38,037 nt of DNA from Flavobacteriales bacterium (GTDB lineage Bacteria; Bacteroidota; Bacteroidia; NS11-12g; UBA955), in NCBI GenBank assembly GCA_947487175.1, contig CANKVM010000018.1:1-38037 (forward strand). Reading direction: 5' to 3'. The notes under the pieces were generated by a model. That model did no database searches. It worked only from the letters and a program-made list of their open reading frames with translations, and was not told where the DNA came from. The stretch's first letter is position 1, and each line of letters opens with the position of its first letter. A program made the translations under genes and the position numbers. Shown here one piece after another: positions 1 to 38,037 of the stretch.

Positions 1-2
1 GT

Positions 3-194
3 GGAATCATTTCGCGTGAAATACAAGAAATGAGATTAAATAAAATTGAAACTGTAGAATACAAACAATCTCTTTGGGGTAGGATTTTTAATTATGGAAA
101 TATTAAAGTTACGGGAACTCTATCATCATTTGAATTGATCAATATTGATAATCCACGTTTGGTTAAAAATGAGATTGATAATTTATTGCCTTAA
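3..194 (+). CDS. Bacterial PH-domain protein, C-terminal end (partial)
   Basis: This open frame enters from the left edge and stops at TAA 192-194, leaving the last 63 residues. The visible part reads GIISREIQEMRLNKIETV, then QSLWGRIFNYGNIKVTG. That is the pattern of the last strands of bacterial PH domains (bPH_2/DUF304, YdbT-like): a basic, hydrophobic 'l.kIe.v...qsl.GRifgyG.i.v.gt' stretch followed by 'i.nP..v...I'. Such proteins are usually small membrane-anchored proteins of unclear role. The start and any membrane segments lie outside the window. It converges on the M48 protease gene with 41 nt between the stops. The family call is from pattern recognition only. Confidence 0.7.
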   Translation, partial: GIISREIQEMRLNKIETVEYKQSLWGRIFNYGNIKVTGTLSSFELINIDNPRLVKNEIDNLLP

Positions 195-235
195 TAAAAA
201 ATAAATTAGACCAGATATATCCCTCAAAAAATGAA

Positions 236-1033
236 TTACTGCACGAATTCTTTTTTCAAATCCTCCCACCCTTTTACGCTCAATACAGAAACTGACTTGA
301 TGGATTTATTCTTAGTGTATTCATTGATGTAAACAGATCTATCTTTCGAATCTGGATGAGAACTTGCCCATTGCAAATATTTGGAAGATTCATTTTCATT
401 CAGCGATTGCCTAAATAGGAAATTTGCAAATGAGGAAGGATTTACATTGGCTTTTATCATATAATCAACAGCTTTTAAGTCTGCTTCTTTTTCAAGACCT
501 CTTTCATAGGTTAAAGACGACAACTTTTTCAAGGCTTCCTTTATAATTATAGGAGAACCGTTGCCTGAAGATAGTGTAATCAAAACAGAAAGTCCCATTT
601 CACTTAACAGCTTTTTCATTACATGGTTTAATTGAATATGCGCAATTTCATGGCATAAAACACCTGTTAGCTCTTCTTGATTTTCTGAATTTTGAATTAG
701 TCCCGAATACACAATTAAATGACCATTTGGCATTGCAAAAGCATTAATTTCATCTTTTTCAACTACGTGAATTTTAATTTGTCCCCGATCAATATTGTTT
801 TTAATGCAGATATGATTAACGATACTATCAATAGCGTTGTTTACCTGAGGCGTTTTAATTTCATCTTCACTTTTCAAAACCACATCCAATAACACGTCAC
901 CTAGTTTCTTTTCTGTTTCATCGGTAAGTTGTTGAACATGGAAAATTTTAACCCAATTAATTTGTGTAAAGCAAAACCATGAGCATAGGAATACAATGAT
1001 AATAATGGCACCTTGGAATAATAATTTTTTCAT
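236..1033 (-). CDS. M48 family zinc metallopeptidase, membrane-anchored
   Basis: A 265-residue protein with an N-terminal hydrophobic segment (about residues 5-22) that is either a signal anchor or an uncleaved signal. The zinc-protease motif HEIAH is at residues 128-132, and the third ligand is probably E181 in the downstream LEKEAD stretch. This is the usual M48 arrangement (HtpX/Oma1/BepA/LoiP group). The sequence around residues 98-112 (AFAMPNGHLIVYSGL) is also typical. It lacks the multi-TM layout of HtpX and the TPR tail of BepA, so it resembles the small periplasmic LoiP/YcaL type. Proteolytic quality control in the envelope is inferred. It is the last gene of a four-gene operon, 2 nt after the DUF4870 gene. 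Confidence 0.85.
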   Translation of the reverse strand: MKKLLFQGAIIIIVFLCSWFCFTQINWVKIFHVQQLTDETEKKLGDVLLDVVLKSEDEIKTPQVNNAIDSIVNHICIKNNIDRGQIKIHVVEKDEINAFAMPNGHLIVYSGLIQNSENQEELTGVLCHEIAHIQLNHVMKKLLSEMGLSVLITLSSGNGSPIIIKEALKKLSSLTYERGLEKEADLKAVDYMIKANVNPSSFANFLFRQSLNENESSKYLQWASSHPDSKDRSVYINEYTKNKSIKSVSVLSVKGWEDLKKEFVQ

Positions 1034-1035
1034 TT

Positions 1036-1467
1036 TTATGGCTTACAAATCATGTTAGTCAAAGTACCATAAAACCACCATGATACATGTTTTCCTTTGC
1101 CAACTTGTATTGCGGTATAAATGGTTGTAATAAATTCAATTAAATTAAAAACCACAATGGCTACCATATAAGAAATATAATGATTTGTGATTTTTTCATC
1201 TGTAAAAATGATGGATATTGTCCACCAAAATCCGTAGCTATTGATAAATAACATAGATAATTGCGACAACAATGCTTGGGTACAATGCCAACGAACGAAA
1301 TATGTCGATTTCCGATTTCCCAAATAGAAAATCAACGTTGCAATTAAATTCAATATTGGTAAAGGAACACCAGCTATGATGGCAATCAAAGACATTATAT
1401 AACTATGAGAAGCAGATTCTGCTTCGTGTTCTCCAGGCTCGTATGCAAATTGAGTTTTGTTTATCAT
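1036..1467 (-). CDS. DUF4870-like small membrane protein
   Basis: A 143-residue protein with about three to four hydrophobic segments (roughly residues 24-48, 62-85, 97-120). The core 'SHSYIMSLIAIIAGVPLPILNL', split here by position 21-41, is followed by 'FVRWHCTQALLSQLS' (residues 57-71). This matches the DUF4870/Tic20-like pattern, in which a short membrane-entry segment is followed by 'k..s.fvr.Ha.qal.fq'. The start codon overlaps the stop of the upstream DUF2752 gene as ATGA (1464-1467), so translation is probably coupled. No function is established for the family. Confidence 0.7.
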   Translation of the reverse strand: MINKTQFAYEPGEHEAESASHSYIMSLIAIIAGVPLPILNLIATLIFYLGNRKSTYFVRWHCTQALLSQLSMLFINSYGFWWTISIIFTDEKITNHYISYMVAIVVFNLIEFITTIYTAIQVGKGKHVSWWFYGTLTNMICKP

Positions 1468-1880
1468 AAGTGCTTAGTAATATTCCAAACCCAATTTATC
1501 AAAACTATTGATATAAATATCGTAGCATTTAAGGGTTTATTTATTTTGTGTTCCATTGATTTATAAAGATCAAAAAAAGATTTCTTTTTAAATGTGTAAT
1601 CAATCATTATCAAAACAGGGGAAATCAACATGATTGAGGCAACAACAAATCCGAAAGGATTCAATAAAAATGCCTGTCCAAAATTTCCGAAAATAATAGC
1701 TGCAACAGAACGTGTTGTTCCACAGGAAGGGCAAGGTACATTTGTTAAGCGCTTTAAAAAGCAAGTTTCTAAATACTTATTTTGATAAATACCCTGAAAA
1801 ATGCCAAAATAAATCCAAACATACCCTGCTAAACAAGCTAATAAAATTGTTATGTATAGCCTATTCCTGCTTAAATTCAT
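1464..1880 (-). CDS. DUF2752 membrane protein
   Basis: A 138-residue protein starting at the ATG at 1880. A longer open frame exists upstream, but it runs inside the TM2 gene. The chosen ATG forms a TAATG overlap with the TM2 stop, which decides the start. The diagnostic motif CPSCGTTRS occurs near residue 50, followed by 'GNFGQAFLLNPFGF'. This is the DUF2752 signature (short Cys pair, then a G-rich turn and NP before a membrane helix). Three hydrophobic segments are visible. DUF2752 proteins are often found beside TM2-domain genes. Their function is unknown; the Cys pair could bind metal or be redox active, which is inference. Confidence 0.8.
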   Translation of the reverse strand: MNLSRNRLYITILLACLAGYVWIYFGIFQGIYQNKYLETCFLKRLTNVPCPSCGTTRSVAAIIFGNFGQAFLLNPFGFVVASIMLISPVLIMIDYTFKKKSFFDLYKSMEHKINKPLNATIFISIVLINWVWNITKHL

Positions 1881-2218
1881 TAATACAAGAATTGTTGTAA
1901 TTTCTGCAAATTCTTTTCCCTGGTTGATTTTTGAATTTGGAACCAATCTACAATTGTCCATATACCTAATCCACCACAAGTTAATAATTTACCTACTCCT
2001 AACCCGCTATCACCAAGCATAAACCTGTCAATTCCCAAGCTGCCAGCAAGTAATGAAACAATTAAAAGTGTCGTTGGGTCTTTGAATTGAATAGTTGATA
2101 ACATAGCCCATTTTGAATCATCAAGATCAAGTAGTCTTTCTCTAATCATATTCATTTGATGACCCTCTAAAAATTTTCCGTTTGACATGATAAACATATC
2201 GACTTTTTGTGCTTCCAT
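1880..2218 (-). CDS. TM2 domain-containing protein
   Basis: A 112-residue protein. Residues 1-45 are hydrophilic and probably cytosolic. Residues 46-95 hold a TM2 domain: a first helix (TTLLIVSLLAGSLG), the polar turn GIDRFMLGDSGLGVGKL, and a second helix containing GGLGIWTIVDW. The pattern 'G..G.DRFylG..glG..KL.t.GG.GiW...D' is the TM2 signature. It is the first gene of the operon TM2-DUF2752-DUF4870-M48 and has a stop/start overlap with the next gene. TM2 proteins are common in Bacteroidota but have no settled function. Confidence 0.88.
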   Translation of the reverse strand: MEAQKVDMFIMSNGKFLEGHQMNMIRERLLDLDDSKWAMLSTIQFKDPTTLLIVSLLAGSLGIDRFMLGDSGLGVGKLLTCGGLGIWTIVDWFQIQKSTREKNLQKLQQFLY

Positions 2219-2459
2219 TTTTTATTTTAAGTTTAGTTTAGTTTTTTAGTTTTACGCTCATAAATTGTTCATTATAAATTTATCGAATCTATTTAGTATT
2301 ATAAAGTCAAATAAATTACTATATCATTCTCAAATGATCAAGAATACAATTATAATAAAAAATTATCAATAAAGAAATTTAATAATTACAAATCCAATTG
2401 CTCAAATAAAGAGTATTGTTTCAAAACAAAAATCTCAAAAAAAGAACAAGGGCGGTGGA

Positions 2460-2591
2460 ATGAGATTGGGCATGGACCCGGGTGGCGCGGGCAGTATGAA
2501 CTTACTCCTTCCAATATTTGTTGGGTTTTTATTTTTATTGGTAGCAATTATTGGATTGATATATGCTTTAATAAGTGCGTTAATAAATTAA
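2460..2591 (+). CDS. Possible small single-pass membrane protein (43 aa)
   Basis: An unrecognised small frame in the 503-nt spacer between the TM2 gene and the thioesterase gene. It begins MRLGMDPGGAGSMN and then has a clean hydrophobic helix (LLLPIFVGFLFLLVAIIGL and on) to the stop. The frame is open back to 2373 with a Lys/Gln/Ser-rich lead-in but no further ATG, GTG or TTG. Either translation starts at 2460, after the purine-rich GGCGGTGGA, or a longer product uses a non-standard start. The first 40 nt are clearly more GC-rich than the flanks. No homologue is recognised. It could also be chance coding in an AT-rich spacer. Confidence 0.35.
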   Translation: MRLGMDPGGAGSMNLLLPIFVGFLFLLVAIIGLIYALISALIN

Positions 2592-2721
2592 TTGAATCGA
2601 TTGGCAAACATTTGGCAAACAAATGTACATCTTCAACGAAAATCCGCTACTTGAATTTCAGGTGAGATATGTTTCTTAAAAGTCCTTTTTACAGAAATTG
2701 CCGTAATGATTTAAACGAGAA

Positions 2722-3141
2722 TTATGAATTCTTAAGCTGAATAAACCATTCGTAAGTTCCGCTCATTACCACTTCCAAATCATCATTCACCAATTCAATA
2801 AGAATTGCAACCAAAGCACGTTTACGCTGGGTAAGATCTGTTAAAAATTGAATACGGGTTTCTTCATTCACGAAAGCTCGAGCGCGAACCCTACCTATGG
2901 CTGGTTTTCTGAATTTAACTTCCGATTTGCGTAGAACAGGAATCACTTGTGATGCGTACTCAGGAAACGCATGAATCAGCCATTGTCCCGAGGCGAATTC
3001 TGCCAACGAAAATTGCGCAGCGGCAGCTACTGTTCCCAGATGGTTGGTATACTTTTCATCATCCGATAATTCAAACAAGAATTCGGAAGTACTTTCTGAA
3101 ATAGCAAGTAATTTAGCAAAAGGAATTTCTTTTAGATTCAT
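2722..3141 (-). CDS. Hotdog-fold thioesterase-like protein (DUF4442/YiiD type)
   Basis: A 139-residue protein with the layout of the DUF4442/YiiD_C branch of hotdog thioesterases. A conserved segment 'HLGTVAAAAQFSLAEFASG' (near residues 34-52) corresponds to the central hotdog helix. It is followed by 'VLRKSEVKFRKPAIGRVRARA', the usual strand with a cluster of basic residues. Substrate is unknown; acyl-CoA thioesters are typical for the fold. A single-gene unit is likely: a terminator lies between it and the TonB receptor gene upstream. A -7-like TACCTTCG sits at 3152-3159, about 10 nt before the ATG. Confidence 0.75.
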   Translation of the reverse strand: MNLKEIPFAKLLAISESTSEFLFELSDDEKYTNHLGTVAAAAQFSLAEFASGQWLIHAFPEYASQVIPVLRKSEVKFRKPAIGRVRARAFVNEETRIQFLTDLTQRKRALVAILIELVNDDLEVVMSGTYEWFIQLKNS

Positions 3142-3204
3142 GGCTTAATAGCGAAGGTATGTTAATTTGAATTATTTAGAAATTTTAATCAATATTTTAG
3201 CCCT

Positions 3205-3240
3205 AAAACAAAAAAACCGCATTGCTGCGGTTTTTTTGTT
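3205..3240 (-). terminator. Rho-independent terminator of the Oar-like TonB receptor gene
   Basis: CCGCA (3217-3221) pairs with TGCGG (3226-3230) around a TTGC loop, flanked by A6 and T7 tracts that lengthen the stem. Read on the minus strand the hairpin is followed by a U-rich tract. It lies 16 nt after the receptor stop codon and could work in both directions. Confidence 0.85.
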
Positions 3241-3255
3241 TTATTTCCAAAGAAT

Positions 3256-6200
3256 TTAGAATGTGTATCTTGCGCCAATTTGCATTCCCCAAACATTCGT
3301 AGTATTCAAGATGTTTGTGAAACTGCTAGTCGGTAATTTGCCATTTACTGCATTGAAATTATAAGAATTTGTAGTGTTGTTATATCTCAATACCGCTCCA
3401 TTACTCACAGTTAATTGCTGTCTTACACCCCATTCAGAGTTTATCAAATTTCCAACATTGATAATGTTCAAACTTAACTGCAATTTGTGATTGTTCTTGC
3501 CAATATTTTTCATAATATCTTGGTTGATAGCCAAATCAAATTGATTTAACCAAGGCATTTTTGCAGCGAATCTTTCAGTGAATTTGCCCACGTTTGCGCT
3601 TAAATATGCATCTTGAGATACATATGCATCCCAAGCTTTTGCTTGCTCATCTGCAGTAGCTATAACAGTAGTTCCTGATTTTAAATCAGTAAATTTAATA
3701 TCAGAAGATTTGTGTACAAAAACCAAATCGTTACCTGTCAATCCGTCATTATTGATATCAGAACTATAAACATAATTATATCGACCTTGATTATATCCTT
3801 CATAAACCAAAGAGATTGTAGTTGCAAAATTCTTTGCGTATTCGAATTTATATGCGATAGATCCAACCAATCTGTTTGGTGTAGAATACTGAGAATATGA
3901 TAACTCTGGAGTATTCTGATTCTGACCAATTGCAGTTGGCGCCATTGTGTTATTTGACCATGCAGAACTTGCTTGAGAACCTGGATTTGCAGTGATATCC
4001 ATTGTATTGTTATACGAATAACTCAATGCCGCAGAAAAGCCGTTTTTGAAATTCTTCGACAATGTAACAGCAACACTCATTCCGTAACCTTCATTCGTGT
4101 TAGAAAGTACCATTGCATTGTTTACTGTTGAAACATATTTTCTAGAGGCGGCTTTCTTAAATGCAGCACGTTCGAAATCAGTACCAGCGAAATAAACGGT
4201 ATCTGAAGGACGCATGTTTGCATCATATTGATAAATATCATTCAAAGATTTAGAGAAAATTACATCAGTAGTCATTTCAATACCTAATGGTAATTTAGCA
4301 TCAATACCCAAACTTGTTCTCCAAACTTGAGGGAAATTGAATGCTTTATCAACCAATGCAAAAGAACCGCCACTCGGTAATTTACCCGCTTGTTGTGGCA
4401 AATTAGCTACATATGCGTTCACATCAGGATTGAATTGAGTAATTTGGAACTTTTTTAAATCAGCTGCAGCTGTATATTCAATTGTTGCTTGTAATCCATA
4501 GGCATTGGTAGGTTGGTTTGTATACCAAACAAATGGCAATCTACCTGTAAAAATACCTGTACCTCCGCGAATAACCAAAGATTTATCACCTTTCAAATCA
4601 TAATTAAATCCGATTCTTGGTGAAAATAATGGACCAGCACTTGGCCAAGTTGATGGATCATAATCTATTGCTGATCCATCAGGGTTAGATAATTTCTTAA
4701 GCGCAGTTGCTGTATCAAACCCAATATTTGCCAAAGGTGTAGTCAAATAAATTGGTTGATCAGCACGAACACCAGCAACAATTTTTAAATTTTTATTAAC
4801 TTTAAATTCGTCTTGAACATAAGCAGCCAACTGACCAAATCCTAATTCTGCAATTGGATTTTTATTGCCATTGTAGCCATAAGTTACCGCATATGCACTT
4901 GGTGCTTGATTATTCAAGAATTGACTTAGTGAATCATAACGATAATAGCTAGTACCGTAACGTAAGAAACTGTTTCCTACATACATTTGATCATACGCAA
5001 TACCTGCTGTAATTGTATGTTTATTGTTTAAGTTATATGTAAAATTATCAATAAGTGAATATGTATTGTTTACAACATTATTGTTGTATGAAAACAATTC
5101 ATAACCAAAACTTATATACTGATCTCCCCCTTTTTTAATATCAACGAATGGGAATGGTGAACTACCTGTTTTACGTGTATCTTCAACCATTGTAGCGGTA
5201 ACCAAAAACTGATTACTCATTCTAGAATTTAAATTAGACTTCAATTCTAAAGACAATGAACCTACTGTATTCAAGAAAGAATAATTTGAATTTTCATAAC
5301 TCATTGCATTTGCACTCCAACGGTTTGAAGCCGATCTAGGATTTGGTGCTGAAGTACCATTTAGAATTTGGTCGTTTGTGTTTTGAACATAATTATAGCG
5401 TACTGAAAATTTATGTTTTGCATTGATATTCCAATCTAAGCGACCTAAAAATTTAACATTTTGAGTTGAAAAATTTCCCAAGTTTGTAAAGTCACCTGTT
5501 TCATAGTTGTGTTTACTTTTCAAATATTTTTGAACCGCAATTAAATCACTTTCTAAAACGCGAGATTGATTTGGATCTGTAGAATTTGGAGCTACACCAT
5601 CTTTGGTTGGATAATAAGACAAACCAGGATAAGATTTATTCTCAGATTCAAAACTTGCAAAATAGAATACTTTATCCTTTTTTAGTGCACCACCCACACG
5701 AAATCCTAAAATTTGTGAAGATGATTGAGGGATGTTTGTCAATTCAGTAACACCAACCTTAGTACCATTCATTTTTTCGTTTCTGTAATAACTGTAAACG
5801 GAAGCTGAAAGATTGTTAGAACCACTTTTAGTAATAGCATTTACACCTGCACCAGTAAAATTACTTTGACGTACATCAAATGGTGTAACGTTTACTTGAA
5901 CTGCCTCTAAGGCATCTAACGAGATTGGTTGAGCGTCACCACCCGGCATGTTATTGGTACTCAAACCAAAATTATTATTAAAGTTGGCACCATCAATGGT
6001 GATGTTGTTCATTCTGCCATCTCTACCATTGAATGAGCTGTTGCCACCTGCTTGAGGTGTTAAACGTGTAAAATCGCTCAATGAACGGTTAATAGTAGGC
6101 ATATTATTCAATGTTTGGGCATTGATATTTGTTGCACTACCTGTTTTTGTACCACTGTTTAATTTACTACGAGAGATAAAAACAGCATCAAGTTTTGTGA

Positions 6201-6525
6201 TATTGTTTGAAAAATCAACATCTAGTTTGTAGTTTTCACCTAAAGTTAAATAAACATTTTCAATAGTTACTGTTTGTAAACCAGTAGCACTCACAACAAC
6301 AATGTAAGGACCACCAGCAGTCATATTGAAAATATCATAAGATCCATCACTACGCGATACAGTATTATATTCCGCATTGGTAGTGGTTAATTGCACCTTG
6401 ATTGATGCATTGTCTACTGAACTGTTTGCATTTAAAACAGTACCAGACAATGAAGAAGTAGTAACCTGCGCATTAATTCCTAAAGCGCAAAGCATTACAA
6501 TGATTAGTAAAATGTGTTTTTTCAT
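3256..6525 (-). CDS. Oar-like TonB-dependent receptor with N-terminal carboxypeptidase regulatory-like domain
   Basis: A 1089-residue outer-membrane protein. Residues 1-19 are a Sec signal peptide ending at LGINA-Q. Residues 24-105 form a carboxypeptidase regulatory-like beta domain, with the motif 'SRSDGSYDIFNMTAGGPYIV'. About residues 125-235 hold the plug, with 'NRSLSDFTRLTPQAGG' and 'ITIDGANFNN'. The rest is a long Asn/Tyr-rich beta barrel ending in aromatic F (IGARYTF). Length and organisation match the Oar/OmpA-related TonB receptors of Bacteroidota and myxobacteria, which may import peptides or act in export and adhesion. The substrate cannot be read from sequence. It stands alone with its own terminator and no SusD partner. 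Confidence 0.9.
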   Translation of the reverse strand: MKKHILLIIVMLCALGINAQVTTSSLSGTVLNANSSVDNASIKVQLTTTNAEYNTVSRSDGSYDIFNMTAGGPYIVVVSATGLQTVTIENVYLTLGENYKLDVDFSNNITKLDAVFISRSKLNSGTKTGSATNINAQTLNNMPTINRSLSDFTRLTPQAGGNSSFNGRDGRMNNITIDGANFNNNFGLSTNNMPGGDAQPISLDALEAVQVNVTPFDVRQSNFTGAGVNAITKSGSNNLSASVYSYYRNEKMNGTKVGVTELTNIPQSSSQILGFRVGGALKKDKVFYFASFESENKSYPGLSYYPTKDGVAPNSTDPNQSRVLESDLIAVQKYLKSKHNYETGDFTNLGNFSTQNVKFLGRLDWNINAKHKFSVRYNYVQNTNDQILNGTSAPNPRSASNRWSANAMSYENSNYSFLNTVGSLSLELKSNLNSRMSNQFLVTATMVEDTRKTGSSPFPFVDIKKGGDQYISFGYELFSYNNNVVNNTYSLIDNFTYNLNNKHTITAGIAYDQMYVGNSFLRYGTSYYRYDSLSQFLNNQAPSAYAVTYGYNGNKNPIAELGFGQLAAYVQDEFKVNKNLKIVAGVRADQPIYLTTPLANIGFDTATALKKLSNPDGSAIDYDPSTWPSAGPLFSPRIGFNYDLKGDKSLVIRGGTGIFTGRLPFVWYTNQPTNAYGLQATIEYTAAADLKKFQITQFNPDVNAYVANLPQQAGKLPSGGSFALVDKAFNFPQVWRTSLGIDAKLPLGIEMTTDVIFSKSLNDIYQYDANMRPSDTVYFAGTDFERAAFKKAASRKYVSTVNNAMVLSNTNEGYGMSVAVTLSKNFKNGFSAALSYSYNNTMDITANPGSQASSAWSNNTMAPTAIGQNQNTPELSYSQYSTPNRLVGSIAYKFEYAKNFATTISLVYEGYNQGRYNYVYSSDINNDGLTGNDLVFVHKSSDIKFTDLKSGTTVIATADEQAKAWDAYVSQDAYLSANVGKFTERFAAKMPWLNQFDLAINQDIMKNIGKNNHKLQLSLNIINVGNLINSEWGVRQQLTVSNGAVLRYNNTTNSYNFNAVNGKLPTSSFTNILNTTNVWGMQIGARYTF

Positions 6526-6738
6526 ATTAGAGTTAGTTGATTTTAACTACAAAAAAACAGCACACTCATTTTTAAAATATTACCTCAATATTATTTTTAT
6601 ATCCAATATCAAGTCATCCTTGCTACTAAATGCAAAACATTTATTACCTAAATCTTTTAACGATGCGCCAAAATGATAAAGTAAAACGTGAGTTCAAACA
6701 TTTGGGTCGTAATAAATCACAAGATCGCCGTCGTCTGA
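6526..6738. other. Non-coding spacer before the gmhA fragment
   Basis: AT-rich sequence upstream of the TonB receptor start. I see no credible gene, no strong hairpin and no clear TAnnTTTG box close to the receptor ATG. The short plus-strand frames here show no protein-like pattern, although a decayed upstream part of the gmhA fragment could be hidden in it. Confidence 0.5.
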
Positions 6739-6849
6739 ATCATCTTCATAGCTCCAAAATCAGAATTTGCAGATCGAGCGCAAGAAATTCATATCAAAAT
6801 TATCCATTACATTATAGACACAATTGAGAAAATGATGCATATTGCATAA
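6739..6849 (+). pseudogene. gmhA: C-terminal remnant of phosphoheptose isomerase (GmhA)
   Basis: A 36-codon fragment, closed upstream by TGA 6736-6738 and ending at TAA 6847-6849. It translates to IIFIAPKSEFADRAQEIHI followed by KIIHYIIDTIEKMMHIA. The known E. coli GmhA C-terminus reads [20 protein letters not shown] followed by ILIQLIEKEM, a nearly collinear match that includes the ADR.QEIHIK.IH core. GmhA is the SIS-domain enzyme that isomerises sedoheptulose 7-phosphate for LPS heptose. The catalytic SIS core and any start codon are missing, so this is a fragment and not a gene. It ends 15 nt before the MFS gene, as if the two once formed an operon. Confidence 0.75.
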
Positions 6850-6864
6850 CTTTTCTTTGATAAA

Positions 6865-8106
6865 ATGATAAAATTACGATTAACCACACTTAGTTTCCTT
6901 CAATTTTTTATTTGGGGATGTTGGCTCATCACCATTGGTAGCTATTGTTTTAACACCAAGCATTGGAGTCCCGGAGATTTTGGAGTTATCTTCTCCACCA
7001 TGGGAATTTCAGCTTTGTTCATGCCCCCTATTGTTGGCATTCTGGCTGATAGGGTAATGAATGCTGAAAAACTCTATGGTATTTTGCACCTATTGGGTGG
7101 AATTAGCTTATTCTTCATTCCGAATACCCAAACTCCTGACCAAATGTTTTGGAGTATTCTAATCACCATGGTGTTTTATATGCCAACAATCTCATTATCG
7201 AATACCGTTGCTTACAGTATATTGTCAAATCATAATTTAGATATTGTTAAAAACTACCCTCCAATAAGAGTTTGGGGGACAATTGGATTTATTGTTGCAT
7301 TATGGATCGTTAGCCTCACTGAAAACGAAACTTCAGCTTTCCAATTTTACCTCGCATCGGTCGTTTCTCTAGTACTGTCAGCTTATGCATTTACTTTGCC
7401 TAGTTGCCCACCTATGGGTAAAAAATCAGAATCAAAATCCCTATCCAATCGTCTAGGATTAGATGCATTTAAATTATTTAAAAAATCACATTTCGCAATT
7501 TTTTTCATCTTTGCAATGTTTCTTGGAGCTGCACTCCAACTCACAAATGCATATGGCGATACATTTTTACAAGACTTCAAATTCCAAGATCAATATAAGG
7601 ACCTGTTGGCCGTAAAATATCCTGCGATTATCATGAGTATTTCACAAATCAGTGAAACATTGTTTATTTTAACCATTCCATTCTTTATGAAACGTTTTGG
7701 TATCAAGCAAGTCATGATTTTTAGCATGGTTGCTTGGGTGTTAAGGTTTGCCCTTTTTGCCTATGGTGATCCAGGTGCAGGGCTTTGGTTGATTGTTTTG
7801 TCGTGCATTATTTATGGTATGGCGTTCGACTTTTTCAACATCTCAGGTTCATTGTTCATTGAAACTTCAACAAATCAGGGCATTCGCTCTTCGGCACAAG
7901 GATTATTTACCATGATGGTCAATGGTGTTGGAGCTGTTTTAGGAAGCTTAATTAGTGGTAAAGTCATAGAACTTTATTTCACTGAAAACAATGTAAAGAA
8001 CTGGCATGATATCTGGCTTGTTTTTGCAGCTTATGCTGCCGTTGTAACCATTCTCTTTATCTTCTTATTCAAAGAAGAACCTAAAGAAATTGAACCAAGT
8101 ATTTAG
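6865..8106 (+). CDS. MFS permease, NupG/XapB-type nucleoside:H+ symporter family
   Basis: A 413-residue protein with about twelve hydrophobic segments. The N-terminus 'LSFLQFFIWGCWLITIGSY' and the loop 'PPIVGILADRV' (near residue 54) are the hallmarks of the nucleoside:H+ symporter branch of MFS. A conserved 'PPIRVWGTIGFI' occurs near residue 132. The C-terminal half carries 'AYGDPGAG' and 'FFNISGSLFIE', also typical of NupG-like proteins. Uptake of nucleosides is the family expectation; the exact substrate is inferred. No enzyme of nucleoside metabolism is adjacent. The start ATG lies 15 nt after the gmhA fragment. Confidence 0.88.
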   Translation: MIKLRLTTLSFLQFFIWGCWLITIGSYCFNTKHWSPGDFGVIFSTMGISALFMPPIVGILADRVMNAEKLYGILHLLGGISLFFIPNTQTPDQMFWSILITMVFYMPTISLSNTVAYSILSNHNLDIVKNYPPIRVWGTIGFIVALWIVSLTENETSAFQFYLASVVSLVLSAYAFTLPSCPPMGKKSESKSLSNRLGLDAFKLFKKSHFAIFFIFAMFLGAALQLTNAYGDTFLQDFKFQDQYKDLLAVKYPAIIMSISQISETLFILTIPFFMKRFGIKQVMIFSMVAWVLRFALFAYGDPGAGLWLIVLSCIIYGMAFDFFNISGSLFIETSTNQGIRSSAQGLFTMMVNGVGAVLGSLISGKVIELYFTENNVKNWHDIWLVFAAYAAVVTILFIFLFKEEPKEIEPSI

Positions 8107-8192
8107 ATAGAATCATATGTATTCTTTTCCTCGTTTTCTAAATGAAACCACTGAGGGATTTTCCGCGAAATAACCCGAAAAATCGCGAAATA

Positions 8193-8226
8193 AAAAAACC
8201 CTCAGAGTGTTGATTCTGAGGGTTTT
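8193..8226 (-). terminator. Terminator between MFS gene and tRNA-Lys (likely bidirectional)
   Basis: CCCTCAGA (8199-8206) pairs with TCTGAGGG (8215-8222), extended by A and T tracts on both sides. On the minus strand it is followed by seven T and lies 24 nt past the tRNA-Lys end. On the plus strand it is followed by TTTT and lies 86 nt past the MFS stop. Just upstream, CGCGAAATAA occurs twice, 20 nt apart (8164 and 8184). Confidence 0.8.
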
Positions 8227-8250
8227 AAACGAAACCCGAAGGTTTTCTAG

Positions 8251-8323
8251 TGATCCCGCTGGGATTCGAACCCAGGACCCATACATTAAAAGTGTATTGC
8301 TCTACCAGCTGAGCTACGGAATC
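8251..8323 (-). tRNA. tRNA-Lys (anticodon TTT)
   Basis: The minus strand folds into a 73-nt cloverleaf. The acceptor GATTCCG pairs with CGGGATC with one G-U pair, and A is the discriminator. The D arm is GCTC..GAGC with AGCTGGTA in the loop. The anticodon stem ATACA/TGTAT carries the loop CTTTTAA, so the anticodon is TTT (Lys). The T arm is CTGGG-TTCGAAT-CCCAG. The 3' CCA is not encoded. It appears to be a single-tRNA unit with its own terminator. Confidence 0.97.
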
Positions 8324-8405
8324 TTGTTTGTTTGACATTCAGCGTGTGCCTTGTTTCAAACGTGGGTGCAAAATTAAGGATATTATTTACTTTTACAAGT
8401 AGTTT

Positions 8406-9515
8406 TCAAAATAAATTTTTGAAATATGTATGGTGTGTTTTGGTGTGACGCGCCCCCATCGACTTTAACATGCTTAACATCTTTGGATTAAAGTCGCCAA
8501 TCCATGCCAATTCAAGTGAATCAATATTTTTATATTTTCGCATCCCTTCATAACCTTTCATAATTAAACCCGTATCTATTGCCATTTTTTGAAAATCAGG
8601 CACTATTCCAAATATAATTACCTTCGCTTTTGTAATCCTTCCCCTTCCGAGTAAAAATCGAATCTTATTCCACAGATTTAACTTCCCCCCGAAATCTTTA
8701 AAAAGATGATTCAATTCTAATATGCTTACAAAAAAACCAATTGGACGTTCTTTGCAATAAGCGAATACCGCAAACTCCGGATGCATGGCCATTTTCATCG
8801 ATTTAAAGCGCTTCAGTAATACTTCTTTGTTCAAAGCAATAAAATCATCGTGGAATGCCCAAGCTTCGTTGTATATGCGCACAAAATCACTAGCATATTT
8901 ATCCAGTTGTCCAAAATCCATGTATTCAAATCGATAATCTGAATTACCCAAAGCTCTCTTTGAGATGGCACTAAAACGATCATAATTAAATTCATCCAAA
9001 ATAAGATCGTACGTGGTTTGCTCAATCTCCCGCTCATACCCTTGTCCCTCAATGAATTGCTGATAATATGGCGGATTATAATTCTCTAAATACGACGGAT
9101 TTCTTACTCCGGTTACAAACAATCCCCAAAAACTATCCTTGTCACCAAAATTTACAGGTGCCTGAATTTTATTACATCCTTGTTCAATCAACCATGCTTC
9201 GGCCGTTTCAATGAGCATTTGGGAATATTCTGCATTTTCTAAAACTTCAAAAAATCCCCATGCACCGCTAATTTTTCCGTTTTTATTTTCATAAAAAGCG
9301 GCAATTCTTCCAACACAGTCATGGTTATCAAACAACAACCATCTTTCGGCATTTCCCGATGCGAATTTTTTATTTTTTGAGGGATCAAAAACAGCCTCAA
9401 CATCATCAATAATTGGCATAATATAATGCTTATCAAATTGATATACTTTTTTTACCAATTCATGGAATTGATTAACCTGATTGGAATTGCTACTACTAAT
9501 TTTAATTATTTCCAT
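8406..9515 (-). CDS. GNAT-fold family protein, large Bacteroidota type
   Basis: A 369-residue protein without signal peptide. The opening 'FHELVKKVYQFDKHYIMPI' and the segments 'FDPSKNKKFASGNAERWLLF', 'VGRIAAFYENKNG', 'APVNFGDKDSFWGLFVTG' and 'YNPPYYQQFIEGQGYE' are a pattern I associate with long Bacteroidota proteins annotated as GNAT-family N-acetyltransferases (YghO-like). The acetyl-CoA loop is not obvious, so activity is uncertain. It probably carries two GNAT-like halves. It overlaps the cytochrome-PHM gene by 14 nt and ends the trmH-type operon. No role in that redox module can be deduced. Confidence 0.65.
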   Translation of the reverse strand: MEIIKISSSNSNQVNQFHELVKKVYQFDKHYIMPIIDDVEAVFDPSKNKKFASGNAERWLLFDNHDCVGRIAAFYENKNGKISGAWGFFEVLENAEYSQMLIETAEAWLIEQGCNKIQAPVNFGDKDSFWGLFVTGVRNPSYLENYNPPYYQQFIEGQGYEREIEQTTYDLILDEFNYDRFSAISKRALGNSDYRFEYMDFGQLDKYASDFVRIYNEAWAFHDDFIALNKEVLLKRFKSMKMAMHPEFAVFAYCKERPIGFFVSILELNHLFKDFGGKLNLWNKIRFLLGRGRITKAKVIIFGIVPDFQKMAIDTGLIMKGYEGMRKYKNIDSLELAWIGDFNPKMLSMLKSMGARHTKTHHTYFKNLF

Positions 9516-10908
9516 GTTCTAAAGAAAGTTCTTCATCGCCGGGTTGATACCCAACATAGGTAATGATAAATTGAAACATCTCATCCGTAGCGCGCATGCT
9601 CGACCCGCCATACTCAAGTCGCTCAGCCACTTGCTTCGGTGGATTGTTCGGATTATTCGGATTGTTTACAGTATTGTCGAATTCCGCATTGGCATAAATG
9701 GTGCTTCCCCTAGGAATATGAACCATCTTTTTAAACGTATAAAAATACTGCCAACGAAAGTTCCACTTTGGAATGTGTATCAAATTGATTGTATCTCCGT
9801 TAGGTTTAATTGCATATGCCAAAAAGGATTTCCCTAGCAAATGCAAATGCGGATTGATGGTTAATACCGAAATATCCGCAGAAACTGTAAATTGGGTAAC
9901 ATGTTTGGTCTTTTGATTCGCTGGAATAACCAACGGAGGAACAATTTTACTTACCCCATTTGTGCCCAACATAATTTCAGCTGTTCCTCTTTTGGGAGGG
10001 GTATTGGTGAAGAAAATATTGATTTTACTATTATCTATTAATGTTTTGCGTGACGGACCATAATGAACATCGTTTCCAATAATGCTAAAATTTTCGGCTA
10101 CCGCATACGTTCCAATTCCATCGGGATACATCACTCCTTTTACCCCAGGCAAATAATTCACCACCGAATGCCATCGCTCTGGCAAACTTCCATCGTTATT
10201 CAACAAACTTTTTTGAAAATCAACTGCCAATTTGGTTTCACGCGGATTGTCAACGCCCTCTTTGGGTGAAATTTCTATTTTTGAGGGACTTGATTCAAGG
10301 TTAGGCTTTGTATTTCCGTAATAATTAATCAAATGCCCATTGAAATGATGCAAAAGTTTGGGCTGACCAGGAATAAACTCAATGGCCCGAATGTATTTTC
10401 CATGAGGGACAGTACAATTAACTTTCGAAAAGAAAAATCTATCAATATCTCCCTCACTTAATAAAACGGTATCTAACGATAAAACCATATCAGGTTTGCC
10501 TATATTGCTTTTTTCAGATGATACATTTGCAAATATTTTTTCAGATGATCCACCTTCAGGACAATCATTTTTCACCCAACGAGAAATGGCATCAATTTGA
10601 GATTGCGATAAGATATTTTCGTCGATAAAATGAGAATAGTTAGGATCGGCGGGCCACGGCGGCATGATGCGCATGGATGTTACTTTTGCAATGGTTTTGG
10701 CCTTGCCTTTAACTTTGCTGTAAGATGTCAATTCGAAAGGAGCTCCTCCTCCATTTCTATGGCATCGCACACAATGGTTTGCAATGATTGGCGCAATATG
10801 TTGGGCAAAATTAGGTACATCAACTGAATCGAGTTCATTCACTTGGTTGCTTTGCGAACATGCAAACAATCCAATAAGAAGTGTGAGTGCAAAAAATACC
10901 CGTTTCAT
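9502..10908 (-). CDS. Cytochrome c / PHM-like copper monooxygenase fusion lipoprotein
   Basis: A 468-residue protein. I chose the ATG at 10908 because it gives a compact lipoprotein signal (lipobox LFAC, Cys17). The alternative ATG at 10941 lies inside the redoxin gene. A c-type heme site CVRCH is at residues 46-50, with a likely axial Met in MPPW (M82). The C-terminal half matches the peptidylglycine alpha-hydroxylating monooxygenase (PHM) fold. The HH pair is at 187-188, VHYG gives H282, HLH gives H354/H356, and DEM gives M444. By analogy with PHM these are all ligands of the two copper sites. A periplasm-facing, membrane-tethered copper oxygenase fed by heme is the likely reading; the substrate is unknown. 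Confidence 0.82.
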   Translation of the reverse strand: MKRVFFALTLLIGLFACSQSNQVNELDSVDVPNFAQHIAPIIANHCVRCHRNGGGAPFELTSYSKVKGKAKTIAKVTSMRIMPPWPADPNYSHFIDENILSQSQIDAISRWVKNDCPEGGSSEKIFANVSSEKSNIGKPDMVLSLDTVLLSEGDIDRFFFSKVNCTVPHGKYIRAIEFIPGQPKLLHHFNGHLINYYGNTKPNLESSPSKIEISPKEGVDNPRETKLAVDFQKSLLNNDGSLPERWHSVVNYLPGVKGVMYPDGIGTYAVAENFSIIGNDVHYGPSRKTLIDNSKINIFFTNTPPKRGTAEIMLGTNGVSKIVPPLVIPANQKTKHVTQFTVSADISVLTINPHLHLLGKSFLAYAIKPNGDTINLIHIPKWNFRWQYFYTFKKMVHIPRGSTIYANAEFDNTVNNPNNPNNPPKQVAERLEYGGSSMRATDEMFQFIITYVGYQPGDEELSLEHGNN

Positions 10909-10918
10909 TTGCTCAAAA

Positions 10919-11452
10919 TTAAGGTTTTTTATTGTATTCAATAAAACAGCCTTTTGAAATTGTTGACGACATTTTGATTTGCTGTTTTTGTCGAAGTTGC
11001 GTAAGCGCGTTGTTCAAATACATTTCATTTGGCAAGGGCCTAAAATGCGTGTTGCCAATTTCCTTTACACGTCCGTCAATAGCACCTTTATAAAGTACTG
11101 TTCCCGTTGAATTTACAATTGCAACTTCAGGAAACACTTCCATTCCAATGCCTTTTGCAATATCTAAAGATCCAGTATCTACCACCAAAAACCTAGGCAA
11201 ATTGATATCCCAGTTTTCTTGCGCATTGACTTTTAACAAAATACATTGAAAGCTATCATTAGGCAAAGACGCTGAAATATCCTTCAAAACTGATGTATAT
11301 AATTGACAAACGGGACAATCAACGGAATACGTGACCACCACTGTAAATGGTTTTTTATCTAAAATACGGTTGAATTCTGAGGGATATTGGTAGCTCTTGT
11401 TAGAATCACATCCCACAAAAATCAAAACCAATATTGCCATGAAAATTCTCAT
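10919..11452 (-). CDS. Thioredoxin-fold (redoxin) lipoprotein
   Basis: A 177-residue protein with a lipoprotein signal (VGC, Cys15) and a thioredoxin-type redox pair CPVC at residues 46-49 after 'FTVVVTYSVD'. The later 'VLYKGAIDGRVKEIG' followed by 'RPLPNEMYLNNAL' is typical of redoxin-domain proteins that accompany cytochrome c/copper monooxygenase proteins. The start abuts the TAA of the RNA methyltransferase gene (TAA-ATG, no gap), and its stop lies 10 nt before the chosen start of the cytochrome-PHM gene. Likely roles are heme-site thiol reduction or copper-site maturation of its neighbour; this is inference from adjacency. Confidence 0.8.
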   Translation of the reverse strand: MRIFMAILVLIFVGCDSNKSYQYPSEFNRILDKKPFTVVVTYSVDCPVCQLYTSVLKDISASLPNDSFQCILLKVNAQENWDINLPRFLVVDTGSLDIAKGIGMEVFPEVAIVNSTGTVLYKGAIDGRVKEIGNTHFRPLPNEMYLNNALTQLRQKQQIKMSSTISKGCFIEYNKKP

Positions 11453-11980
11453 TTATAATTGTTTTGCTTTCGCATAATCCCACAAAATCATTCCACAAGT
11501 AACGGCAACATTAAAAGAATGTTTGGTTCCTAGCTGAGGAATTTCCAAGCACGCATGGCAATTGTCAATCACTTCTTGTTGTACCCCATCAATTTCATTT
11601 CCCATTACAAATGCAATGGGTTGATTCGGATATTCAATGTCTTTCAATGAAACTGAACCAATTGCTTGTTCTATGGCATAAATAAAATATCCTTCACTTT
11701 TGAGTTGCTGAATTACATCCATGGTATTTTTATGGTATTCCCAATGAACTGAATTTTCAGCGCCTATTGCTGTTTTGGTGATATCGCGGTGCGGAGGACA
11801 AGCGGTTATTCCGCACAAATACATGGTTTTTACCAAAAATGCATCTGAAGTGCGAAACATTGATCCAACATTATTCATGCTGCGTATATTGTCTAAAACC
11901 AAGCAGATAGGCCATTTTTCGGCTGTCTTAAACTCGGTTACTGACATTCTACCCAGCTCTGTGGTTTTTAGTTTTCGCAT
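11453..11980 (-). CDS. TrmH/SpoU-family RNA 2'-O-methyltransferase
   Basis: A 175-residue SPOUT methyltransferase starting at the ATG at 11980 (MRKLKTTELGRMS). A longer frame to 12040 would run into the mutS promoter region. Motif 1 is 'NIRSMNNVGSMFRTSDAF', motif 2 is 'FVMGNEIDGV', and motif 3 is 'SFNVAVTCGMILWDY'. Together they form the knotted SAM-binding site of the TrmH family, and N/R of motif 1 are the conserved catalytic-type residues. It lacks an N-terminal substrate-binding domain, so it resembles small TrmH/TrmL-like enzymes acting on tRNA. The exact target is unknown. The gene heads the operon and is divergent from mutS. Confidence 0.9.
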   Translation of the reverse strand: MRKLKTTELGRMSVTEFKTAEKWPICLVLDNIRSMNNVGSMFRTSDAFLVKTMYLCGITACPPHRDITKTAIGAENSVHWEYHKNTMDVIQQLKSEGYFIYAIEQAIGSVSLKDIEYPNQPIAFVMGNEIDGVQQEVIDNCHACLEIPQLGTKHSFNVAVTCGMILWDYAKAKQL

Positions 11981-11985
11981 AATTG

Positions 11986-12016
11986 CAAATATACGGATGG
12001 AAATTTGTTGAATAAA
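11986..12016 (-). promoter_or_regulatory. Promoter of the trmH-type operon, near-leaderless
   Basis: On the minus strand, TATATTTG (rc of 11986-11993) is an exact TAnnTTTG box. TTTA (rc of 12013-12016) sits 19 nt upstream as a one-mismatch -33 box. Only 5 nt (CAATT) separate the -7 box from the ATG at 11980, so transcription would begin at or within a few bases of the start codon. Confidence 0.6.
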
Positions 12017-12054
12017 GGGGGAAAACTGATTGTTTTTCATCTAACTTCCGGTAT

Positions 12055-12062
12055 TATTTTCG
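12055..12062 (+). promoter_or_regulatory. Probable -7 box of mutS
   Basis: TATTTTCG differs at one position from TAnnTTTG and ends 8 nt before the mutS ATG. A TTG lies 22 nt upstream (12030-12032), a long but possible spacing. The 90-nt divergent spacer therefore seems to hold two face-to-face promoters with very short leaders. Confidence 0.45.
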
Positions 12063-12070
12063 TATTTTAT

Positions 12071-14680
12071 ATGTCTGGAAAAACTGCCTCTGATAAAGAA
12101 ACCCCGTTGATGAAACAATACAACCAAATTAAAGCCCAATATCCGGGTGCTATTTTGTTGTTTAGAGTGGGTGATTTTTACGAAACCTTTAGCGATGATG
12201 CAAAAATTGCAAGTAAGGTTTTGGGAATTATTCTTACCAAAAGAAGCAATGGTTCGGCTTCAGAAATGGAGCTTGCTGGTTTTCCGCACCATTCTATTGA
12301 TACATATTTGCCAAAATTGGTAAAAGCAGGCTATCGCGTAGCCGTTTGCGATCAACTCGAAGATCCCAAAGCCACTAAAACCATTGTAAAACGTGGAGTT
12401 ACAGAACTTGTAACTCCTGGAGTTAGCTATAACGACAAAGTTCTTGAATCTAAAGAGAGTAACTATTTGGCTTCTATTTCAAGGGTAAATGATGTTTGGG
12501 GTTTATCATTGCTAGACATTAGCACCGGTGATTTTCAGTGCACACAAGGAGATCCGATGTTTATTCAAAAAATGTTATCGGGATTTAGACCTGCAGAATG
12601 GGTTTTACCTAAAAAAATCAGCCAAGATGCATTTGATACATTTGGAAAACCAAGTTCCTTTCAATATTTAGAAGATTGGGTTTACCAATCAGAATACTGC
12701 GAAGAAAAACTGAACAGACAGTTCAATACAAAGACTTTAAAAGGTTTTGGAATTGCCGATTTGCCAAGCGCCATACTATCGGCAGGTGCTGCATTGCAAT
12801 ACCTCGATATTACCCACCATCACCACACTGGGCATATTCAAAAGATTTCTCGTTTAGATGAGTCGAATTATGTTTGGCTTGATGGATTTACCATTCGCAA
12901 TTTAGAATTGGTTCGCCCTATTTATCCTGAGGGAAAGAGTTTGATGGAAATCATTGATCAAACCTCAACCCCAATGGGTGCAAGGCTACTAAGAAATTGG
13001 GTATTGTTGCCTTTGAAAACCCAAAAAGCCATTGAGAATCGATTAAACCTGGTTGAAACCTTTGTTAAAAATCAGAAATTATTGTTGCATAGTGCCAACA
13101 AACTAAAAGACATTGGCGATTTACAGCGCTTGATTTCTAAAGTAGCACTCAAACGTGTCAATGCCAGAGAGTTGCTGCATTTGTCGCGAAGCATGGCGGC
13201 AGTCACAAATTTAAAGGAATCTTTTTTAGAAAGTGGGTTCCCCGCGTTGGCCGAAGCGGCACAAAAAATCTCCGACCACAGCACGTTGCGCCATATCATT
13301 GATAGCCAAATTTCACCCGATGCACCCATGGTGCTCAGCAAAGGCGGTGTTTTCTTGTCGTCTGTAAACGAAGAATTGTCAGAATTGCGTGACCTTACCA
13401 CAAACGGAAAAGACAAACTGATCGAAATTCAACACCGTGAAAGTGAGGAAACCGGTATCCAGTCCCTCAAAATTGGATTTAACAATGTGTTTGGATATTA
13501 TTTGGAAGTAACCAATGTGCACAAAGACAAAGTGCCAGAAACGTGGATCAGAAAACAAACCTTGAGTAATGCAGAGCGTTACATTACTCCTGAATTAAAA
13601 ACTTACGAAGAGAAAATCCTATCTGCCGAAGATAAATCTCTTGCCCTTGAAGCGCAGCTTTGGGAAGCATTAATTGAAAATATTTCATCCATGGTGCAAC
13701 CTATCCAAAATGATGCACAAATTGTTGCAGAATGGGATGTTTTGGTAGGTTTTGCGCAATTGGCTGTTGATAGAAATTATTGCAAACCTGTTATTCATGA
13801 GGGACTTGGCTTAGAATTGAAGAATTCTAGACATCCGGTAATTGAAAGTCAAATGCCTCCTGACCAAAGTTATATTCCCAATGATATTTCTTTGAACAAC
13901 AACGACCAACGCATGGTCATTCTCACGGGCCCAAATATGAGTGGTAAAAGTGCAATTTTACGTCAAACTGCTTTGTCTGTTTTGCTTGCACAAATTGGAT
14001 GTTTTGTACCTTGCTCGAAAGCCGAAATTGGTTTGGTAGATAAAATCTATACCAGGGTTGGTGCCAGCGATAACATTAGCTTGGGAGAAAGTACCTTTAT
14101 GGTTGAAATGAGTGAAACTGCAAGCATTTTGAATAACATAAGCGAACGCAGTTTAGTGCTTCTCGATGAAATTGGCCGAGGAACCAGCACCTACGATGGT
14201 GTGAGTTTGGCATGGAGCATTGCAGAATATTTGCAAAGCCATAGTTTTAAACCGAAAACATTATTTGCTACCCATTACCATGAATTAAATGAATTAGAAG
14301 GTAAATTGGAGGGGATAAAAAACTTCCATATTGAAATCAGGGAGCAAGGAAACCAAATTGTTTTCTTAAGAAAACTCAAACGAGGTGGCAGCGAGCATAG
14401 CTTTGGTATTCACGTTGCACAATTGGCGGGGATTCCCAATCCTGTTTTAATCAGGGCCAGTGAAATTTTGCTAGAGTTAGAAAAATCAAGAACCCAGCAA
14501 AATCAACGCCAATCATTTAAACAAATGGAGTCCAAACCCGTTTATCAAATGAATATGTTCCAAACTGAAGACCCAATATTTATTGAACTTAAGAAATTAT
14601 TGAAACAAATTGACATCAATGCCATTACGCCTGTTGAAGCGTTATTGAAGCTTCAGAACATGAAAAAGGTAGTTGAATAA
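12071..14680 (+). CDS. mutS: DNA mismatch repair protein MutS
   Basis: An 869-residue protein of normal MutS length, starting at the ATG at 12071; the upstream in-frame extension overlaps the divergent promoter region. The mismatch-recognition Phe-X-Glu (F36, E38 in 'VGDFYETF') sits at the same numbers as in E. coli. The ATPase carries Walker A 'TGPNMSGKS', then 'STFMVEMSETASILNN', Walker B 'DEIGRGTSTYDG' and 'ATHYHEL'. It recognises mispairs and recruits MutL. It converges tail to tail with mazF with a single base between the stop codons and no visible hairpin terminator. Confidence 0.98.
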   Translation: MSGKTASDKETPLMKQYNQIKAQYPGAILLFRVGDFYETFSDDAKIASKVLGIILTKRSNGSASEMELAGFPHHSIDTYLPKLVKAGYRVAVCDQLEDPKATKTIVKRGVTELVTPGVSYNDKVLESKESNYLASISRVNDVWGLSLLDISTGDFQCTQGDPMFIQKMLSGFRPAEWVLPKKISQDAFDTFGKPSSFQYLEDWVYQSEYCEEKLNRQFNTKTLKGFGIADLPSAILSAGAALQYLDITHHHHTGHIQKISRLDESNYVWLDGFTIRNLELVRPIYPEGKSLMEIIDQTSTPMGARLLRNWVLLPLKTQKAIENRLNLVETFVKNQKLLLHSANKLKDIGDLQRLISKVALKRVNARELLHLSRSMAAVTNLKESFLESGFPALAEAAQKISDHSTLRHIIDSQISPDAPMVLSKGGVFLSSVNEELSELRDLTTNGKDKLIEIQHRESEETGIQSLKIGFNNVFGYYLEVTNVHKDKVPETWIRKQTLSNAERYITPELKTYEEKILSAEDKSLALEAQLWEALIENISSMVQPIQNDAQIVAEWDVLVGFAQLAVDRNYCKPVIHEGLGLELKNSRHPVIESQMPPDQSYIPNDISLNNNDQRMVILTGPNMSGKSAILRQTALSVLLAQIGCFVPCSKAEIGLVDKIYTRVGASDNISLGESTFMVEMSETASILNNISERSLVLLDEIGRGTSTYDGVSLAWSIAEYLQSHSFKPKTLFATHYHELNELEGKLEGIKNFHIEIREQGNQIVFLRKLKRGGSEHSFGIHVAQLAGIPNPVLIRASEILLELEKSRTQQNQRQSFKQMESKPVYQMNMFQTEDPIFIELKKLLKQIDINAITPVEALLKLQNMKKVVE

Positions 14681-14681
14681 G

Positions 14682-15005
14682 TTAAAGCTTGAAATATTCT
14701 AAAATCATAGTTGTGATTGGGACTTTATATTCAATTGGCAAATCTATCATTTTCGATTTTAGTCTCAACTTGTCTATACTTCTCACTTGATCAATAACCA
14801 ATTGACTTTGTTTGCCTTGGATGATGCAATTTAATCTTGTGGGATATAACTTCAACGTTGAAGTAAGAGGAATCACGGTAACCGTATTTAAATACTGATT
14901 CACTTCATTGGGAGAAACTACCAAGCAAGGTCTAATCTTTTTTACTTCACTACCAATTGTAGGATCTAAATTCACCCACCAAATTTCGAATCGCTGAACT
15001 ACCAT
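14682..15005 (-). CDS. mazF: MazF/PemK-type endoribonuclease toxin
   Basis: A 107-residue toxin of the MazF/PemK/CcdB-like barrel family. It starts 'QRFEIWWVNLDPTIGSEVKK', followed by 'RPCLVVSPNE' and 'TVIPLTS', the three conserved segments that hold the catalytic Arg and Thr/Ser. I chose the ATG at 15005 because AGGAG lies 5 nt upstream; the alternative GTG at 15011 would place that AGGAG inside the gene. The start overlaps the antitoxin stop by 7 nt, typical of coupled toxin-antitoxin pairs. It would cleave mRNA at short motifs when released from the antitoxin. It is intact by length. Confidence 0.92.
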   Translation of the reverse strand: MVVQRFEIWWVNLDPTIGSEVKKIRPCLVVSPNEVNQYLNTVTVIPLTSTLKLYPTRLNCIIQGKQSQLVIDQVRSIDKLRLKSKMIDLPIEYKVPITTMILEYFKL

Positions 15006-15268
15006 GTCCACTCCTGCTCATCAAATTCGTTGGAAAGTTCAATAAACTCATCTTTGTGAACTTCAGGCTTTTCATAAACGGCTTGCGCTTCTTGGAATTG
15101 AGCGATCCAATTGATTCTTGGGTAATTTTTGGGTTTTAAAATGATGTTACCATCTTTGGTATCCAATTCAATTTCGGAGTTTTCATCTAAATCAAATTCT
15201 TCCAATACTTGTTTGGGAATTCTAATGCCTTTTGAATTGCCAATTTGAATAATTTTCACAACCACCAT
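14999..15268 (-). CDS. mazE: MazE-type AbrB-fold antitoxin
   Basis: An 89-residue antitoxin. Residues 1-47 form an AbrB/SpoVT swapped-hairpin DNA-binding domain with the motif 'IGNSKGIRIPKQVLEEFDL', then 'IELDTKDGNIILKPK'. The acidic tail (residues 50-89, rich in Glu and Asp, ending EWTW) is the usual toxin-neutralising segment. It lies directly before the toxin gene. Autoregulation through the inverted repeat just upstream (15281-15293) is likely. Confidence 0.92.
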   Translation of the reverse strand: MVVVKIIQIGNSKGIRIPKQVLEEFDLDENSEIELDTKDGNIILKPKNYPRINWIAQFQEAQAVYEKPEVHKDEFIELSNEFDEQEWTW

Positions 15269-15280
15269 AATTACAAAGTT

Positions 15281-15293
15281 ATTACATTGTAAT
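15281..15293. promoter_or_regulatory. Candidate mazEF operator
   Basis: ATTACATTGTAAT is a perfect 6+1+6 inverted repeat 13 nt upstream of the mazE ATG. Related half sites (TTACAAAG, AATTACAT) flank it on both sides at 15270-15300. The position and symmetry suit binding by the AbrB-type antitoxin. Confidence 0.55.
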
Positions 15294-15318
15294 TACATTT
15301 GCAATTAAATGAAATTTA

Positions 15319-17655
15319 TTAGAAACTATAATTCACACCCATTGCAGGTAGAATTGGCAATTGGTCAACACGAATATTTTTGATTCGGTCGTAATAGAAG
15401 ATATTGCTACGGTTATAGACATTGGTAATGCTGAAAATCAAATTGAATTCACGCTTATCTACCAATTTCCAGGTTCTTTTTATAGAGAAATCTAAACGAT
15501 GGTAATAAGGCAAACGACCTTGATTCAAACCTGCATATACAATTCCTAGGCTACCATTCCCAGAGGTATAGTCGGTACTAATTCCACCAGAAAAAGAATT
15601 CTTTTCGTAATATCCCTGGGTTTGGGTAAACGGAAATCCAGAACCAAAATTCCAACGCAACGATACTTCTGTTGGGTTTTTCTTATCAAACTCGTAAGAA
15701 ACCATAGCATTGGCATTGTGACGGCGATCAAACGTAGGCTGATAGGTATTTACTCCATCAAAACGTGTAACCCAAGTTAAAGAGTAAACCATCCAAACAT
15801 ACCAACCCTTATTGCTGTATTTGTAGGAAATGTCACCACCGTATGCTTTTCCAGTTTCTACCACAAAATCCTCACGCAAATTGGCAGCTTTATCCAGGTT
15901 AAACTCATCATTGTCAAACAATTTGTCGCGGTTGATATTTGTAATTTGGGTAAAATCCTTTAAAAAGATTTCAGAATTGAACGTAGAGTGTTTTTTGTGC
16001 ACATAATCAAATCCAAAAACAAAATGATTTGCCGTTTGAAGCTTATGGGTTAAATCTTGACCATTGAAAGATTTTGGCAAATTATCTGGACCAGACAAGA
16101 ATCCATAGAATAAGTTCACAACGTCCCTATCGCTAATTGCCGATAATAAATTTTGCGAATACTGACCTGCTGCTAGCTTGATTCCGAAACCACCAAAAGG
16201 GTTATATCTGATTTGAAAACGAGGCTCCAAACTCTGATTGCTCAAAGAAGCATAGTATTGACCTCTTAATCCCAAATTGGCTACGAAACGCTTTCTAACA
16301 AACTTGTAATTGGCAAAACCATTGATTTCAGTTGTGCTTTCATCTTGAGAAATAAAACGATCGTTTGAATTATAGATTGAGAAAATGGTTCTAAATCCAT
16401 TGATTTCCATTCCAAATTTCAATTCATCTTTCTTGAAATTGTATGAAAAATTCATACCCATATTAAATCCACCAATGCTGCTGCTTCTTGGTTTGCCATC
16501 AAGCTCTTTTTGCTCTATATCGTAATTGCTGTATAGGAAGTATCCGTCTACTTTGGTTTTAGATTGCTCGGGTACTACCAAAAACTTCCCTCCGAAACCA
16601 TAAGAGTTCCAAGCGTAGCTGGTTGATGTTGGGAAATCAACATTGTCGCTAAAATTAAACGCATACAATTTGGTATAACCTCCACTTGCTGAGTTTGATC
16701 CGTATTTTACAAATAAATCACCAAAGGTGTAAGGCAACTTGCTTGGATTTGCATAATTATAAAACAATCTTGATGATTGTTTCAAGAAAGAATTCTTGTA
16801 TGACACAACCAATGTGCTGTTGTCTTCGCCGGCTTTAAATTTTTTCAAGGGAAATTCAAGCAACATTTTGGTTGAAAACGTACTCAAACCAACTTTTCCT
16901 TTAAATTTCTTTTTATCACCATCGCGGGTTTTAATATCAACTACAGCAGAAATTCTGCCACCGTATTCAGCGCCAAATCCTGCAGAATAAACATCTGCTG
17001 TTTGAATCAAATCGGTTTCAAATACCGAAAACAAACCAATTGAGTGAAACGGGTTATAGATGGTCATACCATCGAGCATCACTTTGTTCATTACTGGAGA
17101 ACCTCCTCTAATATAGAGTTGACCACCCTGATCACCGCTAAAAACGACTCCAGGCAAAACTTGCAGATATTGAATAATATCGGGCTCGGCACCTACCGCA
17201 GGCATTTTGTAAATGGTTTTGGCATCAACCGATTGAACGGAAATATTGGGATTTTTATTTTTCCCTTTGGCAATGATATCTACTTGGTCAATTTTGCCAA
17301 TATTTCCTTCTTTATCGGAGGGACTTAAAAAGAAATCTTTCTTTACGTTTGATCCCGGAAAAACGGTCAAATTTGGAATTAAAATGGTATCAAATCCAGC
17401 TGCGTAACAAATTACATGAACGTTTCCTGTTTTGATATTGGTTAGGGCATAAAATCCATCTTGGTCAGAAATGGCAGCACGGTTGGCTTCAACAATATAA
17501 ACAGTTGCTCCTGGCATACGGTCTCCACTTTGTTCATTATAAATGAATCCACGCACATCACCATAATATACCTCTTCCTTATTTTCAGCACTTTTTTGCG
17601 CGCTCAATTGGCCACACAAGCCTATGAACACCAAAACCACCAACCATTTTTTCAT
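15319..17655 (-). CDS. TonB-dependent receptor with carboxypeptidase-like N-terminal domain
   Basis: A 778-residue outer-membrane receptor. A signal peptide (residues 1-19, cut at LSA-Q) is followed by a carboxypeptidase regulatory-like domain at about 32-110 (MPGATVYI, DQDGFYALTNIKTG). A plug domain follows at about 135-240 (QVLPGV, GGQLYIRGGSP, LDGMTIYNPFH, GFGAEYGGRISAVVDI). A beta barrel runs to a terminal aromatic F (GVNYSF). This is a complete receptor of usual length, distinct from the Oar-like one. The ligand is unknown and there is no SusD or sigma/anti-sigma partner beside it. A -7-like TATTTTCG lies about 11 nt before the ATG. Confidence 0.92.
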   Translation of the reverse strand: MKKWLVVLVFIGLCGQLSAQKSAENKEEVYYGDVRGFIYNEQSGDRMPGATVYIVEANRAAISDQDGFYALTNIKTGNVHVICYAAGFDTILIPNLTVFPGSNVKKDFFLSPSDKEGNIGKIDQVDIIAKGKNKNPNISVQSVDAKTIYKMPAVGAEPDIIQYLQVLPGVVFSGDQGGQLYIRGGSPVMNKVMLDGMTIYNPFHSIGLFSVFETDLIQTADVYSAGFGAEYGGRISAVVDIKTRDGDKKKFKGKVGLSTFSTKMLLEFPLKKFKAGEDNSTLVVSYKNSFLKQSSRLFYNYANPSKLPYTFGDLFVKYGSNSASGGYTKLYAFNFSDNVDFPTSTSYAWNSYGFGGKFLVVPEQSKTKVDGYFLYSNYDIEQKELDGKPRSSSIGGFNMGMNFSYNFKKDELKFGMEINGFRTIFSIYNSNDRFISQDESTTEINGFANYKFVRKRFVANLGLRGQYYASLSNQSLEPRFQIRYNPFGGFGIKLAAGQYSQNLLSAISDRDVVNLFYGFLSGPDNLPKSFNGQDLTHKLQTANHFVFGFDYVHKKHSTFNSEIFLKDFTQITNINRDKLFDNDEFNLDKAANLREDFVVETGKAYGGDISYKYSNKGWYVWMVYSLTWVTRFDGVNTYQPTFDRRHNANAMVSYEFDKKNPTEVSLRWNFGSGFPFTQTQGYYEKNSFSGGISTDYTSGNGSLGIVYAGLNQGRLPYYHRLDFSIKRTWKLVDKREFNLIFSITNVYNRSNIFYYDRIKNIRVDQLPILPAMGVNYSF

Positions 17656-17715
17656 ATAAACACACGAAAATAAGTGAAATCTGTGATATTTCGGGTAAAA
17701 TTCAATCGGAATAAC

Positions 17716-17723
17716 TAATTTTG
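17716..17723 (+). promoter_or_regulatory. -7 box of the pRiA4b-like/miaA/terC operon
   Basis: TAATTTTG is an exact TAnnTTTG match and ends 6 nt before the ATG at 17730. No good -33 box is seen at 19-20 nt; the nearest is TTTC at 17689. If used, the transcript would begin at or next to the start codon. Confidence 0.5.
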
Positions 17724-17729
17724 CATGAA

Positions 17730-18374
17730 ATGGTTTATCGCTTTAAAATTTGGTTTGAAAACCAAGAAGATATCATTAGATGGATTGACGCAAAACCATC
17801 TACTACTTTTATTGACTTTCATAATGCTATTCAAGATGCAATTGGTTTCGACAAAAAAGAACTTGCGAGTTTCTATGTAAGCGATGCCAAATGGAAACGA
17901 TTGTTTGAAATCATGTTAGAAGACATGAGTGACAATGAGGGTTCAGAAGATGAAATACCTGTAGTATTGATGCACAATGCAAAATTGAGAGAGTATGTAA
18001 ACGACCCACACCAAAGGTTTATTTACGTTACCGATTATTTGGCAAATTGGACTCTGAACATTGAATTATTATCGATTGCTGATTCAGACCCTAAGCTTAC
18101 CTACCCTAATTTATTCAAATCTGAGGGAAAAGCACCGCGTCAAAGAGAAGACAGTAAATTCAAATTACTCGACGACAATGAATTCGATGCCTTGGCTGCT
18201 AAAATATTGGCTACAAAAGGAATCAAAAATGAGCTAACTGCCGAATTGAGTGAACTTGAAGTTGATGAAGACGACAGTGATGATGAGGACGAAGATGAAT
18301 TGGGCTTCAAATCATACGGTGACAGCACCGATGAAATGGACATGGATGGCTTTGTTGAAGACAAACAACCATAA
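17730..18374 (+). CDS. Plasmid pRiA4b ORF3-like family protein
   Basis: A 214-residue acidic protein starting at the ATG at 17730 (MVYRFKIWFENQED). A TTG three codons upstream overlaps the -7 box and is less likely. The opening pattern 'yrFki.f.....iwR.i......tf.dfh.aIq.afgfd..ela.F' is the pRiA4b ORF3 (PRiA4_ORF3) domain. Residues 180-214 are very rich in Asp and Glu (DEDDSDDEDEDE). The function of the family is not established. Its stop overlaps the miaA start as TAATG, so the two are translationally coupled. Despite the family name, nothing here suggests a plasmid. Confidence 0.8.
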   Translation: MVYRFKIWFENQEDIIRWIDAKPSTTFIDFHNAIQDAIGFDKKELASFYVSDAKWKRLFEIMLEDMSDNEGSEDEIPVVLMHNAKLREYVNDPHQRFIYVTDYLANWTLNIELLSIADSDPKLTYPNLFKSEGKAPRQREDSKFKLLDDNEFDALAAKILATKGIKNELTAELSELEVDEDDSDDEDEDELGFKSYGDSTDEMDMDGFVEDKQP

Positions 18375-19273
18375 TGTCTGCGAATAGGCAAATTATTGTT
18401 ATTGGAGGTGCAACAGCCTCTGGAAAAACACAACTTGCCATTGAGGTTGCTAAAAAATTAGGCACTGAAATTATCAATGCCGATAGCCGTCAAATTTACA
18501 AAGAATTGAACATTGGCGTAGCCAAACCCACTGTAAATGAGCTGAATGAAGTGAAACATCATTTTGTTTCTTGTACTTCTATTCACGAGCATTTCAATGC
18601 GGGAGACTTTCAAAAGCAAGGACAACTTGTTCTCAATCAATTGCTAGATAATTATGGATCTGCGGTAATTTGTGGAGGAACGGGTTTGTATATGAAGGCT
18701 TTATTGGAGGGACTTGATGAACTCCCTGAAACAGACAAAGAACTCAGAGATTCCATTGAAGTAAAATTCAAAGAAATTGGTTTGTGGGGATTAAAAGAGC
18801 AACTCTTAGCCATTGACCCCAACGCTGCAGATTTTGTAAAGCTCGACAATCCCTCAAGAGTAAAAAGAGCGTTAGAATTGGTTTTGCTTTGCGGCAAACC
18901 ACTTAGTGTAATATACAAAAAAACGAGCATAATTCCAAGCGATGCCAAAGTTAACTTCTATTGCATTGATTATCCGAGGGAAAATTTATACCGCAGAATA
19001 AATGAACGGGTTGACAAAATGGTTTCGGATGGTTTGATTGATGAAGTGAGAGAATTAATTCCATTTAAGGAATTAAAAGCACTTCAAACTGTAGGATATT
19101 CTGAGTTATTTGAAAGTTTCAATAACCTCTGTAGCCAAGACAAAGCGATAGAAAACATCAAACAACATACAAGAAATTACGCCAAAAGACAAATTACATG
19201 GTTTAAAAACCAATTTTCATCTAATTGGATTTCGCCAAAACAACCAATTCATACTATCTTTGCCACACAATGA
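18374..19273 (+). CDS. miaA: tRNA dimethylallyltransferase MiaA
   Basis: A 299-residue enzyme that adds a dimethylallyl group to A37 of tRNAs reading UNN codons. The P-loop GATASGKT is at residues 12-19, DSRQIY at 37-42 and 'CGGTGLYMKALLEG' at about 96-109. The C-terminal 'AIENIKQHTRNYAKRQITWF' is the conserved tRNA-contact end. The start shares bases with the upstream stop (TAATG), and its stop overlaps the terC start (ATGA). Length is normal. Confidence 0.97.
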   Translation: MSANRQIIVIGGATASGKTQLAIEVAKKLGTEIINADSRQIYKELNIGVAKPTVNELNEVKHHFVSCTSIHEHFNAGDFQKQGQLVLNQLLDNYGSAVICGGTGLYMKALLEGLDELPETDKELRDSIEVKFKEIGLWGLKEQLLAIDPNAADFVKLDNPSRVKRALELVLLCGKPLSVIYKKTSIIPSDAKVNFYCIDYPRENLYRRINERVDKMVSDGLIDEVRELIPFKELKALQTVGYSELFESFNNLCSQDKAIENIKQHTRNYAKRQITWFKNQFSSNWISPKQPIHTIFATQ

Positions 19274-19977
19274 ACGAAGCACTAATTAGTTTATTCACCC
19301 TAACAATTTTAGAAATTGTATTGGGAATTGATAACATCATTTTCATTTCTATTTTAGCAGCGAAAGTACCAGCGAATGATCAACGCAAAGCTAGAAACTA
19401 TGGCCTTATGTTAGGTATGGTTGTGCGTATTGTTTTATTGTTCGGATTGAATTTCATTCAACAACAAGACAAACCATTATTTACCATTTTCAACAATGGC
19501 ATTAGTGGCAAGGATCTATTACTGATTGCAGGCGGTTTATTCTTAATGTATCAAAGTGTTCATGAAATTCATGAAAAAATGAAAGGTGTTCAAGAAGAAA
19601 TCAAGGACAGAACATCAGCAAAAGGCTGGTCTGAAATTATATTACAAATGATTCTAATAAACGTTGTGTTTAGCTTAGATAGCGTAATTACAGCGGTTGG
19701 TATGGCGAAAGATCTTTGGGTAATGATTGCTGCTGTGGTTATTTCTATGTTCATTATGCTCCTTGCAAGCAAACCAATTTCAGATTTTGTAAACAACAAT
19801 CCATCCATAAAAATCCTTGCTCTTTCTTTCCTTGTAATGATTGGTATGTCGCTATTTGCGGAAGGATTCCATCAGCACATGAACAAAGGATATATTTACT
19901 TTGCTATGGCATTTTCATTCGGAATTGAATTAATAAACTTACGAATAGATAAAAAATCAGCTAAACGACCTGAATAA
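19270..19977 (+). CDS. TerC-family integral membrane protein
   Basis: A 235-residue protein with about seven hydrophobic segments, starting at the ATG at 19270 that overlaps the miaA stop (ATGA). 'ILEIVLGIDNIIFI' and 'INVVFSLDSVITAVGMAKD' are the two TerC signatures with membrane-embedded acidic residues. The end 'FAMAFSFGIELINLR' is also typical. Recent work on the family (Alx, TerC, MeeF/MeeY) points to manganese or other metal export during secretion; which metal applies here is inference. It ends the pRiA4b-like/miaA/terC operon. Confidence 0.92.
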   Translation: MNEALISLFTLTILEIVLGIDNIIFISILAAKVPANDQRKARNYGLMLGMVVRIVLLFGLNFIQQQDKPLFTIFNNGISGKDLLLIAGGLFLMYQSVHEIHEKMKGVQEEIKDRTSAKGWSEIILQMILINVVFSLDSVITAVGMAKDLWVMIAAVVISMFIMLLASKPISDFVNNNPSIKILALSFLVMIGMSLFAEGFHQHMNKGYIYFAMAFSFGIELINLRIDKKSAKRPE

Positions 19978-20078
19978 AACTGTATTCAAGTTTTTCATGA
20001 TTTGTTTTTAAACAAACATTTAGAAAACAAAAGGTTAGTTTCCTTTATGCTTTATCAGGTAGTTTCAATTTTATTACG

Positions 20079-20711
20079 CTACAAGTCTATGAATTTATAA
20101 GTTTCATCAATTGGACTTTCATGATTTAACTCTACAACGGAGTTTAATAATCCGGTTTGCATATCATAAACCCAACCGTGAATTTTAGGCCCTTGACGAT
20201 GGTTCCATGCCTTTTGAACAACACTTGTTTTAACTAAATTATTCACCTGTTCAACCACGTTTATTTCAACCAATTTATTCACCCTATCAATTTCATTCTC
20301 AATTGCATCAAGTTCAGCTCTATGGTGAAAATAAATATCCTTTAAATAACGCAACCATTTATTCAGCAAATCAAAGTTTGTTTGAGTCATTGATGCTTTC
20401 ACCCCTCCACAGCCTGTATGACCGCAAACAATGATATGCTTCACCCCCAAATGAGTCACAGCGTATTCGAGAACACTCAACAGATTTAAATCTGAATGAA
20501 CCACTAAATTGGCAATATTTCTATGTACAAACAATTCCCCTGGCTGAGCACCAATGATTTCATTCGCTGGAACACGGCTATCACTGCAACCTATCCATAA
20601 ATAATCAGGCTGTTGATCTTTGGCAAGATTGATGAAATAGTCGTTATCTACATCCAATTTCTCTTTGGCCCATGCACGGTTACTGAGCATTAATTTAATT
20701 TTATCTTCCAT
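20079..20711 (-). CDS. Beta-class carbonic anhydrase
   Basis: A 210-residue enzyme that interconverts CO2 and bicarbonate. The zinc ligands are Cys42, His98 and Cys101, with the Asp44-Arg46 dyad in 'GCSDSRVPANEI'. 'HIIVCGHTGCGGVKA' gives the His/Cys pair. 'ELFVHRNIANLV' is also diagnostic. The gene starts 3 nt after the SulP stop, so both are made from one mRNA. No signal peptide is present, so it is cytosolic. Confidence 0.95.
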   Translation of the reverse strand: MEDKIKLMLSNRAWAKEKLDVDNDYFINLAKDQQPDYLWIGCSDSRVPANEIIGAQPGELFVHRNIANLVVHSDLNLLSVLEYAVTHLGVKHIIVCGHTGCGGVKASMTQTNFDLLNKWLRYLKDIYFHHRAELDAIENEIDRVNKLVEINVVEQVNNLVKTSVVQKAWNHRQGPKIHGWVYDMQTGLLNSVVELNHESPIDETYKFIDL

Positions 20712-20714
20712 AAT

Positions 20715-22307
20715 TTATGGTATATATAAATTTTTCAATATTGTTAATTCTTGAGTTTCACTTACAAATTGCATTTCAACCTTTATATGATTTATTGATG
20801 AATGTATGAGAAAATCATTTAATATATCTATAATGTCGGCATCCATGAAAGTGCAATTTGTAAAATCTAACAAAACCGAATCCCCGTGTTCAATGGAAGT
20901 TAACTTATTCTTCAAAACCGACTTGTTTAAAAAAGTCGCTTGATGATGGAACCTAACCAGCACATTATTTTCTTCTCGTACAATAATAAATGATTTATGA
21001 AAATTAGATTTTATGACAAAGTAAAATCCTAGGAGCATACCAATTGTAATACCGATTAATAAATCTGTCAACAAAATGGCAATGATTGTAAATACAAAAG
21101 GATAAAACGCAATATTTCCTTTCTTCTTTTGTTCAATAAACAAGCTAGGTTTTGCCAACTTATAACCTACGAAAATCAAGACTGCAGCCAATGCCGATAA
21201 TGGAATTTTATTGATTAACTGCGGTGCAAATAATACAAATGCTAAAAGCCAAAAGCCATGAAAAATCGCACTCATTTTGGTTTTAGAACCTGCATTAACA
21301 TTTGCCGATGTTCTCACAATTACAGCTGTAACCGGCAAAGCTCCAACTAAACCCGCAATTACATTTCCAACACCTTGTGCATACATTTCTCTATTTGCAG
21401 GTGATGTACGCTTTTCCGGATCTATTTTATCGCCCGCTTCTAAACTTAGTAAAGATTCAATACTTGCAACGATTGCAATGACTACCGCAATTTTCCATAC
21501 TAAGGGTGAAGTTATAAAACTAAAATCAGGAAAGGTAAATGAATGAAACAATCCTACAAATGATTCAGAGATATTGCCAGTGGATGAAAAAATTGGGACC
21601 CTAACCATATGCTCTGCTTTTATAGCGTAAATTGGATTTATGCTTGTGGTTATTTCATTAATCAACACACCACATACAACAGTTACCAAAGAGGCAGGTA
21701 TGAAAGAAAATATCTTGTTGTTTTTAATGAATTTAGTATCCCAAAATATATGAATCAAAATTCCTAAAAAACCAACAATTAATGCCAAGATACTCAATTG
21801 TTCAAATGAAAAAAAGATTTCTGAAAATGTATTGTGTCCATCATTTTGCAAAAACTCTTCCTCTCCCATTGCATCTTTATCATAGCCCACCAAATGTGGA
21901 ATTTGTTTTAATATCATGATCATACCAATGGCTGCCAACATCCCCTTAATTACCGATACTGGAATAAAATCTGCAATGACGCCCAATTTCAACACCCCCA
22001 TCAATAATTGTATGATACCGGCTAAGAATATTGTTAAAGCAAATGCGCCAAAATAATGCTCTGGGGACATTACTTTCAAATCGCTAATTGCCGCAATTAC
22101 TATGGTTATCAAGCCTGCTGCAGGTCCAGATACACTCACACTCGAGCCACTTATAAACCCTACAACAATACCACCAATTACACCCGCCAAAATACCCTGA
22201 ATTACATTTCCTCCAGAGGCCATGGCTACACCCATACACAAGGGCAAGGCAACCAAAAACACAACCAATGAAGCAGGAATGTCTTTACTCAAGTTATTTT
22301 TAGTCAT
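20715..22307 (-). CDS. SulP-family anion (probably bicarbonate) transporter with STAS domain
   Basis: A 530-residue permease. The N-terminus 'DIPASLVVFLVALPLCMGVAMASG' starts a 10-12 segment membrane core with 'GSSVSVSGPAAGLITIV'. The last ~110 residues form a cytosolic STAS domain ('SVLLDFTNCTFMDADIIDIL'). SulP proteins carry sulfate, bicarbonate or other anions. The coupled carbonic anhydrase downstream favours bicarbonate uptake, as in BicA-like systems. The substrate is inferred from context. Confidence 0.92.
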   Translation of the reverse strand: MTKNNLSKDIPASLVVFLVALPLCMGVAMASGGNVIQGILAGVIGGIVVGFISGSSVSVSGPAAGLITIVIAAISDLKVMSPEHYFGAFALTIFLAGIIQLLMGVLKLGVIADFIPVSVIKGMLAAIGMIMILKQIPHLVGYDKDAMGEEEFLQNDGHNTFSEIFFSFEQLSILALIVGFLGILIHIFWDTKFIKNNKIFSFIPASLVTVVCGVLINEITTSINPIYAIKAEHMVRVPIFSSTGNISESFVGLFHSFTFPDFSFITSPLVWKIAVVIAIVASIESLLSLEAGDKIDPEKRTSPANREMYAQGVGNVIAGLVGALPVTAVIVRTSANVNAGSKTKMSAIFHGFWLLAFVLFAPQLINKIPLSALAAVLIFVGYKLAKPSLFIEQKKKGNIAFYPFVFTIIAILLTDLLIGITIGMLLGFYFVIKSNFHKSFIIVREENNVLVRFHHQATFLNKSVLKNKLTSIEHGDSVLLDFTNCTFMDADIIDILNDFLIHSSINHIKVEMQFVSETQELTILKNLYIP

Positions 22308-22311
22308 ATTG

Positions 22312-22319
22312 CAAATTTA
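22312..22319 (-). promoter_or_regulatory. -7 box of the sulP-carbonic anhydrase operon
   Basis: Minus-strand TAAATTTG is an exact TAnnTTTG match and is separated from the SulP ATG (22307) by only CAAT. No convincing -33 box is visible at 19-20 nt. It suggests a leaderless transcript and separates this unit from bshC. Confidence 0.5.
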
Positions 22320-22371
22320 TAACAGATCAAACAAACTAACACCTTTTTTCGATGAATGAATCTAAAATAAG

Positions 22372-23964
22372 TTAAGTTAAACCTCCCGTAAACTGAATGA
22401 ATGAAATAATTTCAGTTTTCGAAATTATTTCATTATAATCAAATCCATTTAAATACAATTCCAACCAAAACAACCTTCTTTCTTGTGCATTTTGTATATC
22501 GAAATAATCGTTTTTTAGATTTTTGGCGGTTAATAAATCTTTTGAAAGCTGACTGCTATTTTCAGCACTGTTTTTGAATTCCACAGAAATCTTATTCAAT
22601 CCTTTTAACATCTCATCTTGTTGCTTTTTGATGTACTTTAACTGAGGTGATTTGATTTCATAAAGCGATTGACGTACATTTTCAAAACTTTCATTTAGTT
22701 TTTCAATATGATTGTCTAATGTAAATTTTTCTTCCTGTTGTTGAATGATCTTCGATTCAATTTCATCCCAAGATTGCCACATGTCATTTGTGGTTAGGTT
22801 TAATTTGTGAAGCTTTTTAAAAACAGCCGGTGAAAGATAAACGCTACTGAATCTTAATTGAATTCTTGGTGCCGGAATACCACAAACTTCAAAAGCTTTT
22901 GAACACTGCATCCAATAAGCAAATTCAGCAGGTCCTCCGATATAAACCACATTGGGTAAAATACTTTGCTGATAAAGAGGACGCAATAACACATTGGGAC
23001 TTATATGCTCCGGTGAATTTTCTATAAGTTGTTGCATTTCTAAAACAGTAAATTCTCTATTAGAATCTACCAATGTAAAAATCTCATTTGAATATTCTAT
23101 GCGCTCCCTTTGTCCCTTATCAATATAAAAACAGTTAATTTCTCTGGCGTATGCTGGGGTTGTATATCCGGCCTTTTGTAATTGGTTATTCTGTTCTAAA
23201 TAAGCGGGATAAACACTTCTCTTTAAAATATCTTTTTGCCATATATCTTTACTCAATGACTTGAATTGCGCATCGTTTGGATCTAAAACCAACAATCCGG
23301 TTTCGCCATAGATAAATTGAACCAATAATCGGGTGGCATGAGCCAAAGTCATTTTCTCTTTCAAGTAGATGTCTTCAACAATTTTCAATCTGCCCAACGC
23401 TTCTATATCATTCGAAAACTTCAATTTTATAGAATCGAAAACCGCTTTTAATTCTCTTGTTTCAAATCCACCAACAGGACCTTTTTGATAGGTATTCCAA
23501 GTATATTTTTCTCCAAAAAGAACCACATCTTTGATTTCTTCAAAGTCATGGTCTTCCGTTGCCATCCAAAATACAGGAACGTAATTACAAGCCTGATTCT
23601 CCGACTTTAAAACAGAAACTGTATTTAATACAGATTCAATTTTATTCCAAACGTACATAGGTCCCAATCCAACATGAATTTGTTGACCTGTGGTAACTGT
23701 AAATGTATTTTCTTGAAGGATAAATGCAATATTTTGTTTTTGCAGCTTTGACAACTCAAGGCTTACATATTGACTTAAGATAATATCATGCAATTTCTTG
23801 CGTTTGGAATTGTCAAAAAAATTGCGTATATTATTCTCACTGGCAGCAATGCTCGAAGAAGTACCTGTAAAAGGATATAGATGGGTAATTTCTTTTCCCC
23901 AAGCAATATTGATCAGCCTTTCCGATAAAAAATTAACAGGATAATCGGAAACTGTGACATTCAT
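22372..23964 (-). CDS. bshC: Bacillithiol biosynthesis cysteine-adding enzyme BshC
   Basis: A 530-residue protein of standard BshC length. BshC adds cysteine to GlcN-malate, the last step of bacillithiol synthesis. Recognisable blocks are 'FTVTTGQQIHVGLGPMYVW', 'YVPVFWMATEDHDFEEI', 'LRPLYQQSILPNVVYIGGPA', and a C-terminal coiled-coil-rich region (residues 380-470). It starts 1 nt after the rimO stop, so it is in the ftsY-rimO-bshC operon. The other bacillithiol genes are not in this window. Confidence 0.95.
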   Translation of the reverse strand: MNVTVSDYPVNFLSERLINIAWGKEITHLYPFTGTSSSIAASENNIRNFFDNSKRKKLHDIILSQYVSLELSKLQKQNIAFILQENTFTVTTGQQIHVGLGPMYVWNKIESVLNTVSVLKSENQACNYVPVFWMATEDHDFEEIKDVVLFGEKYTWNTYQKGPVGGFETRELKAVFDSIKLKFSNDIEALGRLKIVEDIYLKEKMTLAHATRLLVQFIYGETGLLVLDPNDAQFKSLSKDIWQKDILKRSVYPAYLEQNNQLQKAGYTTPAYAREINCFYIDKGQRERIEYSNEIFTLVDSNREFTVLEMQQLIENSPEHISPNVLLRPLYQQSILPNVVYIGGPAEFAYWMQCSKAFEVCGIPAPRIQLRFSSVYLSPAVFKKLHKLNLTTNDMWQSWDEIESKIIQQQEEKFTLDNHIEKLNESFENVRQSLYEIKSPQLKYIKKQQDEMLKGLNKISVEFKNSAENSSQLSKDLLTAKNLKNDYFDIQNAQERRLFWLELYLNGFDYNEIISKTEIISFIQFTGGLT

Positions 23965-23965
23965 A

Positions 23966-25276
23966 TTAAACCAATTTGCCGTTTAAATCGTAATGCGTAG
24001 CCTCCGTAATTAAAACGTTCGCAAAATCACCCATACGCACGTAATTGCCATCTATTGGAACCCAAACTTCATTGTCAACCTCTGGGCTATCATATTGGGT
24101 TCTTCCCACAAAATGATCATTTTCAAGTCTGTCAAACAGAACCTTTTGGGTAGTTCCAACCAACGATTGGTTATAAGCCCAACTGATATCCATTTGCTTT
24201 TCCATGACCCTATTGGCGCGTTCTTGTTTTTCTTCTTGAGGGATAATATCTTCTAAGGTATACGCATGGGTGTTATCCTCATGCGAATATGTGAATACGC
24301 CTAAACGTTGAAACTTAATCTCATCCAACGCATTTAACAAGTCAACAATATCTTCTTCCGTTTCACCAGGGTGACCCACAAGCATTGTTGTTCTTAGTGC
24401 AATTTCAGGCACCATTTGACGTATTTCGTTGATTACCTCAATTGTTCTGCGACGGGTAATTCCACGGCGCATCGCTTTTAACATATTGTCTGAAATATGC
24501 TGAATAGGCATATCTAGATATTTGCAAATATTGCTTCTTTCAGCCATTACTTTGATGGCATCCATTGGAAATTGCGAAGGATAAGCATAATGCAAACGAA
24601 TCCATTCTAATCCCTCAATATCACTCAAATTCCTCAACAAATCGGCAAGTTTTCTTTCCCCGTAATTATCTAATCCGTAATAGGTTAAATCTTGGGCAAT
24701 AAGCATGATTTCTTTGGTACCATTTTTAACCAAGTTTTTGGTTTCTTGAACCAAAAATTCAATTGACTTACTCACGTGATTGCCACGCATAAGTGGAATA
24801 GCACAAAAAGAACAAGGACGGTTACATCCTTCGGCAATTTTCAAATAGGCATAATGCTTGGGAGTTGTTTGTAAACGCTCACCCAAAAGGTTGTGTTTAT
24901 AATCGGCTCCTACAGTTTTTAATAAGTTTGGCAACTCTAATGTACCAAACCATGCATCTACCTCAGGAATTTCACCCATCAAATCGTCTTTATAACGATG
25001 AGACAAGCAACCTGTTACATATAATTTTTCAATTTGACCATTTGCTTTAGCATCGGCAAAACGCAAAATGGTATCTATACTTTCTTGTTTTGCATTTTCA
25101 ATAAACCCACAAGTATTGATAATAACAATATCAGAATCTTCGGTTTTGCTTTCATGAGCAACATCAAACTTACTTGCCTGCAATTGCGCCATTAGCACTT
25201 CTGAATCGACAGTATTCTTGCTACAACCCAAAGTAATCACATTTACTTTAGGGGTATGAATTGATTTGGTTCTCAT
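23966..25276 (-). CDS. rimO: Ribosomal protein uS12 methylthiotransferase RimO
   Basis: A 436-residue radical SAM enzyme that methylthiolates an Asp of ribosomal protein S12. The N-terminal methylthiotransferase domain has cluster cysteines C18, C56 and C90. The radical SAM cluster is C151, C155 and C158 (GCNRPCSFCAIPLMRG). A C-terminal TRAM domain runs from about residue 375 (QKVLFDRLEN). The absence of MiaB-specific features and the 'TLGCSKNTVDSEVLMAQL' opening favour RimO. The start overlaps the ftsY stop as ATGA. Confidence 0.96.
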   Translation of the reverse strand: MRTKSIHTPKVNVITLGCSKNTVDSEVLMAQLQASKFDVAHESKTEDSDIVIINTCGFIENAKQESIDTILRFADAKANGQIEKLYVTGCLSHRYKDDLMGEIPEVDAWFGTLELPNLLKTVGADYKHNLLGERLQTTPKHYAYLKIAEGCNRPCSFCAIPLMRGNHVSKSIEFLVQETKNLVKNGTKEIMLIAQDLTYYGLDNYGERKLADLLRNLSDIEGLEWIRLHYAYPSQFPMDAIKVMAERSNICKYLDMPIQHISDNMLKAMRRGITRRRTIEVINEIRQMVPEIALRTTMLVGHPGETEEDIVDLLNALDEIKFQRLGVFTYSHEDNTHAYTLEDIIPQEEKQERANRVMEKQMDISWAYNQSLVGTTQKVLFDRLENDHFVGRTQYDSPEVDNEVWVPIDGNYVRMGDFANVLITEATHYDLNGKLV

Positions 25277-26244
25277 GACTGGAAAATAGATTCTATAAAT
25301 GAATATTTATCAAATAATTTAAGGTCTTTGGCTTGTTCACCTATACCTATATATTTTACTGGAATATTTTGTGAGTGACTCACTCCAATAACAACACCCC
25401 CTTTGGCGGTACCGTCTAATTTTGTAACTGCCAACGCATTCACTTTGGTAGCGAAAGTAAATTCCTTTGCTTGCTCAAAAGCGTTTTGCCCTGTAGTTGC
25501 ATCAATGACCAATATAATTTCGTTGGGTGCATCGGCTTTGAATTTCTGAATAACGCGGTTAATCTTAGCAAGTTCATTCATCAATCCTACTTTGTTGTGC
25601 AATCTGCCCGCGGTATCGATGATGATCACATCTGCATTTTGCTCTACCCCTTGTTTCACAGCATCAAAAGCCACAGAAGCTGGATCTGCATTCATTCCGT
25701 GAGAAACAATTTCAACGCCTGCCCTATCTTTCCAAATATTCAATTGATCAACCGCTGCTGCACGAAAGGTATCTGCTGCCCCAAGAATCACTTTATGTCC
25801 TGCTTGCGCATATTGGTAAGCCATCTTGCCAATTGTTGTTGTTTTACCCACACCATTCACACCAACTACCAAAACCACATAAGGGCGAGGTATTCCTTCA
25901 AGCGTAAAATCAGGGGCAACTGGAGCGGTAATTTCAGGCATTAAATTGGCAATAACTTCAGCCAACCAACTATTCAATTCTTCGATATTTAAAAAGCCAG
26001 TTTCTTTTGCTTTGGCTTCAAGTGCATTAATAATTTCAATTGTTGTATCAACACCAACGTCGGATGTTAATAGTGCTTCTTCAATTTCATCAAGAAATGC
26101 GGCATCTATTTCACGTTTACCTGCTACAATACGACTTAGTTTAGAGAAAATATTCTCTCTGGTTTTACCCAAGGCCGATTTTGTTTCCTGAAGTTGTTCT
26201 TCTGGAACGTTATTTTTCTTGTTAAACCAATTAAAAAATGCCAT
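25273..26244 (-). CDS. ftsY: Signal recognition particle receptor FtsY
   Basis: A 323-residue SRP GTPase. It has an N domain of helices (residues 20-105) and the G domain with 'GVNGVGKTTTIGKMA', 'DTFRAAAVDQL', 'DTAGR', 'TKLDGTAKGG' and the closing 'GIGEQAKDLKLFDK'. It lacks the long acidic A domain of enterobacterial FtsY, as expected for the short form. It docks SRP-ribosome complexes at the membrane. It heads the ftsY-rimO-bshC operon. A hairpin terminator separates it from the DUF4295/rpmG/rpmB genes upstream. Confidence 0.97.
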   Translation of the reverse strand: MAFFNWFNKKNNVPEEQLQETKSALGKTRENIFSKLSRIVAGKREIDAAFLDEIEEALLTSDVGVDTTIEIINALEAKAKETGFLNIEELNSWLAEVIANLMPEITAPVAPDFTLEGIPRPYVVLVVGVNGVGKTTTIGKMAYQYAQAGHKVILGAADTFRAAAVDQLNIWKDRAGVEIVSHGMNADPASVAFDAVKQGVEQNADVIIIDTAGRLHNKVGLMNELAKINRVIQKFKADAPNEIILVIDATTGQNAFEQAKEFTFATKVNALAVTKLDGTAKGGVVIGVSHSQNIPVKYIGIGEQAKDLKLFDKYSFIESIFQS

Positions 26245-26328
26245 AGTTAAATTATAGTGTAAAGATAAATTGAATATACCGAATGGAATAATAAAATGTT
26301 GATTTGTTTAATTTTAATTCCTAATATA

Positions 26329-26353
26329 TAAAAAAAAAGCCCCTAATGGGGCT
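26329..26353 (-). terminator. Terminator of rpmB-rpmG-DUF4295
   Basis: AGCCCC (26338-26343) pairs with GGGGCT (26348-26353) around TAAT. Read on the minus strand it is followed by nine T. It lies 22 nt past the DUF4295 stop. Confidence 0.92.
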
Positions 26354-26375
26354 ATTTAAAATATTTTCAAAAGTA

Positions 26376-26531
26376 TTACTTAGCTAATACGTCTTTTACT
26401 CTGTCAGCAGGAACGATTTCCTCTTTGAAGCTATAAGCACCAGTTTTTGGTGATTTTACACTTCTGATAACTTTTACTATTTCGTTACCAGCGCCTTCTT
26501 TTTTCAATGTTGCAACAACCTTCTTAGCCAT
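26376..26531 (-). CDS. DUF4295 family small protein
   Basis: A 51-residue basic protein beginning [13 protein letters not shown] and containing 'SVKSPKTGAYSFKEEIVPAD', the DUF4295 pattern. This family is found in Bacteroidota directly after rpmG, as here. The start overlaps the rpmG stop (TAATG). The ribosome-linked location and the basic composition suggest a ribosome-associated role, which is inference. Confidence 0.9.
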   Translation of the reverse strand: MAKKVVATLKKEGAGNEIVKVIRSVKSPKTGAYSFKEEIVPADRVKDVLAK

Positions 26532-26713
26532 TATTTAATCTCCTTATGTAAAGTTACTTTGCGCATGTAAGGATTGTATTTTTTCAATTCAATTCTTTCA
26601 GCGGTGTTTTTTTTGTTTTTTGTCGTAATGTAACGACTCATTCCAGCTACTCCAGAACCTTTTTGTTCTATGCATTCAAGAATTACTTGAACACGATTAC
26701 CTTTTTTTGCCAT
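26531..26713 (-). CDS. rpmG: 50S ribosomal protein L33 (bL33)
   Basis: A 60-residue protein, '[15 protein letters not shown]' and '[20 protein letters not shown]', matching bL33. The zinc-binding Cys pairs are absent (one Cys only), so it is the zinc-independent form. It lies 2 nt after rpmB and overlaps the DUF4295 start. Confidence 0.97.
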
Positions 26714-26715
26714 GA

Positions 26716-26949
26716 TTAGATTTTTCCTTTCTTAAACAAATTGTTGATGCATGCAGTGATGCCTTTTTTATCGATGGTCTTAATAGTTGACGCCGCAACT
26801 TTCAAAGTTATCCATTCTCCAGTTTCAGCAATGAAGAACTTCTTTGTTTGAAGGTTAGGATAAAATCTGCGTTTCGTTTTCTTGTTAGAATGCGAAACTC
26901 TATTTCCTTTTAAGGCCTTTTTTCCGGTTAAATCACAAACGCGAGACAT
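26716..26949 (-). CDS. rpmB: 50S ribosomal protein L28 (bL28)
   Basis: A 77-residue protein, '[20 protein letters not shown]' followed by '[16 protein letters not shown]', matching bL28 in the form without the zinc-binding Cys quartet. It is the first gene of rpmB-rpmG-DUF4295 and has a strong promoter just upstream (26964-26995). Confidence 0.97.
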
Positions 26950-26963
26950 AGTTTTTGGGGTTG

Positions 26964-26995
26964 CAAATATAGATTTTTATTTATTTAAATCCAAA
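26964..26995 (-). promoter_or_regulatory. Promoter of rpmB-rpmG-DUF4295
   Basis: On the minus strand, TTTG (rc of 26992-26995), a 20-nt spacer and TATATTTG (rc of 26964-26971) give an exact Bacteroidota -33/-7 promoter. The leader to the rpmB ATG is about 10 nt. The -7 box is followed by CAACCCC, as at rplS. Confidence 0.75.
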
Positions 26996-27026
26996 CGTTT
27001 TGCAAAAAATCATTAAAAAATAATTC

Positions 27027-28265
27027 TTATGCATCCGATTTGGTGTTAGTTATTAATTTATTACTCGAAATCAAGCACAAAGATACGATAATTGCGAGTA
27101 TTCCCGCCTGTCTTTCGAATAAACTCTCAAATATTATACTCATAACAATTGCCAATATAATAGAAAATACGAATTTACTTACCTCCCACATCCTCGAAGT
27201 TGCTATTGTAATTGCCATTGCAACAATCCAAAGTACCATTCCTATCAATCCAAGTTCAATAAACCATTGCAAATACTGATTGTGTGGTGAAATTCTATTT
27301 TCAGCATCCAAATCAGACTTTAAATCACTAAATGATGTCCGCATGGTATTTTCAATATTGCACTGTCCTACGCCAAATAAAGGCGTTTTTTTGCCCGCAT
27401 GAACAATGGCTCCCCATGCTTCCCAGCGTTGACCGAAGCTTTTGTCGTTTAAATCTTCTTTGTGCGTTACTGCGCGCAAATCTTCGAGGGTATTTACAAT
27501 TCTGTTTTTTACCGAGGGAACGAATACAATGGCCACCATTACTACAGCAACCAACAATATATATTTGAGCGACAATTTACGTCTATAATTCCAAGCCATG
27601 AACATGACCCCTGACCAAAAGCCTAATAATCCAGTTCTAGCCGATAAAATGTGCAGGGCGATAAATAATCCCCCAAAAATCAAATAAAAGAAGAAATTAT
27701 ACCCTCCCATTTTCAATTCGTGATCTTCAAGCTTCCAACTGAGCAAAACCAATAAAACCAACGAAATAATGACACTAAATTCAATGTGATATACCTTGCT
27801 GTAAATGGGTAGCGGCTTGCTTTCTAAAACCATTTGCGACAAGAAATTATAATGCATTGCATAATTACAAACACTGGCAATTGCCAACCAAAAAATGGGT
27901 AAAGCAAATACATACCAATACTTGGAAAGCACGATGTTTCTATGTTTGACAAATGACATTAAAGAAGGAAGAAAAACCACTGGCAAACGAACGAGCAATT
28001 TTGGCATCAACTGATTCAACGCACAACCGTGTGCCACAGAAATACCTATTGAAACAAAAAAGACACTGATGAACAGTGTCTGCGCTATTGATAATGATTT
28101 TATGTGAATATTTTCATTGAAGTGCCAAGCGGCATTAATTAGCAACAAAATTGAAGAAATGGATGCAATACTTGGTGAAAAATGAATGGCACCTAAATAA
28201 ACTGCCAAGCTTCCAATGAAAATGGAATTTCTAATGCTATTTATTTTATTACTTTGCTGTTGCAT
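27027..28265 (-). CDS. O-antigen ligase (WaaL/Wzy_C-like) membrane protein
   Basis: A 412-residue protein with 10-12 hydrophobic segments and one large periplasmic loop (about residues 250-330). The loop contains 'FGQRWEAWGAIVHAGKKTPL', 'FGVGQCN' and 'RISPHNQYLQWFIELGLIG'. The R..W and H residues in this arrangement are typical of the Wzy_C/O-antigen ligase superfamily, and 'SARTGLLGFW' precedes the loop. It may ligate or polymerise surface glycan; the substrate is unknown. Its start overlaps the 3' end of the LysM gene by 17 nt. Confidence 0.82.
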   Translation of the reverse strand: MQQQSNKINSIRNSIFIGSLAVYLGAIHFSPSIASISSILLLINAAWHFNENIHIKSLSIAQTLFISVFFVSIGISVAHGCALNQLMPKLLVRLPVVFLPSLMSFVKHRNIVLSKYWYVFALPIFWLAIASVCNYAMHYNFLSQMVLESKPLPIYSKVYHIEFSVIISLVLLVLLSWKLEDHELKMGGYNFFFYLIFGGLFIALHILSARTGLLGFWSGVMFMAWNYRRKLSLKYILLVAVVMVAIVFVPSVKNRIVNTLEDLRAVTHKEDLNDKSFGQRWEAWGAIVHAGKKTPLFGVGQCNIENTMRTSFSDLKSDLDAENRISPHNQYLQWFIELGLIGMVLWIVAMAITIATSRMWEVSKFVFSIILAIVMSIIFESLFERQAGILAIIVSLCLISSNKLITNTKSDA

Positions 28266-29220
28266 ACTTTACGCGAACAACGGTTTTTTCATCGAAAATG
28301 CCTAATTTATCAGCAACAAATTTAGAAACTCCTACAGCAGAGGTGCCGTTTTTGTTTTTGCCTTTTACTACGCACCAAACCAAATTATTGTTTTTTGTAT
28401 TCACTACTGCAACTACTTCGTTTTCTTGGGCGTCGTTGAATAAAACCCAAGCCCTATCTTCACTTCCTGGTTCAATAAACTGATCTGATGCCAAAACCAA
28501 AACTCCCTTTTTTTCATTTTCCTTTAATCCTGTTTCAGCATTTGGTTTCACTAATTTCTCGGGCATACCACCTTGGTCTTTTCCTTTGTCTTCAACCTTA
28601 ATTAAGGTTGTTTTTACAGGAACTGCAGCTGTTCCGCCTTTGCTATCGCCATTCGCATCTACTGGTTTGGTTTCAATTTTAGGTTTCTCTTCAGTTGGTT
28701 TGACTGGCGCATTTTCTATCACCTTGATTGGCTCTACTTTTCCGTTTGAAGGATTGGCATCATTAATATCTCCAAGAGGATTTACCACTGGAACTTTAAT
28801 GGTTTGACCCAGTGTTAAACCGGCGTCACCAAGATTATTCCATTTGCGAATAATATCAACCGAAGTATGGTATTTCTTTGCAATGCTGTATAACGTTTCT
28901 CCTTTTACAATAACATGATCTACTGTGTTTTGGGTAGGGACATTTACCGTATTATTTCTGTTACTACCAACGGGCATATGACGAACCACGTGAATTGTCA
29001 TTCCAGGCTTAATTACTGTCATTTGTGGATTAAGCGCTTGAATTTGTGGCACGGACATCTTATACATTTTTGCAATTTTATAGACTGTTTCCCCTTTTTT
29101 AACCTTGTGCAAAAGGGTTAATCCAAGGGTATCAGACGATGTAGCTGGCTTAGCTACATTGACTTGAGCGCTAGCAACACTGCTAACCGCAAAAACAGCG
29201 ATAAATGCAAAAAACTTCAT
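28249..29220 (-). CDS. LysM-repeat secreted peptidoglycan-binding protein
   Basis: A 323-residue protein starting at the ATG at 29220 (MKFFAFIAVF); the frame also allows a TTG at 29226, but that lies in the -7 box. It has a signal peptide (cut near VASA-Q19), LysM domain 1 at about residues 37-80 (HKVKKGETVYKIAKMYKMS) and LysM domain 2 at about 101-144 (VKGETLYSIAKKYHTS). A Pro/Lys-rich linker follows. A C-terminal beta domain (about 228-323) resembles the tail of other Bacteroidota LysM proteins. Cell-wall binding is expected. It is coupled to the O-antigen-ligase-like gene. Confidence 0.88.
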   Translation of the reverse strand: MKFFAFIAVFAVSSVASAQVNVAKPATSSDTLGLTLLHKVKKGETVYKIAKMYKMSVPQIQALNPQMTVIKPGMTIHVVRHMPVGSNRNNTVNVPTQNTVDHVIVKGETLYSIAKKYHTSVDIIRKWNNLGDAGLTLGQTIKVPVVNPLGDINDANPSNGKVEPIKVIENAPVKPTEEKPKIETKPVDANGDSKGGTAAVPVKTTLIKVEDKGKDQGGMPEKLVKPNAETGLKENEKKGVLVLASDQFIEPGSEDRAWVLFNDAQENEVVAVVNTKNNNLVWCVVKGKNKNGTSAVGVSKFVADKLGIFDEKTVVRVKYATAK

Positions 29221-29223
29221 ACT

Positions 29224-29231
29224 CAAAAATA
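29224..29231 (-). promoter_or_regulatory. -7 box of the LysM/O-antigen-ligase-like operon
   Basis: Minus-strand TATTTTTG is an exact TAnnTTTG match only 3 nt (AGT) before the ATG at 29220. No clear -33 box is present at 19-20 nt. If used, the mRNA would be leaderless. Confidence 0.5.
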
Positions 29232-29292
29232 CGAAGATGATAAGTGCTATTTATATAGTGATTTCCACAAGTCAAGGGGTGTATAATAAAAT

Positions 29293-29392
29293 AGATTAGA
29301 CGGATTAGACAGGTTATCCCGAAAGCTTTCGGGATAATCTGTCTAAACTTTTATAAACCCTTTACAATCCATCTGTCTAACCCGTCTAATCT
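29293..29392. repeat. Nested inverted repeats built from GTCTAA words
   Basis: An inner hairpin spans 29305-29346: 21-nt arms with one mismatch around a perfect 22-nt palindrome whose halves are TATCCCGAAAG and CTTTCGGGATA. A second pair of 20-nt arms (29293-29312 and 29373-29392, one mismatch) uses the same left arm, so two alternative structures are possible. The words TTAGACGG/TTAGACAG recur on both sides. It lies after the ABC ATPase gene and upstream of the LysM gene, so it may end transcription or be an interspersed REP-like element. GTCTAACC words recur at 37440. Confidence 0.8.
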
Positions 29393-29394
29393 GT

Positions 29395-30894
29395 CTAACC
29401 CTGAATGAGCCACTCCACCGGAATCTCCTTTTCAACTCCTCCATCCAAATAGCACCACTTATCGGCCAAAGATTTTGCAACGTCTAAATTATGGGTGATA
29501 AAGATATATATCAGTTGTCTAGCCAATTGAATGTCCCTCAATAAATCTAAAATTTGTTTTTGTATTAGAGGATCTAATGCGGCAACCGCTTCATCTAAAA
29601 TAAGAACTTCCGGATTGGTGCAAAGCGCTTTTGCAATGCACAATCGCTGACGTTGCCCCCCGCTCATTTGATCGGGTTTTGCATTCATTAATCTTTCATC
29701 AAATCCAACATCATTCAATACTTTTAAAGCCCGTTGATTGATTTCAATCTCTTTTATTTCTGGATTTTTGAGTTCAATAATTTCAGAAACCGCATACACC
29801 GCAGTGTGATTTCTGTTTAACGATGCAAATGGATCTTGAAACACCATTTGAATTCCCGTTGGAGGTTTTGAGGGAATATTGTTTCCGTGTAACTGAATTT
29901 CACCACTGCTTGATTTCTCAAGTGCTACCAATAACTTGGCTAAAGTTGATTTTCCTGAACCAGAGGTTCCAATCACAGCCAAGGTTTCACCCGGTGACAA
30001 GCTCACCGAATAATTATTCAGCGCGTTTACCTGATTTTTACCTTTGCCGTAATATTTAAATACATTTTTTACAATTAAAACATGATTTTGAGGGATATTT
30101 CTTTGTTCTTTAGGCTTTGGTACTGCTTCTAATAATTCAACTACATATGGATGTTGGGGATTATTTATCAGTGAATTGGCGTTACCCTGTTCAATAAGTT
30201 CACCTTTTTTAAGGACAGTTATCTGATTTGCAAACTTGGCAACCAAATCAAGTTCATGGCTTACCCAAATAAGCGCACAGTTCATTTCTTTCGCAAGTCG
30301 GGTAAAATCTTCCATCACCTGATTTCTTGAAAATGAATCGAGTGCGGTGGTGGGTTCGTCGGCTAACAATACCAATGGATTGTGCAATGAAGCCATGGCA
30401 ATCATTACCCGTTGACGTTGACCTCCACTTAATTGATGCGGGAATGATTCCATTACCCTATCAATCATTTGCCCCAATCCCACTTTAACTAACTTCTCAG
30501 TGATTAACTTAATTGCTTCGTTTTTTGTTCCATGTACCAAATATGATTCAAGCAATTGCTTGCCGCATGTCATTTGAGGATTTAAGGCCGACATAGGTTC
30601 TTGGAAAACCATTCCAATTAATTTTCCTCTATACGCTTGAAAATCTTTATTGGAAAGTTTTAGTAAATCAATAAACGTGTTGTTATGCCACAACAAAACT
30701 TCTCCTGAAACTATGAGATTTTTAGGAAGTAATCCAATAATGGTAAGTAGTGTTAACGATTTGCCACTTCCACTTTCGCCAATAATGGAATGGATTTCTC
30801 CAGCATTGCAACAAAGGCTTTCAATATACAGAAGCGTTTTGTTATTAGCTTGAATCCGCAGTTTGTTTATTTGAATGATGGGCTGAAGGCTCAT
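29395..30894 (-). CDS. Fused double-ATPase ABC protein (YejF/DppD-DppF-like)
   Basis: A 499-residue cytosolic protein made of two ABC ATPases in tandem. Domain 1 (about residues 5-260) has Walker A GESGSGKS, signature LSGGQRQR and Walker B LLADEPTTALD. Domain 2 (about 270-495) has Walker A GTSGSGKS, signature MSGGQRQR and Walker B LILDEAVAALD. All nucleotide-binding motifs are intact. Fused proteins of this kind power peptide or microcin C importers (YejABEF, Dpp/Opp). No permease or binding protein gene is adjacent here, so its partners must be elsewhere. Confidence 0.92.
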   Translation of the reverse strand: MSLQPIIQINKLRIQANNKTLLYIESLCCNAGEIHSIIGESGSGKSLTLLTIIGLLPKNLIVSGEVLLWHNNTFIDLLKLSNKDFQAYRGKLIGMVFQEPMSALNPQMTCGKQLLESYLVHGTKNEAIKLITEKLVKVGLGQMIDRVMESFPHQLSGGQRQRVMIAMASLHNPLVLLADEPTTALDSFSRNQVMEDFTRLAKEMNCALIWVSHELDLVAKFANQITVLKKGELIEQGNANSLINNPQHPYVVELLEAVPKPKEQRNIPQNHVLIVKNVFKYYGKGKNQVNALNNYSVSLSPGETLAVIGTSGSGKSTLAKLLVALEKSSSGEIQLHGNNIPSKPPTGIQMVFQDPFASLNRNHTAVYAVSEIIELKNPEIKEIEINQRALKVLNDVGFDERLMNAKPDQMSGGQRQRLCIAKALCTNPEVLILDEAVAALDPLIQKQILDLLRDIQLARQLIYIFITHNLDVAKSLADKWCYLDGGVEKEIPVEWLIQG

Positions 30895-30895
30895 T

Positions 30896-30907
30896 ACATT
30901 GCAATGT
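30896..30907. promoter_or_regulatory. Palindrome between the ABC ATPase start and its -7-like box
   Basis: ACATTGCAATGT is a perfect 12-nt palindrome that begins 1 nt before the ABC ATPase ATG and overlaps a one-mismatch -7 box (TAACATTG, rc of 30902-30909). A repressor bound here would block transcription start. It could also be chance in AT-rich DNA. Confidence 0.35.
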
Positions 30908-30911
30908 TACA

Positions 30912-30938
30912 TAAAAAAAGGGTGGCAAGCCACCCTTT
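30912..30938 (-). terminator. Terminator of exbB-exbD-exbD-tonB
   Basis: AAGGGTGGC (30918-30926) pairs with GCCACCCTT (30929-30937). On the minus strand it is followed by a run of T. It begins 9 nt past the tonB stop and lies directly upstream of the ABC ATPase promoter region. Confidence 0.93.
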
Positions 30939-30946
30939 TCTATGAA

Positions 30947-31774
30947 TTATTCTTGAACAGATAATTTAATTGGAATCTCTCTATAAGATTTGATGAAACG
31001 GCCGTTGTTTTGACCGGGCACCCATCTTGGAGATTTTTGAAGAATACGAATTGCTTCAGTTGTAAATTCCGGACATGTTCTGGTATCTTCAATTACTTTG
31101 ATATCAGAAATTTTACCCTTTGAATCCACAATAAATCTCAGAACAACGGATCCATTAATACCTTCATCTTGACAACGAACAGGATATTGGAATTCACGTT
31201 GAACATATTCTCTAAACTTCGTTTCACCACCTGGGAAAGTCGCTTTTACTTGAGCTGTTTTAGGCTCGCCTTTATCGTCATCCCCGCCAGTTGGTCCACC
31301 AGATTCATTTGGATCTGGGAACGTAGGATCTTTATCACCTTTCACGTTTTTATCGCTAGGGTTATCGATCAAATCTGGAGGCAAAATATCTGCTTCTTTG
31401 GTAGCTTCAGGATTAATTCTTGGAGCTACGTAAGCATCTTGTTGCATTTCAGGCTCTTTTGGTTTTGGAAGATCTTTTGGTTTTTCAATTTCTTCTTCCG
31501 GATCTTTAATATCGTCGATGTTTTCAACTACAAAGACCAGCTTTTTCTTTGGTTTGGTATCTTTACCTACTTTATCCAAAATAATTGGCAACGAAGATAA
31601 AAACAAAGAGAAAACGCATGCAATAATAGTTGCTGTAATGATACGAGAACGGTAGCTTTTTCTAATTTGATAAGCACCATACTCCTTAAATCGGTCGTTA
31701 AATACCAACTCAATTCTTGATTCAGATTCAGGTTGGTTCCAACTGTTTGCTAATTGTTTAAATGAATTATCCAT
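30947..31774 (-). CDS. tonB: Energy-transducing TonB protein
   Basis: A 275-residue inner-membrane protein. A cytosolic N-terminus with the Bacteroidota pattern 'NDRFKEYGAYQIRKSYRSR' is followed by one membrane helix (about 45-67). A Pro/Glu/Lys-rich periplasmic linker (85-165) leads to a C-terminal TonB domain (175-275: FPGGETKFREYV, INGSVVLRFIVDSKGKI). It carries proton-motive energy from ExbBD to outer-membrane receptors such as the two in this window. It lies 5 nt after exbD. Confidence 0.95.
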   Translation of the reverse strand: MDNSFKQLANSWNQPESESRIELVFNDRFKEYGAYQIRKSYRSRIITATIIACVFSLFLSSLPIILDKVGKDTKPKKKLVFVVENIDDIKDPEEEIEKPKDLPKPKEPEMQQDAYVAPRINPEATKEADILPPDLIDNPSDKNVKGDKDPTFPDPNESGGPTGGDDDKGEPKTAQVKATFPGGETKFREYVQREFQYPVRCQDEGINGSVVLRFIVDSKGKISDIKVIEDTRTCPEFTTEAIRILQKSPRWVPGQNNGRFIKSYREIPIKLSVQE

Positions 31775-31779
31775 AGCGT

Positions 31780-32409
31780 TTACAATTTAAGTTTATCAGC
31801 AACAAGTTTTTTCTCAAGTGGCATCATACCTTCATCAATTGGGAAGTATTTTGCAATTTGAGTAATTAAAAACTCATCCATTACATCGATCATATTGGCA
31901 TAAGTAGCTTTTTCATCGGCTTTAACAAGCACCACGAGTGATGCTTTTGTTTGAGCTTCATTTACTTCATTCAATACTTTATTTTTCGCTGCGGTATCTC
32001 TATCTGGAATTTTCGACAATTCCATTTGAAGTGCGCTTAGTTCTTTTAATAGAGGAGAGTTGCGCTCAATTAAAATTTTGCGCAATCCATCTTTTGTAAA
32101 ATCGGTTTCTTCCAAAACAGTTTTATTATTAAGGGCACCGTTGTAATAGAAAATTCTATTATTTTCGGTAATAAGTATTGTCAAACCATTTTTCACTTCA
32201 GGCTGATCAATTTTACTTAAATCCTTAATTTTTTCTGGAAAAATCATACGCAAAACCTTAGGTTTTGAAAATGTTGAGGTTAAGACGAAGAAGGTAAGTA
32301 GTAAGAAAGCCAAATCTACCAAGGGAGTCATATCTACCCTGGTACTCTGTTTTTTGGCCCTTTTTTTACCGCCTTTACCGCCGTCACCACCTGTGTTTAA
32401 TTCTGCCAT
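31780..32409 (-). CDS. exbD: ExbD/TolR biopolymer transport protein (second copy)
   Basis: A 209-residue protein with a Lys/Arg-rich start, one membrane helix, and the ExbD motif 'VDMTPLVDLAFLLLTFFVL'. The proton-carrying Asp is D32. The periplasmic part is longer than enterobacterial ExbD (about 140 residues) because of an extra helical insert (residues 85-150). Together with the neighbouring exbD it suggests a hetero-oligomeric ExbD, as is usual in Bacteroidota tonB clusters. Confidence 0.93.
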   Translation of the reverse strand: MAELNTGGDGGKGGKKRAKKQSTRVDMTPLVDLAFLLLTFFVLTSTFSKPKVLRMIFPEKIKDLSKIDQPEVKNGLTILITENNRIFYYNGALNNKTVLEETDFTKDGLRKILIERNSPLLKELSALQMELSKIPDRDTAAKNKVLNEVNEAQTKASLVVLVKADEKATYANMIDVMDEFLITQIAKYFPIDEGMMPLEKKLVADKLKL

Positions 32410-32423
32410 TTCTTTTTCCTTTC

Positions 32424-33101
32424 TTAATTTGAAGGACTTTTTTCAAGCCCGGTAATCATTTGAAACTTCTTTTCTTTAGCATCTCTAAAGACTTGGATAA
32501 CAGATTTAACAACGTTATATTTTGCACCGGCTTCAGCCTTAATTGCAAATTGAATATAATTGGTTTTGTCAAATTCCATGTTTTTCATCTTAGCCTCTTC
32601 CTCTCGCGCTTTGTAATCGTTATGCGCTTCAATACGGGTATTGTAAGCCCAGTTATACAATTCACTTGGAGAACCTCCTTTTGTAGAATCTTTAGGAATG
32701 CCTTTTTGCAAATAAGCAGTTCTTTCATTAGATTCAAGTTCCATAAACTGTGGAATTTCTCTAACGCTGATTCCAATAGAACCAATACCTGCAAATTTCT
32801 TGCAATCTTCTTCAGACAACATGGGAACATTATATATTTTCAACATTTTTTTCAATACTTTAATTTTTACAGCATTGTTTGTAATGTCAATAAATGTTCT
32901 ACCACTTGAATCAATATTTACCAAAAAAGTTTGTTTTGGTATTTGAATTTCAGTTGTAGAAGACGGTGGATCTACAATTACAGGTTCTGGTGACCTGAAA
33001 CTAGAGGTTAACATGAAAAACGTTACCAATAGAAACGCCAAATCCACCATTGGAGTCATATCCAATGCAGGCGTTGAGCGAGGCATTTTTACTTTTGGCA
33101 T
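32424..33101 (-). CDS. exbD: ExbD/TolR biopolymer transport protein (first copy)
   Basis: A 225-residue protein with the ExbD motif 'ALDMTPMVDLAFLLVTFFML' split around D20, the proton-carrying residue. The periplasmic domain is unusually long. It contains a Lys/Glu-rich helical insert (residues 95-180) before the final beta segment 'NVVKSVIQVFRDAKEKKFQ'. It lies 14 nt before the second exbD and 47 nt after exbB. Confidence 0.93.
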   Translation of the reverse strand: MPKVKMPRSTPALDMTPMVDLAFLLVTFFMLTSSFRSPEPVIVDPPSSTTEIQIPKQTFLVNIDSSGRTFIDITNNAVKIKVLKKMLKIYNVPMLSEEDCKKFAGIGSIGISVREIPQFMELESNERTAYLQKGIPKDSTKGGSPSELYNWAYNTRIEAHNDYKAREEEAKMKNMEFDKTNYIQFAIKAEAGAKYNVVKSVIQVFRDAKEKKFQMITGLEKSPSN

Positions 33102-33148
33102 AACGTTTTGTAAGTTTTAATACGCATTCAATTTAAAAAGTAAATGAA

Positions 33149-33979
33149 TTATGCGTGGGTTGATTGGAAATTTGAAACAATTGAATAGCTAGCCTCATCC
33201 ATTGCATGAGTCATGCTATCAATTCTATTCGAAAAATAGTTATAACTGATAATTGCTAAAGTAGAACCAATGATACCAAATGCAGTATTTACCAAGGCTT
33301 CAGAAATACCTGTTGCCAAGGCAGCTGTATCCGGAGCACCCGCATTTGCCAATGCAGCGAACGCTTTAATCATACCCAATACTGTTCCGATCAAACCTAC
33401 CAATGTACCAATAGAAGCCATTGTAGAAACAATAACTAAATTTTTAGACATCATAGGCAACTCTAATCCAGTTGCTTCTTCTAATTCCTTTTCAATCGCT
33501 GCTTTTTTCTCATCACGACTTAAGTTGTCATTTCCAGTTACTGATTTGTAACGAACCAATCCACTTTTTACAACGTTTGCCAAAGAACCTTGTTGAACAT
33601 CACATGCTTTGATAGCACCGTCGAAATCACCTTTGGTTAACATTCCTTGCATATTTCTTACGAAAGTCTCTGCATTGCCTTTACCATTTGCAGCGGCCAA
33701 TGTGATAAAACGCTCCAAACTAATTAAAATTACAGAAATGTTTACTGCAATCAACAAAGGAACAATAAATCCACCTTTGTGAATGATACCTAAAATGTTT
33801 TTTGGATGACCTTTTTCAACAATTTCTTCCGGTTTTAATCCCGCACCTTCAAAGTTTGCAGGGTCTCCCATCACCAAATTGTAAATTAATACTCCTGTTA
33901 GTAAGGCAAATAATAATGATGCCCCAGCGAAATAAGCCTTGAAAACGCTGTTTCCTGATTGTTTTGTGTTATTGCTCAT
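33149..33979 (-). CDS. exbB: ExbB/MotA/TolQ-family proton channel protein
   Basis: A 276-residue protein with four predicted membrane helices (about 16-36, 70-90, 175-200, 225-250). The last pair holds 'MSKNLVIVSTMASIGTLVGL' and 'IGTVLGMIKAF', then 'ALATGISEALVNTAFGI', the conserved pore segment of MotA/TolQ/ExbB. The extra N-terminal helix is typical of Bacteroidota ExbB. It is the first gene of the exbB-exbD-exbD-tonB operon and has its own promoter (34022-34052). Confidence 0.94.
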   Translation of the reverse strand: MSNNTKQSGNSVFKAYFAGASLLFALLTGVLIYNLVMGDPANFEGAGLKPEEIVEKGHPKNILGIIHKGGFIVPLLIAVNISVILISLERFITLAAANGKGNAETFVRNMQGMLTKGDFDGAIKACDVQQGSLANVVKSGLVRYKSVTGNDNLSRDEKKAAIEKELEEATGLELPMMSKNLVIVSTMASIGTLVGLIGTVLGMIKAFAALANAGAPDTAALATGISEALVNTAFGIIGSTLAIISYNYFSNRIDSMTHAMDEASYSIVSNFQSTHA

Positions 33980-34223
33980 AATAAAATGTTTCTATGTTGT
34001 AAATATGTCTAAAAAATGTTGCAATAATACGGCCCTATTCCATCAATTGCAAGTGGATACATTAATTCGACTTCAATAATTAAAACTTAAAATACCAACC
34101 TTTATTCTCTTAACCCTTAGTTTATGTCCTAAATTATTTGAAAATCAACATTTTCACAGAGAATTAAAGCGACTACAAACATATCAAAAATTTACAAGTA
34201 ATTAAAATTCAGTATTATATAAA
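33980..34223. other. Spacer between exbB and the ECF operon terminator
   Basis: AT-rich DNA without a credible gene. It holds the exbB promoter at 34022-34052. I see no other hairpin or conserved element in it. Confidence 0.5.
34022..34052 (-). promoter_or_regulatory. Promoter of the exbB operon
   Basis: On the minus strand, TTG (rc of 34050-34052), a 20-nt spacer and TATTATTG (rc of 34022-34029) match the Bacteroidota promoter with one -7 mismatch. The leader to the ATG would be about 35-40 nt. Confidence 0.5.
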
Positions 34224-34258
34224 ACAAAAAAAGACGCCAACCACAGCGTCATTTTTTT
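34224..34258 (-). terminator. Terminator of the ECF sigma operon
   Basis: GACGC (34233-34237) pairs with GCGTC (34246-34250), flanked by long A and T tracts so that it can act in both directions. It lies about 60 nt past the stop of the last gene. GATCATT occurs twice in the gap before it (34264 and 34289 region). Confidence 0.8.
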
Positions 34259-34315
34259 GTCATTGATCATTCACTTTGAAAGACAACGATCATTGATTAG
34301 ATATTTATTTAACAA

Positions 34316-34819
34316 TTACTTAATATTTGGTTCACTTTCGACTTTTGGTTTTGGCTTCACCCTCTTCACCTTCATTTTATCGGCTTTTTCAATTAGCTTC
34401 AATCTTATTTCTCTTTCCGCTTTTGAAATTAAAACTATTTTTGTCATTGGCATTGCCAATTTTAATTTTTCACATGCATCTTTAAATAAGTCAATTTCTT
34501 TCTGCTGAAGTGCAATAGCATCATTATAATATTCTAAAGCTTCTGCTTCTGTTAATGTTTCAACTGTGGTTTTTTTCCATTTGTTTCTAAAAACCTTCTT
34601 GGCTTTTTTCAGCTCACTAATATATAAATCGTAAACTGGAAAAAATGCGTTTGACTCAACAGCACTAAGTTTTAACTTTTCAACGAACAAATCCTCTCTA
34701 TATTCCTTTAGCGCATCAATTTGAGCTTCTCTAGCAGAATCTAAAGTTTGAGCATGTATTTGACTTTGAGAAAATACGATAATAACAATTACGAAGAATT
34801 TCAATATAGCTTTCATCAT
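34316..34819 (-). CDS. Periplasmic Spy/CpxP-like small protein
   Basis: A 167-residue protein with a signal peptide (residues 1-23, cut at IHA-Q) and a mostly helical, charged body. The segment 'LKLSAVESNAFFPVYDLYISE' (about residues 50-70) resembles the 'Lt..ea..F.PvY..y' pattern of Bacteroidota Spy/CpxP-like proteins. The C-terminus is a basic Lys/Pro tail. It is translationally coupled (TAATG) to the probable anti-sigma gene. In such trios the third protein often senses or buffers envelope stress. The family call is tentative. Confidence 0.55.
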   Translation of the reverse strand: MMKAILKFFVIVIIVFSQSQIHAQTLDSAREAQIDALKEYREDLFVEKLKLSAVESNAFFPVYDLYISELKKAKKVFRNKWKKTTVETLTEAEALEYYNDAIALQQKEIDLFKDACEKLKLAMPMTKIVLISKAEREIRLKLIEKADKMKVKRVKPKPKVESEPNIK

Positions 34820-36483
34820 TATATTCCTAAATCTTCAAAAAAACCATCTTCTAACTCCAATGTTGTTAATCCATTGTTTTCTAAAACTACAGCGCTAATT
34901 TTAGACTGTTCTGTCAAATTCACAAAGTTGAAATTGTTTTCTACTGCAGAAGGATTTTCTACTTCTGCTAAAATTTCGTTTGCAATAAAGTCTGCAGGCG
35001 CCAACGATAAAGTTTTATCTACATTATCAACAGAAACAGGAGCCTTTACTTGACTCACCATTGGTGTAATTTTGCTATCAATAAATTCATCAATTGCAAT
35101 TGGTTTTTGGATGCTATTCCATATAAACCAAGCCGAAGCAACGGCCATTAAAGATGCAACTATACCAAACACACTTGACCAAGGTATCATTTCCATGATT
35201 GAAGCCTTAGCCTCAATAACGGGTTCGTAACTTGAAGTTGCGGATTCTATGTGAACATTCGTTTCTACAACATTATTAGCAATCACGGCTGGTTCAGAAA
35301 CTCTTGGTTTAGAAGCCTCTATTTCTTTCGACAATTGCTCATGCAATAAATCAAGTTCAGCATCTGTATATTCTCTTTCTGGATCAAATACAATTTCATT
35401 TGTACTAAATTCAACAAATGTGATTGCATGGGTTTCTATTTCAACTGATTGTTTTGGTTGAACCGCTTCAAGCTGTTGCGACAATTGCTCGTGTAAATTG
35501 TCTAAATCCGCATCACTAAATGAATATTCAACCTCTTGGTTGTTTTCTGTTATTGAGGGAAGTTCAATCGTCAAATCTGAAATTTCATTGGATACCTCAG
35601 AAATAACTTCATTTACAATGGGTGCAACTTCAATTGATTCTATTTCACTTACTATAGATGCAACTTCGACTGATTCTATTTCACTTACTATGGGTGCAAC
35701 TTCTACTATCGATTCAATTTCAGGTGTAAATGAAAAACTGAAAAAAGCTTCTTCATTTTGATTTACTTCTACAACGTTTGATATATCATTTATAACAACT
35801 TCAGTATCATTTACAACTGTTACTATATCATTTTGTGGTAATTCTTCACCAATTACAACTAAAGATGTATTTTCTATTTCAATTGATGATGCTTCACTCG
35901 CAACGATATCTAGTTCATTCGATACAGGCGATGTTTCAATTATATCATCGATAACAGTTGGAACTTCGTTTACAACGATTTCTAATTTGTCTTTTTGCAA
36001 GAAATGTTGATCGATATCAAACATTGCATCTCCGTTTATCGTGATGTCAGACATCTCTTGTCCCTCAGAATCTAAAACCAAACCTTCTAACTCATCATCT
36101 GAATTAAAATTGTGCCAGTAAGGATTTGGATTGGCTGACAATTGAATAGGTTCAATATGTATTTGTCCAATTTCATCATCTTTTACCAGATTAGTTGGTG
36201 TGTCATTGATTTCATTAGATATATTGTTCGATTCTACATTCTCTAAAATATTATTTTGCATTGAATCAACTGCATTGTTTTTTTCAGCAGTTAATGGAAA
36301 ACCAAATTCAACAGTTAGCTGAATTGGCTTCTGCTTTTTATTAAATTCTATTTTGGGAGATTTTGCTTCTACAACATTTTTCACTTCAATACCTACGCGG
36401 TTTTGTATGTTGTTTGATAATCCTTGGAAATAATTAGGACTAGGATTGAAAGGCTGATTAATTTTGTTTGATTGAAAATCCAT
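34819..36483 (-). CDS. Probable anti-sigma protein with very long acidic cytosolic region
   Basis: A 554-residue single-pass membrane protein. Its N-terminus 'PFNPSPNYFQGLSNNIQNRV' (residues 11-30) resembles the 'P.gYFe.l...i..Ri' opening of Bacteroidota anti-sigma partners of ECF factors. Residues 60-430 are acidic low-complexity sequence rich in Val, Glu, Ile and Ser. They include a tandem repeat around 256-292 (SEIESVEVASIV-type units) and a duplicated motif ending LHEQLS (320-341 and 370-391). A membrane helix at about 434-457 precedes a short periplasmic tail. It lies between the sigma gene and the Spy-like gene. The role is inferred from position and N-terminus. Confidence 0.6.
   Translation of the reverse strand: MDFQSNKINQPFNPSPNYFQGLSNNIQNRVGIEVKNVVEAKSPKIEFNKKQKPIQLTVEFGFPLTAEKNNAVDSMQNNILENVESNNISNEINDTPTNLVKDDEIGQIHIEPIQLSANPNPYWHNFNSDDELEGLVLDSEGQEMSDITINGDAMFDIDQHFLQKDKLEIVVNEVPTVIDDIIETSPVSNELDIVASEASSIEIENTSLVVIGEELPQNDIVTVVNDTEVVINDISNVVEVNQNEEAFFSFSFTPEIESIVEVAPIVSEIESVEVASIVSEIESIEVAPIVNEVISEVSNEISDLTIELPSITENNQEVEYSFSDADLDNLHEQLSQQLEAVQPKQSVEIETHAITFVEFSTNEIVFDPEREYTDAELDLLHEQLSKEIEASKPRVSEPAVIANNVVETNVHIESATSSYEPVIEAKASIMEMIPWSSVFGIVASLMAVASAWFIWNSIQKPIAIDEFIDSKITPMVSQVKAPVSVDNVDKTLSLAPADFIANEILAEVENPSAVENNFNFVNLTEQSKISAVVLENNGLTTLELEDGFFEDLGI
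35627..35698 (-). repeat. 36-bp tandem repeat inside the probable anti-sigma gene
   Basis: Two adjacent 36-nt units (35627-35662 and 35663-35698) differ at only a few bases, and a third, degraded unit follows from 35699. Each encodes 12 residues of the SEIES.EVA.IV type. The length is a multiple of three, so unit gain or loss would keep the frame. Confidence 0.85.
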
Positions 36484-36496
36484 ATTTACCTCCTAT

Positions 36497-37102
36497 TTAT
36501 CCTAAAACTTTAATATAAATTTCCAATTTTTTAACCGCATGCTGAAAAGTTGCTACTATACTAGATTCTGTAGTTTGGGTTAATTCAGCAATTTCATCAA
36601 AAGATAATCCATCAAAATAATTCAATGTAAAAACCAATTTCTGTTTATAGGTCAAATAGCACATGGCTTTCTGAAATTTCAATTCGTCAGAATTACTTGA
36701 AAGAAATTCATCGGCATTTAAAAAATCAGCAAATTCTGGTTGCGCTTCATCAAAATCAATTTGAGGGTATTTTTTCCTCAGATACCCAATTGTTTCGTTT
36801 GAGGAAATTCGATAAAGATCGGCCTTTAAATTTTCGGTTCTAAATGAATTTAATCCTTCCCATATTTTAACAAATATATTTTGGATTACATCATCAGCTG
36901 CAGTATGACTTTCGAGCATAGTGCGAACATGGTTATATAAAGGCAATTGGAAACGTCTTATTAATTCTCTGAATGCTGATTCAACATGTTCTGCTTTTGA
37001 AAAATAAGAAACAAGTTGAAAATCATCAAGGCGTTGGAAGTTAATTGAAACTTCAGCCTTTTGCATTTTTTCTTCTTTTACTTTTAGCTTAGTAACATTC
37101 AT
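36497..37102 (-). CDS. ECF-type RNA polymerase sigma factor
   Basis: A sigma-70 family ECF factor of about 201 residues from the ATG at 37102. The frame is open to 37162, and an ATG at 37066 after a purine-rich tract is also possible; I prefer 37102 but am not certain. Region 2 is 'ESAFRELIRRFQLPLYNHV' and 'AADDVIQNIFVKIWEGL'. Region 4 is 'TYKQKLVFTLNYFDGLSFDE' with 'IAELTQTTESSIVATFQHAV'. The gene is followed after 13 nt by the probable anti-sigma gene. Self-activation and release on envelope stress are the usual scheme for such pairs. Confidence 0.88.
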   Translation of the reverse strand: MNVTKLKVKEEKMQKAEVSINFQRLDDFQLVSYFSKAEHVESAFRELIRRFQLPLYNHVRTMLESHTAADDVIQNIFVKIWEGLNSFRTENLKADLYRISSNETIGYLRKKYPQIDFDEAQPEFADFLNADEFLSSNSDELKFQKAMCYLTYKQKLVFTLNYFDGLSFDEIAELTQTTESSIVATFQHAVKKLEIYIKVLG

Positions 37103-37200
37103 TATTTTGTGGTTGGTACTGCGAAGATGAATGCATTTTGTTTTATATGTATCATTTGGCATTTGAAAGTTTAAGACATTGGATGTGAATAGCGAAAAAA

Positions 37201-37218
37201 GTGTACAATTTTGTATAC
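37201..37218. promoter_or_regulatory. Inverted repeat upstream of the ECF sigma gene
   Basis: GTGTACAA and TTGTATAC form 8-nt arms with one mismatch around TT. The site is about 100 nt upstream of the sigma start and could be an operator. There is no independent support. Confidence 0.35.
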
Positions 37219-37265
37219 TCTTGAATATTAAGTTATTGTTATGCTATTGTTTAAAGTTTATGACT

Positions 37266-37411
37266 TGGCTGTTTACGGCTGCGCCTGTTGACGCCTTTGG
37301 CTGTTGACGCCTTTGGCTGTTGACGGCTGCGCCTGTTGACGCTTCGCTGTTGACGGCTGCGCCTGTTGACGCTTCGCTGTTGACGGCTGCGCCTGTTGAC
37401 GCTTCGCTGTT
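37266..37411. repeat. Tandem array of 14-16 nt units with compensated mini-hairpins
   Basis: Units begin TGTTGACG (TGTTTACG in the first) and end in a short inverted repeat. Three forms occur: GGC-TGC-GCC, GCC-TTT-GGC and GC-TTC-GC. Three perfect 30-nt double units lie at 37321-37350, 37351-37380 and 37381-37410, preceded by single units. One isolated unit with GCC-TTA-GGC stands at about 37464-37480. The array fills the spacer between the rplS 3' end and the ECF sigma gene. Confidence 0.9.
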
Positions 37412-37436
37412 TAATTTCAAGTAGCTAACCTAGAAT

Positions 37437-37552
37437 ATCTGTCTAACCTGTCTAACCTCAAAAGTTTACGCCTTAGGCTGTTTGTTTTATTTAGGTATTC
37501 CCAAAAAACAACCCTCATAAACTTTCAAAAACCCTTATAAACTTTTATAAAC
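37437..37552. repeat. GTCTAACC and TAAACTTTTATAAAC repeat words
   Basis: CTGTCTAACC-type words at 37439-37457 and the 15-mer TAAACTTTTATAAAC at 37538-37552 also occur in the 29293-29392 spacer (15-mer at 29344-29358). On the minus strand, AGTTTATAAGGG and AGTTTATGAGGG are two diverged copies about 23 nt apart. This looks like a small interspersed repeat family. Confidence 0.6.
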
Positions 37553-37584
37553 AAAAAAAGACCTTCTCTCGAAGGTCTTTTTTA
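37553..37584 (-). terminator. Terminator of rplS
   Basis: AAGACCTTC (37558-37566) pairs with GAAGGTCTT (37571-37579) around TCTC and is followed on the minus strand by a T run. It lies about 20 nt past the rplS stop. Confidence 0.93.
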
Positions 37585-37602
37585 ATATGTTTTGCGTAAA
37601 TA

Positions 37603-37953
37603 TTATCTACGACGTAGTTCTTTAATACGGGCAGCTTTACCAATTTGGTCGCGTAGATAGAAAATACGTGCACGACGTACTTTACCTCTACGGTTAATAT
37701 CGATTTTATCGATGAATGGGCTATTGAATGGGAAAATACGTTCTACACCTACACCATTAGAAATTTTACGAACAGTGAAAGTTTCATCAATACCTGAATT
37801 ACGACGTTGAATAACATCGCCTTGGTACTGCTGAATACGTTCTTTGTTTCCTTCTTTAATCTTATAGTGAACGGTAATACGATCGCCCGCCTTGAAATTA
37901 GGAAGGTCTTTTCTTAAAAATTCTTGCGAGATGCTATTTACAATCGAGTTCAT
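37603..37953 (-). CDS. rplS: 50S ribosomal protein L19 (bL19)
   Basis: A 116-residue protein with '[20 protein letters not shown]', '[20 protein letters not shown]' and '[20 protein letters not shown]', the standard bL19 sequence. It sits near the 30S-50S interface. It is a single-gene unit with a strong promoter and its own terminator. Confidence 0.98.
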
Positions 37954-37976
37954 GACTTTGGTCCAAAATTGGGTTG

Positions 37977-38007
37977 CAAAAATAACATTTTATTTTACAA
38001 TCTCAAA
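37977..38007 (-). promoter_or_regulatory. Promoter of rplS
   Basis: On the minus strand, TTTG (rc of 38004-38007), a 19-nt spacer and TATTTTTG (rc of 37977-37984) form an exact Bacteroidota promoter. The -7 box is followed by CAACCC, as at rpmB. The leader is about 20 nt. Confidence 0.78.
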
Positions 38008-38037
38008 CCTTTTCTTAAGAATTTTTAAAATCATCTT

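Follow-up and report, generated by a model that had tools for sequence, protein, structure and literature searches.

REPs are short extragenic palindromic repeats with a preference for sites between convergent genes (PMC3733652, PMC3116915), and compensatory changes have been reported in REPINs (PMC3116915), according to the parts of these papers that are cited here. A second group, the CGTC-tagged REPs, is likewise palindromic and intergenic, is known from Bacteroidetes too and is presented, in the cited part of its description, as having no dedicated transposase; its members possess stems of 8-9 bp, loops of 4-5 nt, a terminal unpaired CGTC and a CCA-like tail, and mostly form head-to-head dimers (PMC3733652). 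Tandem repetition of short intergenic words is found in the TAACTGA heptamers of Beggiatoaceae, Cyanobacteria and five Bacteroidetes, direct repeats with a patchy distribution whose mechanism is given as unknown in the cited part of the study (PMC4679880).

The locus considered here is an array of mini-hairpins in the window, that is, the whole analysed stretch of 38,037 nucleotides, which comes from a freshwater member of the Bacteroidota with a genome (G000) of 2.42 Mb in 156 contigs. We give an even chance to the reading that this array belongs, as one copy among others, to a REP/BIME-like family which is non-coding and specific to the lineage, folds as single-stranded DNA hairpins and is shaped by slippage, arm-templated correction and recombination. 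The arrays resemble the GTAG REPs, REPINs and BIMEs associated with RAYTs in being short, extragenic, palindromic, dispersed in many copies and preferentially placed at convergent sites. However, their hairpins are flanked by GTTKAC (complement GTMAAC) and not by a GTAG-type tetranucleotide, the variable stem measures 2-5 bp (4-7 bp only when the pairs beyond a bulge are included) as against 5-13 bp, and the units are arranged head to tail in tandem. Moreover, in a search of 14 genomes of the genus, the Y1 transposase domain (Y1_Tnp, PF01797) was found in none of the six genomes that carry arrays and only in G008, which has none, while reverse transcriptase (PF00078) was similarly limited to a single non-carrier (G003); drafts such as these may miss genes, with G000 listed as 100% complete and G004 as 99%. 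Membership of the REP/RAYT system was rejected on the lack of a Y1 transposase in carriers and of GTAG, as was a retroelement origin on the lack of a reverse transcriptase in carriers. The CGTC-tagged REPs do not match either, as the arrays have short stems, 307 triloops against 23 tetraloops and another arrangement. Since the family is REP-like and yet differs from both GTAG and CGTC REPs, it is filed here as a variant of interspersed palindromic repeats.

The TAACTGA heptamers share with the arrays the intergenic tandem short words and the patchy distribution, but have no hairpin between words and, in the part of their description used here, lie mostly just upstream of start codons in the best-studied genome. 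A CRISPR array, in which unique spacers separate identical repeats, is not an appropriate comparison, as the units of 14 or 16 nt are contiguous and have no spacers. Fungal and algal mitochondria have double-hairpin elements and palindrome clusters, which are dispersed small hairpins with compensated stems but differ in being organellar. Integron attC arrays are marked by a GTTRRRY core, together with an integron integrase; by reading, GTTKAC does not fit this core. A literature search, limited to open papers, returned no report of a GTTKAC-hairpin family.

The array in the window and its neighbours

The following features make up the locus.

36497 to 37162, minus strand: ECF-type sigma ORF, neighbour of the array
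37256 to 37270, plus strand: probable decayed first unit (GTTTATGACTTGGCT), by reading, with the GTTTA anchor kept and the hairpin broken
37271 to 37408, plus strand: hairpin array, nine units in head-to-tail order and 16 or 14 nt long, each GTTKAC, stem (3 or 2 bp), triloop, stem and T
37319 to 37408, plus strand: 30-nt double unit in three copies at spacings of 30 and 30, each a GGC-TGC-GCC unit and a GC-TTC-GC unit
37409 to 37437, plus strand: terminal box GTTTAATTTCAAGTAGCTAACCTAGAATA; most of the listed arrays have a related A+T-rich box after them
37439 to 37458, plus strand: short 9-nt word repeat (GTCTAACCT), of the word family that forms (GTCTAAYCN)n arrays in carrier genomes
37464 to 37479, plus strand: isolated tenth hairpin unit, GTTTAC-GCC-TTA-GGC-T, apart from the array
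37510 to 37552, plus strand: 10-nt word repeat (TTATAAACNN)n, of a word family also found in carrier genomes
37554 to 37583, minus strand: rplS intrinsic terminator, an inverted repeat with a T run, at the edge of the inserted block
37603 to 37953, minus strand: rplS, neighbour of the array

The array opens with GTTTAC-GGC-TGC-GCC-T at 37271, read directly in the window, followed by two units of GTTGAC-GCC-TTT-GGC-T (37287 and 37303), and then alternates GTTGAC-GGC-TGC-GCC-T (37319, 37349 and 37379) with GTTGAC-GC-TTC-GC-T (37335, 37365 and 37395). The loop is always of 3 nt, so that the period is 16 nt with a 3-bp stem and 14 nt with a 2-bp stem. An earlier note on this DNA had placed such a hairpin array, with three exact 30-nt copies, in the interval from the rplS terminator to the ECF sigma gene. 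The nine units, the isolated one, the spacing of the copies, the ORFs and the inverted repeat all bear this out. The units also exceed the shuffled expectation: TGTTKACG occurs 10 times in the window, nine of them in the array (shuffles: mean 1.93, maximum 6), and a 19-mer of the array, allowing up to 3 mismatches, occurs 7 times, always at this locus (shuffles: maximum 1). The shared word that had been proposed does exist; nonetheless, its constant part is GTT[G/T]AC, and the G that follows is the first base of the stem, which is G throughout the window array and A, T or C in other units. At the gathering score the array has no match in Rfam, the sole match in the window being a tRNA at 8251-8323. 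By itself the window array holds few stem types, and the evidence for compensation comes from other loci and genomes.

Unit design and compensated stems

Unit statistics were gathered from the stretches fetched around pattern matches in the six carriers, rather than from whole genomes, by cutting segments between successive GTTNA anchors, which fixes GTT and A in the anchor itself. Of the 359 segments, 307 contained a triloop hairpin with a perfect stem of 2 bp or more, compared with 23% (maximum 29%) after shuffling of letters; among the 144 distinct segments the proportion was 69%, against 42% (maximum 50%) when right halves were swapped. No excess of such hairpins was seen outside the arrays in the window and the other loci. 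There are 29 different stems, from GC/GC up to GCTCA/TGAGC, with a variable part of 2-5 bp. The loop is far less free, being closed by a C-G pair in 287 of the 307 hairpins and reading TNC in 257, which corresponds to GNA with a free middle base on the complementary strand; in a clean set of 293, from which 14 hairpins with more than 3 unpaired flanking nucleotides had been dropped, 252 loops are TNC. The four-base loops (n = 23) are all closed by C-G, and 14 of them read TNNC. With regard to the anchors, 306 of 359 are GTTGAC or GTTTAC.

When hairpins with TN(N)C loops were collected independently of the anchors, 241 of 363 gained two more pairs after one bulged base on either side, in comparison with 154 (maximum 173) for shuffled flanks. 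These additional pairs are usually AC and GT, contributed by the linkers; the unit is therefore a bulged hairpin, and the real spacer between hairpins is about two bases. Stems of 2 bp account for 134 of the 293 clean hairpins. Over all units, GNA loops are more frequent with 2-bp than with 3-bp stems (123/134 against 97/125, p 0.0016), as predicted if the shorter stems depend more on such loops, whereas over distinct units the difference is not significant (p 1.0), and the shared loops could in part be due to common descent.

Among 47 distinct 16-mers, which have 3-bp stems, 94.3% of the pair cells hold standard pairs as opposed to 68.7% after shuffling, and pairing falls to 48% or less in a slid register. 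Double changes fill 40 cells against 16.8 in shuffles (0/500), a count which takes units as independent although they share descent. The outer pair is GC in 25 units, AU in 14, UA in 2 and CG in 1, the middle pair CG in 23 and GC in 22, and the closing pair CG in 44 of the 47. The 42 distinct 14-mers are 88.1% paired, with 8 double-change cells against 2.2 in shuffles. Mismatched intermediates are present, but are rarer than compensated forms. That pairing is kept while sequence changes, as the earlier note had claimed for the window and proposed to check by a covariation test, thus holds across many loci and six genomes with shuffle and register controls, and plain slippage of a single unit is therefore insufficient. 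The further step in that note, from compensation to selection, does not follow, because template switching, in which one arm is copied from the other, would yield the same pattern without selection.

Distribution and turnover among related genomes

The core pattern CTGTTNACGN{3,12}CTGTTNA has 38 matches in G000 and none when reversed. Elsewhere in the genus it is matched 44 times in G012, 19 in G013, 8 in G006, 5 in G004 and 5 in G010, and once in G008; although this amounts to seven of the 14 genomes, the carriers are counted as six because the G008 match has no hairpin of this kind. At the family level 15 of 70 genomes match, eight of them from other genera with one match each, none of which is such a hairpin by eye. 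A stricter pattern was found in 7 of the 108 genomes of the order, namely the six carriers and one match in G030, a member of another genus; in a sample of 395 genomes from the class it occurred in one, the window's own. A scan of named genomes returned 14 stretches, in the MAGs CANFLS01 and CANFVI01 (both labelled Flavobacteriales), CAIRMY01 (Erken), CAMBFD01 and SLDF01; the first four are the carriers G012, G013, G006 and G010, and SLDF01, a Saprospiraceae MAG, has one short instance. Outside the genus these searches thus found single instances only. A viral origin was rejected, as a scan of viral_contigs found no pattern.

In G030, which belongs to the same family, one hairpin unit and 9-mer words lie at C133:886-906 and C138:3704-3736, possibly by transfer or from an older origin. 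The Saprospiraceae instance (locus L100, about 2533-2600) is a short GTTTAC hairpin array with longer, nested hairpins that have TCC loops.

The block between the rplS terminator and the region upstream of the ECF gene occupies the same place in G000, G012 and G013, with differing units, and is decayed in G004; at the same site in G002, G005, G007 and G008 there is no such block. The best ECF matches are 85-100% identical among G000, G012, G013 and G004, 65% in G006 and G010, and lower in non-carriers, which is in line with a single origin in a clade, as judged from these sequence comparisons. Orthology extends to other arrays, which differ between genomes in the number of units and the type of stem. 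The pattern recurs, then, at many loci in the window's own genome and in five other members of the genus, where the earlier note had suggested looking, and the assembly artefact which it had allowed for runs counter to the presence of the pattern in several separate public MAGs and at one orthologous site in three genomes.

The context of the arrays was assessed on 80 array pieces that passed a hairpin filter. Of the intergenic regions that hold them, 51 flanked by an ORF on each side were counted, which left out pieces located at a contig end or within an ORF. Convergent regions make up 17 of these 51, compared with 4 of 35 regions without arrays (p 0.023). Relative to co-directional neighbour genes, the arrays have the same orientation in 11 cases and the opposite one in 18 (p 0.26).

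One site suggests how pieces could move. In G000 (locus L035, 5061-5646) a DUF5615/DUF433 gene pair is intact and adjoins, by eye, a candidate gene for a B12-dependent mutase subunit. In G012 a hairpin array with its tail takes the place of the whole DUF5615 gene and of the terminal part of DUF433, between flanks that are 95-97% identical. G004 has repeat filler from the left junction that is also seen in G012, and G013 has another junction (further loci compared: L183, L184 and L185); since filler occurs in more than one genome, either state may be the earlier one. From this one replacement site we infer that array pieces may spread by copying into other places. No target duplication was recognised at the sites read. 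A comparison of L126 with the window at 28.4-31.2 kb as an empty site was dropped, the upstream genes being just 66% alike.

In L035 (2207-3640, G000 C104) an Xre/RES toxin-antitoxin pair lies between two near-identical compound repeats, in each of which hairpin arrays face inwards towards an A+T-rich middle; a third copy is found in G012 (L113). Also in G012, arrays are very densely packed at locus L114 (C1:125300-138900), a region of 13.6 kb where many of them surround genes for DUF6088, HigB/HTH and sugar metabolism. Integron-like cassettes were considered for the toxin-antitoxin modules flanked in L035 and L114, but not adopted, as the arrays flank housekeeping genes as well.

At the end of most of the listed arrays stands a box resembling GTTTA[A/T]TTT, after which come tandem 9-mers (GTCTAAYCN) or 10-mers (TTATAAACNN). 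The 9-mers were found in 5 of 69 family genomes, G000, G004, G012, G013 and G030, and are absent from the carriers G006 and G010; their counts are 42, 161 and 85 in G000, G012 and G013, against 1, 16 and 3 for the reversed control. The 10-mers (TTATAAAC repeats) occur in 6 of 14 genus genomes, which are exactly the carriers, with a reversed control of 1 in G010. On the basis of these shared distributions, the kinds of repeat largely travel together. A second mosaic of carrier-type repeats lies in the window at 29297-29401, where (GTCTAAYC)n words flank the palindrome TCCCGAAAGCTTTCGGGA and are joined by a TTATAAAC word, without a hairpin array.

Proposed mechanism and competing explanations

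The mechanism judged most likely, and also the most economical, is hairpin-driven slippage with arm-templated correction and recombination, and without a host function. Each unit is a small imperfect hairpin: the linkers supply its outer A-T and C-G pairs, a single bulged base follows, and 2 to 5 variable base pairs lead to a loop of three (or four) nucleotides, which a C-G pair closes. Read on the complement of the window's plus strand, most loops are GNA, a type known to stabilise very small DNA hairpins, and the units would fold when this strand is single, during lagging-strand replication or repair. Folded units would promote slippage, by which arrays grow and shrink, and folding would allow one arm to be rewritten from the other, which would generate compensated stems. 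Pieces could then be copied by recombination or repair to other intergenic sites, at times replacing local DNA, and the two other word repeats would be copied along with hairpin pieces.

In both loop and closing pair the arrays agree with the CG-closed d(GNA) triloops, which form a stable DNA motif according to the part of PMC5815330 cited here. For the 2-bp GCGAAGC unit on the predicted GNA strand, a nearest-neighbour model of DNA folding returns 0 kcal/mol, and in the three units tested it favours the other (plus) strand. Unusual stability also characterises d(cGNNAg) tetraloops and the GCGAAGC hairpin with its 2 bp. Folded in full, the window array does only moderately better than its shuffles, whether as DNA or as RNA and whichever strand is taken (z -2.0 to -3.0); the lowest energy is that of the RNA plus strand, in a fold that is not a row of mini-hairpins. 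The GTTGAC linkers can pair with each other via G-T wobbles on the plus strand, which is the more stable as DNA and as RNA, and from the sequence this wobble pairing may be taken as a point for the plus strand or for RNA. The earlier note had left the choice between DNA and RNA open. DNA is now favoured by the identity of the loops and by the absence of an orientation bias with respect to genes, although folding with nearest-neighbour energies does not decide between the two.

The strongest rival is a dedicated single-stranded DNA enzyme, an HUH-type or other endonuclease that would recognise the bulged hairpin and spread the units, as has been proposed of RAYTs for REPs. The bulged hairpins, constant flank words, loop specificity and frequent one-base asymmetry recall the hairpins bound by TnpA, as depicted in the cited part of PMC6006769, and the CGTC-tagged REPs have also been described without a dedicated transposase (PMC3733652, in the part used above). 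Conversely, the absence of Y1_Tnp from all six carriers, its sole holder in the genus being free of arrays, together with the lack of a GTAG tag and of a recognised target duplication at the sites read, makes such an enzyme improbable. A broader proposal, which we regard as doubtful, is that one system yet to be written up produces all three repeats of word and variable filler (GTTKAC + hairpin, GTCTAAYC + N and TTATAAAC + NN) through one polymerase- or nuclease-based process acting on GNA-loop single-stranded DNA hairpins, and that it also puts repeat filler in the place of small genes, for instance a toxin-antitoxin gene.

A function at the RNA level, in which transcribed arrays would stabilise 3' ends, provide processing sites or bind proteins, would account for the compensated stems, the enrichment between convergent genes and the RNA folding scores (z -3.0 and -2.8). 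We nevertheless hold it to be unlikely: no orientation preference was seen, 2-bp stems alone are expected to be too weak in RNA, TTTC is the sole TNNC tetraloop, among 14, whose complement is GNRA, and the array has no Rfam match. A reading as UNCG RNA tetraloops was rejected by hand, as the perfect register has a 3-nt loop and a 4-nt UNCG loop leaves a mismatch beside one pair. Less plausible again is an array of binding sites, where a nucleoid or regulatory protein would read GTTKAC and CTNCG in the duplex and the palindromes would reflect dimer symmetry; the conserved linker agrees with this (306 of 359 anchors, with GTT and A fixed by the search anchor), yet stem letters and length are free while pairing is kept, and recognition of a duplex does not require a 3-nt loop between the arms. 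An assembly or chance artefact has next to no likelihood, since the repeats, although often near contig ends in draft genomes (G000 C5, C8 and C77), occur in separate public assemblies and in the 9-contig genome of G004, with differing unit content at orthologous sites and reversed-pattern controls of 0 in carriers.

If hairpin-driven slippage and arm-templated correction do underlie the arrays, this would be a bacterial repeat family that keeps the ability to form minimal, extra-stable single-stranded DNA hairpins and not a sequence, and that does so without the transposase held to spread REPs. The many orthologous arrays in close relatives would allow one to ask whether stems change in one-base steps, as under selection, or in both arms at once, as in arm-templated copying.

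Elsewhere in the window, a tandem repeat of 36 nt at 35608-35707 lies within an ORF on the minus strand (34819-36483) and encodes a repeated acidic peptide.
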